DNA of 64,000 bases from Hellea balneolensis DSM 19091 (GTDB lineage: Bacteria; Pseudomonadota; Alphaproteobacteria; Caulobacterales; Maricaulaceae): positions 62,001 to 126,000 of the forward strand of contig NZ_AUAC01000002.1 in the NCBI RefSeq assembly GCF_000428525.1, in the 5' to 3' direction. The notes beneath the pieces were generated by a model, which was given only the letters and a program-made list of their open reading frames with translations, had not been told where the DNA came from and made no database searches. Every line of letters begins with the position of its first letter. Positions within the stretch are counted from its first letter, which is position 1. Shown one piece after another: positions 1 to 64,000 of this stretch. The translations under genes and the position numbers were made by a program.

Positions 1-1125
1 GCAAAGCTGCGTAAGGACGGTATGGATATTATTGATTTCGGCTTTGGAAATCCTGATAGTCCTACGCCGCCGCATATTATTGAGAAGCTTATCGAAACTG
101 TCCAAAAACCCCGCACCACGGGATACTCTGTCTCGCGCGGCATCACGGGGCTCCGGCAAGCTGCGGCACGCTACTATAAACGACGCTTCGATGTTGATTT
201 AAACCCTGAAGACGAGATTATTGCAACAATTGGGTCCAAAGAAGGTTTTGCAAATCTTGCGCAAGCTATCACAGCGCCCGGCGATGTTATTTTTGCGCCC
301 GATCCTTCATACCCATTACACGCTTATGGTTTTATTATATGCGGCGGCGTAATTAAGCCTATTGCTGCGATTACCGCCGACGAATATTTAGAGGGTGTCA
401 AACAGGCCTTAGCCGAAGCAGATAAGCCGCCACTCGCCATAGTCGTTTGTTTTCCCTCTAATCCGACAGGGCACATGGCAACGCTTGACTTTTATCGTGA
501 AATCGTTGCGATAGCGAAGAAACACGATATTATTTTGCTGTCTGATTTGGCCTATTCTGAGATTTATTTCGGTGATCCTCCTCCCTCTATCTTCCAAGTT
601 GAAGGCGCTAAAGATGTGGCGATTGAGACCATATCATTATCTAAAACCTACGCTATGGCAGGATGGCGAATGGGCTTTGTGGTTGGCGCAAAACATTTAA
701 TTTTCGCTCTGGCAAGGGTGAAGTCCTATCTTGATTATGGAGCTTTTACGCCTATCCAAGTTGCGGCTTGTGCTGCTCTGGATGGACCGCAAGATTGTGT
801 GGAAGACTTCCGGGAACTTTATAAAAGTCGGCGTGATATTCTCGTCGAGAGTTTTGGTCGTGCGGGGTGGGACATTCCACCGCCCGAAGCAGGAATGTTC
901 ATTTGGGCACCGCTGCCTAAAGGCTTTGAGCATATGGGCTCCTTGGAGTTTTCAAAGCGCCTGATGGAGGAGGCGGGTGTCGCTGTCTCTCCCGGCAACG
1001 GATTTGGTGAAAATGGTGAAGGTTACGTTCGAATTGGTCTTGTCGAAAATGACCAACGTATTCGTCAGGCTGCACGAAACGTTAAACAATTTATATCATC
1101 ACAAACTCGCGAATTATCAGATTAG
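1..1125 (+). CDS. alaC: AlaC-type class I/II aminotransferase (5' partial)
   Basis: PLP-dependent aminotransferase of the group often labelled LL-diaminopimelate aminotransferase or AlaC (glutamate-pyruvate aminotransferase). The first in-frame Met is at 22, but the frame is open from base 1. The upstream residues AKLRKDG followed by MDIIDFGFGNPD match the conserved N-terminal block of this family, where a few dozen more residues precede, so the real start lies outside the window. Visible motifs are the PSNPTG loop, SDLAYSEI and the lysine motif SLSKTYAMAGWRMG. The PLP lysine is at about residue 208 counted from the Met at 22. The gene is followed after 62 nt by glpX. From memory, many alphaproteobacteria have a homoserine dehydrogenase gene between these two, and none is present here. 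Substrate (alanine or diaminopimelate pathway) cannot be settled from sequence alone. Confidence 0.88.
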   Translation, partial: AKLRKDGMDIIDFGFGNPDSPTPPHIIEKLIETVQKPRTTGYSVSRGITGLRQAAARYYKRRFDVDLNPEDEIIATIGSKEGFANLAQAITAPGDVIFAPDPSYPLHAYGFIICGGVIKPIAAITADEYLEGVKQALAEADKPPLAIVVCFPSNPTGHMATLDFYREIVAIAKKHDIILLSDLAYSEIYFGDPPPSIFQVEGAKDVAIETISLSKTYAMAGWRMGFVVGAKHLIFALARVKSYLDYGAFTPIQVAACAALDGPQDCVEDFRELYKSRRDILVESFGRAGWDIPPPEAGMFIWAPLPKGFEHMGSLEFSKRLMEEAGVAVSPGNGFGENGEGYVRIGLVENDQRIRQAARNVKQFISSQTRELSD

Positions 1126-1187
1126 TTAGCTGTTGATCGGTGGCTATGATAACAAGCGCGGGAATCAATCAGGTTTAAGGTAAGCAC

Positions 1188-2141
1188 ATGTCGAATATCG
1201 GATTCAATGCAGGATTAGCTCTTCAGGCTGCGTTAGTGACAGAGAAGGCGGCTATTGCAGCCTCACACTTGGCAGGACGCGGCGACGAAAAAGCTGCAGA
1301 TCAAGCAGCTGTCGATGCAATGCGTACCATGCTCAATGCTATGGATATTCGCGGTCGCATAGTTATTGGTGAAGGCGAGCGTGATGAAGCGCCTATGCTT
1401 TATATTGGTGAAGAGGTTGGCAAGGGTAAGGGGCCTGAGATTGATATTGCTCTCGATCCACTTGAAGGCACAACGCTCACCGCTAAAAATATGGCGAATG
1501 CTTTAGCCGTAATGGCCTTTGCTCCGCGCGGTGGGTTACTCTACGCGCCTGATACATATATGGACAAGATCGCCATTGGACCCGGTTACGCGCCAGGTCT
1601 TGTGGATTTAGATAAATCACCTGCAGATAATGTTAAAGCGCTCGCCAAGGCAAAAGGTGTGAAACCGTCAGACATAACAGTCTGCGTTATGGATCGTGCA
1701 CGTCATGCTGAAATCATTGCAGAACTTCGCTCGATTGACGCAAGCATATCTCTTATTACCGATGGTGATGTCCAAGGCGTAATTGCAACAACTGAGCCTG
1801 AGACACAGATTGATATTTATATAGGGCAGGGCGGCGCACCTGAAGGTGTCCTTGCCGCCGCAGCTCTGCGATGTGTAGGTGGTCAAATGCAGGGACGATT
1901 GCATTTCCGAAATGATGATGAAGTTGCCCGTGCCCGGCGCGTTGGAATCGATAAATTAGATACAAAGTATGATTTGGACGGTCTCGCCGCTGGGCCGACG
2001 ATTTTTTCAGCCACGGGCGTAACGCAAGGAAGCTTGCTTGATGGCGTCAAAGTCAGGGGAGATCGTGTTCATACGCATACGCTTATTATGAACTCTGTTG
2101 ACGGTTCCATTCAGCGCTTGCGCTCAGACAGGCCCGTTTAA
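1188..2141 (+). CDS. glpX: Class II fructose-1,6-bisphosphatase GlpX
   Basis: Hydrolyses fructose-1,6-bisphosphate to fructose-6-phosphate in gluconeogenesis, in the cytoplasm; a Mg/Mn-dependent, lithium-sensitive phosphatase fold. The 317 residues are the usual GlpX length. Family signatures are GEGERDEAPMLYIGEE (from about residue 61), ALDPLEGTT (about 88-96), GPGYAPG and SLITDGDVQG. The start is supported by AAGG at 1177-1180, upstream of the ATG. It sits between the aminotransferase gene and recJ, with only 5 nt to recJ, which is a familiar alphaproteobacterial arrangement and implies co-transcription. Confidence 0.95.
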   Translation: MSNIGFNAGLALQAALVTEKAAIAASHLAGRGDEKAADQAAVDAMRTMLNAMDIRGRIVIGEGERDEAPMLYIGEEVGKGKGPEIDIALDPLEGTTLTAKNMANALAVMAFAPRGGLLYAPDTYMDKIAIGPGYAPGLVDLDKSPADNVKALAKAKGVKPSDITVCVMDRARHAEIIAELRSIDASISLITDGDVQGVIATTEPETQIDIYIGQGGAPEGVLAAAALRCVGGQMQGRLHFRNDDEVARARRVGIDKLDTKYDLDGLAAGPTIFSATGVTQGSLLDGVKVRGDRVHTHTLIMNSVDGSIQRLRSDRPV

Positions 2142-2146
2142 CATAA

Positions 2147-3901
2147 ATGGTGGCGTTTCTCGATGTCGAGACGTCTTGCCGTGGATTGCGTTGGCAAGCT
2201 CGTTGCGAAGATGAAGCGGCTATCACTCAATTAGAACAACTCAAATCACTTGATAACTTATCGGCTAGGCTCTTAGCGGGAAGGGGCATAACCCCGGATA
2301 TTGCGGATGAGTTTTTGAGTCCAACTTTGCGCGGCTCTATGCCGGATCCGTCCTCGCTTCAGGATATGGATAAAGCAGCCAAGCTGATTTTGGACGCTAT
2401 TGAGGCGAAACAAAAAATTACAGTCTTTGCAGATTATGATGTGGATGGGGGCAGCTCTGCTGCCCAGCTTATAAAGTGGGGGCGAGCATTTGGTGTCGAG
2501 ATAGGGCTCTACGTTCCGGACCGAGTTAAAGAGGGTTACGGCCCGTCTGTAGAGGCTTTCGAGCGGCTAAAAGCAGACGGAAATGACCTCGTCATAACCG
2601 TTGATTGTGGAGCCGCGGCCCAGAGCGCTTTAGAGGCGGCTAAAAATTTGGAACTGCCTATAATTGTTATTGATCATCACCTCATGCAGGGTGCTTTGCC
2701 GCCTTGTGCTGCACTGGTGAATCCCAACCGTGAAGATGATACGTCTGGCTTGGGGCATTTGGCTGCGGCTGGCGTTACCTTTATGACTTTGGTCGCTCTG
2801 AACCGCGAAGCGCGCCGGCGTGGTTTAGAAAATACGCCTAATATCATGAAATTATTGGGATTATCAGCCATTGGAACCGTTTGTGATGTTGTATCTCTGA
2901 AAGGGCTTAATCGCACCATCGTGAGTCAGGGCCTGAAAGTCTTATCTCAAGATGAAAATATTGGTATTCGGGCGTTGTCAGACGTAGCAGGAACTGCCCC
3001 ACCTTACACAACATATCATTGCGGCTTTATTTTAGGCCCCCGAATCAATGCTGGTGGCCGTATTGGTAAGGCTGAAATGGGTGCTGAGATGCTATCAACA
3101 GAAAATGCACAACTTGCCTATGCTCATGCTGCTGAGCTTGACAGAGTTAATACGGAACGTAAGGCGCTTCAAAAGCAAATAGTCAACGAGGCTTTGGAGG
3201 AGGCTGATAAGCTTGCGAATGAAAACTCGGTTATGATTGTGAGTATGGATGGGTGGCACCCTGGCGTCATAGGTATCGTAGCAGGGCGTCTCAAAGATCG
3301 ATTTGACAAGCCAGCCATCGTGATAGGCTTGAATGAAGAAGGCCTTGGGAAAGGATCCGGTCGGTCCATGCCGGGCGTGAATTTGGGCGATGCTATTACT
3401 AAAGCCAAAGAAGCCGGACTTCTCATTAGCGGGGGAGGTCATGCCATGGCGGGTGGATTGACGGTTGAAGCAGAAAAAATAGAAGCGCTCACAGAGTTTC
3501 TTAATAGAGTTTTAGCTGATGATGTAGCTGAAGCTCGTAAGAATTTATCTCTCAAAATCGACTCACTTCTAGCTCTGGGTGCCGCTAGTCAGTCTACAAT
3601 AGACCGTATTGCACAAGTTGCCCCTTATGGTGCTGGTAACCCTCAGCCCGTCTTTGCGTTTTCAGACCTGCGTATATCTTATGCGGAACGTGTAAAAGGG
3701 GGGCATGTTCGCTGTGCTTTTGAAGACGGAGTTGGGGGGCGCATTAGCGGTATATGTTTTCGCGCGGATGAAACAGGACTGGACGAAGTTCTTCTGTCCC
3801 CTAATGCACCCCGTGTCCATGTGGCGGGTCGTCTTAAGGCTGACAGCTGGAAAGGGCGCAATAGAGTTGATTTGCAGGTCGTGGACATAGCGATTGCATA
3901 A
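2147..3901 (+). CDS. recJ: Single-stranded-DNA-specific exonuclease RecJ
   Basis: 5'-3' single-strand exonuclease acting in recombination (RecFOR pathway) and mismatch repair. The 584 residues match the family. The DHH phosphoesterase core is clear: DYDVDGGSSA at about 96-105, TVDCGA at about 151-156 and the DHH triad in IVIDHHLM at about 176. The DHHA1 domain motif GGGHAMAGG lies at about 430, followed by the C-terminal OB-type region with APYGAGNPQPVF. The ATG lies 5 nt after glpX, with no strong Shine-Dalgarno sequence, so translational coupling is likely. A GTG at 2150 is an alternative start that would change only one codon. Confidence 0.95.
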   Translation: MVAFLDVETSCRGLRWQARCEDEAAITQLEQLKSLDNLSARLLAGRGITPDIADEFLSPTLRGSMPDPSSLQDMDKAAKLILDAIEAKQKITVFADYDVDGGSSAAQLIKWGRAFGVEIGLYVPDRVKEGYGPSVEAFERLKADGNDLVITVDCGAAAQSALEAAKNLELPIIVIDHHLMQGALPPCAALVNPNREDDTSGLGHLAAAGVTFMTLVALNREARRRGLENTPNIMKLLGLSAIGTVCDVVSLKGLNRTIVSQGLKVLSQDENIGIRALSDVAGTAPPYTTYHCGFILGPRINAGGRIGKAEMGAEMLSTENAQLAYAHAAELDRVNTERKALQKQIVNEALEEADKLANENSVMIVSMDGWHPGVIGIVAGRLKDRFDKPAIVIGLNEEGLGKGSGRSMPGVNLGDAITKAKEAGLLISGGGHAMAGGLTVEAEKIEALTEFLNRVLADDVAEARKNLSLKIDSLLALGAASQSTIDRIAQVAPYGAGNPQPVFAFSDLRISYAERVKGGHVRCAFEDGVGGRISGICFRADETGLDEVLLSPNAPRVHVAGRLKADSWKGRNRVDLQVVDIAIA

Positions 3902-3941
3902 AATAATGCTTCAAAACTTCCCAAAATAATGAAAAAGCCTC

Positions 3942-3970
3942 TTGCAAGGCTGTGAAGTGCTATATATATC
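3942..3970 (+). promoter_or_regulatory. Candidate tRNA-Glu promoter
   Basis: A -35-like TTGCAA (3942-3947) is followed, after about 15-17 nt, by the AT-rich run TATATATATC (3961-3970) that can supply a -10. This would place the transcription start a dozen bases before the mature tRNA-Glu 5' end. A short inverted repeat AGCCT/AGGCT (3936-3951) overlaps the -35 and has no T-tract on the plus strand, so I read the site as a promoter rather than a recJ terminator. Match to consensus is modest. Confidence 0.35.
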
Positions 3971-3988
3971 GCGGCTCACAGTTGATGC

Positions 3989-4063
3989 GGTCCCTTCGTC
4001 TATCGGTTAGGACGCCAGGTTTTCAACCTGGAAAGAGGGGTTCGATTCCCCTAGGGACTGCCA
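3989..4063 (+). tRNA. tRNA-Glu (TTC)
   Basis: Complete cloverleaf with encoded CCA. The acceptor arms are GGTCCCT and AGGGACT with a G1-U72 wobble, and the discriminator is G. The anticodon arm is CCAGG-TTTTCAA-CCTGG, giving anticodon TTC for glutamate. The T arm is AGGGG-TTCGATT-CCCCT. It lies alone between recJ and the DUF192 gene. Confidence 0.97.
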
Positions 4064-4122
4064 ACTGATTTACCTATAAAATAGCCCTTGGACAAACGCC
4101 GCGTTTTAGGTAAGTGAACCTC

Positions 4123-4602
4123 ATGAAACGCTTACTAATCATAACACTTTTTGTTGCTCTTTTCACTGCGCCAGCATTCGCCCAAACGTCAAAAGACGAT
4201 GTTGTGGATTTTGGTGAGCCCGTTCCTTTAAAGATTGTGTCTGAAGATTCGACGCATACCTTTTCTATTGAACGCGCCGTATCATTGGATCAACAAGCAA
4301 GAGGCATGATGTTTCGGGAGAGTATGGAGCCCGACTCAGGTATGCTGTTTGAGTTTGATCAGCCGAAAATTGCGACTATTTGGATGAAAAATACGCCTCT
4401 GCCGCTTGATATTCTCTTTGTCCGTTCAAATGGTAAGATTCTTAAAATTGAGCATATGGCACAGCCTTATAAACTTCGCAGTGCCTCATCCGAGGCCATC
4501 GTGGCAGCCGTATTGGAATTGCAGGGCGGCAGAAGTAAAGAGCTAGGCATTATGCCTGGTGATTTGGTTCAACATGAATTTTTTGGCACAGAAGCTAAAT
4601 AA
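4123..4602 (+). CDS. DUF192 family exported protein
   Basis: Small secreted or periplasmic protein of the DUF192 family, whose biochemical role is not established. An N-terminal signal peptide is visible (MKRLL, a hydrophobic stretch, then AFA-Q, cleavage near residue 21). The family core follows: R.LMFRE-type segment [34 protein letters not shown], then VLELQGG near the end. I place the start at the ATG at 4123, not the upstream in-frame GTG at 4114. The ATG gives a clean signal peptide and has AGGTAAG 9-15 nt upstream. It sits between two tRNA genes, and nothing in the context points to a pathway. Confidence 0.9.
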
Positions 4603-4649
4603 CGGGCTTGCCTTTTGATTCCAGTTGGTTATGAAGCCCAAGCCTTAGT

Positions 4650-4726
4650 CGGGGCGTAGCGCAGCCTGGTAGCGCACCTGTTTTGGGAACAGGGGGTCGC
4701 AAGTTCGAATCTTGCCGCCCCGACCA
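4650..4726 (+). tRNA. tRNA-Pro (TGG)
   Basis: 77-nt cloverleaf with encoded CCA. The acceptor CGGGGCG pairs with CGCCCCG, beginning with the C1 typical of tRNA-Pro. The anticodon arm is CCTGT-TTTGGGA-ACAGG, giving anticodon TGG. The T-loop TTCGAAT closes with a CAAG/CTTG-containing stem. Confidence 0.97.
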
Positions 4727-4826
4727 TTGGCTTAATCATCACATTACTGTCATTCTTAGCTATGGTAAGGCTTTGATAACTATGAGTCCTTAAACCAAAA
4801 GTGCAATTTGTGGATTGGGGAATCGA

Positions 4827-6770
4827 ATGACAGCAACTAACCTATTAAAGAGGGCGCAAGTTCAGCCTGTATCAAAGGCGTATAAGCGCATTGAAATTGG
4901 TCGCGTCTTGACGGTGGGTTCGGCAGTCGCTGTTATGTCCATAAACAAATCCATAATCCGGAATGGGCAGCTTAATATGGCCCAAATCGGAACTATATTG
5001 AAAATTATAACTACCAAATCAATCGTGGTTGCTATGGTAGGGTCGCTTCGTATCGGGGCTGCAGATGATGAAGGTATGGGAGATGGCTGTATCGCCAATC
5101 TTAATATCCTTGGTGAGATCACAACGAATCCAACAACTAAAGAGACGAAGTTTTTCCGGGGCGTAAGATCATTCCCTGTCTTGAATGAAGCTATTTACAA
5201 CATGTCGCCTGATGATTTGCGGCTTATCTTCAATAAAGAAAACGCTCCGTGTATCGAAGTTGGGCGTTTGCAACAGGATAATTCTATCGTTGCAAAAGTC
5301 AGAACGAATGATTTGTTATCAAAGCATTTTGCAATTATTGGATCTACAGGTTCTGGTAAATCTTGTACCGTTGCGTTGGTCCTACAGGCCATATTAAGAG
5401 AAAACAGCATGGCACATGTTGTGCTCTTTGACCCTCATAACGAATATTCAAAAAGCTTTGGCAATATGGCCGAGGTTATTAGTAATGATTCGCTCGATAT
5501 TCCGCTTTGGATGTTTGATTTTGTCGAAACAACTGAGCTGTTGACCAGCGATATTGAGGATCATGCCCGCGAGGAAACGGAAGTCCTTCATGACATCTTA
5601 TTAAAAGCTAAGCGGCTTTATGACCGATCTATGCAGAAAAATGATACGTCGTCTCACACAAAAATGGATGATGTCGAAGCAGAATTGCAGCGTGCCACTC
5701 ACATAACGCTGGATTCTCCCGTGCCTTATCGGATTAGAGATGTTATTAAGCTGCTGGACCATTCAATGGGTAAACTTGAGAATAACTCCAACCTAGGGCC
5801 ATATAAGCGGCTAAAGCGGCGTATTCAGATGCTTATGGCGGATCCGCGCTACCAATTTATCTTTCGTAACCAAGCAGCTCCTTTACCCATCGAAAATCTG
5901 GTGGGACGAATTTTCCGAATTCCGGTTGCGGGCAAACCCATCTCTATTTTGGATTTCTCAGGTATTCCGTCAGAGGCCTTGAACGTTGTCGTTTCTGTTG
6001 TGGCGCGGCTGGCTTTTGAACTCGCGACTTGGTCCGAGCGGCGTATTCCCGTACTCTTGGTTTGTGAGGAAGCTCACAGATATATTCCGGCGGATAAGAG
6101 CCTTGGTTTCCATTCCACGCGGCGTATTATTGGCCGTATTGCTAAAGAGGGCCGTAAGTATGGTGTGTCACTGGGCATTATATCTCAGCGCCCTTCAGAG
6201 CTAGAGGCTTCCACGCTTTCTCAGTGCTCAACTATCTTCTCAATGCGCTTGTCTAATGAGTTAGATCAGAATTTTGTCAGAGCCGCGGTGCCAGATGGGG
6301 CCGCCGAGTTACTGTCATTTTTGCCATCCCTTGGCACAGCCGAAACAATGGTATTTGGCGAATCTGTAAATCTGCCCATGCGCGTTATCCTGAACACACT
6401 TGAAGAAGAATATCGGCCGCATAGTTCATCAGCTGAGTTTACAGACCTTTGGAATCGTCCCGATGCGACGCCGCAATTTATGGAAACTGTGTATGGTCGT
6501 TGGCGCTCGCGCAGTATGAATAAAAAAGACGTTCCGACTGAAGCTATTGCGGCGCCTCAAAGAACGGTTCAGACAGCAAGGCACAGTTTCCGGCAACAGT
6601 CAGCTGTTGCACCTGCTACATCAAGGCAATCACCACCTAGAGCGCCTCAAAACCCTGTCACCGCGTCAACTGCTCAGATGCGCCAGCGTTTACAGAATGC
6701 AGCCTCTAAATCCTCGAGCCTGTCAGATGTGAAATCCATGCTAAATACGGCCTTTAATCGAGATATGTAA
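4827..6770 (+). CDS. HerA-like hexameric ATPase/helicase (DUF87)
   Basis: FtsK/HerA-superfamily ATPase related to the archaeal HerA DNA translocase. An N-terminal HAS-barrel-like region covers roughly residues 15-110. The Walker A motif is IIGSTGSGKS at about 172-179, and the Walker B segment PVLLVCEEAHRYIP lies in the second half. Arginine-rich RRIIGRIAKEGRKYG and SQRPSELEAS segments are typical of the family. The last 90 residues are rich in Gln, Pro, Ser and Ala and look disordered. I start at the ATG at 4827, preceded by GGGG, rather than an in-frame TTG four codons upstream. No NurA nuclease or defence partner is adjacent; neighbours are tRNAs and a complex I subunit. I therefore read it as the stand-alone copy common in alphaproteobacteria, of unknown precise role. 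Confidence 0.88.
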   Translation: MTATNLLKRAQVQPVSKAYKRIEIGRVLTVGSAVAVMSINKSIIRNGQLNMAQIGTILKIITTKSIVVAMVGSLRIGAADDEGMGDGCIANLNILGEITTNPTTKETKFFRGVRSFPVLNEAIYNMSPDDLRLIFNKENAPCIEVGRLQQDNSIVAKVRTNDLLSKHFAIIGSTGSGKSCTVALVLQAILRENSMAHVVLFDPHNEYSKSFGNMAEVISNDSLDIPLWMFDFVETTELLTSDIEDHAREETEVLHDILLKAKRLYDRSMQKNDTSSHTKMDDVEAELQRATHITLDSPVPYRIRDVIKLLDHSMGKLENNSNLGPYKRLKRRIQMLMADPRYQFIFRNQAAPLPIENLVGRIFRIPVAGKPISILDFSGIPSEALNVVVSVVARLAFELATWSERRIPVLLVCEEAHRYIPADKSLGFHSTRRIIGRIAKEGRKYGVSLGIISQRPSELEASTLSQCSTIFSMRLSNELDQNFVRAAVPDGAAELLSFLPSLGTAETMVFGESVNLPMRVILNTLEEEYRPHSSSAEFTDLWNRPDATPQFMETVYGRWRSRSMNKKDVPTEAIAAPQRTVQTARHSFRQQSAVAPATSRQSPPRAPQNPVTASTAQMRQRLQNAASKSSSLSDVKSMLNTAFNRDM

Positions 6771-6826
6771 TTTACAGCGGCGCTGTCTCGGGCTAATGCG
6801 TTGCTAAATTCGATCTGGAGAGTCAC

Positions 6827-7129
6827 ATGTTGGCTAAAATCTATCAACCTTCACCGTCAGCCATGACATCAGGCCGTGCTAAGCGGCATTGGGTTCTTGA
6901 ATTTGTAAGTAAGTCGTCAGGCGTGATAGATCCTCTTACAGGCACCAAGCGCTCTACAGATGTTAGGTCACAACTTGATCTTAAATTTGAAACGCTTGAA
7001 GCAGCTGTGGCTTATGCGAAAGCTAATAATATTCCTCACCAAGTCGTTCAAAGCCAAACTATGAAACGCATTCCAAGATCATATGCAGATAATTTTGCTT
7101 TTGACAGAAAGTTGCCTTGGACGCATTAA
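6827..7129 (+). CDS. NADH dehydrogenase accessory subunit, NDUFS4-like (ETC complex I)
   Basis: 100-residue protein of the ETC complex I subunit family (the 18-kDa/NDUFS4 group), an accessory subunit of respiratory NADH:ubiquinone oxidoreductase shared by alphaproteobacteria and mitochondria. Family features are the start AKIYQPSPSAMTSGRAK, HWVLEF, then WTSS.D-equivalent RSTDVRSQLDLKFETLEAAVAYA and a conserved tail R.YADNFAFDRKLPWTH. It is a stand-alone gene 56 nt after the HerA-like gene and just before tRNA-Arg. The nuo operon is not in this window. Confidence 0.93.
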   Translation: MLAKIYQPSPSAMTSGRAKRHWVLEFVSKSSGVIDPLTGTKRSTDVRSQLDLKFETLEAAVAYAKANNIPHQVVQSQTMKRIPRSYADNFAFDRKLPWTH

Positions 7130-7139
7130 GCCTTTTTGG

Positions 7140-7216
7140 GGGTCCGTAGCTCAACTGGATAGAGCAGCCGCCTTCTAAGCGGCAGGTTGCAGGTTCGAGT
7201 CCTGCCGGGCCTGCCA
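7140..7216 (+). tRNA. tRNA-Arg (TCT)
   Basis: 77-nt cloverleaf with encoded CCA. The acceptor arms are GGGTCCG and CGGGCCT (G1-U72 and U4-G69 wobbles) with discriminator G. The anticodon arm is GCCGC-CTTCTAA-GCGGC, giving anticodon TCT for AGA codons. The T arm is GCAGG-TTCGAGT-CCTGC. It begins 10 nt after the stop of the complex I subunit gene, so it is possibly co-transcribed with it. Confidence 0.97.
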
Positions 7217-7262
7217 CCCCCTTATAATATTTGTGCCTTACCGCCTGACAACCCAAGGTACG

Positions 7263-8474
7263 CTATTTAAAATGCGCGTCCATGAATTCGAGAAAAGCAG
7301 GCCAGTCTTCTTTGACAACGCCGTGAGTACCTGGGCGTATCCAAAATGCCAAATCGTTTTGAGGCATAAATTCTGTAAGTTTCGTTTGTTCTAAGCCTTG
7401 CGCCCCATAGAGTTCGTAAACTGGGCTTGCACCTTGCGCGGCTCTGAACGCACCTTCTGGGTCAGACCATACATCTCGCTTTGCGTTACCAAGCAGAATA
7501 GGTCTTGGCGCAATAAGGCCCAACAATTGATGCTGATCAACTGTTAGATTTTGTTCGGCATAACCGGGCGTGAACCAGTGCGGATAATTTTCCGTGATGT
7601 CTTTTACGGTCTCGCCTTTTTTATTACGGGAGAGCGAAGCCCCGCCGGTTCCGGATTGATGAGCGATCACGCCGTCTATTGTTTCATCAAATGCGGCTGC
7701 GACTAAGGCGGCTTTTCCGTATCTGGAATGTCCGAAACTAATTGTCTCTGAAAATCGCTCATCGGATTTGAGAAAATTTGAAAGCGTTGAGAATTGAAAG
7801 GCCCAAGCTCCCACTGCGCCCCAAGGCTGAGCGGAAGAGGGAGCCTCTTGCCGAAACGGTTCAAACCCGGCGGCATCATCCGGATAATTGGCCGGAGGGT
7901 AAATAACGGCCAAAGCATAGCCGCGATCCATTATCATATTTATGGGAGGGGTCGTTATGTAACGTCCGAAAAAATATGTGAATACTCCCGACATCATACT
8001 GTCACCGCTACATTCAAAATGGTCATTTTTAGGTTTGGAGATTCCATCAATGGGGACAACATTATGATTTGGGCAAAAATTCTCCATCATAATAATTGGA
8101 ACTGGTTTTGCGGCATTTTTTGGCATCAAAAGGACTGCATTATAGGTCAAACCACGAGGGGCATTGAGCGTGATTTCTTGGATGTTAGCTTTATAGCTAT
8201 GGCCAGAAATTTCACGCGACTCAATCAGAGTTGTGTTAAATGCATTGGGTAAAATTCCGTAAACCTCTTTCTCAAAGACTGAACGGATTAGCGGCTTGTT
8301 CTTTTCCCAGTCTTTTACTGTTGATGAGGCAATCTTAGGAGTGGCTTCCTGCCCCACGGGTTTTGATGGAGCCGTCATCATCAGAGTTCGCGTTCCCGCG
8401 CATGATGATAATGCGGCAAATGTCAAAATAGCGGCTATAGCCAACCACACACGTTTCATTTTAAGAAATCTCAT
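7263..8474 (-). CDS. CE15 (glucuronoyl esterase)-like lipoprotein hydrolase
   Basis: Alpha/beta hydrolase resembling carbohydrate esterase family 15, which cleaves glucuronoyl esters between lignin and xylan. Family-like signatures are the nucleophile elbow FGHSRYGKAAL (Ser about 250), HQSGTGGASLSR, WFTPGYAEQ, DQHQLLGLIAPRPILL and the C-terminal catalytic His in RPGTHGVVKEDW (about 384). The N-terminus is a lipoprotein signal with lipobox LSSC (Cys about 25), so an anchored periplasmic or outer-membrane enzyme is expected. The start is uncertain: this ATG overlaps the end of metC, while a second ATG at 8459 immediately follows the metC stop and gives a shorter, typical lipoprotein signal. It is the last gene of the cysK-sseA-metC unit, to which its function bears no obvious relation. 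The true substrate is unknown. Confidence 0.8.
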   Translation of the reverse strand: MRFLKMKRVWLAIAAILTFAALSSCAGTRTLMMTAPSKPVGQEATPKIASSTVKDWEKNKPLIRSVFEKEVYGILPNAFNTTLIESREISGHSYKANIQEITLNAPRGLTYNAVLLMPKNAAKPVPIIMMENFCPNHNVVPIDGISKPKNDHFECSGDSMMSGVFTYFFGRYITTPPINMIMDRGYALAVIYPPANYPDDAAGFEPFRQEAPSSAQPWGAVGAWAFQFSTLSNFLKSDERFSETISFGHSRYGKAALVAAAFDETIDGVIAHQSGTGGASLSRNKKGETVKDITENYPHWFTPGYAEQNLTVDQHQLLGLIAPRPILLGNAKRDVWSDPEGAFRAAQGASPVYELYGAQGLEQTKLTEFMPQNDLAFWIRPGTHGVVKEDWPAFLEFMDAHFK

Positions 8475-9603
8475 TAAGGGCCTGTTCTATATCGTTTTTT
8501 AAGTCTTCCATGGCTTCCAAGCCGCAGGCAAAACGAACCAACGGCCCGCCTAAGGACGCGCTTACACTTCGTTTTAATTGAGGATCACAATGAATTGCCA
8601 AGCTTTCAAACCCGCCGTAAGAGTACCCAATTCCAAAAAGCTTGAGCGCATTTATAAAGGCTAAAATATCTGTCTCGTGACAAGGTTTCATAACAACGCT
8701 AAAGATACAGCCCCCGCCTGTGAAATCGCGTTTCCAGAAGGCATGATCGGGATGGGTCTCATGTGCAGGGTGTAGAACTTGCTGTACTTTGGAGTGCGTA
8801 CCTAGCCAATTCGCTAAGGCTAAACTGGTGGCTTCTTGCTGGCGAAATCTTGGCACAACTGTTCGAAAGCCGCGCAATATTTGATAAACATCATCCGGAG
8901 AACAAGCATTACCAAGATGTTTGGCTGTTAATGCCACTTGCTTGGCGAGCTTCTCTGTACGGCTCACCGCCGCGCCGCTCATTATGTCGCTATGACCTCC
9001 AAAATACTTAGTCGCGGCATGGCAGCTTATATCAACGCCAAGCTTGAGAGGGTTTAGCGATAATCCAGCGGACCATGTATTATCTATAATTGTCGTGACG
9101 CCATGCGCTTGTGCGGCTTTGGTAATGGCGGGAATATCCTGAATTTCAAAGGTGAGGGAGCCAGGGCTTTCCATTATGATGACTGACGTGTTGGGGCGAA
9201 GTAGGTTTTCAATATCTGCGCCTATGCGAGGATTATACATCTCCGTCTCAATACCCATTTTTTTCAAGTGACCGTCGCAAAAATATCGTGTTGGGCCATA
9301 AGATGAATCTGTCAGCAGAATATGATCGCCTGTCTTGATTTGGGAAAGTATGGGGTAGGTACAGGCCGCGAGGCCTGAGGGAAATAAAGAGGTGCCTGCG
9401 CCGCCTTCCAGAAGGTTGAAAGCCTCTTTTAAGGTATCATGAACGGCGCTGCCATGCCGCCCATAACCGCGTATATCAGAGCGGTATAAATCCTCGGCTC
9501 TGTCAAATAGTAATGTCGAAGCACGTGTTATGTCTGGATTAACGGCTGTGCCCATTCCTGCTTTCGGGCGTGAAATATGCGTAAAGTGTGTTTCTTTTTC
9601 CAT
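8461..9603 (-). CDS. metC: Cystathionine beta-lyase MetC
   Basis: PLP enzyme of the Cys/Met metabolism family. It converts cystathionine to homocysteine, pyruvate and ammonia in methionine synthesis. Its 380 residues show RGYGRHGSAVHDTLKEA near residue 45, LFPSGLAA, the DNTWSAGL segment with the PLP-contacting Asp, and the Schiff-base lysine in SCHAATKYFGGHSDIMSG (about residue 199). Wording of these motifs fits MetC better than MetB or MetZ. It starts 1 nt after the sseA stop on the same strand, so it belongs to the cysK-sseA-metC operon. Cysteine desulfhydrase side activity is common in this family. Confidence 0.9.
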   Translation of the reverse strand: MEKETHFTHISRPKAGMGTAVNPDITRASTLLFDRAEDLYRSDIRGYGRHGSAVHDTLKEAFNLLEGGAGTSLFPSGLAACTYPILSQIKTGDHILLTDSSYGPTRYFCDGHLKKMGIETEMYNPRIGADIENLLRPNTSVIIMESPGSLTFEIQDIPAITKAAQAHGVTTIIDNTWSAGLSLNPLKLGVDISCHAATKYFGGHSDIMSGAAVSRTEKLAKQVALTAKHLGNACSPDDVYQILRGFRTVVPRFRQQEATSLALANWLGTHSKVQQVLHPAHETHPDHAFWKRDFTGGGCIFSVVMKPCHETDILAFINALKLFGIGYSYGGFESLAIHCDPQLKRSVSASLGGPLVRFACGLEAMEDLKNDIEQALNEIS

Positions 9604-9604
9604 C

Positions 9605-10423
9605 TTAAATCTCTATCGGGGCATCGCTTGCACCCCATTCTGCCCATGAACCGTCATATAAACTTATCTCTTTCGCCCCCAAGGAGTGAAGAACAAAAGC
9701 AACTCCGGCGGCTGTAATGCCGGACCCACAGCTCGTGATAATAGGCTTTTCTAAGTTAATCCCAGCTTGGCCTACAATAGTCGCAAGCTCGTGTATGGGT
9801 TTAAAAAAACCGTCACTTGTTTTTAAAGTGCCAAATGGAAGAGAAAAACTTCCGGGTATGCGGCCTGAACGTAAACCTTCTCGCGGTTCCGGGCTTGTGC
9901 CTAGGAAACGGCCTGATGGGCGAGCGTCTACGATTTGAATCTCTGTACCTATGGCAGATAGCAGACAGTTTTTATCTGTAACTTCTATATGTGGAACACC
10001 TGTTTTAAATTCACTTTTATTCTGTGGTTCTAATGGAGACTTGTGGATGATATGATCTGCTTTAATCCAAGCCGGCAATCCGCCATCCAATATAGAAACC
10101 CTGCTGTGTCCGAAAGTCATGAATGTCCACCAGACACGCGGACTGGAAAACAGGCCATGGCGGTCATAACAAATGACATGGTCTGAGTTATTAATGCCTA
10201 TATTCGAGACACCTGCGGCAAAGTTTTTAGCGGAAGGCAACATATGTTTCATATCACTTTTAAGATCAGCTATAGCGTCAATGTCAAATATCTGGGCGCC
10301 CGGAATGAAACCCATGGCCAAGCTTTGAGCCTCGTTAGGAAGTACCCATGTCCCATCAAGTATTTTTATATCTTTACGAGACAGATTATCAGCAAGCCAG
10401 TCTGCAGTAACTAGCAAATCCAT
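9605..10423 (-). CDS. sseA: 3-mercaptopyruvate/thiosulfate sulfurtransferase
   Basis: Two-domain rhodanese of 272 residues. The first, inactive rhodanese domain spans about 5-135 and the second about 160-270. The catalytic loop CGSGITA (Cys about 232) resembles the CGSGVTA loop of 3-mercaptopyruvate sulfurtransferases rather than the CRKG type of thiosulfate sulfurtransferases. It transfers sulfane sulfur from 3-mercaptopyruvate to thiol or cyanide acceptors in the cytoplasm. Its start overlaps the end of cysK by 13 nt, so the two are translationally coupled and cysteine metabolism is the likely setting. Confidence 0.9.
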   Translation of the reverse strand: MDLLVTADWLADNLSRKDIKILDGTWVLPNEAQSLAMGFIPGAQIFDIDAIADLKSDMKHMLPSAKNFAAGVSNIGINNSDHVICYDRHGLFSSPRVWWTFMTFGHSRVSILDGGLPAWIKADHIIHKSPLEPQNKSEFKTGVPHIEVTDKNCLLSAIGTEIQIVDARPSGRFLGTSPEPREGLRSGRIPGSFSLPFGTLKTSDGFFKPIHELATIVGQAGINLEKPIITSCGSGITAAGVAFVLHSLGAKEISLYDGSWAEWGASDAPIEI

Positions 10424-11406
10424 GGCGGAACCGGCAGCCCTTTTTCTCGCAAGAATTCAGGGTTGTAAACTTTGGATTGATAACGCTGTCCGTAGTCACA
10501 AAGAATAGTGACAATGGTATGTCCCGGACCCATTTCGCGCGCCATTCGAATAGCGCCCGCAATGTTGATTCCTGAAGATCCACCCAAACAAATTCCTTCA
10601 AGCTGGTTGAGTTCAAATATTACCTCGAGAGCTTCTTTGTCGGACACTTGGTAAGCCTTATCGACAATGATATCCTTCAGATTCTCTGTTATGCGACCTT
10701 GCCCAATACCTTCAGTAATTGATCCGCCTTCGGCTTTGAGTGTACCGTCACTGAAGTAACTGAACATTTTAGAGCCAAATGGATCCGCAACGCCGATTTG
10801 TATTTTAGGATTGCGCGCTTTGAGTGCCAATGAGACGCCGCCCAGGGTTCCGCCGGACCCGACAGCGCAAATAAACCCATCGACTTTGCCGTCGGTTTGC
10901 TCAAATATCTCCGGACCAGTTGTTTGAACATGAGCATCACGATTGGCTGTATTGTCAAATTGATTCGCCCAAATTGCACTGGGTGTCTCTTGGGCAAGGC
11001 GTTCGGAATAATGCACATAGTTGTTGGGATTTGCATAAGGCACGGCATCAACCTCAATCAGCTCAGCTCCGAGTAATTTAACGGCATCTTTCTTTTCCTG
11101 GCTTTGGGTGCGCGGCATAACAATTTTACAGCGGTAGCCTAAGGTAGAGCAAACCATAGCAAGGCCAATACCCGTGTTGCCAGCCGTGCCTTCGACGACA
11201 ACGCCGCCGGGTTGTAGGGACCCATCCGCCTCAGCAGCGCGAATAATACCTAGCGCAGCGCGGTCTTTGACGGATTGCCCAGGGTTCAGGAACTCGGCTT
11301 TACCCAATATTTCACATCCTGTTAGCTTAGACGCTTCGTTTAAGCGTAAGAGCGGTGTATTGCCGATGAGGTCGAGTACGGATGTTGCAGCCACTTTAGT
11401 CTCCAT
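10411..11406 (-). CDS. cysK: Cysteine synthase (O-acetylserine sulfhydrylase)
   Basis: Fold-type II PLP enzyme that makes cysteine from O-acetylserine and sulfide. The 331 residues show the N-terminal IGNTPLLRLN, the PLP lysine in NPGQSVKDRAAL (about residue 47), the substrate loop EGTAGNTGIGLAM and the phosphate-binding CAVGSGGTLGGVS. Length and spacing fit the CysK-like branch widespread in alphaproteobacteria. Cystathionine beta-synthase is a less likely alternative. It is the first gene of a minus-strand unit with sseA and metC and is divergent from kdsA across a 127-nt intergenic region. Confidence 0.9.
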   Translation of the reverse strand: METKVAATSVLDLIGNTPLLRLNEASKLTGCEILGKAEFLNPGQSVKDRAALGIIRAAEADGSLQPGGVVVEGTAGNTGIGLAMVCSTLGYRCKIVMPRTQSQEKKDAVKLLGAELIEVDAVPYANPNNYVHYSERLAQETPSAIWANQFDNTANRDAHVQTTGPEIFEQTDGKVDGFICAVGSGGTLGGVSLALKARNPKIQIGVADPFGSKMFSYFSDGTLKAEGGSITEGIGQGRITENLKDIIVDKAYQVSDKEALEVIFELNQLEGICLGGSSGINIAGAIRMAREMGPGHTIVTILCDYGQRYQSKVYNPEFLREKGLPVPPWIC

Positions 11407-11533
11407 TAGTCTTTGTAGTGAGGCTAATGGTTAGAAATTATATCGCAACATAATTTGAGCGTTGCAGTGTGAAATAGCGTGTTTTTTCTGTTACAACTAT
11501 GTTAGTGCGCAGAAAACTCAAGGACTGCATGAT

Positions 11534-12403
11534 ATGACTAAAGCCAATGCCACAATTTCTATGCCTCTTCCGGGTGGCGGTACTTATGAAATTGGCAATG
11601 ATAAGCCTTTAACGATCCTTGCAGGGCCCTGCGCTATGGAAAATCGTGATCATGCTTTGATGACGGCTGAACGCCTTAAGAAAATTGGCGAAAATGTCGG
11701 CCTGAATATTGTTTATAAATCTTCATATGACAAAGCAAACCGGACAAGCATCCATTCGCCTCGCGGCATAGGTCTTGAAAAAGCTCTCCCGATATTTGAA
11801 GAAATACGCGAACAGATAGGTTTGCCCTGTTTGACAGATACGCACACGGCTGAGCAAGCTGAAGCCGTTGGCAGCGTCGTTGATATGCTTCAAATACCCG
11901 CCTTTCTGTGTCGTCAGACCGATTTACTAGTAGCGGCGGCCAAAACGGGCAAAGTCATCAATGTCAAAAAGGGACAGTTTCTTGCGCCGGAAGATATGGG
12001 TAATGTTCTCAATAAAGTGGTTGAGGGCGGAAACCCTAATGTTATGGCGTGTGAGCGCGGTGCAAGCTTTGGTTATAACACCCTTGTGACGGATTTTCGC
12101 GGGATCAGTACTATGAAAACCTTTGGATCGCCCGTTGTCTTTGACGCGACTCATTCTGTTCAGCAGCCGGGGGGACAAGGCGCGACCAGTGGGGGACGCC
12201 GCGAATTTGTCCCGACATTGGCACGTGCGGCGGCGTCAATTGGTGTCGCGGCAATTTTCATGGAAACACATCCAGAACCCTCAAAAGCTCCATCCGATGG
12301 GCCTAATATGATACCCATGGATCAGTTCGAAGAATTGCTACAAGATATAAAGCGTTTTGATCAGTTATCGAAGCAATATCCGCTTAGTCCTTTATCGGCG
12401 TAA
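11534..12403 (+). CDS. kdsA: 3-deoxy-8-phosphooctulonate synthase KdsA
   Basis: Condenses arabinose-5-phosphate with phosphoenolpyruvate to Kdo-8-phosphate, the first committed step toward lipopolysaccharide Kdo. Signatures are LAGPCAMENRDHA, YKSSYDKANRTSIHSPRG, the DTHTAEQA motif, CERGASFGYNTLVTDFRG, FDATHSVQQPGGQGATSGGRREFVP and METHPEPSKAPSDGPN. The frame extends upstream to 11462, but the ATG at 11534 begins the conserved protein (289 residues) and has AAGGA at 11519-11523. The 3' end overlaps the convergent DUF3089 gene by 20 nt. Confidence 0.95.
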   Translation: MTKANATISMPLPGGGTYEIGNDKPLTILAGPCAMENRDHALMTAERLKKIGENVGLNIVYKSSYDKANRTSIHSPRGIGLEKALPIFEEIREQIGLPCLTDTHTAEQAEAVGSVVDMLQIPAFLCRQTDLLVAAAKTGKVINVKKGQFLAPEDMGNVLNKVVEGGNPNVMACERGASFGYNTLVTDFRGISTMKTFGSPVVFDATHSVQQPGGQGATSGGRREFVPTLARAAASIGVAAIFMETHPEPSKAPSDGPNMIPMDQFEELLQDIKRFDQLSKQYPLSPLSA

Positions 12404-13583
12404 CCGGACTTTCTTTAATCTCAATGACTTCAAATTCATCAAGCTTAGCGGCGCGGCGCGGTAGGGTGCCATTCTCTAACAGGCTTTGAACGCGCTTTTC
12501 AGCATTAACGCGCAGGTCCTCATAAAATAAATTAGATGGCAAAGTTCTAAACTTTCCTCCGACCTTTAAGGGTCTACGAAGCGAGCGCGTCTTGGGCTTG
12601 TCAACGAAAAGTATTCCGTCTTCACATTGTGCCCCGACTTGTTTTTTCATCGCGGCCGGCTTCATATCAGGATCAAGCCCCTCAGCAGCGACGCCGCCCA
12701 AATGAAGACGCTGCGGCGCGTAATCTTCGGACCTGTTCCATAGAAGAGGATTATTACAGAGCAGACGTCGGCCTTCTACTGAGACGTAATCATTGCCATC
12801 ATGCACCAAAAGGCGTGAGACAAAACGCTTCGCTATAACGTCATCACCCGGCATGAACGCCCCAAAGGCATTTATGCAATTTGTGTCATCAGGTCTTTCG
12901 CAAGGCAACAAACCATTCAAAGTGGTTTCAAAAAGATCAAGTGGAAGCGGATAGTCGATAACATAAGCAGCTGCCAGACGCGCTTTCAGCTCACCCTGAA
13001 AGAAATCCGCTAAGAGACGCTGCACGTGACTCGCGCCTTGATTATGACCGACGAGAACAATGGGGCGTTCGGGTGGAGAGCTTTTGAGGAACACCTCAAA
13101 GGCGCGCTTGACATCTTGATAGGCAAAATTCTGTGCTTTGCGGGCATCTTCTCTGGCCGTCATAAAGCTGTAGAGTGATGCCTGGCGATAATAAGGCGCG
13201 AAAAGACGGCCCGCACTACCATAAGGTGCGACATAATTAGGCCGTACAATACGCTGTAATTTACTTTTACGTTTCAGATCATCTGATCTCAAAACCCAAT
13301 GTTTTCCGCCGCGATAAACACTTGGAACGACCACAAAAACATCACCAGCACTTGGATGATTGAATGGATCTTGGGTTAGATCAGGTTGCGCGAGCCAGGC
13401 CTCGGCGGTGCTGTAATCGGGCGCTATGGGTTTGGTATAAGTTTGAAAAGGCTGTCGTGGGTCTTGGATAGTTTGAAATATGTCATCGCGGTAAAGATAT
13501 ATGACAGCGAGACTCATGAGGAATACAATTAACCCCAATAAGAGAAAAGGCTTCTCAATCTTTATTTTGCCGTTTTTGGTCAT
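12384..13583 (-). CDS. DUF3089 hydrolase-fold membrane protein, nucleophile Ser replaced
   Basis: Single-pass membrane protein (hydrophobic segment about 12-31) with a DUF3089 alpha/beta-hydrolase-like domain over roughly residues 60-340. DUF3089 features include DVFVVVPSVYRGG, the AYQDVKRAFEVFL helix and the nucleophile-elbow segment IVLVGHNQGASHVQRLL at about 175-191. In this elbow, where relatives read GHSQG, the residue is Asn (codon AAT on the minus strand). The standard nucleophile is therefore missing and the protein may not be an active hydrolase. Function is unknown. The gene overlaps kdsA by 20 nt at its 3' end and is divergent from the DUF502 gene. The C-terminal 60 residues are rich in charged residues and look non-conserved. 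Confidence 0.82.
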   Translation of the reverse strand: MTKNGKIKIEKPFLLLGLIVFLMSLAVIYLYRDDIFQTIQDPRQPFQTYTKPIAPDYSTAEAWLAQPDLTQDPFNHPSAGDVFVVVPSVYRGGKHWVLRSDDLKRKSKLQRIVRPNYVAPYGSAGRLFAPYYRQASLYSFMTAREDARKAQNFAYQDVKRAFEVFLKSSPPERPIVLVGHNQGASHVQRLLADFFQGELKARLAAAYVIDYPLPLDLFETTLNGLLPCERPDDTNCINAFGAFMPGDDVIAKRFVSRLLVHDGNDYVSVEGRRLLCNNPLLWNRSEDYAPQRLHLGGVAAEGLDPDMKPAAMKKQVGAQCEDGILFVDKPKTRSLRRPLKVGGKFRTLPSNLFYEDLRVNAEKRVQSLLENGTLPRRAAKLDEFEVIEIKESPVTPIKD

Positions 13584-13666
13584 ATCATCGCCAATAATTA
13601 TATTTTATAGCTAAGGATATTCGTGCGTTTCGTATAGGGTGGAAAGCCGCCCATGACGTGTTTTTA

Positions 13667-14413
13667 ATGGATCAGCCCATGACCGATGAAGAGTTTGAAG
13701 CCGCCAAGCGTGAGAGTACATCTCGCTTTAAATTAGTGCGTTGGATCAGGAACCGCTTTTTTACAGGGGTGATTATTGCCCTGCCTGTAATTGCAACAGT
13801 CATAGGCGTTTCGTGGATTGTGCAAAAAATAGACAATAACGTCCTGAAATTTCTGCCAGGTATTATAAACCCGAAGACCTATTTGGGATTTGACATTCCG
13901 GGGTTGGGCCTCATTATTTCGATTGTACTTCTTTTCTTATTGGGGGTTATCGCCTCCAACTTTATTGGAAATTCTGTTATTAAAGCTGGAGAGCGGCTTT
14001 TGGCACGTGTGCCTGTGGTATCACCCGTTTATAATGCTCTCAAGCAAATCGTTACGACTGTGGCTCAACAAAAAGACCGTGCGTTTCGAGATGTATGCTT
14101 GCTCGAATATCCGCGTAAAGGGCTTTATGCGGTTGGCTTCGTCACTGCAGATTTGTCAGGTGCTCCTGCGGAAAAACTCCCCAAAGGCTATGTCTGTGTA
14201 TTTGTACCCACTACGCCAAACCCAACCTCAGGCTTTTTACTTTTTGTCAAAGAAACAGATATTCAAATTCTGGATATGACGCCGGAGGAGGGAGCTAAGA
14301 TGATTATTTCAGGGGGTATGGTGTCATCAAACGAGGCTCTCTATGCAGATGATCCTGAAATGCAAAAGCTTTTAGCAAAACAAGGCAAGCTGAAAGTCAC
14401 CCCGCCTTCATAA
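13667..14413 (+). CDS. DUF502 family membrane protein
   Basis: Inner-membrane protein of the DUF502 family (function not established). Two transmembrane segments are evident, FFTGVIIALPVIATVIGVSWIV and a second over GLIISIVLLFLLGVIASNFIG. The family core follows with RVPVVSPVYNALKQIVTTV, VCLLEYPRKGLYAVGFVT, VCVFVPTTPNPTSGFLLFV and IISGGMVS. Several starts are possible: a GTG at 13658, this ATG and an ATG at 13679. None has a convincing Shine-Dalgarno sequence, so the exact N-terminus is open. The 3' end overlaps convergent recG by 17 nt. Confidence 0.9.
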   Translation: MDQPMTDEEFEAAKRESTSRFKLVRWIRNRFFTGVIIALPVIATVIGVSWIVQKIDNNVLKFLPGIINPKTYLGFDIPGLGLIISIVLLFLLGVIASNFIGNSVIKAGERLLARVPVVSPVYNALKQIVTTVAQQKDRAFRDVCLLEYPRKGLYAVGFVTADLSGAPAEKLPKGYVCVFVPTTPNPTSGFLLFVKETDIQILDMTPEEGAKMIISGGMVSSNEALYADDPEMQKLLAKQGKLKVTPPS

Positions 14414-16478
14414 GAGCTATCCCAAAATCTTGTTCAAACAGATAGAGCAGGTTCCTAGCGGCTTTACCGCGCGGTGTTGTGAGACCAGGATCTATCTGTG
14501 AGAGTAATCTTGCGTCCTGAACAGCAGTTTCTAACAGTGATTTATGTTTATCCAAATCAGCGAGTTTGTAATTGGGAAGACCGCTTTGCCGCGCCCCTAA
14601 CAAATCGCCCGAACCGCGCAGCTCCCAATCTTTTTCAGCAATAAGGAAGCCATCTTCACTTTGCCGCATGATTTCTAGCCGAGCTTTTCCATTAACAGAA
14701 AGCGGTCCTTTATACATAAGAAGGCACGTTGATTGCTTGTCCCCGCGCCCCACGCGACCTCTTAATTGATGAAGTTGCGCCAGTCCAAAGCGCTCCGCAT
14801 GCTCTATCACCATTATCGTGGCATTTGGAGCATCAACGCCGACCTCAATGACGGTTGTGGCCACAAGGATATCATAGTCACCGCGTTTAAAGGCCTGCGA
14901 CATCGCCTCTTTATCTTGTGCGGATAAGCGCCCATGCAGCAAGCCAACGCGATCACCAAAAATAGCTGTTAATTGACGGTGGCGATCTTCGACGGATGAG
15001 AGATCAATAAGTTCGCTATCCTCCACCAAAGGACAGACCCAATAAACTTGATCCCCTTTTTTTATAGCGCGACCCACGCCGTCAATAACATCATCAAGGC
15101 GCTGCAGAGGCAATATACGCGTTTCAATCGGCTTTCGTCCCGCGGGCTTTTCGTCCAGTTTTGAGACATCTAAATCCCCATAAGCCGTAAGGGCAAGCGT
15201 TCTGGGAATAGGAGTCGCAGTCATAACCAAGAGGTCTGGATTGTATCCTTTCTCCGTAAGCTTTAAGCGGTCATGCACACCAAAACGGTGCTGTTCATCA
15301 ATAATAACAAGGCCGAGGTCTTTAAATTCGACGGACTCTTGGAACAGGGCATGGGTCCCTATAGCAACATCAATATATCCTTCTTTGAGTCCCGTCGCCA
15401 AAGCTTGACGGGGCTTGCCTTTATCGCGGCCCGTTATCGCTTCCACGGTTAGGCCGACAGGTTCCAACATAGTTTTGAGAGTTTGTGCATGTTGACGGGC
15501 TAAGATTTCAGTGGGGGCCATCATCGCAACTTGCGCGCCAGCTTCTGCCGCTTGTGCGCAAGCCATAGCGGCAACAAATGTCTTGCCGGCTCCGACATCG
15601 CCCTGAAGCAGACGTGCCATACGAAAAGGCGATGTCATATCAGCGCTTATTTCAGCAAAGGCGTGCCGCTGCGCACCTGTTGGCTCAAAGGGGGCGGCTT
15701 TGAGTAAATCATCGACATATTGGCCTGCCGCAATAAGGGGGCGCCCTTTGGCACGGCGAGTGTTTTCCCTAACCAGTGCCATGGCGAGTTGCTTGGCCAG
15801 AAGTTCATCATATGCTAACCTCAGACGCGGCGGAGCATCAACTTTAATATCAACCGGGTGTTCTGGTGCGTGAAGGCGTATTATGGCTTCATGAAAACTC
15901 GGCCAATCCTGTTGGGACAGCATGGCATCATCAAGCCATTCCGGCAGGGTCGGTAATTTTTGTAGTGCGCCCATGACAGCTTTGCGCGCCACCTTTTGAG
16001 ATAATCCTGCTGATAGCGGATAAAGCGTTTCGTAAAGCGGGAGGTCATCTGCGTTCTCAGGTGAAAGAATATAATCCGGATGCGTCATTTGCAGCTCCGC
16101 ATTAAACACCTCCGTTTTCCCAGAGATAATACGTTCTGCGCCTTCGGGGAGTACTCGCCTGAGATAGTCACCACGGGCCTTGAAAAAAGTAAGTGTCATA
16201 TCCCCTGTCTCATCAAAAACACGAATACGGTAAGGGCGATTGCGGTTGCTTGGGGCTATATGAGTGCCGACAGTCACTCTGAAAGTGCACATTTCGTCTG
16301 TTGTTGCCTCAGATATTTTGGGACTGTGACTGCGATCAATTAGGCCGTTGGGCGGGGTCAGGAGTAAGTCTTTAATGCGTGTTCCCATAGCGCGTCCCAA
16401 GGCCTCAGAGACGCGGGGCCCGACACCTTTTAACGTCGTAACATCTGCAAAAACAGGAAAGAGGGCTTGAGGGCGCAT
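14397..16478 (-). CDS. recG: ATP-dependent DNA helicase RecG
   Basis: Branched-DNA translocase that remodels stalled forks and Holliday junctions. The 693 residues contain the N-terminal wedge/OB domain (roughly 40-180), helicase motif I LLQGDVGAGKTFVAAM at about 290, motif II VIIDEQHRFGVHDR at about 393, motif III TATPIPRTLAL and motif VI QLRGRVGRG. The C-terminal RecG signature is ELRGSGDLLGARQSGLP. The start ATG lies in a 72-nt divergent region shared with sdhE, the usual neighbour in alphaproteobacteria. Confidence 0.96.
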   Translation of the reverse strand: MRPQALFPVFADVTTLKGVGPRVSEALGRAMGTRIKDLLLTPPNGLIDRSHSPKISEATTDEMCTFRVTVGTHIAPSNRNRPYRIRVFDETGDMTLTFFKARGDYLRRVLPEGAERIISGKTEVFNAELQMTHPDYILSPENADDLPLYETLYPLSAGLSQKVARKAVMGALQKLPTLPEWLDDAMLSQQDWPSFHEAIIRLHAPEHPVDIKVDAPPRLRLAYDELLAKQLAMALVRENTRRAKGRPLIAAGQYVDDLLKAAPFEPTGAQRHAFAEISADMTSPFRMARLLQGDVGAGKTFVAAMACAQAAEAGAQVAMMAPTEILARQHAQTLKTMLEPVGLTVEAITGRDKGKPRQALATGLKEGYIDVAIGTHALFQESVEFKDLGLVIIDEQHRFGVHDRLKLTEKGYNPDLLVMTATPIPRTLALTAYGDLDVSKLDEKPAGRKPIETRILPLQRLDDVIDGVGRAIKKGDQVYWVCPLVEDSELIDLSSVEDRHRQLTAIFGDRVGLLHGRLSAQDKEAMSQAFKRGDYDILVATTVIEVGVDAPNATIMVIEHAERFGLAQLHQLRGRVGRGDKQSTCLLMYKGPLSVNGKARLEIMRQSEDGFLIAEKDWELRGSGDLLGARQSGLPNYKLADLDKHKSLLETAVQDARLLSQIDPGLTTPRGKAARNLLYLFEQDFGIALMKAG

Positions 16479-16550
16479 AAATGTAATATTTCCTAAGTTT
16501 TGCGCAATCGCAAGTGACAGTCCAAACGAATATAGTTAAGGAGTGCGGCT

Positions 16551-16805
16551 ATGTTAGATGCAAGACGAAAAAGACTGGTTTATCGCGCGAATTATAGAGG
16601 CTTCAAAGAAGCTGATATGATATTGGGCGGTTTTGCCAAGGCTCATATTGAAAGCCTCACTGAGGAAGAAGTTCTCCAGTTTGAAGACCTGTTAAGCGCA
16701 AAGGATCATGATATTTATGATTGGGTTGCAGGAAAAAGTCCTGTTCCCGCTAATTATGATACGCCACTTCTGGACCGTCTGCGTAAGTTCAAACCCGTTC
16801 CCTAA
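16551..16805 (+). CDS. sdhE: Succinate dehydrogenase assembly factor SdhE (DUF339)
   Basis: 84-residue FAD assembly factor (SdhE/SDH5/YgfY family) that promotes covalent flavinylation of succinate dehydrogenase. The hallmark RGxxE motif appears as YRGFKEADMILGGF. The ESLTEEEVLQFEDLL helix and DIYDWV follow, all standard for the family. An AAGGAG sequence precedes the ATG. The stop codon is directly followed by the GTG start of mfd, so the two are translationally coupled. The sdhE-mfd pair beside recG is common in alphaproteobacteria. Confidence 0.94.
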   Translation: MLDARRKRLVYRANYRGFKEADMILGGFAKAHIESLTEEEVLQFEDLLSAKDHDIYDWVAGKSPVPANYDTPLLDRLRKFKPVP

Positions 16806-19800
16806 GTGCAAATTCAGCTTAACCGATATGCAAGCCGTGAGCTTGACCTTATTGCGGCTGGACTGCCCGAAGGTGCTGATGCGCTCGTCTTCACGAGGGC
16901 TGTACGGCAGCGTAGCGGACGCGCCATGTTTATCGCGCGTGATGATACGCGGGCATCAGGATTTATAGCCGCTTGCCGATTTTTCGCGCCTGACATACCT
17001 GTTTTATCTCTCCCGTCTTGGGATTGCCTTCCATATGACCGTGTGTCTCCTAGCCGTACTTTGGCAGCTAGGCGCGCAGCGGCCTTGCATAGCTTATTAA
17101 TCGCCCCAATTGATCAACCTATTATTATTGTTACGACCATTAGTGCGGCTACGCAAAAAGTTGCCCCGCGCTCTGTTATTGCCGGTGCTGGATTTCACGC
17201 TGCGGTTGGACAGCAGCTTAGGCGGGAAGTGCTTGAATCTTATCTGTCTGACAATGGTTATTCACGTGCCTCAACCGTGATGGAGGCAGGGGATTTTGCT
17301 ATTCGCGGCGGATTGATAGATATATTTCCGCCTGCATTGGAAAGCCCGATAAGGCTAGATTTCTTTGGGGATGAGCTCGAATCTATTCGTGCTTTTGATG
17401 TTGAAACGCAGCGGACAACTGAAAAGTTAAAGCAGGTTCAACTCGCGCCCGTAAGTGAAGTTCTGATGTCTGATCTCGCTGTAGCGACATTTCGGAAAAA
17501 TTATATTGCCGCTTTTGGCGGCGGCGTCAGTAAAGACCCCATCTATGCGTCGGTTGTGGAGGGTATCCGCCCGCAAGGGATAGAGCATTATTTGCCGCTA
17601 TTCTATTCACAGGTTGAAACCATTTTTGATTATGCGGGGCCAGACACTCTTATCGCCTTTGATGGATTGCTCGAAGAAGCGCGTATTGAGCGCCGAGACC
17701 TGATTGAGGACTTTTATAGTTCTCGCCAAGAATATGTAGAGGCGCGTGACACAGGTTCAGGTGATCCGTCTAAAACGGCGGGTGTTTACCGTCCATTGCC
17801 AACCCATCGATTATATCTTGAAGATGAAAGCTGGGTTGAGATTACAGCGCCGCTTCAAATCCGAAACCATACAGCTTTTATCCCGCCGGACGCTGAGAAC
17901 AAAGTAGGTTTCGGCGGTAAGTTAGGCCGCAACTTTTCGATTGAACGCCGCACAGAAGGGGCAAATGTCTTTGAAGCTGTCGTCGACTATGTCCGAACAT
18001 TAAAGAATGAGAAAAAGAAAATTCTGATTGCAGCCTGGACTGAAGGGTCTTCTGAGCGACTTGGAAATGTGCTCGAAGATCACAATCTTATTGCCTCTCA
18101 AGAAAAACGAGGCCCTGATGCGCTCAAGATTCCTCCCGGCACGGTAAGACGTGTTATCCTGCCAATTGAGCAAGGTTTTACCTTCGGTGATCTATCTGTC
18201 ATTTCAGAACAAGATATTTTGGGTGACCGTTTGGTCAATCGCGGGCGCAAGCGAAAAGCCAAAAATTTTATATCAGAAGCGGCAGCCTTAACGCCGGGTG
18301 ACTTAATCATTCATATTGACCATGGTTTAGGCCGATATCTCGGTCTTCAAACGTTACAGGTGCAAGATGCACCTCATGATTGCCTACAGCTAGAATATCA
18401 TGGCGGCGCAAAGCTTTATTTGCCCGTCGAGAATATTGAGCTGCTCTCCCGATATGGCTCAGCGGGTGATGGGGCTGTTCTTGATAAGTTAGGTGGCGTG
18501 GCTTGGCAGTCTCGTAAGGCAAAAGCCAAACAACGACTGAAAGACATGGCGGGAGAACTCATTGTTATTGCGGCCAAGCGGGCTATGCGAACATGTGAGC
18601 CAACCATCATTGAAGATGGGCCTTATAATGAGTTTTGCGCGCGGTTCCCTTATGCGGAAACCAATGACCAACTCAGCGCTATAGAGGACGTCTTTGGCGA
18701 TCTTCGCAGCGGAAAGCCGATGGACCGCTTAATTTGCGGAGATGTTGGTTTTGGTAAAACAGAGGTCGCTTTGCGGGCAGCCTTTGCTGTGGCGATGAGC
18801 GGTAAGCAAGTTGCCATAGTTGCTCCGACGACAATTTTATCACGCCAGCATTTTAAAACTTTTTCAGAGCGGTTTAGAGGGTGGCCTGTTAAAGTCAGGC
18901 AACTCTCTCGTTTAGTTACAGCTAAGGATGCCAAAGCCACAAAAGAAGAGCTCTCCAAAGGGCAATGTGAAATTGTCGTCGGAACACATGCATTATTGGC
19001 TAAGTCGATCCAGTTTTCTGATTTGGGCATGATAATCGTGGATGAAGAACAGCGTTTTGGTGTACAGCACAAAGAGCGTCTGAAATCATTGCGCGCAGAT
19101 ATGCATGTACTAACTCTTACGGCGACGCCAATCCCGCGGACCTTACAAATGGCGCTGTCAGGCATTCGTGACCTTTCGCTTATTGCAACCCCGCCTGTCG
19201 ATCGCCTTGCGGTTCGAACCTATGTCTCGCCATTTGATGAGGTGTCTATTCGCAAAGCAATCTTGCGGGAGCGTTATCGCGGCGGACAATCCTTCTTTGT
19301 GGCACCCCGAATTGCTGACATCCCCCGCATTGAAGAGTTTATGCGCGAATCCGTGCCCGAAGTGAAATATGTGATTGCACATGGACAGATGGTACCGGGC
19401 GCGCTCGAAGATATTATGACCGCCTTTTATGACGGACAATATGATGTGCTAATTTCGACCTCTATCATTGAAAGCGGAATTGATATCCCGTCTGCCAATA
19501 CCATGATTGTTTACAGGGCTGATCGCTTTGGCCTCGCGCAGCTCTATCAGATGCGCGGTAGGGTGGGGCGATCCAAGGTAAGGGCTTATGCCTATCTTAC
19601 AATGCCTGAAGCGCACCTTGCCACGCAAGGCGCTCAACAGCGCCTCAAGATATTGCAATCGCTTGATACATTGGGCGCAGGCTTTACGCTCGCTAGTCAT
19701 GACCTAGATATGCGCGGCGGAGGTAATCCGCTCGGCGAAGAGCAATCCGGCCACATCAAAGATCTGGGCGTGGAGCTGTACCAGCATATGCTTGAAGAAG

Positions 19801-20279
19801 CGGTTGCGGAGCTTCGAAATGACGAGACACATAAAGATCAAAGCTGGTCACCCCAAGTCAATGTGGGCGTCGCAATTCTTATTCCCGAGAACTATATTCA
19901 AGACCTAAACCTCAGGCTCGCGACCTATCGCAGGATATCAGAAATTGAGGATGACGCGGCAGGCGATGCCTTAGCCGCTGAGCTCATCGACCGTTTTGGA
20001 AAATTACCCGAAGAAGTGGACTCGTTACTAAAAGTCATGAAAATCAAACGCTTATGTCGACAAGCGCATATTGAAAAGATAGATGCAGGCCCTATGGGCG
20101 TCGTACTGACGGTGCGTCATAAAGATGTGTCTGATCCGTCAATTATACTAAATGCGATTACCAAAAATCCGGGATGGCGGTTAAGGCCTGATCAAACAAT
20201 TTTGGTCAAAGGTAATTTCGAAAACCCAATGACACGTCTCAGAGGGGTGGAACGTGCTGTAAAGGCTTTGATACGTTGA
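16806..20279 (+). CDS. mfd: Transcription-repair coupling factor Mfd
   Basis: Large translocase that displaces stalled RNA polymerase at lesions and recruits UvrA. The 1157 residues are the normal length. The N-terminal UvrB-like modules include SRASTVMEAGDFAIRGGLIDIFP at about 155-178. The RNA polymerase-interacting region follows at about 495-560. RecG-type helicase motifs follow: Walker A ICGDVGFGKTEVAL at about 645, DEEQRFG at about 745, TATPIPRTL and QMRGRVGRS. The C-terminal TRCF domain spans about 1010-1120. The start is GTG immediately after the sdhE stop. The stop at 20279 abuts the convergent REC-GGDEF-like gene with no spacer. Confidence 0.96.
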   Translation: MQIQLNRYASRELDLIAAGLPEGADALVFTRAVRQRSGRAMFIARDDTRASGFIAACRFFAPDIPVLSLPSWDCLPYDRVSPSRTLAARRAAALHSLLIAPIDQPIIIVTTISAATQKVAPRSVIAGAGFHAAVGQQLRREVLESYLSDNGYSRASTVMEAGDFAIRGGLIDIFPPALESPIRLDFFGDELESIRAFDVETQRTTEKLKQVQLAPVSEVLMSDLAVATFRKNYIAAFGGGVSKDPIYASVVEGIRPQGIEHYLPLFYSQVETIFDYAGPDTLIAFDGLLEEARIERRDLIEDFYSSRQEYVEARDTGSGDPSKTAGVYRPLPTHRLYLEDESWVEITAPLQIRNHTAFIPPDAENKVGFGGKLGRNFSIERRTEGANVFEAVVDYVRTLKNEKKKILIAAWTEGSSERLGNVLEDHNLIASQEKRGPDALKIPPGTVRRVILPIEQGFTFGDLSVISEQDILGDRLVNRGRKRKAKNFISEAAALTPGDLIIHIDHGLGRYLGLQTLQVQDAPHDCLQLEYHGGAKLYLPVENIELLSRYGSAGDGAVLDKLGGVAWQSRKAKAKQRLKDMAGELIVIAAKRAMRTCEPTIIEDGPYNEFCARFPYAETNDQLSAIEDVFGDLRSGKPMDRLICGDVGFGKTEVALRAAFAVAMSGKQVAIVAPTTILSRQHFKTFSERFRGWPVKVRQLSRLVTAKDAKATKEELSKGQCEIVVGTHALLAKSIQFSDLGMIIVDEEQRFGVQHKERLKSLRADMHVLTLTATPIPRTLQMALSGIRDLSLIATPPVDRLAVRTYVSPFDEVSIRKAILRERYRGGQSFFVAPRIADIPRIEEFMRESVPEVKYVIAHGQMVPGALEDIMTAFYDGQYDVLISTSIIESGIDIPSANTMIVYRADRFGLAQLYQMRGRVGRSKVRAYAYLTMPEAHLATQGAQQRLKILQSLDTLGAGFTLASHDLDMRGGGNPLGEEQSGHIKDLGVELYQHMLEEAVAELRNDETHKDQSWSPQVNVGVAILIPENYIQDLNLRLATYRRISEIEDDAAGDALAAELIDRFGKLPEEVDSLLKVMKIKRLCRQAHIEKIDAGPMGVVLTVRHKDVSDPSIILNAITKNPGWRLRPDQTILVKGNFENPMTRLRGVERAVKALIR

Positions 20280-21662
20280 TTAAGCGCTTATTTTAGTAAA
20301 TGAAACAGGTTCGCCGTTAAGCTCCGAAAGAGCCGTTTCAATCAGCGTTTCACTATTTTCGTGAGGCATCATATCAATCAGAGCCGTCTCCAGCGATACT
20401 GTGAAGGCACCATTTTCATTATCACCCGAATCAAAAGCTGCGCAATCCACGATGGCTGATATCCGCTTAAGAACCGACGAAACAGAGGCATGGTTTTGGC
20501 CCGGGAAGGCAATTGCAAATGTGTTTGCGTCGAGCCGTGCTGTAATGTCTTGCATCCTGACAAGATTTTTAAGCATAGTTCCGACTTGAGAAATCGCGTT
20601 TGATATTCTCTCCTCAGACACCTCAAAATGCGCATTAGGTTTAACGCTTACAGCTAATAGGGCGAGAGGCTCTTGATCAGATTTCATGTTTTCACAGACG
20701 CGATGCATATGAGCCTTAAAGAACGCCTTATTAAAAACCCCTGAGGGGGTATCAATACATTTCTCGCCGCCAACGGCGCTGAATTCGGTTTTGAGTTGAT
20801 CGTGAATACGGTGATAATTTGCGAGTTCCAGTATGCGGCCGCTAATCTCTTGCGTATCGGCATTTGAATAGAGTATATCTCGCGCCCCTTTTTTGTAAGC
20901 AAGATCATGGTCTTGGAATGTATCCTTATTCACCAAAAATAGGGTTGGAACATGGAAAAGCCTAGCATTCCGGCGCATTGTATCTGAAATAGTCAGGGCG
21001 GGTTCTGATTGCTGAAGCGCATTCATGACAACCGCATCAAATGTGCGTTCATGTAAATAATCGAAAGCACTAAATGATGTGAAAGCGGCGACGACTTCCA
21101 CATTCTTTTTTTGCAATGAATTGATAATGACCATGAAGTCAGGTGTCGCCTTACCAATAAACAGTATGCGAAACGGATTACTTAGGACGTCATCAGACAA
21201 TGTGTAATCAATATCAAAACTCTCGCGGAGAGTATCGACGCGGCGAATAATCTCTCGCTCCATTTGTCCCAAGCGTATTATTGAGCTTACGCGATTAGCA
21301 ATTTGTGTAATGTGTGCTGGCGGGAAAATAACGCTGTCAAATATAGATGAGTCTATATTTCCCGGACGTGTTAACGCACCGATAAAGGGGACGTTTTTAG
21401 ATGCAAAATGGCTTTTCAAGGCATTTATAATTAAAGGGGTCTTCTCGATATAGTCAGTAAAGACGAATAACACAGCACTTGGAGCGGCAACGGGCGTTCC
21501 CTTGAGAGTGTTGCCGTCAAATTCACAGAATTTTATTTCATAGCCTAAACTCGCAAGTGAATCCCCAATAAAACTGGACTCATGCATATTATCCGTAGCA
21601 ATGAGAACGGTCATTTTTGTGGGTGCCACATTTAATGCAGGAGAATCGCTGTGCATAACCAT
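20280..21662 (-). CDS. REC-REC-degenerate GGDEF protein, PopA/PleD-like
   Basis: 460 residues arranged as two receiver-like domains (about 18-130 and 165-280) and a GGDEF-type domain (about 300-455), the architecture of PleD and its paralogue PopA in Caulobacter. Both receivers lack an obvious phospho-acceptor; the second has VVMNAL where VLLD would be expected. The active-site loop reads ARLDANTFAIAFPG instead of the GG(D/E)EF signature, so diguanylate cyclase activity is unlikely. The inhibitory-site motif RxxD is retained as RMQD (369-372) at exactly PleD spacing before the loop. This favours a c-di-GMP-binding effector, as PopA is. The start could also be the ATG two codons downstream. 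It is transcribed toward mfd and is separated from the M2 peptidase gene by a terminator. Confidence 0.72.
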   Translation of the reverse strand: MVMHSDSPALNVAPTKMTVLIATDNMHESSFIGDSLASLGYEIKFCEFDGNTLKGTPVAAPSAVLFVFTDYIEKTPLIINALKSHFASKNVPFIGALTRPGNIDSSIFDSVIFPPAHITQIANRVSSIIRLGQMEREIIRRVDTLRESFDIDYTLSDDVLSNPFRILFIGKATPDFMVIINSLQKKNVEVVAAFTSFSAFDYLHERTFDAVVMNALQQSEPALTISDTMRRNARLFHVPTLFLVNKDTFQDHDLAYKKGARDILYSNADTQEISGRILELANYHRIHDQLKTEFSAVGGEKCIDTPSGVFNKAFFKAHMHRVCENMKSDQEPLALLAVSVKPNAHFEVSEERISNAISQVGTMLKNLVRMQDITARLDANTFAIAFPGQNHASVSSVLKRISAIVDCAAFDSGDNENGAFTVSLETALIDMMPHENSETLIETALSELNGEPVSFTKISA

Positions 21663-21713
21663 GTGATAAATTAAACGACAAGTTCTTTCCGAGCCGTTAA
21701 CTATAATAAAAAA

Positions 21714-21737
21714 CCCACTTAATTTACATTAAGCGGG
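21714..21737 (-). terminator. Rho-independent terminator of the M2 peptidase gene
   Basis: On the minus strand, CCCGCTTAA-TGTAAA-TTAAGTGGG forms a 9-bp stem with one G-U pair, followed at once by a run of T (complement of 21707-21713). It lies 34 nt past the metallopeptidase stop and upstream of the PopA-like gene, separating the two transcripts. Confidence 0.8.
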
Positions 21738-21771
21738 CCTTGTTTTTATAATGTGCTACTGCATAAGTGGG

Positions 21772-23667
21772 TTATTTTGACCAACCACAACTTCTGTCTT
21801 TGTTTTGCTCTTCCAAATAGGTCATGAGAGGCGCAAAATATTCTAAAATAGCAGATCCATCCATATCGCGCGTGCCTGTAAAAGCTTCCAGAGCATCAGG
21901 CCATGGCTTAGACGCACCCATCTCCATCATGGCGTTAAAGCGACGACCTACTTCTTTATTGTCATAAATTGAACATTGATGGAGTGGACCTTCAAATCCG
22001 GCCATATCACAAGCGGCTTTATGAAATTGGAATTGCAGAATGTGAGCAAGAAAATATCGCATGTATGGCGTATTGCCCGGAATATGGAATTTAGCGCCTG
22101 GATCAAATGCATCGCCAGGGCGTGTTTCGCCGGGATGACGAAGACCCTGATACTTTTCGCGTAGCTCCCACCAGCCTGAGTTATATTCGCTTTCGCTATA
22201 CTCTCCGGAAAAGACCTTCCACCGCCATTGATCCACCATTAGGCCGAACGGAAGAAATGCCACTTTATCCATAGCTTGACGCATAAGAAGTGCAAGATCA
22301 GCATCTGCTCCCGGGATGTCTTTCTCATCAAGCAATCCAATTTTTACGAGATATTCTGGCGTGATCGAGAGCGCAATCATATCGCCAATAGCCTCATGGA
22401 AACCATCATTCGCACCAGTCTTATAAAAGACGGGTTGGTCTTTATAGGCGCGTTGATAGAAATTATGGCCAAGCTCATGATGGACTGTAACAAAATCCTC
22501 ACCATTTATTTTGGTGCACATTTTTATGCGGATGTCCTCAAGATCGTCTAGGTTCCAAGCCGAGGCATGACAGACGACTTCTCGGTCTTCGGGTTTTGTG
22601 ATGAGTGATCGCTCCCAGAATGTTTCGGGAAGAGCTTCAAATCCAAGGGATGTGAAAAATGTTTCGGCGACTTCAACCATTTTCTTCTGATCATAGTCGT
22701 TCTCCTTCAGAAGTGCGGTAATATCCACACCTTCGCCGCCGCCTTTAGGTGCCACCATGTCGTAAATGTTCCCCCAACTTTGCCCCCACATATTTCCAAG
22801 CAGGTCAGCACGAATAGGTGCATCAGCAGGTTGAATGTCATCCCCGTATTTTTCATTCAGGGCCGCCCGCGTATTGCAATGAAGCTGATCATAAAGCGGT
22901 TTAACTTGTCCCCAAAGACGGTCTGCTTCTTTCACAAAGGCTTCTCCGTCCATATCGTAACCACCTCGCCATAGAGCGCCAGCATCGGCATAGCCAAGCT
23001 CCCGCGAGCCCTCATTCACAATATCGACCATTTTGGCATAATCATTCCTCATAGGCGGTGATATCGTTCTCCAGCCTTCCCAAACGGATTGAAGTTCTTC
23101 GGGATTGCGTGATGTGGCTATGATGTCGGATGCTTGCCCAAGGTTTATAATTTCGCCATTGTGTTCAAATTTGCCCGTTCCATACGTGGCTTCTAGACCC
23201 GTCATGATTTTTGCAAGCTTTTCTGCTGCGCCATCCTTTTCTGGGGCAGGGAAGTTACTGCCGCGCTTCAGGCCATCCATTTTTCGCCGCATATCGGCGG
23301 GAAGTGAAAGCTCGTTGAACCGCTTTGCTTCATTTGCCAATCGCGTTGAAAGTTTCGCGCCTTGCGCGCCGGCCATCGCAGCAAGAGCATTTGTATCTTG
23401 TGTGATAAAGTTAGCTTGGATCCAATAGACTTTTGCTGCGAACCCGCTCAGCTCTATGATATCTTTTTCGGCCTGCTCAAGAAATTCTTTTGCTTCCTGA
23501 AGAGTCGGCGCGCCATTTTCCTGCCCAGCATTTGCAGCGGCTGTCAGTGCTTCGACAGCTTTCGTCGGCTTTTCTGCTTCGGCCGTATTAGGCTCGGTTG
23601 ATGCCGGTTGGCATGAGGCGAGTCCTAATGCAGCCAGACTTGCTGCGGTGAGTAAAACTTTGCGCAT
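21772..23667 (-). CDS. M2 family (ACE-like) metallopeptidase, lipoprotein
   Basis: Zinc dipeptidyl carboxypeptidase of the peptidase family M2, related to animal angiotensin-converting enzyme. A lipoprotein signal with lipobox GLASC (Cys about 19) implies a membrane-anchored extracytoplasmic enzyme. The zinc motif is TVHHELGHNFYQ at about 393-397, and the third ligand lies in ANDGFHEAIGDM, spaced as in ACE. Chloride and substrate-pocket segments such as DQWRW and HIPGNTPYMRYFLAH are also visible. Of 631 residues, the first 45 after the Cys are an Ala/Glu-rich linker. Likely role is peptide scavenging. It is divergent from hemH across a 127-nt intergenic region. Confidence 0.92.
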   Translation of the reverse strand: MRKVLLTAASLAALGLASCQPASTEPNTAEAEKPTKAVEALTAAANAGQENGAPTLQEAKEFLEQAEKDIIELSGFAAKVYWIQANFITQDTNALAAMAGAQGAKLSTRLANEAKRFNELSLPADMRRKMDGLKRGSNFPAPEKDGAAEKLAKIMTGLEATYGTGKFEHNGEIINLGQASDIIATSRNPEELQSVWEGWRTISPPMRNDYAKMVDIVNEGSRELGYADAGALWRGGYDMDGEAFVKEADRLWGQVKPLYDQLHCNTRAALNEKYGDDIQPADAPIRADLLGNMWGQSWGNIYDMVAPKGGGEGVDITALLKENDYDQKKMVEVAETFFTSLGFEALPETFWERSLITKPEDREVVCHASAWNLDDLEDIRIKMCTKINGEDFVTVHHELGHNFYQRAYKDQPVFYKTGANDGFHEAIGDMIALSITPEYLVKIGLLDEKDIPGADADLALLMRQAMDKVAFLPFGLMVDQWRWKVFSGEYSESEYNSGWWELREKYQGLRHPGETRPGDAFDPGAKFHIPGNTPYMRYFLAHILQFQFHKAACDMAGFEGPLHQCSIYDNKEVGRRFNAMMEMGASKPWPDALEAFTGTRDMDGSAILEYFAPLMTYLEEQNKDRSCGWSK

Positions 23668-23794
23668 GATATCCTCTTATTTTATATTCAATCCCTAGAT
23701 ACTATACTATTCGTAAGCACTGCTGACGTGCGGTCAAGATAGGACAGCATTTAACGCGCCGAATTTAGAAGCCCTATGGCTAAAAGGACACAGA

Positions 23795-24781
23795 ATGACG
23801 GATAAACCCGGGCTTTTACTCGTAAATTTAGGATCTCCTGATGCTCCTACTACAAAAGCGGTACGTAAATATCTATTTCAGTTCCTCCACGATAAGCGCG
23901 TTATTGATACGAGCCGATGGATATGGTGCCCGATTCTGCATTTTATTATTTTGCGCACACGTCCCGCACGCTCAGCTAAAGCCTACGCTAAGGTCTGGGG
24001 GGAAGAGGGCGCTGAAGCACCCCTCGTGGCCATTACTCGCGCTCAGGCAAAGGGTATAGCGGAGCGTTTGGGCGAAGATGTTCATGTTGATATCGCCATG
24101 AGATATGGGAACCCATCCATCGGGAGTGCGCTTGACGCGCTAAAGGCCAAAGGCTGTAGACGCATCGCTATACTTCCGATGTATCCGCAATTTGCAGGGG
24201 CTACCACGGCCTCTGTATATGATGGTGTCGCTAAGGCTCTGACGAGGCGAATGGATGTTCCTGAATTGCGGTATTTGAGGGATTATCACGATGACCCTCG
24301 TTACATAAAAGCATTAGGGGAAGGGCTTAAATCTCATCTTAAGACATTGGACTGGACACCTGATGTAATTATGACATCATATCATGGATTGCCTCAAAGC
24401 TATGTTGATAAGGGCGATCCATATCAGGCAGAATGCATTCATACGACGGATTTGTTACGCGCTCATTTAAATATGAGCCATGCCGATATGCGCACGACAT
24501 TTCAATCACGCTTTGGACCTAAAGCTTGGCTTCAGCCTTATACCGATAACACGCTTGAGAAGTTGCCAAGCGAAGGCATGAAAAAAGTTGCTGTTATGAT
24601 GCCGGGGTTTTCAGCAGATTGTCTTGAGACACTTGAAGAAATCGCTCTCGAGGCCCACGAAACATTCGAAGAGCATGGTGGAGAAAAGTTTACCGCTGTG
24701 CCTTGCCTGAACGACGACCCTGAGCATCTTGATTTTCTAGCCGCCATAGCGAGAGAAAACTTGTTAAAGGGCTGGCTTTAG
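23795..24781 (+). CDS. hemH: Ferrochelatase HemH
   Basis: Inserts Fe2+ into protoporphyrin IX, the last step of protoheme synthesis. The 328 residues begin GLLLVNLGSPDAPTTKAVRKYL. They carry LPMYPQFAGATTASV, the catalytic-His segment MTSYHGLPQSYVDKGDPY, LQPYTDNTLEKLP and the C-terminal MPGFSADCLETLEEI with its conserved Glu. AAAAGGA precedes the ATG. The last 18 nt overlap the convergent P-loop gene. Confidence 0.95.
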   Translation: MTDKPGLLLVNLGSPDAPTTKAVRKYLFQFLHDKRVIDTSRWIWCPILHFIILRTRPARSAKAYAKVWGEEGAEAPLVAITRAQAKGIAERLGEDVHVDIAMRYGNPSIGSALDALKAKGCRRIAILPMYPQFAGATTASVYDGVAKALTRRMDVPELRYLRDYHDDPRYIKALGEGLKSHLKTLDWTPDVIMTSYHGLPQSYVDKGDPYQAECIHTTDLLRAHLNMSHADMRTTFQSRFGPKAWLQPYTDNTLEKLPSEGMKKVAVMMPGFSADCLETLEEIALEAHETFEEHGGEKFTAVPCLNDDPEHLDFLAAIARENLLKGWL

Positions 24782-25408
24782 AGCGCTGAATATCGTTTCA
24801 ATAGTTACATCTGGATCTAAAATCATTGTAGATGTCAGAGTTATGTCGGCTAGCTTAGCATATGACTTACCGCGTGATATCAATAAGTTAGGATAAGCGT
24901 CTAAGATGCTGTCTGTTTTCGATTTGCCGTCTATTTTTTTGTAATGCCCTGCCCAAATTAAAGGTTTGGGCTGTTTAAAATATTGTGTTTTCAAGCGCTC
25001 AAGATGTTCCAGTTTCGCCTCGATATAGACGATGTAAAATTCTTTACGAAGCGTGTTTAAAACGGTTTCATCGGTGTAAATCACGCTTCCCGTTGTATCA
25101 ATCATCGGGTTTTGAACCGTTGTTTGCAGAGCTTCTCGCGTTGCACGCGTTTCAAGCGCAATCGACTCAGCTTCTCTCTCCGCATATCCTTTTGTGTATG
25201 GATGCCCTTGCCACTGTGCAAAGGCTTCCATGCTGTCATGGCCAAGGTTTTCCCAAATGATTTTATCTACTTCTATGAGATTGAAGTCATATCGCACTGC
25301 GAGCCGCATGGCGGTGTAGCTTTTACCAATGTTTGACATTCCGATGAAAGCAAGTTTTAGCCGACCTTCCGCATATTTGTCGTCAAATTCCTGGCGGGTG
25401 AGTTTCAT
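24764..25408 (-). CDS. P-loop NTPase, shikimate kinase-like fold (unknown role)
   Basis: 214-residue cytoplasmic protein with a Walker A motif GMSNIGKS at about 23-30. A pattern like small-molecule kinases follows (FNLIEVDKIIWENLG, then IDTTGSVIYT). I do not recognise a characterised family with certainty. It resembles hypothetical P-loop kinase-like proteins annotated as ATPases. Its start codon overlaps the stop of thrC by 4 nt, so it is translationally coupled to threonine synthase. A role in threonine metabolism is possible but is only inferred from this position. Confidence 0.7.
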   Translation of the reverse strand: MKLTRQEFDDKYAEGRLKLAFIGMSNIGKSYTAMRLAVRYDFNLIEVDKIIWENLGHDSMEAFAQWQGHPYTKGYAEREAESIALETRATREALQTTVQNPMIDTTGSVIYTDETVLNTLRKEFYIVYIEAKLEHLERLKTQYFKQPKPLIWAGHYKKIDGKSKTDSILDAYPNLLISRGKSYAKLADITLTSTMILDPDVTIETIFSALKPAL

Positions 25409-26760
25409 TCTGCGTGGATGGCCAAGTACGCGTCTAAGGCCTGTAAAGATGGCGACATGATATGGAACCGTTTTTTCTTGCGCATTGCTTTTTCAAGCGG
25501 TTTAGGAAGTGGTACATCTTCGCGTATGATGCGCTCGACGCTATCAGCAAATTTAGCGGGATGGGCCGTGCCGACAACGACTTTCACAAAGTCCAAATCT
25601 ACGTCCTCAGAAAAGGCTTCCATCGCGAGGTGGCCCACAGCTGTATGTGGGCACATAACGTAGCCACTTGCGCTGAATATACGGCGCATATGGCGTTCTG
25701 TTTCTTCATCTGAAAAAGACGCCCCCCAACAGACCTCAGATACAGAGTTATAGTCATTGTCATATAAGTCTAGGATACGAGGGAAATTATTCGGACGGCC
25801 AATATCCATAGCATTCGATAATGTCGGAACTGAAGGGCGAGGCGTATACTCGCCAGTTCCAAGATAGTCTACAAAAGGGTCATTTGTGTTATTACCAATA
25901 ACAAAACGTTCAATGGGAGCGCCCATTTTTTTGGCGATTAGCCCTCCGGTTAAGTTGCCTAAATTTCCGGATGGAATGGAATAGACAATGGGAACTCCGG
26001 GATGGGCGGCCTTTAGCTGCAGGCTTGTCCAAAAATAGTAAAAGCTCTGCGGAATAACTCGACCGACATTTATAGAATTGGCGGACATGAGAGAATAACG
26101 CTCTGTCATGTCTTGATTGGCGAATGCGTCTTTTACTAATTGCTGACAGTCGTCGAATGTGCCGTCGATAGAAATCGCTTTCACATTGGAGCCCGCTTTA
26201 CCCATCGTGCAAAGCTGCTGTTCCTGTATTTTACTGACACCGCCTTTTGGAAATAGTATGAAAACATTTATCCCGTCTTGGCCTAAAAAGGCATCTCCTA
26301 TAGCTCCGCCTGTATCACCGGACGTAGCGACGAGTATGGTGCGTTTATCAGCCGTCTTACTCATAATATGGCTTGCAGCCCGTCCCATAAATCTCGCCGC
26401 AAAATCCTTAAAGGCCAAAGTAGGGCCATGAAAAAGCTCAAGGATATAATCCCGTGCGATTTCAGGTGTGGCTGAGTCCAGTTTCTCGCCGTCTAATGTG
26501 ACGAGCGGAACTGGAAAACTATAAGCGTCGCGGCAGATGGCCTTCAAATCTTCATTAGAAAAACGATCATCCACAAAATGCCTTGCAAGCTCAGCTGCGC
26601 AATCTCCAAAACTCATAGCGCCGAGCTTAGCTGTCTCTTGAGGAGAAAAACTGTTTATTTCATCCGGCATCCACAACCCGCCATCGGGCGCAAGGCTCGC
26701 TAATAAAGCATCGCCAAAACTTGCCGTAATTTTCGGGTCAGAATGAGAATGGTAATTCAT
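25405..26760 (-). CDS. thrC: Threonine synthase
   Basis: PLP enzyme converting O-phosphohomoserine to threonine. The 451 residues belong to the longer threonine synthase group. Motifs are MNYHSHSD, GGLWMP near residue 28, the PLP-lysine segment GPTLAFKDFAARFMG (Lys about 117), ATSGDTGGAIGDAF, FPKGGVSKIQEQQ and SGNLGNLTGGLIA. The region before the ATG has no evident Shine-Dalgarno sequence and contains inverted repeats described separately. Upstream on the same strand is the XRE-cupin regulator (51-nt gap); downstream is a coupled P-loop gene. Homoserine kinase and homoserine dehydrogenase are not in the window. Confidence 0.94.
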   Translation of the reverse strand: MNYHSHSDPKITASFGDALLASLAPDGGLWMPDEINSFSPQETAKLGAMSFGDCAAELARHFVDDRFSNEDLKAICRDAYSFPVPLVTLDGEKLDSATPEIARDYILELFHGPTLAFKDFAARFMGRAASHIMSKTADKRTILVATSGDTGGAIGDAFLGQDGINVFILFPKGGVSKIQEQQLCTMGKAGSNVKAISIDGTFDDCQQLVKDAFANQDMTERYSLMSANSINVGRVIPQSFYYFWTSLQLKAAHPGVPIVYSIPSGNLGNLTGGLIAKKMGAPIERFVIGNNTNDPFVDYLGTGEYTPRPSVPTLSNAMDIGRPNNFPRILDLYDNDYNSVSEVCWGASFSDEETERHMRRIFSASGYVMCPHTAVGHLAMEAFSEDVDLDFVKVVVGTAHPAKFADSVERIIREDVPLPKPLEKAMRKKKRFHIMSPSLQALDAYLAIHAE

Positions 26761-26812
26761 GAGGCGCTCATTAGCGAAAATAGCCTATTTTGCAAGGGTA
26801 AGCTGACGCCTC
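26761..26812 (-). promoter_or_regulatory. Nested inverted repeats in front of thrC
   Basis: GAGGCG (26761-26766) directly abuts the thrC ATG and pairs with CGCCTC (26807-26812). Between them is the near-perfect palindrome AAAATAG-C-CTATTTT (26777-26791). In the minus-strand RNA the outer arm would mask the ribosome-binding region of thrC. It could be a weak intergenic terminator for the regulator gene, an operator, or a translation-control hairpin. Only the symmetry is seen. Confidence 0.3.
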
Positions 26813-27426
26813 TAACTTACCGTTCGCACGGCATGAGCTAATATATTGACCATGGTAGCATGCAGAGGAACTTCACCCGCGTTTTTTATGCTGTGAGTTC
26901 GATCAGCTTTGTAACGTAAAGTCTCGCCGGACTTTACTGTCCAACGCTCGCCTTCGACCCTAACTTCGGCTTCACCCGACAGTATAGTCAGGTTTTCTAC
27001 GGAGCCCTCAGGATGAGCAGAGCTTTCGAGTATTCCATGAGGTTTTGCACGAAAGTCATACCATTGTACCCATTGAACAGTATCAATGGAGCCGATGATA
27101 CGTAGTTCACACAGGCCGTCTTCACTTTGTAAAAGCGGGGTATCTTGAATAGCAGATTTTTGGACCAGTGCTGATCCACTGTTTCCGCTGGACACAATAG
27201 CTTGCACACTTGTTCCGAGGGCTTGGCTTAAGCGCGACAGAGTTGCAAGCGAAGGATTAGCTTCATTCTTTTCGATCTGAGAAATCATTGATTTAGCGAC
27301 ACCGGAGCTTTCCGATAAATCGCCGAGGGACATTTTGTCAGCTGTGCGGAGCCGCAATATGGTTTGTCCTAGTTTTTCACCTAAGGCATCAGTTTGGGCG
27401 CAGGGTTGTCGTTTTTGTCTGGCCAT
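26812..27426 (-). CDS. XRE-family regulator with C-terminal cupin domain
   Basis: 204-residue transcription factor. The helix-turn-helix spans about residues 15-70, with SLGDLSESSGVAKSMISQIEKNEANPSLATLSRLS as its core. The cupin sensor domain spans about 110-195 and includes HPEGSVENLTILSGEAEVRVEGE and LRYKADRTHSIKN. Regulators of this build (E. coli SutR is one) sense small metabolites. It is divergent from cysG-DUF2849-cysI-cysH, and a perfect 16-bp palindrome lies between the two starts. I therefore propose that it controls sulfate assimilation and itself; this is inferred from position. Confidence 0.87.
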   Translation of the reverse strand: MARQKRQPCAQTDALGEKLGQTILRLRTADKMSLGDLSESSGVAKSMISQIEKNEANPSLATLSRLSQALGTSVQAIVSSGNSGSALVQKSAIQDTPLLQSEDGLCELRIIGSIDTVQWVQWYDFRAKPHGILESSAHPEGSVENLTILSGEAEVRVEGERWTVKSGETLRYKADRTHSIKNAGEVPLHATMVNILAHAVRTVS

Positions 27427-27470
27427 ATCTCACAAATTATTTACACGATGGGTCTGGATTATTCCTAACT

Positions 27471-27486
27471 GTTCTATATATAGAAC
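27471..27486. promoter_or_regulatory. Perfect 16-bp palindrome, candidate operator
   Basis: GTTCTATATATAGAAC is fully self-complementary. It lies 44 nt before the XRE-cupin ATG and 39 nt before the cysG ATG, in the only intergenic space the two divergent transcripts share. The length and AT-rich centre suit a dimeric helix-turn-helix regulator, most simply the neighbouring XRE-cupin protein. Confidence 0.6.
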
Positions 27487-27525
27487 GCAAAGACAAATCA
27501 AGCGAACAGTAAGCGCGGCCCGAAA

Positions 27526-28914
27526 ATGCGATATTTACCGATACATGTTGATACCAAAGATGCACAAATATTGATTGTGGGCGGTGAGGGGGCTGCTGAA
27601 GCGAAGCTCAGAACGCTGATTAAATCAGACGCTCACCTCCATGTGGTCGCTCCAGAAATTAGCCCTGAAATTACCCGTTGGTTGGATAAAGGCTTGTTAA
27701 AGCACTCATCGCGTGACTTTCAAGCTTCAGACTTAGAGGGCATTCGCCTTGTCTATGCGGCTACTGAAGATGATGAACTTAATTTAGAAATTGGCGACTT
27801 AGCCCGCTCAAAAGGGCTCCTAGTCAATGCTGCCGACCAGAAAGAGGCTTGCGATTTTATCACGCCAGCTTTGGTGGATCGCAGCCCCGTTATCGTTTCT
27901 ATCGGGACCGAGGGGACAAGCCCTAGCCTTGCTCGAGCCGTCAAAACTGATCTAGAAGCGCGACTTCCATCAGGTCTTGGAACCTTAGCTCTTATCATCA
28001 ACGACCTTCGTGCAAGAGTTAAAGCCGCAATTCCAAGTTTGGCCAGACGCCAGCTTTTTTGGGCCGATATTTTTGACGGTAAAGACTTGGTCAGTCAGTT
28101 GCGCGTCTCAGGGGAAGGCTTGACGCAACGCGTCGAAGATAAGCTCGAGGGCCATAATAAGCGTAAAGTTGGCGGTGTATCCCTCGTTGGCGCCGGGCCC
28201 GGTAACCCTGATTTGCTAACCTTGGCGGCGCGGCAAAAACTGCATAGCGCTGATGTCATCGTCTATGACCGTCTCGTCAGTCAAGGTGTTCTCGATTTTG
28301 GACGGCGTGAAGCTGAATATATATATGTGGGTAAAGAGCCGGGCGGAAAATCGACGCCGCAAGATGAAATAAATGCTATCATAATTAAGAAGGCTTTGGA
28401 CGGCGACACTGTTATCCGCCTCAAAAGTGGTGACCCGCTTATTTTTGGACGTGCAGATGAAGAGATCGACGCGTTGGAAACCGCGGGCATTTCCTATGAT
28501 ATTGTTCCAGGTATAACCTCTGCGGCCTCTGCTGCGGCCGAAATAGGCGCATCACTCACTACGCGCGGACACAATAAAGCAGTTTCTTTCCTGACAGGAC
28601 ATGATGCCAAGGGCTTTGCGGAACATGATTGGAAAGGTTTGGCCACTGGCGGAGCTCGTGCCGCTGTCTATATGGGTGTTGGGGCGTCAGGCTTTATTCA
28701 AGGGCGATTGCTGATGCATGGTGCGGAAAAGGACCTACCAGTTACCGTTGTAGAAAATGCGTCGCGGGAGTCGCAGATTATTGTCGCAACGACATTAGAA
28801 CGACTTGCTGAAGATATTAAATCTAATGGAATTAAAGGCCCTGCGATTTTGCTTCTAGGATATAAGCCTAGATCAATCGCGGAAGATTCATTTAAAACGG
28901 AGGCCGCTCAATGA
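27526..28914 (+). CDS. cysG: Siroheme synthase CysG (trifunctional)
   Basis: Makes siroheme from uroporphyrinogen III for the sulfite reductase encoded downstream. The N-terminal half (about 1-205) is the precorrin-2 dehydrogenase/sirohydrochlorin ferrochelatase part with the dinucleotide-binding segment ILIVGGEGAAEAKLRTL, SIGTEGTSPSLAR and a dimerisation domain. The C-terminal half (about 215-455) is the SAM-dependent uroporphyrinogen methyltransferase with LVGAGPGNPDLLTL, YDRLVSQGVLDF, RLKSGDPLIFGR and YDIVPGITSA. At 462 residues it is full length, as in enteric bacteria. The stop overlaps the next gene by 4 nt. Confidence 0.95.
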   Translation: MRYLPIHVDTKDAQILIVGGEGAAEAKLRTLIKSDAHLHVVAPEISPEITRWLDKGLLKHSSRDFQASDLEGIRLVYAATEDDELNLEIGDLARSKGLLVNAADQKEACDFITPALVDRSPVIVSIGTEGTSPSLARAVKTDLEARLPSGLGTLALIINDLRARVKAAIPSLARRQLFWADIFDGKDLVSQLRVSGEGLTQRVEDKLEGHNKRKVGGVSLVGAGPGNPDLLTLAARQKLHSADVIVYDRLVSQGVLDFGRREAEYIYVGKEPGGKSTPQDEINAIIIKKALDGDTVIRLKSGDPLIFGRADEEIDALETAGISYDIVPGITSAASAAAEIGASLTTRGHNKAVSFLTGHDAKGFAEHDWKGLATGGARAAVYMGVGASGFIQGRLLMHGAEKDLPVTVVENASRESQIIVATTLERLAEDIKSNGIKGPAILLLGYKPRSIAEDSFKTEAAQ

Positions 28915-29231
28915 GTACCTTGAAGCATAAGGGCAAAGGTCCTCAGAGCTTGACAGCTAATGAATTGCGCGAGGGCATGAATGTCTGGCTGACAGAAGAT
29001 TTTAATTGGTCACGCAAATATAGTGATGCGCTGCAAACTGAAGACGAAAGCGTCATTGAAAAGATGCAGGTTAAGGGTGAGGCCGATGAAAATGAGAACT
29101 TGGTCGTAGGTGTTTATTTCATCGATGTGGAACCCGACACAGGACTGCCTGTGCGTTACCGTGAAAAATTTCGGGTCAAGGGCCCGAGCTATGATACCGC
29201 TGACGAGCTCGGCCTGCAGAAAGTTAAATAA
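28911..29231 (+). CDS. DUF2849 protein of the sulfite reductase operon
   Basis: 106-residue cytoplasmic protein of the DUF2849 family, a small alphaproteobacterial family found next to sulfite reductase genes. Seen here: TANELREGMNVWLTEDFNWS, then a beta-rich segment ENLVVGVYFIDVEPDTGLPVRYREKFRVKGPSYDTADELG. No enzyme motif is present. It overlaps cysG by 4 nt and cysI by 1 nt, so all three are translationally coupled. An accessory or electron-transfer-related role in sulfite reduction is only inferred. Confidence 0.9.
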   Translation: MSTLKHKGKGPQSLTANELREGMNVWLTEDFNWSRKYSDALQTEDESVIEKMQVKGEADENENLVVGVYFIDVEPDTGLPVRYREKFRVKGPSYDTADELGLQKVK

Positions 29232-30883
29232 TGTATCGTTACGATGAATTTGATCATGAGGTTGTTCAATCTCGGGTAAAGCAATTTACGGCGCAAGTAG
29301 AGCGCCGATTGGATGGACGTTTAACAGAGGCACAATTCAGACCACTTCGCCTCATGAATGGTCTTTACCTACAGCTCCATGCTTACATGCTGCGCGTGGC
29401 AGTGCCATATGGAACTCTGTCTTCGAAACAGATGCGGCAGCTTGCCATGATAGCGGATAAATATGACCGAGGTTACGGTCACATCACAACGCGCCAGAAT
29501 GTGCAGTTTAACTGGCCAGAGCTCACCGATGTGCCCGACATCCTCCAGGATCTAGCAGATGTCGAAATGCATGGCTTCCAGACATCAGGCAATTGTATTC
29601 GCAATGTGACATCTGATCCCTATGCAGGGGCAACAGCTGAAGAAATCGAAGACCCACGTCCGACCGCAGAATTACTGCGCCAATGGTCAACACTCCACCC
29701 TGAATTTGCGTTCTTACCCCGTAAGTTCAAAATTGCCGTGGTCGCATCCAAGACAGACCGAGCTGTTATTCGTGCGCATGATATCGGAATCGAGATCGTT
29801 AAAAATGAGGCGGGTGAAGTGGGTTATCATATTATAGTTGGCGGAGGTTTAGGTCGCACGCCGATCATCGGCCAAACGCTACGCGCGTTCCTACCGCGTG
29901 AAGAATTGCTCCCATATCTCGAAGCGACATTGCGTGTTTATAACCGATATGGACGCCGGGATAATAAATATAAGGCGCGTATTAAAATCTTGGTTACTGA
30001 AACAGGTATCGAAGAGTTCACGAAGCAAGTCGAAGACGAATATGCGACGTTAGAACCTCTCGATATAGCGGTTTCACCTGAAGAAGTCGCGCGTATTACC
30101 GCTTACTTTGCAGACCCTGAATTTGAAAAACTGCCGGCTCATAACGATAGTTACAAAGCTAAATTGCTTGATGATAAAGACTTTGCGCTTTGGGCAGAAA
30201 ATAACCTAGCGGAGCACAAGCAGGACGGTTACGCCATCGTCAATATCTCCCTTAAACCGCTCGACCTTGCGCCGGGTGATATTACTGCGGAGCAAATGCG
30301 GGCTGTCGCTGATCTTGCGGATGAATATTCATTCAGTGAAATTCGCACGACTCATCAGCAGAATATAGTTCTACCTCATGTTAAAAAATCTGACCTATAT
30401 GCGCTTTATGAGGAACTTAAGAAAGTTAAGCTGGCCGCCGATAATATCGGCCTGATTTCCGACATCATTTGCTGCCCAGGAATGGATTTTTGTGCTCTGG
30501 CGACAGCTCGGTCTATTCCAGTTTCGCAAGCCATTGCGCAGCGTTTTTCTGACCCTGCGCGGCAACGCGCCATCGGTGAAATGCAGATTAAAATTTCAGG
30601 CTGCATCAATGCTTGTGGGCATCACCATGTTGGACATATTGGCATACTCGGGCTCGAAAAAGCGGGCGTTGAATTTTATCAAGTCAAGCTAGGGGGTGAT
30701 GCTTCTGAGAACGCAGCAGTGGGCAAAGTGACCGGGCCAGGCTTCAGTCAGGAAGAACTTGTCGATGGCATAGAGCGTCTTGTCGATTATTACCTCGAAG
30801 TCCGCGAAGACGAAGAACGCTTCATCGATAGCTTCAACCGGCTTGGCATGGCTCCGTTTAAGGAGGCGCTTTATGCCGCTTAA
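29231..30883 (+). CDS. cysI: Sulfite reductase hemoprotein (ferredoxin-type, CysI)
   Basis: Siroheme and 4Fe-4S enzyme reducing sulfite to sulfide. The 550 residues contain two ferredoxin-like half-domains and the siroheme domains: GYGHITTRQNVQFNWPEL at about 78-95 and TSGNCIRNVTSDPYAG. The cluster cysteines lie in CCPGMDFC (about 414-421) and in KISGCINACGHHHVG (about 456). The operon context (siroheme synthase and CysH) selects sulfite over nitrite as substrate. No CysJ flavoprotein is encoded here, so the electron donor is probably ferredoxin or another reductase. Confidence 0.93.
   Translation: MYRYDEFDHEVVQSRVKQFTAQVERRLDGRLTEAQFRPLRLMNGLYLQLHAYMLRVAVPYGTLSSKQMRQLAMIADKYDRGYGHITTRQNVQFNWPELTDVPDILQDLADVEMHGFQTSGNCIRNVTSDPYAGATAEEIEDPRPTAELLRQWSTLHPEFAFLPRKFKIAVVASKTDRAVIRAHDIGIEIVKNEAGEVGYHIIVGGGLGRTPIIGQTLRAFLPREELLPYLEATLRVYNRYGRRDNKYKARIKILVTETGIEEFTKQVEDEYATLEPLDIAVSPEEVARITAYFADPEFEKLPAHNDSYKAKLLDDKDFALWAENNLAEHKQDGYAIVNISLKPLDLAPGDITAEQMRAVADLADEYSFSEIRTTHQQNIVLPHVKKSDLYALYEELKKVKLAADNIGLISDIICCPGMDFCALATARSIPVSQAIAQRFSDPARQRAIGEMQIKISGCINACGHHHVGHIGILGLEKAGVEFYQVKLGGDASENAAVGKVTGPGFSQEELVDGIERLVDYYLEVREDEERFIDSFNRLGMAPFKEALYAA
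30861..30866 (+). promoter_or_regulatory. Strong Shine-Dalgarno deciding the cysH start
   Basis: A perfect AGGAGG lies inside the end of cysI, 6 nt before the ATG at 30873. The frame is open much further upstream (to 30780), but this site fixes the start of the DUF934-CysH fusion and gives a 11-nt overlap with cysI. Confidence 0.85.
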
Positions 30884-32060
30884 TTCAGTTTTGATAAAAG
30901 ACGGCCACTCGCAATCTGGCGACGATTATGATGATGTTCCGGCTCTTGAAGATTTCCTGAGCTCAAATAGCGGCGACGCTGTGCGGCTCCCAAATGACGT
31001 TGATTTAGAGACAGTGAAGTTACGCTTGTCTAATCTGAAAACAATCCTTGTTGATTTTCCCGCCTTTACAGATGGTCGCGGCTTTTCCATAGCGCGAGAG
31101 CTCCGTAAAAAATATGGCTATGAGAAATTGTTAATTGCCGAAGGTCCGCTCATCCCTGACCAATATGCCTTTGCGTTGCAATGCGGCTTTGATGCCATAG
31201 AAGTTGATGAGGAGACATTCGCGCGGCAAACAGAAAGTGATTGGTTTAACGCCATGGACTCTTTTGGCCTGACCTATCAACGCGGCTATGCTTTTAAACA
31301 AGGTCCGGCGCTTTCCGTTTTTGATGCACGCAAAACCTCTCGCGTTGCCGCAAATTCTGACGACCCTTATCACGGCGTTTCAGCCGAAACGGCTTTGCGA
31401 CAAGCCATCATACACTACGACGGCAAGATCGTTTTGGCCTCTTCATTAGGAGCTGACTCTGCTGTCATGCTGCACATGGTATCAAAAATAGACCCAGATT
31501 TACCGATTGTGTTTCTTGATACAGGTAAACATTTTCGTGAGACGCTGGCTTATCGCGACATGTTGATTGAAGATTTAGGGTTGACGAATTTTCAAAATAT
31601 TCGACCTGATGCGAAAGAAGTCAAAGCCGAGGATGCAGATGGTATGCTTAACCAAAGCGAACCGGATATGTGCTGTAATCTGCGAAAGGTTCGCCCGCTT
31701 GACCGTGTTCTAGAGGGATATGATGCGCGTATTACAGGCCGTAAGCGCTACCAAACGCGGGACCGCGCCAATATGCCGATTTTAGAACTCGGTGGACGTA
31801 TGGCCAAGGTCAACCCACTGGCTTATTGGACCGCAAAAGACGTGACCGCATATATGCGTAAACACGACCTGCCGCCCCATCCTATGTTAGCGCTAGGCTA
31901 TCTCTCTATTGGATGCCAGCCTTGCACAACACGTGTTGCAGAGGGAGAAGACCCCCGTGCAGGACGTTGGAGGAATAGCGAGAAGACTGAATGCGGTATT
32001 CACTATATCGATGGAAAATGGGTGCAGGTGCCGGAGAAGAAGACGTTTGAAGTTTTTTAG
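30873..32060 (+). CDS. cysH: DUF934-CysH fusion: adenylylsulfate (APS) reductase
   Basis: 395-residue fusion. Residues about 1-140 are a DUF934 domain (VLIDFPAF-like ILVDFPAFTDGRGFSIARELR, then LLIAEGPLIPDQYAFALQCGFDAIEV). Residues about 165-395 are a complete CysH with the PP-loop SSLGADSAVML (190-200), FLDTGKHF, and the catalytic Cys in the C-terminal ECGIH motif (Cys about 374). The cysteine pairs CC at 267-268 and CQPC at 348-351 are the 4Fe-4S ligands of APS reductases, so thioredoxin-dependent reduction of APS to sulfite is expected rather than PAPS reduction. In most alphaproteobacteria I know of, DUF934 and cysH are adjacent separate genes. No stop or frameshift separates the parts here. 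Confidence 0.92.
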   Translation: MPLNSVLIKDGHSQSGDDYDDVPALEDFLSSNSGDAVRLPNDVDLETVKLRLSNLKTILVDFPAFTDGRGFSIARELRKKYGYEKLLIAEGPLIPDQYAFALQCGFDAIEVDEETFARQTESDWFNAMDSFGLTYQRGYAFKQGPALSVFDARKTSRVAANSDDPYHGVSAETALRQAIIHYDGKIVLASSLGADSAVMLHMVSKIDPDLPIVFLDTGKHFRETLAYRDMLIEDLGLTNFQNIRPDAKEVKAEDADGMLNQSEPDMCCNLRKVRPLDRVLEGYDARITGRKRYQTRDRANMPILELGGRMAKVNPLAYWTAKDVTAYMRKHDLPPHPMLALGYLSIGCQPCTTRVAEGEDPRAGRWRNSEKTECGIHYIDGKWVQVPEKKTFEVF

Positions 32061-32081
32061 CCTAAACCTTACAATCGAGGT

Positions 32082-32405
32082 ATGTCGCGAGTAAGTGAAA
32101 AAGTAAAAAATATCAGCAGCTTGATAGCGGCTGCTTTGCTTTTCATTTTTCTCAGCTTGATGTTTTTTCCGTGGTTTAAGTGGGAAGAACAAAAGAGCAT
32201 AACGGGAACTGTCGAGAGATTGACGATTTCGCAAAGCACATATGGTTCCACTCCTTATTATGTAGTGCAACTTAAGAACGGAAAATTTATTAAAGTCAAA
32301 GCTCCATCGCAAAGTAATTACAAGAAAGATGACGAAATTAAGTTGAGATTGTTTATCGATAAAAGGAATGAAAACGTGCGTCGCTACGCCGTAAAGGTGC
32401 CATAG
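32082..32405 (+). CDS. Small single-pass membrane protein, unknown
   Basis: 107 residues. A basic N-terminus is followed by one transmembrane segment (about 12-32, SSLIAAALLFIFLSLMFFPWF). A predicted beta-rich, Lys-rich domain follows, with TPYYVVQLKNGKFIKVKAP, which reads like a small OB/SH3-type barrel. I recognise no named family. The ATG lies 21 nt after the cysH stop with GAGG almost touching it, so the start is not well supported. A longer frame runs antisense through the same bases but lacks any protein character. Confidence 0.6.
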   Translation: MSRVSEKVKNISSLIAAALLFIFLSLMFFPWFKWEEQKSITGTVERLTISQSTYGSTPYYVVQLKNGKFIKVKAPSQSNYKKDDEIKLRLFIDKRNENVRRYAVKVP

Positions 32406-32426
32406 TCTAATTACTTTTATAATAAT

Positions 32427-33119
32427 CTACGGTGATAGCCGTGCCGCATAACTCTCAAATTCAAACCGCCGCCCGCTATGAGCATTGAAGATGCCCGCTA
32501 CGCAGACTTCGTCATTGCGGATAGCCAGTAATGGTGCACCTGAAGATTTGTAATGGCCTCGGCAGTTTGTAGTAATGAGGTTGTTTTTGATGGATCTGAC
32601 TTTGCAAAAAGGTGACAGGCCCAAAGTGCCATTACCATCAATGGACTGAACGAGAACATATTTTGTGGATGTTTTGAGGTTCTCACAAATGTCAAAACCT
32701 GTGTGGGGTGTTAAATTAGGCCATTGCGCAACATCATAGGCGACGTCTTCTATTGTGCCGCTATCCTTAAAGTTTTTTGCCGTTTCTCCATCCTCAAGCA
32801 ATATCTTTCCAACTTTGCAGTGTTGGTTCTTTCTTTGCGCCATGGTCAAATTATGGGCGGCAGAAATGATGCGTGAACCCTCTTTGGTTTTTGCCACAAA
32901 AGCGGTTGAGGGTTTTCCGTTCGTGCCGCAATCTATCAACAAGGTGTTATCTTGAATGGTTTTCAAAACGGTGGAGGTAAAGCGCTCAATAGCCTCTTGG
33001 GAATACAGGCCTATGCGGTCCTCTTTTCCAAAGAAACTTTCGTAATTATGCGCATAACTTTGTGCGTTAGACGGACCCGCTAAAAACAATAGTGTTAATA
33101 GGACGAGGCTCACTCTCAT
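32427..33119 (-). CDS. Secreted trypsin-like serine protease
   Basis: 230 residues with a signal peptide ([20 protein letters not shown]) and a chymotrypsin-fold core. The catalytic triad can be placed at His89 (IISAAHN), Asp129 (VAYDVAQW) and Ser193 (KSSGAPLLA, against the usual GDSGGP). Six or so cysteines suggest disulfides outside the cytoplasm. The start overlaps hisIE by 4 nt, so it is translated as the last gene of the histidine operon, although no functional link is known. The oxyanion motif is not canonical, so activity is likely but not certain. Confidence 0.8.
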   Translation of the reverse strand: MRVSLVLLTLLFLAGPSNAQSYAHNYESFFGKEDRIGLYSQEAIERFTSTVLKTIQDNTLLIDCGTNGKPSTAFVAKTKEGSRIISAAHNLTMAQRKNQHCKVGKILLEDGETAKNFKDSGTIEDVAYDVAQWPNLTPHTGFDICENLKTSTKYVLVQSIDGNGTLGLSPFCKVRSIKNNLITTNCRGHYKSSGAPLLAIRNDEVCVAGIFNAHSGRRFEFESYAARLSP

Positions 33120-33724
33120 TTATGACGACCTGTAAGCTCTTTAATCACGCTCTCAAACTTAACATCCTTCGCCGTCAACAGCACCAGTAAATGATACACC
33201 AAATCAGCTGCCTCACTTGTGAGTTTATCCTCTGTCTCGGCCACAGCGGCGAGGGCGGTTTCTACGCCTTCTTCGCCGACCTTTTGTGCGGCGCGGCGTA
33301 AGGGGCCTTGCAGGAGGGAGGCTGTGTAGCTGCTATCTGCATCAGCGGATTTGCGGCCTTCAATAAGGTCTTCAAGATAGGCCAGAAATCCCAAACCTTC
33401 GGGGCCGGTTTCGCTAAAACAACTCACCGTGCCTTCGTGACAGGTTGGGCCTGTAGGCGTTGCACGAACCAGCAACGTGTCATTGTCACAATCGACTGTA
33501 ATGGATTGTAATTTCAGCGTATTTCCGCTAGTTTCGCCTTTTGTCCAAAGCTCTTGACGCGAACGACTATAAAATGTCACCAGCTCAGTATCCTGCGTCT
33601 TTGCAAGTGAAGCCTCATTCATATAGCCTAGCATAAGAACTTGTTCGGTCTTAGCGTCTTGGACAATTGCGGGAACGAGGCCGCCGCCTTTTTCCCAATT
33701 AATAGATGCATTATCGATTTTCAT
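33116..33724 (-). CDS. hisIE: Bifunctional HisIE (PR-AMP cyclohydrolase / PR-ATP pyrophosphatase)
   Basis: Catalyses steps 2 and 3 of histidine synthesis. Residues about 1-112 are His[31 protein letters not shown] and the metal-binding [10 protein letters not shown] with CHEGTVSCF. Residues about 115-202 are His[25 protein letters not shown] followed by [14 protein letters not shown]. At 202 residues it equals the fused enzyme of enteric bacteria. Most alphaproteobacteria keep hisI and hisE apart. It overlaps hisF upstream and the protease gene downstream by 4 nt each. Confidence 0.95.
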
Positions 33725-34488
33725 AATCTTATCTCTATGCCGCGCGATTTTAGATCGGCTTTTAGGTCAGGGATGGCGATGACGGATTTGTGGAAAACAC
33801 TTGCCGCCAAAGCACCATCCACATTCGCGTGTTTGAATACATCTTCAAAATGCTCGGTTGCGCCCGCCCCGCCAGACGCGATTAGCGGAACAGGGCAAAC
33901 TTTACGAACAGTTGATAACTGCTTGATATCATATCCTTTTCTAATACCGTCTTGGTTCATGCAATTCAGCACAATTTCGCCTGCGCCGCGCTCGGCGGCT
34001 TCGGCGGCCCAATCCAGAGTCTGACGTCCTGTCTCGCGCGTTTTGTCAGGATCGCCCGTATGGGATTTGACGCGATATGTGCCGTTCTCTTCAAATGTGT
34101 CGATACCAACGACAACACATTGACGACCATAGGCATCACAAAGCTCATTGATGAGCTCTGGCCGCGCGAGAGCTGGCGAATTGATACTAATTTTATCTGC
34201 GCCTGATGCCAGACGTGTGCCTGCAGCTTCTACCGTTTTAATGCCGCCCGCTACGCAGAAGGGTATGTCGATGGAGCGAGAGACCTTGCTGACCCAGTCA
34301 GGACTGACTGTGCGGTCATCAACGGAGGCTGTAATATCATAAAAGACCAGTTCATCCGCGCCTTCAGCGGCATAGCGCAGCGCAAGATCAACAATGCCGC
34401 CCACATCTTCGTGATTACGAAATTGCACGCCTTTAACCACGCGGCCATCACGCACATCCAGACAGGGAATAATACGCCGCGCTAACAC
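33721..34488 (-). CDS. hisF: Imidazole glycerol phosphate synthase subunit HisF
   Basis: Cyclase (TIM-barrel) subunit. With HisH-supplied ammonia it makes imidazole glycerol phosphate and AICAR from PRFAR. The 255 residues have the N-terminal catalytic Asp in [19 protein letters not shown], the second catalytic Asp in ITASVDDRT-type context, [10 protein letters not shown], and LIASGGAG near the end. It overlaps hisA upstream by 7 nt and hisIE downstream by 4 nt. Confidence 0.96.
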
Positions 34489-35207
34489 GCGATCGCATCT
34501 TCAAGCGTAAAGCGTTCTTCATAGAGAGCTTTACCAATGATAACGCCATGAGGGTTGAGCGCTTTAAGCTCGGCGACATGGTCTAATGTTCCAACTCCGC
34601 CCGATGTAATGAGATCAAGCGTCGGGTAATTAGTCATAATTTGCTTGTAGAGATCAATGTTAGAGCCGCCTTCGACGCCGTCCCGGCCAATATCTGTGAC
34701 CAATATTGTTTTAAGGCCAGTGCCCATATAATCGTCAAGGACATGCCAAAGCGTGCGCTCTCCGGCCTCTGTCCAGCCGCGTGTGGCAGGATAAGGGTCT
34801 CCGTCCTCACCAATATTCACATCAAGCGCCACGCATACACGTTCTTGCCCGACTTCGGAAATCCAGAACTTGACCATTTGGGGATTAGTCACCGCTAAAG
34901 ACCCGATGACAGCGCGTTCGACACCGCCTTGAAGTAAGCGTTGAATTTGAGCCAACTCGCGTAATCCGCCGCCCGTTTGTACTTTTAAGCCACTTTCCGC
35001 AGCGACATCCAAGATAAGATCTGTTTGAGCTGTTTTACCGTCCTTGGCACCGTCAAGATCTACAACATGCATCCATTCAGCCCCAGCTGCTGCATAGCTT
35101 TTAGCAACGTCCAAAGGAGGGACGGTATAGTCTGTTCGCTTATTAAAATCACCTTTTAGGAGGCGGACACATCCACCATCCATCAGATCTATTGCGGGGT
35201 ATATCAT
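34482..35207 (-). CDS. hisA: ProFAR isomerase HisA
   Basis: TIM-barrel isomerase for the fourth step, converting ProFAR to PRFAR. The 241 residues begin [21 protein letters not shown] with the catalytic Asp8. They also show LQTGGGLR-like VQTGGGLRE, the second Asp in [13 protein letters not shown] and [12 protein letters not shown]. It is homologous to HisF next to it. Overlaps with hisH (4 nt) and hisF (7 nt) show tight coupling. Confidence 0.96.
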
Positions 35208-35806
35208 GCGGGGACTTTCAGGAAATTTTCGAGTATTTTTGCGCCGACGCGGCTACTGCGTTCAGGGTGGAATTGACAACCATAAACATTTTTATGCCTT
35301 ACAATGGCTGAAAAATCTTCTCCATATTCTGATGTCGCCAAAGTGATGTTTGTTACAGGAGCAGCGAAACTATGCACGAAATAGGCATAATCATTATCAT
35401 TGATGCCTTCGAGTAATGGGTCATCGCTTTTCTTGGTAAGTGTGTTCCATCCCATATGGGGTGAAGGTAGTTTTTTAGTGTTCAAGGCTTTCACGGTTCC
35501 AGGAACGAGGCCCAGTCCTTTTACAGGTGAGCCGCCTTCTTCAAGTGTCTCAAAAATCAACTGCATGCCAAGGCATATTCCCATGACAGGTTGCGTCAGG
35601 TTTCGTAAAGCAGGTGTTAGGCCCTTGGCATTTATGCTCTTCATTGCATAAGGCGCTGCGCCGACGCCGGGTAAGATAACGCGCTGAGCTTTTGTGATTG
35701 TTTCAACTTTGTCTGAGATCACAGCTTCAACCCCCAAACGGTCAAAGGCGAATTTGACCGATGAGAGGTTAGCTACGCCTGTATCAACGATAACGAGCGA
35801 CATCAA
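35204..35806 (-). CDS. hisH: Imidazole glycerol phosphate synthase subunit HisH
   Basis: Glutamine amidotransferase partner of HisF. The 200 residues carry the class I triad: the nucleophile Cys in GICLGMQLIFE (about residue 80), and His and Glu in CQFHPERSS (about 178-183). ILPGVGAAPYAM is the usual loop upstream. It overlaps the hisC-hisB fusion by 4 nt and hisA by 4 nt. Confidence 0.96.
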   Translation of the reverse strand: MMSLVIVDTGVANLSSVKFAFDRLGVEAVISDKVETITKAQRVILPGVGAAPYAMKSINAKGLTPALRNLTQPVMGICLGMQLIFETLEEGGSPVKGLGLVPGTVKALNTKKLPSPHMGWNTLTKKSDDPLLEGINDNDYAYFVHSFAAPVTNITLATSEYGEDFSAIVRHKNVYGCQFHPERSSRVGAKILENFLKVPA

Positions 35807-37443
35807 ATAACGCCTTTTGTCGAGGCGATATCTGTGCCGCTACGGGCAAAGGCGGGGCGCAGGGCACGGGCGACACCTTTGAAACTAGCTTCAATCATGT
35901 GGTGTGTGTTCTCGCCTTCAACATCAATTTGAATAGCCGCGCCAAGTGTTTGCGCGAGGCTCTCAAAAACATGTGGACACATTTCAGCTGGGAACTCACC
36001 TACATGATCTGTTGGGAACTCACCTTTGAAAGTCATTGCGGCACGGCCTGATAGATCAATCGCAACGCGGGCTTGTGTTTCGTCCATTGGCATCACAAAG
36101 CCAAAGCGACCAATACCTGCTTTATCGCCAAGCGCCTGTTTGAGGGCCGTGCCAAGGGCGAGGGCGCAATCCTCAACTGTATGGTGAGCATCAATTTCTA
36201 AATCACCTTTGCAGGTCAAGATAAGCCCAAAATTACCGTGTTTCGCTAAACTTTCGAGCATATGATCATAGAAACCAATACCCGTATCCGACTTGATCGC
36301 ACTGGCGTCATCCAAGTTCACGCGCACAGATATATCGGTTTCTTTAGTGGTACGGTGAACTTCGCCAATTCGGTCAGGACGGGTTTCCGGCAAGGCTATT
36401 CCAAATGCTTTTAGCGCAACTGTGTTCTCTTCTGGAGAGCCGATAGAAATGCGCATGTGACCAGTAGTGGAGCGGTAATCCCGAATCTTCACTTGCCGCC
36501 GGGCAAGTTCCCGCATCAAGGTCTCATCGTCTTTCACATCAATTAAAAGGAAATTTGCTTCGGATGGCCAGACCTTACTTATGAAAGGGGATGTCTGAAG
36601 CTCGGTGAACATGCGCTCACGTTCGAGCAGCCATTCATCCAAGCGTGCGGCATGCGTGCTCATGGCTGCTGGGGATAAGGCGGCTAAGATAGCTTTTTCA
36701 ACAGGCCGCGCAATTGGATAAGGTGGTAGTACCTTCAACATCAAAGTAATCACGCGAGGATCGGCGATTGCAACCCCGCCCCGTACACCTGCCAAGGCAT
36801 AAGCTTTGGACAATGTACGCATAGCAACCAGGTTCTGAAAACTTGAGATTTTCGTCGTGTAGCTTGGCAATGATGAAAATTCTTCATAGGCTTCGTCAAC
36901 GACGATTAGAGTCTCCGGGCAAGCCTCGCAGAGCTGTTCGACCAAATTATCGTTGATAACTGTGCCTGTCGGATTATTGGGCGTGCAGAGGAAGACAATT
37001 TTCAAGTTTCTTGCCGTCTTAGCTCTTTTTAAAACTGCCGCCGTATCCCATTGGTAATCTTTAGTTAGCGGCACATCAATAATACCTGCCCCCTGAATTT
37101 GCGCGCAAGTTTTGTAGTATCCGAAAGTTGGCGAACAAATCAGAATATTGTCTTGGCCATCTTCGCAAAACGTCCGGAGTAAAACTTCAATGGCTTCATC
37201 CGCGCCGCGTCCCACCATGATGCGTTCAGCTGTCGTGCCATAGAGATCAGCAAGACGTTGACGCAGAGCAGGGGGCTGTTGCTCAGGATAACGGTTATAC
37301 TCTTCCGCGCCTTTGACAGGCGGCGGGGCATAAGGGCTCTCATTTGCATCCAAATGAAGCGCACCCGTGGAGCCTCCGCGGGCCGAATAAGCGGCAAAAT
37401 CTACAATAGCTTTGCGGGCAATATTATCGGGCCAATTAGACAT
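35803..37443 (-). CDS. hisCB: HisC-HisB fusion: histidinol-phosphate aminotransferase + IGP dehydratase
   Basis: One 546-residue frame encodes two enzymes of the same pathway. Residues 1 to about 350 are HisC: LDANESPYAPPP, CTPNNPTGT, VVDEAYEEF and the PLP lysine in RTLSKAYALAGVRGG (Lys about 213). Residues about 358-546 are HisB dehydratase: VHRTTKETDISVRVNL, TGIGFYDHMLESLAKHG, the first metal site AHHTVEDCALALG (about 419) and the second NTHHMIEASFKG (about 513). Only about eight residues link them. There is no stop, internal start with ribosome site, or frame change at the join. The HAD-type histidinol phosphatase of enteric HisB is absent. Neither half lacks a key motif, so both activities are expected (steps 6 and 7, the reactions being IGP to imidazole acetol phosphate and on to histidinol phosphate). 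Confidence 0.94.
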   Translation of the reverse strand: MSNWPDNIARKAIVDFAAYSARGGSTGALHLDANESPYAPPPVKGAEEYNRYPEQQPPALRQRLADLYGTTAERIMVGRGADEAIEVLLRTFCEDGQDNILICSPTFGYYKTCAQIQGAGIIDVPLTKDYQWDTAAVLKRAKTARNLKIVFLCTPNNPTGTVINDNLVEQLCEACPETLIVVDEAYEEFSSLPSYTTKISSFQNLVAMRTLSKAYALAGVRGGVAIADPRVITLMLKVLPPYPIARPVEKAILAALSPAAMSTHAARLDEWLLERERMFTELQTSPFISKVWPSEANFLLIDVKDDETLMRELARRQVKIRDYRSTTGHMRISIGSPEENTVALKAFGIALPETRPDRIGEVHRTTKETDISVRVNLDDASAIKSDTGIGFYDHMLESLAKHGNFGLILTCKGDLEIDAHHTVEDCALALGTALKQALGDKAGIGRFGFVMPMDETQARVAIDLSGRAAMTFKGEFPTDHVGEFPAEMCPHVFESLAQTLGAAIQIDVEGENTHHMIEASFKGVARALRPAFARSGTDIASTKGVI

Positions 37444-38741
37444 TATGTTTTGCTTTCGAGTCTAAGGGACACAGCGCGTCTATGCGCTTCGAGCCCTTCC
37501 ATTTCAGCCAGCTTTTCAACAGCCGGACCAATGCGTTCCAAGCCTTTTCGGGTCAATTTTTGAACACTTATATATTTAATGAAACTCTCTAAGGTCACGC
37601 CGCTATAGGCCCGCGCTGCCCCGTAAGTCGGCAAAGTATGATTGGTGCCGCTGGCATAATCGCCAACAGATTCTGGCGTCCAGGGCCCCAAAAATATCGA
37701 TCCGGCGTTTCTGATTGCGGGTACAAGTGTATTTGGTTTGTTGATTTGTAAAATGAGGTGCTCAGGCGCGTATCGATTAATAATATCAACCACATCGCCG
37801 CGATTATCGGCTATTATCATGCGAGATTGCGCCATCGCTTTTTCTGCAATGTCTCTACGCGGAAGCGTAGCGATCTGAATGTCTATTTTTTTCCGGATTT
37901 TATCTGCAGCAGCCTGTGACGTGGCGACACATATGGCTTGCGCCAAGGTGTCATGTTCAGCTTGACTCAATAAGTCAGAAGCGACGAATGCTGGATTAGC
38001 TTTGTCATTTGCGACAACCATAGCTTCGCTAGGGCCTGCTGGCATATCGATCGCAGGGCCGCCAGGCTCCTGAGCTGCTAGGGATTTTGCCGTTGCGACA
38101 TAAGCATTGCCTGGTCCGAATATTTTATCACAACGCGGGATCGTTTCAGTACCGTAAGCTAAAGCGGCAATAGCTTGCGCGCCACCGCAAACATAAACGT
38201 TGGTCACTTTACAATAATAAGCCGCGGCCAAAATAGCAGGATTGACCTGTCCGTCTTTACCTGGGGGTGTTACAACGATGCGGTATCTCACGCCGGCTAC
38301 TTTTGCGGGGATAGCCAGCATAAGCAGAGTTGAAATAAGCGGGGCAGTTCCGCCGGGAACATAGAGTCCTGCTGTTTCAATAGCACGGGCTTCGCGGCGG
38401 CAGATTACGCCCTTCGTGGTTTCAACCTCGATATCTTTTGGTATTTGAGCTTGGTGGAACTTTTTGATGTTTTTGCGGGCAAGCTTAATCGCATTTTTCT
38501 GATCTTCAGCTAGGTTTTGCCAAGCTGTTTTCAGTGCCTCTTGTGGAACCTTTAAGTCTTCTAGGCTTACCCCATCAAATTTCCGGGTGAAGTCAATGAC
38601 TGCCTTATCACCTTCCGATTTGACCCTGTGCATTATGTCTTGCACAGATGCAATGAGCGCAGGATCGGACAGACCCGCAGGGCGAGATAGAGCGACTTTC
38701 CTCGCCGCCTCGTCTAAATCTGTCCAGATAAAGGTTTTCAT
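37443..38741 (-). CDS. hisD: Histidinol dehydrogenase HisD
   Basis: Zinc enzyme oxidising histidinol to histidine in two NAD-dependent steps, the end of the pathway. The 432 residues include YVPGGTAPLISTLLML, the GPGNAYVATAKSL motif, DMPAGPSEAMV, LLSQAEHDTLAQA with zinc ligands, NRYAPEHLIL and SVGDYASGTNHTLPT. Start and stop each share one base with the neighbouring genes (TAATG junctions). Confidence 0.96.
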   Translation of the reverse strand: MKTFIWTDLDEAARKVALSRPAGLSDPALIASVQDIMHRVKSEGDKAVIDFTRKFDGVSLEDLKVPQEALKTAWQNLAEDQKNAIKLARKNIKKFHQAQIPKDIEVETTKGVICRREARAIETAGLYVPGGTAPLISTLLMLAIPAKVAGVRYRIVVTPPGKDGQVNPAILAAAYYCKVTNVYVCGGAQAIAALAYGTETIPRCDKIFGPGNAYVATAKSLAAQEPGGPAIDMPAGPSEAMVVANDKANPAFVASDLLSQAEHDTLAQAICVATSQAAADKIRKKIDIQIATLPRRDIAEKAMAQSRMIIADNRGDVVDIINRYAPEHLILQINKPNTLVPAIRNAGSIFLGPWTPESVGDYASGTNHTLPTYGAARAYSGVTLESFIKYISVQKLTRKGLERIGPAVEKLAEMEGLEAHRRAVSLRLESKT

Positions 38742-39625
38742 TAGCTCATCATTTTTTCAATGGGGAGTACGAGAATCGCCCTTGCCCCCAAAGCTTTCAG
38801 ATCCTCAAGAGTTTCCCAAAATATATTTTCAGTACACACAGCTTGAAGCGCGACGAGGTTGTCACTACCGGCCAGCGGGATTATGGTCGGCGCGTCAGAC
38901 CCTGGTAGCAGAGCTGTGATGGCCTCGACTTTATCTTTAGGCGCGTTGAGCATAATATATTTGGTCTCGGCGGATTTTATCACCCCGTCTATGCGGCGCA
39001 TGAGCTTGTCGAGTAGGGCTTGCTTCTCAGGCGATAGCTTGCGGCCAGATTGGACAAGCACAGCTTCGCTTTCAAGAATCGTTTCAAACGCTGTTAGGCC
39101 GTTAGCTTCGAGTGTTGCGCCGGATGACACTAAGTCGCAAATACTCTCCGCGATACCAATAGATGGAGCGAGTTCGACGGCGCCTTTCATTTCTACTAAT
39201 TTGGCGTCAATATTCTGATCTTTTAAAAAACGCCCTAAGACACCAGGATATGTCGTGGCAATACGTGTGCCTTCAAGGTCACCGAATTTCATGATGCCGC
39301 TACTCTCCGATGCCGCGAGACACAGTTTACAGCGAGAAAAGCCTAGGCGCATTGTAATTTCAGCGTCCAGTTTGTCTTTGGCCACAAGCTGTTCCTCAAC
39401 CAAGACATTTTCTCCTACAATTCCGATATCAGACGCATCATTTGCGACAAAGCTTGGAATGTCGTCATCACGTACTAAGAGCAGATCAATCGGCATATTT
39501 TTAACGCGCGCCAGTAATCCGTCCCCACGAATAGCAAAGCGAAGTCCGCATTTTTTAAGAAGGGCAAAGCTATCATCAGCTAAACGCCCCTTTTTCTGAA
39601 GCGCAATTCTAAGGCGTTCGGTCAT
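38741..39625 (-). CDS. hisG: ATP phosphoribosyltransferase HisG, long form
   Basis: First and feedback-controlled step, joining ATP and PRPP. The 294 residues include the two catalytic subdomains (RLRIALQKKGRLADDSFALLKKCGL, then DLLLVRDDDIPSFV and GIAESICDLVSSGATLEANGL) and a C-terminal regulatory domain of about 75 residues with LPGSDAPTIIPLAGSDNLVALQAV. This is therefore the long HisG of enteric bacteria, which needs no HisZ. Many alphaproteobacteria have the short form with HisZ. It starts 9 nt after the TrpR-like regulator gene. Confidence 0.95.
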   Translation of the reverse strand: MTERLRIALQKKGRLADDSFALLKKCGLRFAIRGDGLLARVKNMPIDLLLVRDDDIPSFVANDASDIGIVGENVLVEEQLVAKDKLDAEITMRLGFSRCKLCLAASESSGIMKFGDLEGTRIATTYPGVLGRFLKDQNIDAKLVEMKGAVELAPSIGIAESICDLVSSGATLEANGLTAFETILESEAVLVQSGRKLSPEKQALLDKLMRRIDGVIKSAETKYIMLNAPKDKVEAITALLPGSDAPTIIPLAGSDNLVALQAVCTENIFWETLEDLKALGARAILVLPIEKMMS

Positions 39626-39634
39626 GGTAAAACT

Positions 39635-39940
39635 CTATGTATTTTCGGATCGCTGCAAACGATCCAAGACCGCGCGATAACCTTGATGTGGTTCGTCTTT
39701 AAGGAAACGCGCGACGCGGCCAATAGTTGTCGTGGAAACACCCGTCAAGGCATTGATTTCACGGTAGCTTTGATCACCGCTATCCAAGATTTGGGCAACA
39801 TGCCAACGCTCTGCTAAAGCCCGCAATTCAGCGGGCGTGCAAAGGTCCACTAAGAAGCGCTCCATCTCTTCTGCCGTCTTGACTGAGGTGAGGGCAATAG
39901 CGAGGTTTTCGCGGGTTGTTATTTGTGGTGTGTTTGTCAT
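39635..39940 (-). CDS. TrpR-related YerC/YecD family regulator
   Basis: 101-residue protein of the TrpR-like YerC/YecD family. It has an all-helical arrangement with MERFLVDLCTPAELRALAERWHVAQIL and a helix-turn-helix SYREINALTGVSTTTIGRVARFL (about 58-80). It is the first gene of the histidine operon, 9 nt before hisG. An inverted repeat AGTGTGTTA-N6-TAATACACT lies 13-36 nt before its ATG. Control of the his operon by histidine or a related ligand is the obvious hypothesis. The family position is secure, the ligand is not known. Confidence 0.88.
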   Translation of the reverse strand: MTNTPQITTRENLAIALTSVKTAEEMERFLVDLCTPAELRALAERWHVAQILDSGDQSYREINALTGVSTTTIGRVARFLKDEPHQGYRAVLDRLQRSENT

Positions 39941-39952
39941 ATCATCCGTTAT

Positions 39953-39976
39953 AGTGTGTTATCGTGCTAATACACT
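39953..39976. promoter_or_regulatory. Inverted repeat, candidate operator of the his operon
   Basis: AGTGTGTTA (39953-39961) and TAATACACT (39968-39976) match as an inverted repeat in eight of nine positions around a 6-nt spacer. It lies just before the regulator start codon. Read on the minus strand, a TATAAC element (39955-39950) overlaps one arm, so binding would cover a likely -10. The site differs from the enteric trp operator, whose core is CTAG. Confidence 0.5.
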
Positions 39977-40042
39977 GATCGCTATGAAGCGCAACCTCTT
40001 ATTTCAGGAATATTGACACAATTCAGTAAAGACGATTGCGCT

Positions 40043-41167
40043 TCAAAGAGCTTTGGTCCTGAACAATCTCACCCTTAATCCGCCGTGAGCAATAGGCGGG
40101 CCTGTCGGGAGCCAAGGTAGTTTTGTGGCTTCAGCAAGTTTTGAATCTGACGTTATCAAGCCGACACGCCACCCGCTGAACCGTTCTCGCATAACATCAC
40201 CAAAGGCAGTATAGAGAGCAAATAGATCCTTCTTTTTACCTATACGGGCGCCATAGGGTGGGTTCACGATGATTAAACCGTTGGGCCCGTCAGGCCTTTC
40301 AATAGTCGAAAGAGGCAGGGGTTTAAAAGTGCACATATCAAGTACTCCAGCCCGTTCGGCATTGGCTTTTGAAAAACCGATAACATTGACATTACGGTCA
40401 GACCCATAGAAGCGCTGTTGGCTTTGGCGGGGCTTCCAAGTCTCATGAAACCTTTTTACGGCACCCGGGTCGTAGCTTGCTAATTTTTCGAAAGCAAAAC
40501 TACGGTAACGACCGGCCATGAGGTTTCGGGACATTTCAGCCGCTTCGATAAGGAAGGTGCCCGACCCGCACATGGGATCAAGAACGGGCTCATTCCCGCT
40601 ATAGCCGCAACCCCGCAAAGCGAGTGCCGCCATTGTTTCTCTAAGAGGGGCCTTGCCCATAGCTTGTTTGTAACCGCGCTTATGTAGTCCGACGCCAGAT
40701 GTATCGACGGAAAACCTTACATTGTTGTCGTCAATGCGCGCTTTGATGATAATATCCGCGTCTTCCATAGAGGTCGCAATCTTAGATCCAAATTCTTCAT
40801 GTATAGCTCGCTCAATCCTCTCTATGGCTGCACCAGCATGATAGATTTTACTCTTGCGGTTTGTAACCACTTCCACCTTAACGGTATGACCAGGCATAAG
40901 AGTCTCATCCCAGGGAAATTTTCGGGCGCGCTTGTCCAATTGCGCTAAGTGAAAAGCACGAAATTCACCGATGCGAGCGAGAACTTTAGACGCACCTCTG
41001 AGCGTTAAGTTTGCACGCCATACATCTTCCCAATGACCTCGCACGGTAACTCCGCCGCCAACAGCTTTGGCGCCTTTAAACCCACGCTCAATAACCTCTT
41101 GCAATAAGAGCGCTTCTAACCCTGGCTGAGTGCCCAGAAAAATTTCAAAATCGTTTTGATTATTCAT
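40043..41167 (-). CDS. THUMP-domain class I rRNA/tRNA guanine-N2 methyltransferase
   Basis: 374-residue RNA methyltransferase resembling the first half of RlmL (23S rRNA m2G2445) and Trm14-type enzymes. An N-terminal ferredoxin-like plus THUMP domain spans about 1-155. A Rossmann SAM domain follows, with PVLDPMCGSGTFLIEAAE at about 195-212, GSDRNVNVIGFSKANAERAG and the catalytic NPPYGARIG motif near 300. The HGGLRVRLF tail is typical. The target guanosine cannot be read from sequence. It lies upstream of the his operon on the same strand, with a 102-nt gap. Confidence 0.88.
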   Translation of the reverse strand: MNNQNDFEIFLGTQPGLEALLLQEVIERGFKGAKAVGGGVTVRGHWEDVWRANLTLRGASKVLARIGEFRAFHLAQLDKRARKFPWDETLMPGHTVKVEVVTNRKSKIYHAGAAIERIERAIHEEFGSKIATSMEDADIIIKARIDDNNVRFSVDTSGVGLHKRGYKQAMGKAPLRETMAALALRGCGYSGNEPVLDPMCGSGTFLIEAAEMSRNLMAGRYRSFAFEKLASYDPGAVKRFHETWKPRQSQQRFYGSDRNVNVIGFSKANAERAGVLDMCTFKPLPLSTIERPDGPNGLIIVNPPYGARIGKKKDLFALYTAFGDVMRERFSGWRVGLITSDSKLAEATKLPWLPTGPPIAHGGLRVRLFRTKAL

Positions 41168-41281
41168 GAAGGCTTTCTGACAGAATTATCAGAAAAATAT
41201 ATGGCTAAATGAAGCTTCTTAAACATGAGCTTGTCTAATCCTTAATCTTGAAACTTATTCTGAATCCTGACAGGACGAACT

Positions 41282-43054
41282 ATGGACAGTCTTGGCTCCA
41301 AATCTGAGAAAGCTCGTCAATCCCCAGTTGCACGCCAATGGGGGTGGCTCAAAGGATATAATGGCGGGTTGTTCACTGACGATTTGGTTGCTGCGATAAT
41401 CGTGACGATCCTCTTGGTTCCGCAATCACTGGCTTACGCATTATTGGCAGGTCTACCGCCCCAGGTGGGTATTTATGTTTCTATTTTTCCTCTGTTAGTT
41501 TATGCCGCTTTCGGATCATCTCGATATTTAAACGTTGGCCCGACTGCGGTTATTTCATTAATGACCGCGGCTGCGATTGCGACCCTTCCAGAAGGCACCC
41601 GGCTTATTAGCGCCGCAGCTCTGGCCGTTATGACCGGTGGGATATTGCTCATCGCAGGTTTGCTTAAGGCTGGATTTGTCATGAATTTCGTCTCAAGACC
41701 CGTTGTCTCCGCTTATATTACCGGCGCAGCTCTTTTAATTATATTTAGTCAGCTCAAACATATTTTTGGAATTACCGCGAGCGGTAATACCGTCTTTGCT
41801 CTGCTGGGTGATATATGGGCGAACTTGCCAAATACTAATATTGCGGCTCTAGAAATAGGTTTGGCGGCCATCATTATATTGTGGGGTATTAAAAAATACT
41901 TTGCTTACGCGCTTATCAGGCTACACGTCAAAAGCCGTACGGCGAAACTAATTGGCCGCATGGCGCCTATTGTAATTGTCGCTATCTTCATCGCCATTAG
42001 CGCTATTTTTAATTTTACTGACAGATATGATGTGCGTGTTGTGGGGACTATCCCTTCAGGACTGCCGCCTTTTAGCTTCCCCATGTTAACGATACCCAAA
42101 TTTCAAGCTCTGTTAGTTCCAGCAATCGTTATTGCAATTGTTGCCTTTGTTGATAGCACCTCTACGGCACAGGAGTTGGCCGCGAGAGCAAGGAATCGCA
42201 TCGATTCAAATAAAGAACTCTTAGGTTTGGGCGCCTCTAATATCGTCGCGGGTTTGTCCGGCGGTTATCCGATCAATGGAAGCATGTCTCGCTCGGCTGT
42301 TAATTTCAGTGCAGGTGGGCAGACCCAAATCGTTGGTTTGCTAGTGGCCGCTTTCATGGCTCTGACAGCTGTGTTCTTAACGCCTGTTCTAAAAGCGCTC
42401 CCCTTAGCCGTCTTAGCAGCTTTGATAATTGTGGCCTGTTTTGGCTTGCTTGATTTCAAAAGCTTGTGGCGCACTTGGATATATAGCCGTGCAGACGGCA
42501 TAACGGCCTTGGCAACATTCTTAGCGGTTCTTCTTCTGGGCGTTCAATGGGGTGTGCTGGCTGGGGTTGTGCTCGCCATGGCTTTGCATATCAGCTCGAC
42601 ACTTCAGCCCCATATGCCTTTAGTGGGCCGTTTCCCCGGAACTGAGCATTATAGAGATGCTGAAAGGTTTAACGTCGAAACCAATGATGTCGTCAAAACT
42701 TTGCGGATCGATGAGAGCCTCTACTATGCCAATGCCCGCTATTTGGAAGATAAGGTTGCACGTGTTGTCGCTTATAGCCCAGACATGACGGATTTGGTGC
42801 TGATGTGCACGGCTGTTAACCGCATTGATGCGAGTGCCCTTTCCAGCCTTGAAGAAATCAATAAACGCCTAAGGAGCGCAGGCATAAGTCTGCATTTTTC
42901 TGATATGCAAAGCCGCGTAAAGGAAAGGCTGTTCAGATCAAACTTCTTAGATAGGTTATCTGGACAAATATTTCTGTCCCAACATGAGGCGATGGAAGAA
43001 CTTGAGCCTGATCCGGATTGGGCGCAATTTTCTGACCACATTGATATCCATTAG
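41282..43054 (+). CDS. SulP family anion transporter with STAS domain
   Basis: Inner-membrane SLC26/SulP permease, commonly sulfate, bicarbonate or other oxyanion uptake. The 590 residues start with the family block GGLFTDDLVAAIIVTILLVPQSLAYALLAGLPPQVGIY. About a dozen membrane spans follow, with the SulP signature region NVGPTAVISLMT and GGYPINGSMSRSAVN. The cytoplasmic STAS domain spans about 450-570 (LRIDESLYYANARYLEDKV, CTAVNRIDASALSSLEEI). AGGACG precedes the ATG. Supply of sulfate to the nearby cys operon is possible; no genetic link is visible. Confidence 0.9.
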   Translation: MDSLGSKSEKARQSPVARQWGWLKGYNGGLFTDDLVAAIIVTILLVPQSLAYALLAGLPPQVGIYVSIFPLLVYAAFGSSRYLNVGPTAVISLMTAAAIATLPEGTRLISAAALAVMTGGILLIAGLLKAGFVMNFVSRPVVSAYITGAALLIIFSQLKHIFGITASGNTVFALLGDIWANLPNTNIAALEIGLAAIIILWGIKKYFAYALIRLHVKSRTAKLIGRMAPIVIVAIFIAISAIFNFTDRYDVRVVGTIPSGLPPFSFPMLTIPKFQALLVPAIVIAIVAFVDSTSTAQELAARARNRIDSNKELLGLGASNIVAGLSGGYPINGSMSRSAVNFSAGGQTQIVGLLVAAFMALTAVFLTPVLKALPLAVLAALIIVACFGLLDFKSLWRTWIYSRADGITALATFLAVLLLGVQWGVLAGVVLAMALHISSTLQPHMPLVGRFPGTEHYRDAERFNVETNDVVKTLRIDESLYYANARYLEDKVARVVAYSPDMTDLVLMCTAVNRIDASALSSLEEINKRLRSAGISLHFSDMQSRVKERLFRSNFLDRLSGQIFLSQHEAMEELEPDPDWAQFSDHIDIH

Positions 43055-43116
43055 ACCGTAAGGGCGGGTGACGCCAAAATATAGATTTTGATTTACAGCA
43101 AGCGCTTGTTTTGTCT

Positions 43117-44322
43117 ATGTTCGTTGAGAATGAGCCTTGCGAGCGCGATTACCGCGTTCCGGCCAAAAATGTGAGAACGACGATGCCGGACGGTGATATG
43201 TCCGGGAGCGGAGTTTCGGGGGACGCTCAATTAGAGACGCGCAAACCGACTCGGCGACGGACCAAGCGGCGTGGTTCCGGGGGGCAAGCTCCTCAGAGCA
43301 AGAAAGCGCCAACATATGCAGCCCTCGATTTAGGGACGAATAACTGCCGATTACTTGTCGCGCGCCCCAGTGGCGACAGCTTTAAGGTTATCGATAGCTA
43401 TTCTCGCGCTGTTCGCTTAGGCAATGGCTTGACTGCGACAGGTCGCTTATCTGAGGCGAGTATGGACGCCGCTGTAGAAGCCCTAACTGTTTGCGCAAAA
43501 AAGATGAAGGCCCGCCGCGTAAAGCGATGGCGCTGTATCGCGACAGAGGCATGCCGAAAAGCGGAAAACGGAAAAGAGTTCCTGGACCGCGTGAAATCTG
43601 AATCAGGAATAAGCTTAGAGATTATATCTCCGCGTGTTGAATCGCGGTTGGCTGTCATGGGTTGTCTTAACCTCGTCGATACGACTAAGGATGTTGTACT
43701 CGTTATTGATATTGGCGGCGGTTCCACAGAGCTAAGCTGGGTGGATGTGCGCCGTTTGCGCAACCCTGAAAGGACTATGAAAATTCATCGTCCTCCAATT
43801 AGTGCTTGGGCCTCTCTTCCCATTGGCGTTGCTACGCTTTCTGAGCGCGTACCAGAAATAGAGGATCGTGCGAGGTGGTATGAAAGCATGAAGCAAACAG
43901 TTCGCGATGAAATATCCAAAGCGGGCTGCGACACACGTTTTACAAATAGCTTCAAGGACGGAAAGGGTCATTTGATTGGAACATCAGGCACCATCACATC
44001 ACTCGCTGGTATTCACCTCAAATTGCCTTATTATCAGCGTGATAAAGTTGATGGCCTGTGGCTTAGAAGCTCTGATGCGGTTCGCGTGGCACGGGATATG
44101 GCCTCTAGATCACCGGCGGAACGCGCAAAAGAGCCGTGTATTGGTGAGGATCGTTCCAAATTACTCGTCGCAGGCTGTGCCATTACAGATGTTTTGTGCG
44201 AGATGTGGCCGAGTAAGATGGTGCGCGTGGCAGATCGTGGTTTACGTGAAGGCATGTTAATGGGGCTTATGCAGCAGAGTCAAAAGGTCAACTTCGTCAA
44301 GGAGGTGCCATCTGATGACTGA
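43117..44322 (+). CDS. Ppx/GppA family exopolyphosphatase
   Basis: ASKHA-fold phosphatase acting on polyphosphate or pppGpp. The ATPase-like signatures are YAALDLGTNNCRLLVA (about 69-84), RCIATEACRKAENG, VLVIDIGGGSTELSW and GTSGTITSLAGIHL. The first 65 residues are a basic, low-complexity extension (TRKPTRRRTKRRGSGG) absent from E. coli Ppx but common in alphaproteobacterial relatives. The start is doubtful: ATGs at 43117, 43183 and 43198 and a TTG at 43111 share the frame, and GGACGG precedes the one at 43198. It overlaps rlmE by 8 nt, a pairing often seen in this class. Confidence 0.88.
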   Translation: MFVENEPCERDYRVPAKNVRTTMPDGDMSGSGVSGDAQLETRKPTRRRTKRRGSGGQAPQSKKAPTYAALDLGTNNCRLLVARPSGDSFKVIDSYSRAVRLGNGLTATGRLSEASMDAAVEALTVCAKKMKARRVKRWRCIATEACRKAENGKEFLDRVKSESGISLEIISPRVESRLAVMGCLNLVDTTKDVVLVIDIGGGSTELSWVDVRRLRNPERTMKIHRPPISAWASLPIGVATLSERVPEIEDRARWYESMKQTVRDEISKAGCDTRFTNSFKDGKGHLIGTSGTITSLAGIHLKLPYYQRDKVDGLWLRSSDAVRVARDMASRSPAERAKEPCIGEDRSKLLVAGCAITDVLCEMWPSKMVRVADRGLREGMLMGLMQQSQKVNFVKEVPSDD

Positions 44323-45067
44323 TGATAAGACACCTAACCGCATGTCAGGCGCAAAGCCGACGGCACCCAAACGGGGTCGTAAGACCGCTAAGATGGATAA
44401 GGCAAATGCGACGCGGATGATGACGCATAAAGTCAAAACGGCGCGTGGACGTAAGATATCCTCAAAGCTCTGGATTGAACGCCAAATCAACGACCCTTAT
44501 GTAAGAGAAGCCAAAATAAAAGGCTATCGCTCCCGCGCCGCTTTTAAGCTGCTTGAACTCGACGAGAAATTTAAGCTGGTTTCAAAAGATGCTCTTATCG
44601 TTGACCTTGGATGCGCACCGGGCGGTTGGGTTCAAATTGCGCTTAAGCTTGGCGCAGAGCGTGTGGTGGGTATCGATATACTGCCTGTGGAACCTATTGG
44701 CAGTGCGGATATGATAGAGATGGACTTTATGGACGAGAAAGCGCCCGCACGGTTGAAGAGTATGTTGGGCGGTCAGCCTGATGTGGTTCTATCTGATTTG
44801 GCAGCAAATACGACAGGTCACCGTCAAACAGACCATTTAAAGACTGTTTCACTTGTAGAAGCCGCCGCTGATTTTGCTATGGATGTTCTTAAGCCTGGCG
44901 GCAGTTTTGTAACGAAAGTATTCCAAGGCGGTGCCGAAGGGCGGCTGCTGAATACGCTCAAACATAATTTTAAAACCGTGAAACATGCCAAACCAAAAAG
45001 CTCCCGGGCAGGGAGTCCTGAAATGTATCTAGTCGCGCAAGGATTTAAAGCGCGTAAGGGTAGATAA
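44315..45067 (+). CDS. rlmE: 23S rRNA 2'-O-ribose methyltransferase RlmE (FtsJ/RrmJ)
   Basis: Methylates U2552 of 23S rRNA in the A-loop, a late step of large-subunit assembly. The SAM motif is DLGCAPGGWVQIAL (about 92-105). The catalytic K-D-K-E elements are in YRSRAAFKLLELDEKF, DVVLSDLAANTTGHRQTDH, SFVTKVFQGG and the C-terminal RAGSPEMYLVAQGFK. A basic N-terminal extension of about 50 residues resembles alphaproteobacterial homologues. It overlaps ppx by 8 nt. Confidence 0.94.
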   Translation: MTDDKTPNRMSGAKPTAPKRGRKTAKMDKANATRMMTHKVKTARGRKISSKLWIERQINDPYVREAKIKGYRSRAAFKLLELDEKFKLVSKDALIVDLGCAPGGWVQIALKLGAERVVGIDILPVEPIGSADMIEMDFMDEKAPARLKSMLGGQPDVVLSDLAANTTGHRQTDHLKTVSLVEAAADFAMDVLKPGGSFVTKVFQGGAEGRLLNTLKHNFKTVKHAKPKSSRAGSPEMYLVAQGFKARKGR

Positions 45068-45151
45068 AACCTGAAACCTAAATACACTAGCCCTTAACTT
45101 TTCCCTTTGCATTGCTCCCTAATCACTGATAATCGCCGCTTGCAAAAGTAG

Positions 45152-46618
<1,467 letters not shown>

Positions 46619-46625
46619 GATACCT

Positions 46626-47039
46626 ATGATTGATATTTCACATCCAATGATGTTTCCGTTCTTTATTCAGATCGGGCTGACCTTTGCAGTTTTACTTCGT
46701 CTCGCTTATTGTCGTGTGTCGGCTTTCACTGCTAAAGACGGGATGGCAGAAATTCGCAAGAACGGGTTTCCAAAACGCGCCGTAAATGCGTCTGATAACC
46801 TCAAAAACCAGTTCGAAATACCTGTCCTGTTTTACGTTCTTTGCATATTTTGTTTTATAAGTGGAATTAGCTCGATTGTTATAACTGTTTTGGCTTGGAC
46901 CTATGTGGTTCTACGTATATTCCATGCCATCATTCATTGTGGACCGAATATTATTTTCCCATGGCGCTTTGGAAGTTTTGTACTTAGCTGTAACGTATTG
47001 CTCATCATGTTTGTGATAACTTTTATGAAGGTCATTTAA
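46626..47039 (+). CDS. MAPEG family membrane protein
   Basis: 137-residue integral membrane protein with about four helices, of the MAPEG family (glutathione/eicosanoid metabolism in eukaryotes; role in bacteria mostly unknown). Typical are the loop with RNGFPKRAVNASDNLKNQFEIPVLFYVL and the later RIFHAIIHCGPNII. The ATG at 46626 is chosen because AGGA lies 6 nt upstream and the hydrophobic first helix begins right after; the frame itself is open further upstream inside guaB. It ends 1 nt before the next gene. Confidence 0.87.
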   Translation: MIDISHPMMFPFFIQIGLTFAVLLRLAYCRVSAFTAKDGMAEIRKNGFPKRAVNASDNLKNQFEIPVLFYVLCIFCFISGISSIVITVLAWTYVVLRIFHAIIHCGPNIIFPWRFGSFVLSCNVLLIMFVITFMKVI

Positions 47040-47040
47040 G

Positions 47041-48336
47041 ATGCGTCTTGGCGGACGCATACAGGCTGCGGCGGAAGTTCTCGAGGATATATTAGAGCGT
47101 AAAACACCTGCGACGATGGCCTTGCGGGATTGGGGTAAAGCGCATCGTTTCGCGGGGTCCAAAGATCGTTCAGCCATAGGTAATTATGTCCACGACGCGC
47201 TACGATGTAAAAGCTCGCTAGCCTTTCGTATGGATAGTGAAACGCCGCGCGCATTGGCGCTAGCCTCTGCTGTGTTTATGGGCGGAAAGACTCCAGAGGA
47301 GCTTATCGAGGCTTTTGACGGAGACACACATGCCCCGTCAAAACTCAGTGATGATGAGCTTGCCAAATTAGGCGGCGCTATAAATCTTGACGGCGCGTCC
47401 GATTGGGTAAAGGCGGATGTCCCGGAATGGATATGGCCTGCTTTCGAAAACAACTTTGGCGAGGAGGCCATTGCAGAGGGCCAAGCTTTAACCATGCGGC
47501 CACCATTAGACCTGAGGGTCAACTCTATTAAATCACATCCTGCGAGAGAGTTGGGTAAGCTAGAAGACCACAGCGCTAGACCTTGTGAAATTTCACCTGT
47601 GGGTTTGCGTATCAATGCTCTAGAGGGTGATGGGCGATTGCCAAATATTCAAATTGAAGAAGGTTACCAAACAGGTGCTGTTGAAATTCAGGATGAAGGC
47701 TCGCAAATTGTCAGCTTGCTTTGTGACGCGCGGCCCGGTGAAAAGGTTCTCGACTATTGTGCAGGCGGAGGCGGTAAGTCTCTGGCTTTGGCCGCTGAGA
47801 TGCAAAATCAAGGCAATGTTTACGGCTTTGATATTGATAAACGCCGCCTTGCGCCGCTCTATCAACGGGCGCAACGGGCAGGGGCGGATGTTATCGAAGT
47901 GCGGCAGCCGCCTTCCGAAGGATTGAAAGATCTAGTAGGTAAGATGGACCGTGTTTTGATAGATGCACCTTGTACAGGCGTCGGCACATGGCGCCGTAAA
48001 CCTGATGCAAAATGGCGGTTGAATGAGGATGCACTTGAGCGCCGTAACAATGAGCAGCGTTCTGTGTTAAACAGCGCAAAGGGTTTTGTGAAGCCTGGCG
48101 GGCTGATGTTCTACGTGACGTGCTCAATGCTAGCCGAAGAAAATGAAGCGCAAGTTTATGCTTTTCTTGAAGATAATGAAAATTTCACGCTGTTATCGGC
48201 AGGGGAAGTTTGGGAAGAAAAGTTTGGCGCAGCTGTGCCTAAGCCATGGTCGGCAGATGGTTGCACTTTAACATTAACCCCAGCTTCAACAAATACAGAC
48301 GGCTTTTTCTTTGCCGTTATGGAGAGAAACGCATGA
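47041..48336 (+). CDS. RsmB/NOP family RNA m5C methyltransferase
   Basis: 431-residue SAM-dependent methyltransferase of the RsmB (16S rRNA m5C967) type. The N-terminal region (about 1-130) reads like the NusB-like domain. The catalytic domain has [19 protein letters not shown] at about 235-253, [10 protein letters not shown], the PC motif [15 protein letters not shown] and the TC motif [12 protein letters not shown], which carry the two catalytic cysteines. It starts 1 nt after the MAPEG gene and its stop overlaps the guaA start as ATGA. Exact RNA target is not certain. Confidence 0.88.
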
Positions 48337-49886
48337 CGGATACTCAGCACGAACAGCTGTTGATCATAGATTTTGGGTCTCAAGTCACCAAGCTTATCGC
48401 AAGGCGCGTGCGAGAAAGCGGTGTCTATTCAGAAGTGCATCCGTTTAACCGCGTTGATAAGGCTATGCTTGAGGCTTTTAATCCGAAAGCCATCATACTG
48501 TCAGGTGGTCCGAATAGTGTCACAGGGGTGGGAACACCCCGCGCCGATAATCATGTTTGGGAGATGGGCGTACCCGTTCTGGGTATCTGCTACGGACAGC
48601 AGACAATGTGTGAACAGCTAGGCGGGTCAGTCGAGAGTTCTGATGATAAAGAATTTGGACGAGCAGACCTTGAAATTGTAGCGGATAATGAGTTGTTTGA
48701 AGGTCTTGATAAAACAGAACGCGTTTGGATGTCGCACGGCGACCGCGTTAACGCAATGCCGCAAGGTTTTGAAATTATTGGTAAATCTAATCATGCACCA
48801 TTCGCAGCAATAGCTAATTCCGAGTGTAAATTTTACGGTGTTCAGTTCCATCCCGAAGTTGTTCACACCATTAACGGCGCAAAAATTCTGCGAAACTTCA
48901 CACATGAGATCGCAGACTTTAAAGGCGACTGGACCATGGCCGCCTTTAAGGGCGAAATGATCGCCGCCATTAAAGACCAAGTGGGTGAAGGCAAAGTCAT
49001 TTGCGGACTATCCGGCGGCGTGGACAGTTCTGTTGCTGCGGTTCTTATCCATGAGGCCATTGGTGACCAACTAACTTGCGTCTATGTCGATACAGGCATG
49101 ATGCGTAAGGGCGAGAGTGATCAAGTCGTCTCTCTGTTCAAGGAACATTATGACATGAACCTTATTCATGTTGACGCGGGTGATGAATTTTTAGGATTGC
49201 TTGAAGGCGTGTCCGACCCTGAACGCAAGCGTAAAATCATTGGCGGCACCTTTATTGATATTTTTGAGCGCGAAGCCAGAAAGGTTGGCGGCGCTAAATT
49301 TCTCGCTCAAGGCACCTTATATCCCGATGTGATTGAATCTGTCAGCTTTGATGGCGGGCCGTCAGTCACAATTAAATCGCACCATAATGTTGGCGGACTT
49401 CCTGACCGTATGGATATGGAATTGGTTGAGCCTTTGCGTGAGCTTTTTAAAGACGAAGTCAGAGCTTTAGGGCAAGAACTGGGTCTGCACAAAGACTTCG
49501 TTGAAAGGCATCCATTCCCGGGGCCGGGACTCGCTATTAGATGCCCTGGAGTCATCACAAAAGACCGCCTGGATATTCTACGCGAAGCTGATGCGATATA
49601 TCTTGACCAAATCAAAAAACACAACCTTTACAATGATATATGGCAAGCTTTTGCTGTTATTTTGCCCGTTCAAACCGTCGGGGTCATGGGGGATGAACGC
49701 ACCTATGAGAATGTTCTGGCGCTTCGTGCTGTGACATCAACTGATGGTATGACGGCTGATTATTATCCTTATAGCCACGAGTTTTTAGGCGAAACGGCTA
49801 CGCGTATCATTAACGAGGTTCGCGGCGTAAACCGTGTGGTCTATGACGTAACGTCCAAACCGCCTGGAACTATTGAATGGGAATAA
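48333..49886 (+). CDS. guaA: GMP synthase (glutamine-hydrolysing) GuaA
   Basis: Aminates XMP to GMP. The 517 residues include the class I glutamine amidotransferase domain (nucleophile in [10 protein letters not shown], about residue 90; FHPEVVHT). The ATP-pyrophosphatase domain follows with the PP-loop [12 protein letters not shown] near 228-239. The dimerisation domain contains [15 protein letters not shown]. The frame extends 29 codons upstream, but the ATG at 48333, overlapping the rsmB-type stop, begins the conserved [13 protein letters not shown] downstream partner of guaB in the same block. Confidence 0.96.
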
Positions 49887-49893
49887 AGTCTCA

Positions 49894-50499
49894 ATGAAAC
49901 TTATATGCCACCCTATCTCGCCCTATGCCCGCAAAGCTATGATATTAGCACGGCTGCATGGCATTGAAGTTGAAGAGATACAGCCTGAAAAAGATGGCGC
50001 GAATGGTTATGTGGCGGGTGATAACCCTTTAGGGAAAATCCCAGCTTTAGAGTGGCAGCCAGAGCAATATTTTTTTGATAGTCCCGTTATTTGTCAATAT
50101 CTGGATAGCCTCAGTCGCGCGCCAATATTGCCTACCGAGGGTCACACGCGTTTTTTGAATATGTGGCAACACGCGCTCGGAGATGGTCTCGCAGATGCGG
50201 TTTATAATTTCCGTTATGAAACGGTTCGCCCGCCAGATTTGCATTGGGATGAAATGATTAAGCGTCATGAAACCGCTATTACACGCAGCGTTGAAACGCT
50301 TGAAAATATCTGCGAGTGGCTGGGCGGACCTTGGACCTATGGAAATCTGGCTATTGTCACAGCGCTTGACTACGCGAGTTACCGCGCGGGTCATTTGAAT
50401 TGGCAAGAGTGGGCTCCAAAACTAGCGAAATGGCATTCCAGTTTTAAAGACGATACACATTACAAAGCAACTTACGGATATCCGGGTGAGGGCTCATGA
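49894..50499 (+). CDS. Glutathione S-transferase family protein
   Basis: 201-residue cytosolic GST-like protein. The N-terminal thioredoxin-like domain starts MKLICHPISPYARKAMILARLHGIEVEEI, with Ser/Pro in the active-site region and FDSPVICQYLDSL as the glutathione-contact motif. The helical C-terminal domain contains WTYGNLAIVTALDYASYRAG. The start is the ATG at 49894, 8 nt after guaA; an in-frame ATG inside guaA gives only seven more residues. The stop overlaps the next gene (ATGA). Substrate unknown. Confidence 0.87.
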   Translation: MKLICHPISPYARKAMILARLHGIEVEEIQPEKDGANGYVAGDNPLGKIPALEWQPEQYFFDSPVICQYLDSLSRAPILPTEGHTRFLNMWQHALGDGLADAVYNFRYETVRPPDLHWDEMIKRHETAITRSVETLENICEWLGGPWTYGNLAIVTALDYASYRAGHLNWQEWAPKLAKWHSSFKDDTHYKATYGYPGEGS

Positions 50500-51581
50500 A
50501 GCTTATAAACCGTGTATTGAAGGGCTTTGCCCTATTATTGCTCTTGGGTGCTATTGCGTTCTATCTCTGGCCTGAGAAAAAATACGAACCGTATCAAGTC
50601 TCCGAAGCCTACCAAGCGCAAGTAGATGCTTTCTATTTACCCGACATGCCGCCAGATTGGAGTTGGAAAACATTTGAAGCCGGTGATGGGACAAAACTTC
50701 GCTGGGGCGAAACGGGAAATAGCGCTGCTGCTAAAGCCACAATTGTTCTCATTCCCGGCTACACAGCTACTATGAGCATGTATCCAGAGCATATCGATAT
50801 ACTGGCGCGCAGAGGGTATCATGTTGTTGGAATTGATATGCGCGGGCAGGGCGGCTCAGAACGTCATCGCCCGTCACAACCTGAAAAATTATGGGTAGAT
50901 GATTTTAAGGTTTACTCTGATGATTTAGCGGCTTTTGTTAAAACCTTACCTCGTAAAGCAGACCAGCCCATTATCCTCATAGCGATATCTTTTGGGGGAC
51001 ATGTCGGTGTACGCATGGCTGGCGATTACCCTGAAGTTGCAGATGGTTTGTTATTATTGGCCCCCGCAATTGAACCGAAAGCCGGTGATATGCCCTTTGA
51101 TCAAGCGAAGAGCCTTATGAATTGGGCCCGCCGACTGGGAAAATCAAAACATTACTTGCAGGGCAATGAAAACTGGAAACCCTTTCGCGAAGACTTATCA
51201 GAGGCCAATATTGACTTATGTTCTTCAAACCCCAAACGGCTGCCTAATCGCGACGTTGTTTTCACACGAAACCCTGCTGAACGGGTCGGCGGCGTCACGG
51301 CGCAATGGGGTGCGGAATTTTTTGAAAGCAGTGAATATATTCGTGAGGAAGGATATCTCGAAAAAATTGACATACCTGTCACAATGATCTCCGCCGAAGT
51401 GGATCATTTCGTCGTGACAGAGGTTAATCAACAGGCTTGCGATGCGCGCTTTCCGAATTGCCAACGCTTGGATCTAAAAGGGGCTGGACATTGTCTCTTG
51501 CAGGAGACTGATGACCATTTAGGCCAAATGTTTGACGGATTGGATAAGCTGTTAGAACGTGTAACGTCTATTTCAAACTAG
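50496..51581 (+). CDS. Alpha/beta hydrolase (lysophospholipase/monoacylglycerol lipase-like)
   Basis: 361-residue serine hydrolase with an N-terminal membrane anchor (about 8-26, LKGFALLLLLGAIAFYLWP). Fold signatures are LIPGYTATMSMYPEH (oxyanion region), DMRGQGGSERHR, the nucleophile in ILIAISFGGHVG (Ser about 165) and the catalytic His in KGAGHCLLQETD. The elbow is A-x-S-x-G rather than G-x-S-x-G. It resembles PldB-like lysophospholipases. Coupled to the GST gene by a 4-nt overlap; its end overlaps the convergent helicase gene by 14 nt. Confidence 0.85.
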   Translation: MKLINRVLKGFALLLLLGAIAFYLWPEKKYEPYQVSEAYQAQVDAFYLPDMPPDWSWKTFEAGDGTKLRWGETGNSAAAKATIVLIPGYTATMSMYPEHIDILARRGYHVVGIDMRGQGGSERHRPSQPEKLWVDDFKVYSDDLAAFVKTLPRKADQPIILIAISFGGHVGVRMAGDYPEVADGLLLLAPAIEPKAGDMPFDQAKSLMNWARRLGKSKHYLQGNENWKPFREDLSEANIDLCSSNPKRLPNRDVVFTRNPAERVGGVTAQWGAEFFESSEYIREEGYLEKIDIPVTMISAEVDHFVVTEVNQQACDARFPNCQRLDLKGAGHCLLQETDDHLGQMFDGLDKLLERVTSISN

Positions 51582-53178
51582 ATTCGAAAAAGGCGGGCAT
51601 TGAATCGCCAAAACCTTCAACATTATTCTCTTTCAAACCGTTACGGTCGCGCCCTCTGCCTTTGCCGGACTTTTTATTATCCGAAGGCTTAGTGTCAGAT
51701 CTCTTGGGCTTCGACTCAGCTGCCTTTTCGCGGCGAGGTTTGGACTGTTTTGACTCAGGCTTGTTATCCTGTTTGTCACTGTCATTTGCTTTGCGTTTTG
51801 GAGCCGCGCGGCGCGAGGAAGCCTTTTTGGGAGCCTCTTCGGCAGCGGACTTATCTTCTGCGCTCCTTTCGCGGCGAGGGCGGTTTGAACGCGCCTCGGA
51901 ATTATCGCGGCGGCCTCCACGATTCCTGTCACGGCCGCGCTTGTTCTTGTCATCCCGTCCGCCGCGGCGTTTATTCCCGCCCTTCGGGAAATCCTCGATA
52001 CCGGGTATCTCAACTTCCTCAATCGCGTCCACATTTATGAGGTCGAGGATTTCTTCATAATTCTTTTCATCCAACCGGGCGACCAACATGATTGTGTCGC
52101 CTTTACGTCCTGCACGGCCTGTGCGGCCAATCCTATGCACATAGTCTTCGGAATGATTAGGTACATCATAGTTGAAAACATGGCTGACAGAGGGAACATC
52201 AAGCCCGCGCGCTGCGACATCACTAGCGACAAGTATCTTAATTTCACCGCTCTTGAATTTATCCAAAGTTTCTGTGCGTAGGGATTGTGCCAAATCGCCA
52301 TGGATTGGCGCAGATGATATGCCGTGAACTGTCAGCGATTTCGCAACAATATCGACGTCTTTCTTGCGGTTACAAAAGACGATACCGTTATCGACATCAT
52401 TATTGTCTATCAGCCAACGCAAAGCCGTTCGTTTTTGCTTTGAATCAGAGGATGGCATGCGTACGATTTTTTGTGTCACCGTTTTGGCGGTCATATTTGT
52501 TCGCGCAATTTGTATGGACACAGGCTGGTGTAAAAACTGATCAACAAGGCGCTTAATTTCATTGGGCATAGTTGCAGAAAAGAAAAGAACCTGACGTGTA
52601 AAGGGCGTGAGCTCAAAAATTCGTTCGATATCCGGAATGAAACCCATATCCAGCATACGGTCGGCCTCATCAACAACAAGGGTCTGTACGCCTGTCATCA
52701 AGATTTTACCGCGCTCAAATTGATCCAAAAGGCGGCCGGGAGTTGCGATAAGAATATCAACGCCGCGCATCAATTTTTTATCTTGCTCAGCAAAGCTAAC
52801 GCCGCCAATCAAAAGCGCCATTTCAAGCTTTAGATATTTCCCGTATTGCTCGACATTTTCGGCCACTTGTGCGGCGAGTTCGCGTGTCGGACAGACGATA
52901 AGACAGCGCGGCATGCGCGCACGAGCTCGGCCTGATGCCAGCTTGTGCATTGTCGGAAGTGTGAAGGCCCCTGTCTTACCTGTACCTGTTTGAGCGATCC
53001 CCAGAACATCACGCTGCTGCAAGGCTGCGGGTATAGCTTTGGCCTGAATGGGAGTCGGCTTTTCATACCCCATATCATCAAGCGCTTTGAGAATTTTGGG
53101 GTCAAGGCCGAGTTCGTTGAATTTTACATCAACGGGGGCATCTGCGGCAATCTCTTCGGTCTGAATATCGGAACTCAA
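51568..53178 (-). CDS. DEAD-box RNA helicase (RhlE-like)
   Basis: ATP-dependent RNA helicase for ribosome assembly or mRNA turnover. The helicase core (about 18-380) shows the Q motif FNELGLDPKIL..GYEKPTPIQ, motif I AQTGTGKTGAF (about 62-72), PTRELAAQ, TPGRLLD, DEADRMLDMGF (about 167), SATMP, and motif VI HRIGRTGRAGR. The remaining 150 residues are a highly basic, Arg/Lys/Ser-rich tail with RGRDRNRGGRRDN stretches, typical of RNA-tethering tails. The assignment to RhlE rather than another paralogue is by overall resemblance. Confidence 0.9.
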   Translation of the reverse strand: MSSDIQTEEIAADAPVDVKFNELGLDPKILKALDDMGYEKPTPIQAKAIPAALQQRDVLGIAQTGTGKTGAFTLPTMHKLASGRARARMPRCLIVCPTRELAAQVAENVEQYGKYLKLEMALLIGGVSFAEQDKKLMRGVDILIATPGRLLDQFERGKILMTGVQTLVVDEADRMLDMGFIPDIERIFELTPFTRQVLFFSATMPNEIKRLVDQFLHQPVSIQIARTNMTAKTVTQKIVRMPSSDSKQKRTALRWLIDNNDVDNGIVFCNRKKDVDIVAKSLTVHGISSAPIHGDLAQSLRTETLDKFKSGEIKILVASDVAARGLDVPSVSHVFNYDVPNHSEDYVHRIGRTGRAGRKGDTIMLVARLDEKNYEEILDLINVDAIEEVEIPGIEDFPKGGNKRRGGRDDKNKRGRDRNRGGRRDNSEARSNRPRRERSAEDKSAAEEAPKKASSRRAAPKRKANDSDKQDNKPESKQSKPRREKAAESKPKRSDTKPSDNKKSGKGRGRDRNGLKENNVEGFGDSMPAFFESSLK

Positions 53179-53322
53179 ATGAGGACAACTTTTTGGTTAA
53201 GGTCGCGGGACATACCGCCTGTTTAAGCGGCGCAACATAGTCATAGGCAAACAAAGGTCAAGGATTCAGATGCAGGTGCTCTATCGTAACTATTTCGAAA
53301 GATTATCTGCTATGTTCTTCTT

Positions 53323-53805
53323 ATGATTCGTGGAGTGTTTTTAATAATGGGGCTCTTGGGCCTAACGGCTTGTGTACCCACCCAAGGAGTGGGTTACCCA
53401 AACTATCCCGCCTATGTGCCTACGCCGGGTCAGGGACAATATGTAAGGCCTGAATATTTAAACCCAACACCTACACCTATGATACCAGCCGTTGATGCCT
53501 GTCAGTCTCAGCTATACCGCGGACTTGTCGGACGTCATGAAGGCGCAATATATATTGCAGGTCTACCTGGCCGAAAACGGATATTAAAACCTGCATTTTT
53601 AGAAGATTTTGACCGTGAACGTATGGATGGGATAGATCCCGAGCCACCCTTTCTGGAGGTAAAAGATTTTTTGCCTGGACAGGTATTATATGCACCATCA
53701 ATTCGCACAGTCTCCGACCGCATTCAATTAGGTCCAGTTATTGAAAACAGATTGACAATAGAATTAGACAGAGAAGGCTATATTCAAGAAGTTGTCTGTG
53801 GCTAA
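53323..53805 (+). CDS. Lipoprotein with I78 peptidase inhibitor-like domain
   Basis: 160 residues. A lipoprotein signal with lipobox GLTAC (Cys about 17) is followed by a Pro/Tyr-rich linker. A domain resembling peptidase inhibitor family I78 follows: CQSQLYRGLVGRHEGAIYI, LPGRKRILKP, then RLTIELDREGYIQEVVCG, which matches the family's C-terminal R-L-x-[IV]-x-x-D-x-x-G-x-I-x-x-x-x-CG pattern. It would act at the outer membrane or periplasm against serine proteases. The domain has an insertion of about 30 residues between its halves, so the match is partial. Confidence 0.75.
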   Translation: MIRGVFLIMGLLGLTACVPTQGVGYPNYPAYVPTPGQGQYVRPEYLNPTPTPMIPAVDACQSQLYRGLVGRHEGAIYIAGLPGRKRILKPAFLEDFDRERMDGIDPEPPFLEVKDFLPGQVLYAPSIRTVSDRIQLGPVIENRLTIELDREGYIQEVVCG

Positions 53806-54629
53806 GCCGTGGACGCGTAACTGTGAGACTCAAAAATTTCATGTTTTGGGTTGGCGAGTATTCTTAAAATCATGAGTTCCGTTTCATAAGTTTCGGCATA
53901 TTTACAAGCAGGACGAAGTTTATTTCTGAATCTCTTTGACATAATTGGTCCATAGGTGGCGACAATTTGTTCCGGCGTTAGCTTTAACGAGAGCAACAAA
54001 GTACATATTGAAAAGGCAAGGTTCCGATGCAGAATACGTTTGGCGACAAACGGAGTAATGTTTGTTTCTAATAGCTCTAAGGGTTGAGCTTTTAACAATG
54101 TAGCCATTTCAAACCCTTGGCGCATATAACACGCCGCAGCAAAAATCATAACTTTGGCACGAAGAGGTGATACGGGCACTTCAAGCGGGAAATTCATGAG
54201 TTTAATTTCTGCAAGTTTTGATATTGTGGATAGTGCAAAATATCCAGGTTTGCTGCACTCAGGTGGGTCAAAATAAATGACAGGCCTCCCATAACCGTCC
54301 ACATAATAAGGAGCTTCATTGTTCATGTTCCAGTTTTTAGCTGAAAGAACTTGCCCTGTTTTGTTAAGCTTATCGGCGGAAGCTGCAAGTTGAACAGGCC
54401 AATTTCTCATCCCGCATAGATTTTTTATGTTTTTAAATTGCGATTGTGCCCACTCATCTACACCTAATTCGCTATCATCAAGCCAAGAGAGTTTATCGAG
54501 CTGTTCGGGTTTATTTAGCGGAGAGGGAACTTTGGGCTTACGAGGCGGTCCATATTTTCTGATAAGCCAAGCCAAAACGCCTAATTGGAGCATTGCGTCG
54601 TCATCAGATATAAAACTACTTCCTAACAT
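53802..54629 (-). CDS. Hypothetical protein, no recognised family
   Basis: 275 residues, predicted cytoplasmic, largely helical in its C-terminal two thirds (AKVMIFAAACYMRQGFEMATLL, LHRNLAFSICTLLLSLKL). I see no signal peptide, membrane anchor or catalytic motif. A weak motif VDGYGRPVIYFDPPE sits in the middle. Codon usage looks like the neighbours. It ends 4 nt inside the convergent I78-like gene and starts 48 nt from the ABC-F stop, probably transcribed with ABC-F. Function unknown. Confidence 0.7.
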   Translation of the reverse strand: MLGSSFISDDDAMLQLGVLAWLIRKYGPPRKPKVPSPLNKPEQLDKLSWLDDSELGVDEWAQSQFKNIKNLCGMRNWPVQLAASADKLNKTGQVLSAKNWNMNNEAPYYVDGYGRPVIYFDPPECSKPGYFALSTISKLAEIKLMNFPLEVPVSPLRAKVMIFAAACYMRQGFEMATLLKAQPLELLETNITPFVAKRILHRNLAFSICTLLLSLKLTPEQIVATYGPIMSKRFRNKLRPACKYAETYETELMILRILANPKHEIFESHSYASTA

Positions 54630-54677
54630 AAAGTCATTCCGTGAATTACGCCTTACTTGTCGTGATTACAGTCAGTT

Positions 54678-56567
54678 TTAATCGATGCCCTCGGCAATTT
54701 TAGCGGCCTCGAAACGCTCCAATGCTTCAAGCCACTCAAGCTCTAGGTTTTCAATCAATTTTACTAACTCTACACGTTCTTTTCCAAGTTTTACCGCTTT
54801 ATCGGGATTTAAAGTAAAGATGTCGCTAACAGACAGCTCTTTATCTATGACAGGAATGCGAATTTTAGCTTTTTCTATTCTTTCTTCTAAATTCTCATAG
54901 GCTTTCTTGAGTGGAGAAATTCGTTTGCGGGCCTCGGCGGCATATTTACGCGATTGTTTCCGGGCGTCACCTTCGCCAGAATTCGCTTTCTTATTTGAAC
55001 GGTCTTTTTCTAGTTGAAGTGTTCTATAATCTTCTAAAGACCCATCATATGTACTTACAGTCCCTCTATCAACGAGCCAGAGCCTGTCTACAACGGCCTC
55101 CAATAAATTTCTGTCATGTGATATAATCAAGACAGCGCCCTCATAAGCATTGAGAGACTTTATCAGTTCGGCCCGGCTATCAATGTCGAGGTGATTAGCG
55201 GGTTCATCCAAAACAAGAAGGTGAGGTTTATGAAAGCCAATCAATGAAAATAATAGACGTGCTTTTTCACCTCCTGATAAATCACCTGCAGCGGTCTCGG
55301 CGTTTTTTACGCCCAGGCCAAATTGTGCCAACCTTGACCGTCTCTGCGCTTCTGTGGCCTCAGGCATGAGTTCTAAAATGTGATCATAAGCAGAGGCGAG
55401 GGGATTTAGACTATCGATCTGGTGTTGAGCAAAATATCCAATACGCAATTTCTTATGACGTTTTATAAAACCCTCTTGAGGAAGAAGGTCTCCCATAACA
55501 CCCTTTGCAAAGGTAGATTTGCCTTCTCCATTCTTGCCTAATATCCCAATTCTGTCATCGGGGTCTATTCTCTGATTGAGGCCGCGCAAAATGACTATAT
55601 CCTCTGCATAGCCTAGCTTAACCTCATCAAACCGAATAATTGGCGGGCTCAGTTGCCTCTCAGGACCCGGAAGGTCTATAGGCGCTATAGGGTCGCTAAT
55701 AATCGTGGCGACAGGCTGCATTTTTTCGAGTCTTTTGACACGGGACTGTGCCTGTTTAGCTTTACTGGCTTTGGCACGGTTACGAATGACGAATGCTTCT
55801 AGCCGCCGTCTTTCATCCTCTTGTTTGCCTAAAAGCGCCATATTCAATCGATTTTGTTCGGCCAAGGCCGCTTCAAAACGATCATATCCACCTGTGTAAC
55901 TAAACAGCTTTCCGTCTCTGAGATGGGCAATATGTGTAACGGCTTTGTTTAAAAAATCCCTGTCATGAGACACAATCAATGCGGTCCCGGAATAGGTGCG
56001 AATATGAGCCTCAAGCCACACCGCGCCCTCAATATCCAGATAGTTTGTAGGTTCGTCCAATAACAGCATATCCGGCTTTGCAAACAACATGGCGGCAAGC
56101 GCAACTCGCATCCGCCAACCACCGGAGAAATCAGAGCAGGGGCGCTGTTGGTCTTCCCCGGAAAACCCAAGGCCTGATAATATAGCTCCGGCTCTCGCTT
56201 CGGCGCTGTAGGCTTCAATATCTGCGAGGCGTGTATGTATCGCCGCTATGCGCAAAGGCTCTTTTGCGGTTTCGGCTTCTCTCAACAGAGAGGCGCGTTC
56301 TTTATCTGCAGCCAAAACAGTGGCCATAAGGCTTTGGGGACCGCTGGGCACTTCTTGATCTACCGCGCCTAAGCGCATGTTTTTGCGTAAGTTTATTTCG
56401 CCGTCATCGGGAGATATTTCACCTTTTATCAAGCGAAAGAGTGTTGATTTACCTGTACCATTGCGCCCGACAAGACCAACTTTGTGGCCTTGTGATATGG
56501 CGAGCGTCGCCTTGGTAAAAAGCGGACGACCCTCAATGCGATATGTTAAATCATTGATATGAAGCAC
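54678..56567 (-). CDS. ABC-F family ATPase (Uup/YheS-like)
   Basis: 629-residue soluble protein with two ABC domains and no membrane part, of the ABC-F translation-factor group. Domain 1 has Walker A GRNGTGKSTLF (about 35), signature FSGGWRMRVALA and Walker B LLLDEPTNYLD. Domain 2 has GKNGEGKSTFAK, signature LSGGEKARLLF and VLDEPANHLD. The linker between them (about 240-300) is basic and helical (RRRLEAFVIRNRAKASKAKQAQSRVKRLEKM), and the last 80 residues form a coiled coil. These are the features of ribosomal E-site binders such as YheS/Uup. Confidence 0.9.
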   Translation of the reverse strand: MLHINDLTYRIEGRPLFTKATLAISQGHKVGLVGRNGTGKSTLFRLIKGEISPDDGEINLRKNMRLGAVDQEVPSGPQSLMATVLAADKERASLLREAETAKEPLRIAAIHTRLADIEAYSAEARAGAILSGLGFSGEDQQRPCSDFSGGWRMRVALAAMLFAKPDMLLLDEPTNYLDIEGAVWLEAHIRTYSGTALIVSHDRDFLNKAVTHIAHLRDGKLFSYTGGYDRFEAALAEQNRLNMALLGKQEDERRRLEAFVIRNRAKASKAKQAQSRVKRLEKMQPVATIISDPIAPIDLPGPERQLSPPIIRFDEVKLGYAEDIVILRGLNQRIDPDDRIGILGKNGEGKSTFAKGVMGDLLPQEGFIKRHKKLRIGYFAQHQIDSLNPLASAYDHILELMPEATEAQRRSRLAQFGLGVKNAETAAGDLSGGEKARLLFSLIGFHKPHLLVLDEPANHLDIDSRAELIKSLNAYEGAVLIISHDRNLLEAVVDRLWLVDRGTVSTYDGSLEDYRTLQLEKDRSNKKANSGEGDARKQSRKYAAEARKRISPLKKAYENLEERIEKAKIRIPVIDKELSVSDIFTLNPDKAVKLGKERVELVKLIENLELEWLEALERFEAAKIAEGID

Positions 56568-56656
56568 GGATGCTGACTAACAGTCCTTTACATATAGTCA
56601 ATCCGCCGTTATCGGGTGCGCAAAATTAGATTTAAGCCAACAAATAGGAGCTTTCC

Positions 56657-57079
56657 ATGGCTGTTCAACGTACATTCTCTATTATCAAACCTGACGCAAC
56701 GGCACGTAACATCACGGGCAAAGTCAATGCCAAGATCGAAGAAGCGGGTCTGCGTATTGTTGCGCAAAAGCGGGTTCAGCTTTCAGAAGAGCAAGCTGGC
56801 GGTTTTTATGCGGTTCACAAAGAACGTCCTTTTTACGGCGACCTCGTCAAATTTATGATGTCAGGACCTGTGGTAGTTCAAGTCTTAGAGGGCGAGAACG
56901 CGATTGCTGAATACCGTAAAGTTATGGGCGCAACAAACCCGGCAGAAGCTGATGCAGGGACAATTCGCGCTGAATTTGCGCAGAGTATTGACGCCAATAC
57001 GGTTCACGGGTCAGACGCCCCTGAAACAGCCGCCGAAGAAATTAAGTTTTTCTTCTCGGATGACGAAATTGTAGGGTAA
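56657..57079 (+). CDS. ndk: Nucleoside diphosphate kinase
   Basis: Transfers the gamma phosphate between nucleoside triphosphates and diphosphates through a phosphohistidine. The 140 residues show [12 protein letters not shown]-type [15 protein letters not shown] and the catalytic His117 in [16 protein letters not shown]. Both flank the usual KxxRP-loop equivalent [24 protein letters not shown] precedes the ATG. It is divergent from ABC-F and followed by a strong bidirectional terminator. Confidence 0.97.
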
Positions 57080-57101
57080 GCTTTTGACTCTAAAGCAAAA
57101 G

Positions 57102-57131
57102 AAAAGGCTGGGTTTTTGACCCAGCCTTTTT
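57102..57131. terminator. Bidirectional rho-independent terminator
   Basis: AAAAGGCTGGGT-TTTTG-ACCCAGCCTTTTT is a perfect 12-bp stem with a T-run on the plus side and an A-run (T-run for the opposite strand) on the other. It lies between the converging ndk and TadG-like genes, 22 nt past the ndk stop, and can serve both. Confidence 0.93.
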
Positions 57132-57154
57132 CAATGCGTGAATAACCCGTATTT

Positions 57155-58777
57155 TTATGAAGAGATACGGATGATCTCTTTGATGATCGTATTACCAATA
57201 CGGTCAAAAGCTTCGTCAAGCGCTGTGGTGTTATCGGCTGTAATGAAGTTTCTGTCACTACTTGCGCAATATTGGAGCATACTCTTAGCAAGGTTCGTGC
57301 TTTCTACAGAGTCAGAGTAGTTATACTGGCCATTGCTTGGGTAAGGCGAGTAAGCTCCAGGGCGGTTGGCCCACTCATTCGTCTCAAACTGCCCTGGGAC
57401 AAGGGCGAAACCAATTGTGAAGACTTCTACGCCGGCTGCATGTAAAGTATCACATTGGGCTCTACTCGCAATATTGGCAGGAACATCAAATTCACCTTCT
57501 GTCCACTCCGAACCCGGCGATTCTTCACCATAACTATATTCATATCCGCTGTAGCGCGTTTCATATTCAGCGGGTGTACAGACCTCGCGTTGCGATGGAG
57601 TCGGATTTGAATAGACTCTATAAGGTCCATAACGTCTGTGACGCCTATTATAGGGTGTAATCTGTTCGTCATCCCATTCTCCGAACCAATAAACACCATA
57701 CCAGTCATAATCATACATGCGTTGATAACGATTTTCATATTCGCATTGCTCAGGCACTGTTTCGACTTGATTCGTTGTATAGTCACTCAAGCCTTCAGTC
57801 GTTTCGCGGCCGGTGACATAACGTCTCCACGTTTCAGTATTTTCACGATCCACCCATTCCAAATTTCCCGCATTTTTACCATCCGTCATTAAGATAACAA
57901 ACTTAAGTGGCGTTTTGCCCGGGTTTTCTAAAGCATGAACTGCGGGCTCATTAACGTTAAGCCAAGTATTGGCAACGATAAGAGGTGGTGTCGAATTTGT
58001 TGACCCCACTGGTGTCATAGCGTCAAGCTGGCTATCTGAGATGACGCCCCAATCCATTTGTTTTGTTCGTGAGGAAATGATTTCACCATCAAATGCCATC
58101 ATACCTGTACGAAGAACTCTTGGTCCATTCTCGACAGTTTGCGGCCCAACACTCTCATCAAGTAGGGCCATGAAATTCTTTGCCCCTCTCTTTAAACCGT
58201 CCATGCGGCGTTCCGCTTCTGGCGGGGCATTGCCATCAGAATCGATAGGTAGGTCGTCAAATGCCATTGACCCAGAGTTATCAAGGACCAAGACAACACT
58301 GGCAGGATCCTGAATATCTTTTTCAAAATATTTTACAACGCTTTCAGCTCTAAACTTCAACTCATTAAAGCCTAAAATCTGCATAAGAGTTGGGTTTGTA
58401 TACCCTTCAACGACAGCTTTAGCCTCACGCTTTACATTGTCATATACGATATTGACGCTGACGCCCTCAGCACCATCGATAACCCAATTACGATAATCAT
58501 AACCAAGCTCGTCTGCCGTATATTCCCCTATGAGACCGTCTTCTCGGCTCTTGGGTAGTTCTTCGAAATTCTTTACATAAATCGCTGCTGCCAATGCCGT
58601 TGTATCGGCAATTGTTTGCGAGCGTGCATCGGCACTCGTTAGCATAGCAAAGTCGAGTGCAGCGCCCATTGCCCCAATAATTGCTGTAAGGCTCAGCGCC
58701 CATGAAAGGGCGGCTACGCCGCTTTCATCGCGCCTGAACCTTTTCAATATGTTGTTTGCTTTGTTTATAAAAGCCAT
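57155..58777 (-). CDS. TadG-like protein with von Willebrand factor A domain
   Basis: Secreted or membrane-anchored pilus-type protein. The N-terminus has a TadE/TadG-like membrane segment (RFRRDESGVAALSWALSLTAIIGAMGAALDFAM), as in Flp pilus assembly proteins. A von Willebrand factor A domain follows, with the MIDAS motif VLDNSGSMAFD at about 165-172 and FVILMTDGKNAG. A 70-residue insertion at about 347-416 holds 15 tyrosines, and the C-terminal half completes the VWA fold. I use the second ATG (58777): a GGAACAGG sequence precedes it, and the first ATG has none. The usual tad genes are not adjacent, so this is an orphan copy. Confidence 0.85.
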   Translation of the reverse strand: MAFINKANNILKRFRRDESGVAALSWALSLTAIIGAMGAALDFAMLTSADARSQTIADTTALAAAIYVKNFEELPKSREDGLIGEYTADELGYDYRNWVIDGAEGVSVNIVYDNVKREAKAVVEGYTNPTLMQILGFNELKFRAESVVKYFEKDIQDPASVVLVLDNSGSMAFDDLPIDSDGNAPPEAERRMDGLKRGAKNFMALLDESVGPQTVENGPRVLRTGMMAFDGEIISSRTKQMDWGVISDSQLDAMTPVGSTNSTPPLIVANTWLNVNEPAVHALENPGKTPLKFVILMTDGKNAGNLEWVDRENTETWRRYVTGRETTEGLSDYTTNQVETVPEQCEYENRYQRMYDYDWYGVYWFGEWDDEQITPYNRRHRRYGPYRVYSNPTPSQREVCTPAEYETRYSGYEYSYGEESPGSEWTEGEFDVPANIASRAQCDTLHAAGVEVFTIGFALVPGQFETNEWANRPGAYSPYPSNGQYNYSDSVESTNLAKSMLQYCASSDRNFITADNTTALDEAFDRIGNTIIKEIIRISS

Positions 58778-58876
58778 GATCCTGTTCCCATTTCCCACAA
58801 TGTACCCAAAACGATTTTGGGGTGTAACTGCCTGTGATTTAATGGGTAGGCCCTTAAATGGGCTTAGGATTTGTCG

Positions 58877-58892
58877 TTAACAAATGTCTAAC
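58877..58892. promoter_or_regulatory. CtrA-box-like sequence upstream of the TadG-like gene
   Basis: TTAA-CAAATGT-CTAAC resembles the alphaproteobacterial CtrA consensus TTAA-N7-TTAAC with one mismatch. It lies about 100 nt before the start of the minus-strand pilus-type gene, in the largest intergenic gap of the window (163 nt), which otherwise holds only a weak GCCC/GGGC hairpin at 58850-58863. A single degenerate match can arise by chance. Confidence 0.3.
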
Positions 58893-58940
58893 GGCGTATA
58901 TCTGATACTATAGTTAATAAGCTCTGTATTTTTGCTTTGG

Positions 58941-59522
58941 CTAGCTTTGAATGCGTTTAGCTACTTTTTTCAAAGCTTTGGGGTATACTGACTGCTCCAA
59001 GGGCAATAGCCTGTAGGCCAAGCTCTCAGCTGTATCATCATCATAAATATTGATCTCATGTTGAAGAATGGTCTCTCCGCCATCAAGTTCAGCTGTTACA
59101 TAATGTACAGTGCAGCCATGCATATCATCGCCAGCATTGAGAGCGCGTTGATGCGTATTAAGCCCTTTATATTTAGGCAATAAAGAGGGGTGAATGTTCA
59201 ATAAGCGGTTTTCCCATCGATTAACAAACCAAGGTGTTAAAACACGCATAAAACCAGCACAGCAAACAAGCTCGATTTGAGCGTCTTTCAAAGTTGCATG
59301 CAAAGCGGCTTCGAACTTTTTGCGAGAGGGGAATGCTTGATGGTCAATTGCTAGCGCCTCTACGCCCAGACTTTTAGCTTTCTCAAGCCCTGCAGCGTCT
59401 GGTATATTAGAGATCACCAACGTAATTTCAGCAGGGAAATCTTTATCTTGGGCGGCCTTTGTTAAAGCGACCATATTTGAGCCGCGACCTGATATTAAAA
59501 CAGCTGTTCTTATTTTACGCAT
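58941..59522 (-). CDS. purN: Phosphoribosylglycinamide formyltransferase PurN
   Basis: Third step of purine synthesis, formylating GAR with 10-formyl-THF. The 193 residues show [13 protein letters not shown] at the start, [31 protein letters not shown] with the catalytic His, and [17 protein letters not shown] with the catalytic Asp. The frame is open further upstream, but the ATG at 59522 fits the family and overlaps purM by 8 nt (ATGCGTAA), showing translational coupling. Confidence 0.96.
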
Positions 59523-60534
59523 TTTTGAGTTGGCCAATGACCCATGACGGCTCTCCTGCCGCTTCGAGACGCTCAAGAACGGCTGTCATGTTTTCTGGTT
59601 TTATTGCCAGAACCATGCCTATTCCGCAATTAAAGGCTCGTTGCATTTCTGGTTCGGCAACATTTCCAGTCTCTTGTAACCAGCTAAAAACTGACGGGCG
59701 TGGGAATGATGACATATCAATATCATACCTGAGTGACTTTGGTAGCATGCGCGGCGTGTTCTCTGTAATACCGCCTCCTGTAATATGCGCCAGTCCAGTA
59801 ATCAGGCCATCTTTAATCAGGGGTAGAACAGATTTAACATAAAGTTTGGTCGGTGTGATGAGCGCTTGGCCTAATGTTTGATTTTCTGAAAATGGTGAGG
59901 GATCATTCCAGCTTAAGCCGGAAAGATCTACAATTTTCCGAATCAATGAGTAGCCGTTTGAATGCGGTCCACTTGAAGATATACCTATCAACACATCCCC
60001 GGCTTCCATGTCGTTGTGACGCGGTAACATGTCATCGCGTTCAGCCGCACCAACGACAAATCCTGCAAGATCGAAATCATCCCCTTCATACATGCCCGGC
60101 ATTTCGGCCGTTTCGCCGCCAATCAGCGCTGCGCCAGAGTCTTTGCATCCTTGCGCAATACCGGAGATAACAGCCGTAGCTTTTTCTGTATCCAGACGTC
60201 CAGTGGCAAAATAATCAAGAAAAAACAGAGGCTCAGCACCATTTGCTAAAATATCATTGACGCACATGGCCACCAAATCAATGCCGACTGTGTCCAAAAT
60301 ACCTGTATCAATCGCGATACGCAGCTTTGTGCCAACACCGTCAGTTCCTGAAATCAGAACAGGGTCTCTAAATCCCGCGGCTTTTAGATCAAAAGCGCCC
60401 CCAAACCCTCCAATTGATCCATCTGCTCCCGCACGGCGTGTCGCTTTTACGAGTGGTTTTATGCGGTCAACGAGGCGGTCTCCGGCGTCAATATCAACAC
60501 CTGCATCCGCGTAAGTCAGGCCTTTATTTGGCAT
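59515..60534 (-). CDS. purM: Phosphoribosylformylglycinamidine cyclo-ligase PurM
   Basis: Fifth step of purine synthesis, ATP-dependent closure of FGAM to AIR. The 339 residues include [64 protein letters not shown] and [16 protein letters not shown]. The ATG at 60534 is chosen over an in-frame TTG two codons upstream because GGATGA lies 7-12 nt before it. Pairs with purN downstream and is divergent from DUF2066. Confidence 0.96.
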
Positions 60535-60665
60535 ATTCAATCATCCATATTTTTACTGCTTAGAACCGTAAATCGGTCACATTTTCAAGCAATAAGCTTT
60601 ATCTAAACTGTTATTGAGCGCTTATAGGACTTTGCAAAGGGGATAAAGCGGGTTATCGCGGGATT

Positions 60666-61679
60666 ATGAAATACTTTATTACGTTATTGTCTGTTTGCTT
60701 TGCATTGTGGTTGTCAGGTTTTGCCCAAGCCGATGATCCTTTCACGGTGACCGGCATTCCTGTCGATGCAACCGGTTCAACGCCTATTGAAGCCCAAACT
60801 CTGGCTATTCGTGACGGACAAGCACGCGCCGCAAATATTTTACTCGAACGCCTCACAATCGAAGGAGAACGCCTGTCCAAAGGCACGACCCCCGTATCAG
60901 AGGACAATGCTGCGAAAATGATACGCGCCATGGAAATCGATAATGAGAAACGCTCATCCACGCGCTACTTGGGTGATATCTCAGTCGCCTTTAATCCGAG
61001 CGCCATGCAAGCCTACATAAACCAGTCAGGCTTGACGATGGTCTCATCACAATCCAGAGACCGTTTGGTTCTGCCGTTATCAAATGGTCAATTAAATACA
61101 TCGTCAATTTGGTTCCAAGCCTGGGAGAAGAGCGGGTCACAACATGCGCTCACACCCGTAAAACCAATATCCGTAGATCAGGCGGCATCATTACCCGTAT
61201 CATCAGAGGCTCTTGCCGCACGCAATATGAATGCGCTTAAGCAAGTTGGAGCGATGTTTAATGTACAACAGCTCCTTATTGCCGATGATTTAGGCGGAGT
61301 AGTCAAAGTTACGGATATCGCACTTGATAGTGGCAATCAGCAAAATTTTAACGTAAGCGGCGGCCCATCCGCCGTTATATCTAAACTTGAATCTGACTGG
61401 AAAAGTGCCGCTGTAAGTGTAGCGGCCAATGCGGTTGATATGCCCGTCTCGGTTCTCTATTCATCTCACCGTCAGTGGCTTCGTCTGAAAGAAGCGATAA
61501 ACGGGTCAGCGCAGATTCAAGACGCACGTCTCGATGCTCTATCAAAGGATGGCGCGGTTATGACCCTTACTTATGGCGGAGATATGGGGCGCCTACGCAA
61601 TGAGCTAGCTTTCAAGGGCGTAAGTCTCAAGGAAGATCCCGAGCTCGGCGTTGTCCTAAGTCCTTCGGGACGCTTTTAA
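60666..61679 (+). CDS. DUF2066 family exported protein
   Basis: 337-residue protein with a signal peptide (KYFITLLSVCFALWLSGFAQA) and the DUF2066 domain in the first two thirds (VTGIPVDATGSTPIEAQTLAIRDGQARAANILLERL). Function is not established. In many proteobacteria this family sits between purM and hda, exactly as here. It ends 6 nt before hdaA on the same strand, so the two are probably co-transcribed. Confidence 0.88.
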   Translation: MKYFITLLSVCFALWLSGFAQADDPFTVTGIPVDATGSTPIEAQTLAIRDGQARAANILLERLTIEGERLSKGTTPVSEDNAAKMIRAMEIDNEKRSSTRYLGDISVAFNPSAMQAYINQSGLTMVSSQSRDRLVLPLSNGQLNTSSIWFQAWEKSGSQHALTPVKPISVDQAASLPVSSEALAARNMNALKQVGAMFNVQQLLIADDLGGVVKVTDIALDSGNQQNFNVSGGPSAVISKLESDWKSAAVSVAANAVDMPVSVLYSSHRQWLRLKEAINGSAQIQDARLDALSKDGAVMTLTYGGDMGRLRNELAFKGVSLKEDPELGVVLSPSGRF

Positions 61680-61685
61680 GGCGCG

Positions 61686-62324
61686 GTGAATACACCACCG
61701 CAAATACCGCTTGATCTTTCGCCTGAGCCGGCACCGTCATTTTCCAACTTTCTGTTAAGTGACAGTAATAGATCGGCTGTGAAAACACTCATGGCGTGGC
61801 CAGATTGGCCTTCACCAATAATATTGCTGCTAGGGCCGCAAGGCAGTGGTAAGACGCATTTGGGTCAAGCATGGGCCTCTAAAAGCAAAGGTGTCTTCGT
61901 TGATGAGGCGAGCGTCTTGACTGAAGCTGACCTTTTTGAGGTTATGAATAAAGCCCTGAATGGCGAAATCTCGGGTTTATTATTAGCCGACAAACATTCC
62001 CCGACTGATTGGGGCATAAGTCTTCCTGATTTGCGTTCTCGCTTGACGAACACCCCTGTTATTACGCTCCAAGAACATGATGATGAAATATTAGAACCCA
62101 TTATTCGCAAGCTTTTTGAAGATAAGGGTCGAGTCGTATCCCAAGACTTAATCACATATCTGCTGAAATATCATGAGCGTAGCGTTTCTGCTCAGCGTGA
62201 TCTCGTCAAGGCATTAGAGGCCGCAGCGCAACGTCAAAAAGCTGACATCACCAAAGCTTTCGCGGCCAAATACCTAAAGAGGCGATCAGAACGGGACTTG
62301 TTTACCGTCCCAGGCGAAGAGTGA
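61686..62324 (+). CDS. hdaA: Regulatory inactivation of DnaA protein HdaA
   Basis: 212-residue DnaA-like AAA+ protein of the Hda group. With the replication clamp it stimulates ATP hydrolysis by DnaA to prevent re-initiation. A clamp-binding motif QIPLDL sits at residues 6-11, matching the QL-x-LPL type motif of Hda. Walker A is GPQGSGKTH at about 50-58, and a Walker B-like VFVDEAS follows. It lacks the DNA-binding domain of DnaA. The start is GTG. Its last 39 nt overlap the convergent SDR gene. Confidence 0.87.
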   Translation: MNTPPQIPLDLSPEPAPSFSNFLLSDSNRSAVKTLMAWPDWPSPIILLLGPQGSGKTHLGQAWASKSKGVFVDEASVLTEADLFEVMNKALNGEISGLLLADKHSPTDWGISLPDLRSRLTNTPVITLQEHDDEILEPIIRKLFEDKGRVVSQDLITYLLKYHERSVSAQRDLVKALEAAAQRQKADITKAFAAKYLKRRSERDLFTVPGEE

Positions 62325-63032
62325 CCCACTATCTTTTGGTTCAATCTGTTCAATCACCTCTAGGAGTTTCTCAGCGCTATATTCAGGCGTGAATAATTTA
62401 CCCTCGGGGACATTGCTTTGGAAGGGTTTTGAGAGGCCCGTATCAACTGTACCGGGATGCAGTCCAATAATAACGGTCTCTTTAAAGCGGCGGCCAAATT
62501 CTATTGAAAGCGTTTTCAAAATCATATTCAATGCGGCTTTTGAAGCGCGGTAAGCATACCAACCTCCAATGCGATTATCAGAAATAGACCCAACTCTGGC
62601 AGATAATGCCGCCAAAACAGCCTTACCGTCACGACGCATCAGGGGAAGAAAGTGTTTCGCTGTAACTGCAGGGCCAAAGGTGTTGACAATAAAACTCTGA
62701 TTAAACGCCTCTAATGACATGGCGCGCATGTTTTTCTCTGGCGCAATGCCCTGTCCTTGCAAAAGACCTGTTGCTATGATGCATAGATCAAATACACCCG
62801 TTTCACGCAAAGCTTCCGCTGCCGCCTCGATGCTCGTTTCATCTGTAAAATCAAATGTGAGGTTGGCCACTTTAGGTGAGGGATGACTTTGCCCTTGGCG
62901 GGAAAGCGCATAAATTTGGCTAACCTGCTCTGAAGCTGCAAGCTTTTCTACAAAGGCTGCGCCAATGCCGCCGGTCGAGCCGACAATAACGACTCTTAAA
63001 TTAGTTCCCATGGAGGGCAAAAGTTTTGTCAT
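62286..63032 (-). CDS. Short-chain dehydrogenase/reductase (SDR)
   Basis: 248-residue Rossmann oxidoreductase, closest in look to CsgA/C-factor-like SDRs. Nucleotide binding is at [17 protein letters not shown] (about 15-31). The catalytic Tyr-Lys pair is in [14 protein letters not shown] (Tyr about 155), with the Ser supplied by [10 protein letters not shown] before it. [14 protein letters not shown] follows. Substrate not predictable. Its start overlaps the DUF2256 gene by 4 nt, and its end overlaps hdaA by 39 nt. Confidence 0.9.
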
Positions 63033-63166
63033 GATTTCGACCTCTTACACTTTTGAGAACAATAACGAACTTCGTCCCAAACTTTTTCCCATTTCTTACG
63101 CCAGGAGAATGGACGCCCGCATGTAGCACAGTCTTTTTGAGGAAGATGAAGTTTTTTATGAGCCAT
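63029..63166 (-). CDS. DUF2256 small zinc-ribbon-like protein
   Basis: 45-residue protein. Read directly from the minus strand: [20 protein letters not shown], then a Trp/Lys-rich middle and a final YCSQKCK. The two CxxC-like pairs (CATC, CSQKC) and [12 protein letters not shown] are the DUF2256 pattern. It overlaps the SDR start by 4 nt (ATGA) and is divergent from the photolyase-like gene, with 44 nt between the two ATGs. In many proteobacteria DUF2256 accompanies this photolyase family, so a joint role is suspected but not known. Confidence 0.9.
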
Positions 63167-63172
63167 ATTTAA

Positions 63173-63204
63173 TATACGCATCAAATGCGGGACTCGTGCG
63201 TATA
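63173..63204. promoter_or_regulatory. Inverted repeat in the DUF2256/photolyase divergent promoter
   Basis: TATACGCA (63173-63180) and TGCGTATA (63197-63204) are perfect inverted 8-mers separated by 16 nt in a 44-nt divergent space. TATAAT at 63201-63206 would make an ideal -10 for the plus gene, but it ends only 4 nt before that gene's ATG. Transcripts would then be leaderless or the true start codon lies further on. A mirrored TATATT occurs on the minus strand. A shared operator for light or stress control fits the layout. Confidence 0.45.
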
Positions 63205-63210
63205 ATAATT

Positions 63211-64000
63211 ATGTCAAAAATACTTATACCAATATTCGCCGACCAGCTCTCTCACGGCCTTGCTCCCTTAGAGATTAGCTCGCCTGAAGACTGTATCATT
63301 TTGATGATGGAAGTGAGAGGTGAGGCGGATACTGTGCCGCATCACCGTAAAAAACTTATCTTTCTGTTTTCGGCCATGCGCCATTTTGCTGACGAGCTGA
63401 AAGAGCGGGGGTGGTCAGTTGATTATATTGCTTTGAATGATGTTGAAAACACTGGGAACTTCACCTCTGAAATCAAGCGCGCGATGTCACGTCACGATAT
63501 CGAGCAAATCCGTCTTTGCGAACCTTCGGAATATCGTGTCCTCGAAACAGTAAAAAGTTGGCAAGAAGAACTCTCGATTCCCACAACGATAATGCCGGAT
63601 CACCGTTTCATTGCGGATCATGATGAATTTGAGACTTGGGCAGAGGGCCGCAAACAATATCGGATGGAGTTTTTCTATCGCGAAATGCGCCGTAAAACGA
63701 ATTTACTTATGGAGGGGGATAAGCCTGAAGGGGGTAAATGGAATTATGATTCGGAGAATCGTAAGCCAGCGAAGGGCGACCTCTTCATGCCCAAACCGCT
63801 AAAGTTTAAGCCTGATTCGATAACACAAGACGTTATCAATATGGTGGAGACAGAATTTCCCAACCGCTTTGGCGCTACAGACGACTTCTTTTTTGCTGTC
63901 ACTCGAGATGGTGCAAAAGAGGCCTTGGCTTATTTTATCAAAAATGTCCTTCCTCGCTTCGGTGATTACCAAGATGCGATGCTAACCGGCGAACCATTTC
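63211..64000 (+). CDS. Cryptochrome/photolyase-related (DPRP, FeS-BCP type) protein, 3' partial
   Basis: The first 263 residues of a deoxyribodipyrimidine photolyase-related protein (6-4 photolyase/FeS-BCP group), with the gene running off the window end. Family-like features are SKILIPIFADQLSHGL at the start, CIILMMEVRGEADTVPHHRKKLIFLFSAMRHFADEL, EPSEYRVLETVKSW, and RKQYRMEFFYREMRRKTNLLM followed by GGKWNYDSENRKP. Expected to bind FAD and, in its missing half, an iron-sulfur cluster. It repairs UV lesions or senses light. No Shine-Dalgarno sequence precedes the ATG. A GTG at 63196 would give a five-residue longer start. Confidence 0.92.
   Translation, partial: MSKILIPIFADQLSHGLAPLEISSPEDCIILMMEVRGEADTVPHHRKKLIFLFSAMRHFADELKERGWSVDYIALNDVENTGNFTSEIKRAMSRHDIEQIRLCEPSEYRVLETVKSWQEELSIPTTIMPDHRFIADHDEFETWAEGRKQYRMEFFYREMRRKTNLLMEGDKPEGGKWNYDSENRKPAKGDLFMPKPLKFKPDSITQDVINMVETEFPNRFGATDDFFFAVTRDGAKEALAYFIKNVLPRFGDYQDAMLTGEPF

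Follow-up and report, generated by a model that had tools for sequence, protein, structure and literature searches.

A fused HisC-HisB protein in the histidine operon of Hellea balneolensis, and its proposed decay in related Alphaproteobacteria

The his operon and its fused hisCB gene

The window, by which we mean the whole stretch of 64,000 nucleotides of Hellea balneolensis DSM 19091 that was analysed, holds a seven-gene operon, hisG-hisD-hisCB-hisH-hisA-hisF-hisIE, with all genes on the minus strand and a family match for each:

38741..39625, minus strand: hisG, matching PF01634 and PF08029 (HisG_C domain)
37443..38741, minus strand: hisD, TIGR00069, 530 bits
35803..37443, minus strand: hisCB, 546 amino acids, HisC (about residues 1-350) followed by HisB/IGPD (357-546)
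36394..37443, minus strand: HisC domain of hisCB with PLP lysine K213, TIGR01141 at residues 11-347
35803..36375, minus strand: HisB (IGPD) domain of hisCB with HHTVED and HHMIE, PF00475 and NF002111
35204..35806, minus strand: hisH, TIGR01855, 215.1 bits
34482..35207, minus strand: hisA, TIGR00007, 235.9 bits
33721..34488, minus strand: hisF, TIGR00735, 336.4 bits
33116..33724, minus strand: hisIE, NF002747, 270 bits

The hisCB gene is a single open reading frame that runs from an ATG at 37443 down to 35803; plus-strand frame 1 over the same interval contains many stops. The hisD stop and the hisCB ATG share one base (TAATG), as do the hisCB stop and the hisH ATG (TGATG). Each half of the protein exceeds its curated NCBIfam cut-off, with 314.3 bits against 276.55 for the hisC model TIGR01141 and 235.3 bits against 231 for the hisB model NF002111. 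Pfam places Aminotran_1_2 at residues 33-346, with 179.4 bits against a cut-off of 19.7, and IGPD at 387-528, with 192.7 bits against 27. The initial annotation of this DNA had described a complete HisC and a complete HisB in one 546-residue chain, thus two consecutive pathway steps joined in a way unlike HisN-HisB, and our analysis bears this out. The short linker that it proposed is present as well, although it measures about 9 residues rather than about eight, given that the TIGR01141 match stops at 347 and the NF002111 match starts at 357.

The PLP lysine had been placed at about residue 213, and it is indeed K213, within RTLSKAY. IGPD carries two histidine-rich metal motifs, and both are found where the frame had been said to contain them, as HHTVED (420-425) and HHMIE (514-518). 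K213 and the residues H420, H421, E424, D425, H514, H515 and E518 are invariant across 19 aligned fusions. An AlphaFold2 model of hisCB has a mean pLDDT of 85.4 and a pTM of 0.82, and is weak at residues 23-49 and 537-546. HisC structures are the best Foldseek matches of this model in the PDB, with no IGPD structure among the best 50; a sequence search of the PDB matched both HisC and IGPD entries. Because both domains are intact, hisCB is predicted to be bifunctional, with a single chain serving step 6 as imidazoleglycerol-phosphate dehydratase and step 7 as histidinol-phosphate aminotransferase.

Profile searches of the genome (3.2 Mb, 10 contigs, 99.8% complete) find one IGPD, which is hisCB, and hisCB is also the only HisC above the TIGR01141 cut-off; two weaker aminotransferases reach 101 and 99 bits. 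By these profiles, hisCB is the only recognised source of either predicted activity in the genome. The window itself contains a PLP aminotransferase at 64-1035 on the plus strand, with 99 bits to TIGR01141 and thus under the cut-off. A Pfam scan at E 0.001 detects no HAD phosphatase domain in hisCB, and an inositol-phosphatase-type HisN candidate elsewhere in the genome scores 242 bits, below its cut-off of 275.

Similar to HisNB of the E. coli type (NF003937), hisCB fuses a C-terminal IGPD to another his enzyme; the IGPDs are near relatives, and the operon order is the same apart from HisN. However, the N-terminal partner in HisNB is the HAD phosphatase HisN, whereas in hisCB it is HisC, and hisCB fails the NF003937 model with 263.2 bits against a cut-off of 443, matching profile positions 163-355 only. 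With stand-alone HisC (TIGR01141; PDB 1gew, 7szp) it shares the full domain, the PLP lysine and the fold, but in hisCB the same chain continues into HisB. IGPD is a 24-subunit assembly; its PDB entries 7oj5 and 6ezm contain 24 chains each.

Fusions of his enzymes are a known kind. A 2007 survey names hisA/hisF, hisIE, hisHF, hisNB and hisIED (PMC1963479). Of these, hisIE, hisHF (HIS7), hisIED (HIS4) and hisNB resemble hisCB in joining enzymes of one pathway; hisC takes part in none of them, and no word starting with hisC occurs in the main text of that survey (PMC1963479). Nor is hisC among the seven fused his genes named in a 2023 review (PMC10138114). Word searches of open PMC papers, at the level of titles and abstract openings, returned no HisC-HisB fusion, and no HisC-HisB model is among the best 25 of 82 NCBIfam hits of a search with hisCB. 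The combination was thus not found in the literature searched. We also encountered another his fusion, in L360 (2488-3954, minus strand; G555) and L359 (3110-4393, minus strand; G656), where HisA and HisIE share one stop-free frame of 489 and 428 amino acids, respectively, placing steps 2, 3 and 4 on one chain.

Intact and derived forms among relatives

A stop-free match that spans from residue 7 or earlier to residue 545 or later of hisCB occurs in 52 of the 109 genomes from the window's GTDB family, and in a few further family genomes the match is broken by contig ends. Records from Hellea and Robiginitomaculum, at 66-92% identity, carry the fusion in a single stop-free frame; the carriers include R. 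antarcticum DSM 21748, and the type-strain record L078 holds it in a single frame without stops. The survey of the class covered 385 genomes, of which 5 belong to the window's order; a near full-length fusion was found in 8 of the 380 others, each time as one stop-free frame. In G512, the HisC and HisB halves lie on two contigs. Whether the fusion might already be a common form, as the initial annotation had considered, therefore receives a divided answer: it is common in the family and present in those eight genomes elsewhere in the class, but among the full-length stop-free matches listed for a phylum sample of 398 genomes, G000 and G005, none lies outside the order. Possible fusions in Bacillota (L085 and L088) were rejected as separate genes. 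In G247, a family member that is 96% complete, a HisC part was found (residues 1-351, in a frame of 364) with no IGPD match, which may reflect a contig end.

A fused HisCB also occurs in a his operon at 3101-9304 of L083, a metagenome contig labelled Mycoplasmataceae. A histidine operon of this type is out of keeping with a mycoplasma. Reading TGA as Trp makes the frames of L083 whole or lengthens them, and of 11 aligned TGA codons 5 stand opposite a Trp in the window's proteins, as against 0 of 3 TGG codons; no tRNA genes were found on the piece examined. L083 may perhaps derive from an alphaproteobacterium that uses code 4.

What has become of the operon across the order? We took 80 his regions, chosen to cover genera and not at random, and assigned their states by stop-to-stop translation. 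The window's operon type is present in 75 of them, some broken by contig ends, with 20 intact, 18 lysine-less, 26 relic and 11 HisD-HisB regions; the remaining five comprise four ordinary hisB loci and one HisNB (L279). In the lysine-less form a recognisable HisC lacks its PLP lysine. In place of the lysine, f3 g20 has L, g54 has F or Y, g36 has P, f4 g30 has L, Q, A, Y, M or I, and f5 g34 has S, L or A. Among the 14 rows of g20, 12 have L and two have K, the latter both from genome G111. The relic form has an N-terminal part of 190-233 residues with little or no similarity to HisC. In the HisD-HisB form, HisD and HisB share one stop-free frame, with 12-31 residues between the aligned parts. 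Pfam reports HisD plus IGPD in L217, L270 and L237. In L263, L260 and L258 it finds a reduced-score aminotransferase match plus IGPD, and in L205, L224 and L351 an IGPD with no aminotransferase match. An overlap of 1 or 4 bases between the hisD stop and the start of the hisB frame, whether ATG or GTG, is present in 22 of 25 intact rows, 13 of 17 lysine-less rows and 17 of 27 relic rows.

The short N-terminal parts are probably relics of HisC, to judge from their position between hisD and HisB, the retained start overlap and a weak sequence similarity. Taken together as a profile, the 26 relic parts match intact fused HisC over its C-terminal half (E 1.7e-4, probability 49.5). Individually, the best matches to HisC are those of L224 (1.2e-5) and L227 (6e-4); most single relics give no significant match and some none at all, and where matches are present they fall mostly on the same two HisC regions, in order.

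Loss of HisC from the fusion goes together with a second HisC gene, which we counted only above the TIGR01141 cut-off. A decayed form is accompanied by a separate HisC in 83 of 84 genomes, whose states were read as regions in 55, by the lysine column in 10 and from match coverage, hence indirectly, in 19; the exception, G094, lies just under the cut-off at 275.6 bits. Among genomes with an intact fusion, 27 of 38 have no other HisC over the cut-off and 11 have a second one. The first set of 80 genomes comprised 37 intact (11 with a second HisC) and 41 decayed genomes (40 with a separate HisC), along with G209 (HisNB, no HisC) and G309 (no HisB match, HisC present); the further set added 43 decayed genomes, all with a separate HisC, and one intact genome without (G327). 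Outside the order, seven of the eight fusions have no second HisC over the cut-off and G730 has one, and the relic genome G510 has a HisC just under it, at 272.1 bits. The pattern fits a decay that would proceed only where another HisC covers the function. A second HisC does not force decay, since 11 of the 38 intact fusions coexist with one, and an independent-pairs test of decay against second HisC yields 4-5 pairs, too few to reach significance. G198 holds, besides its intact fusion, a second, divergent HisC near a HisB with 39% identity to that of the window (G198:C10:2388-4976).

In 16 relic and 8 lysine-less pairs the dN/dS of the upstream part is 0.045-0.54, against 0.012-0.18 for HisB, and it exceeds that of HisB in all 24, usually several-fold. 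Values under 1 indicate that the part is still coding and constrained. The dN/dS of intact HisC was dropped as a control, as synonymous change has reached saturation in 5 of 7 pairs and only two values (0.07 and 0.20) are usable. By pN/pS, intact fused HisC (0.22-0.37, 7 pairs) falls inside the relics' range of 0.12-0.58, which runs against a simple story of relaxation.

These values bear on the main rival to decay, namely that the lysine-less HisC is a pseudoenzyme kept for a structural or regulatory role for HisB, such as ligand sensing or holding the HisB shell. All 12 lysine-less loci examined in f3 g20 retain the motif SLSLAxGLAG, and there the domain has a dN/dS of 0.17-0.39 in five pairs; each of the 26 relic regions keeps its short part open and in frame, and the pN/pS of these parts does not clearly exceed that of intact HisC. 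Set against this, the domain has a higher dN/dS than HisB in every pair compared, the lengths of the parts vary from 190 to 363 residues, the residues that replace the lysine are varied, and the domain is wholly absent in more than one lineage. We regard a maintained pseudoenzyme as a possibility of some weight, though on balance a doubtful one.

Ancestry of the operon

Trees were of the 'quick' type with SH-aLRT support, and 'gamma' rows were assigned by record title, a few of which say only Proteobacteria. The operon tree, which is not a species tree, combines seven proteins in 100 rows (31 intact, 18 lysine-less, 26 relic, 11 HisD-HisB and 14 gamma HisNB) and leaves out L279, L356, L086 (contig end) and L216 and L100 (fewer than 4 genes). 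A branch with support 99* splits the gamma rows from all others, and on the non-gamma side the earliest forks are intact fusions, several without a resolved order. This places the operon, as far as these trees go, as sister to the gammaproteobacterial hisGDC(NB)HAF(IE) operons. The intact/decayed label needs 5 changes on this tree; grouping all decayed rows as one clade is rejected (p-AU 2e-63), as is a single clade of HisD-HisB rows (p-AU 6e-6).

In the HisB tree, the clade's HisB groups with gamma HisNB, apart from the ordinary HisB of the class (98*), and in the HisC tree fused HisC groups with gamma HisC, split from the ordinary HisC of the class with 100*. In all 17 decayed genomes included, the separate HisC groups with ordinary HisC; exceptions on the fused/gamma side are the separate HisC L364 (G530) and three of f140 and f24. 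The HisB gene alone does not settle an origin from HisNB or a single origin, because the fused group f113 stands beside the HisNB of Woeseiaceae (gamma) with support 93 and L279, a HisNB, falls on the ordinary-HisB side, near a root that the tree does not resolve. L279 (G209) and L356 (G530) had first been taken as relics and were rejected as such, lying outside the clade in the HisB tree. The L279 gene at 3447-4598, from the same order, is a HisNB with 441.8 bits against the cut-off of 443; its operon reads hisG-hisD-hisNB-hisH-hisA-hisF-hisIE, and G209 has no HisC over the cut-off.

The simplest reading is that a gamma-type operon lost HisN and met a resident HisC; the loss of HisN and its direction are what we infer from this topology. 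Could the fusion instead have more than one origin, by repeated joining of neighbouring hisC and hisB (or hisNB) genes? The f113 placement would suit this, the HisC tree requires 3 changes of the 'fused' label, and hisD is absent between hisG and hisCB in L343, L344, L346, L348, L349 and L350. Moreover, in 5 of 14 gammaproteobacterial regions (L401, L402, L403, L408 and L409) hisC and hisNB are in phase with a single stop codon between them. However, every fused or derived row falls to the same side of the 99* branch in the seven-protein tree, and the starred branches of the HisB and HisC trees do not force a second origin, so that we consider repeated origin unlikely relative to one origin by loss of HisN. 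Apparent HisC-HisN-HisB triple fusions in gammaproteobacteria (frames of 716-786 amino acids) were rejected, the frames being separate in 14 of 14 regions translated.

Proposed retention, decay and replacement of the fusion

We therefore favour, with a probability of about three in four, a joint reading in which hisCB is bifunctional, descends from a gamma-type operon by loss of HisN, and decays where a separate HisC is present. The ancestor would have been a gammaproteobacterial-type operon, hisG-D-C-(NB)-H-A-F-(IE), in which loss of the HisN phosphatase part brought HisC to abut HisB. The fusion would be retained as long as it supplies the only HisC; where a native stand-alone HisC is present, the fused HisC would be free to decay, presumably first by loss of the PLP lysine and then by shrinkage to a relic. 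Translation of HisB would now begin at the former hisC start codon, which shares bases with the hisD stop, and for this reason the relic could not simply be dropped. The persistence of the dead parts would be best explained by translation in this way. Complete removal of the HisC stretch would join HisD to HisB, and in the HisD-HisB forms HisB might possibly have a second, internal start.

A more general form of this reading is serial turnover of partners, in which HisB has been tied to HisN, HisC and HisD in turn and each fusion hands the translation start upstream. A redundant neighbour would die and stay as a non-catalytic domain, whether a pseudo-aminotransferase or a 200-residue relic, until a later deletion welds HisB to the next gene up. 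We give this extension an even chance.

The initial annotation had suggested that the fusion could channel imidazole acetol phosphate. The HisB and HisC steps are consecutive, many genera keep intact fusions, and most intact genomes (27 of 38) lack another HisC over the cut-off, which would suit selection for channelling or for a 1:1 ratio. However, the order HisC then HisB in the chain is simply that of the operon, and relatives in more than one lineage have lost the catalytic lysine, most of the HisC domain or the whole of it. As a separate HisC is present in 83 of 84 such genomes, the linkage of the two steps is dispensable in these relatives, and the repeated decay argues against channelling, which is not supported and which we judge, with the ratio, to be improbable as the reason for retention. 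A sequencing or assembly artefact at the junction, such as the frameshift that the initial annotation had set as a possible refutation, is excluded for practical purposes by the stop-free full-length match in 52 of 109 family genomes and the single frame of L078.

Fusions of neighbouring pathway enzymes are usually interpreted as beneficial for channelling or stoichiometry. In this order, living members display an intact fusion, redundancy, lysine loss, a shrunken part and a replacement fusion, and since all these states occur within one order, adaptive fusions and merely locked-in ones become directly testable against each other. For annotation, there is a warning in that a dead HisC, or what is probably its relic, is attached to many of the HisB proteins of these genera. 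If serial turnover is true, it can be gene order and translational coupling, instead of channelling, that ratchet enzyme fusions into place, and HisD-HisB, with steps 6 and 9-10 on one chain, would be a further new bifunctional enzyme that has arisen more than once.
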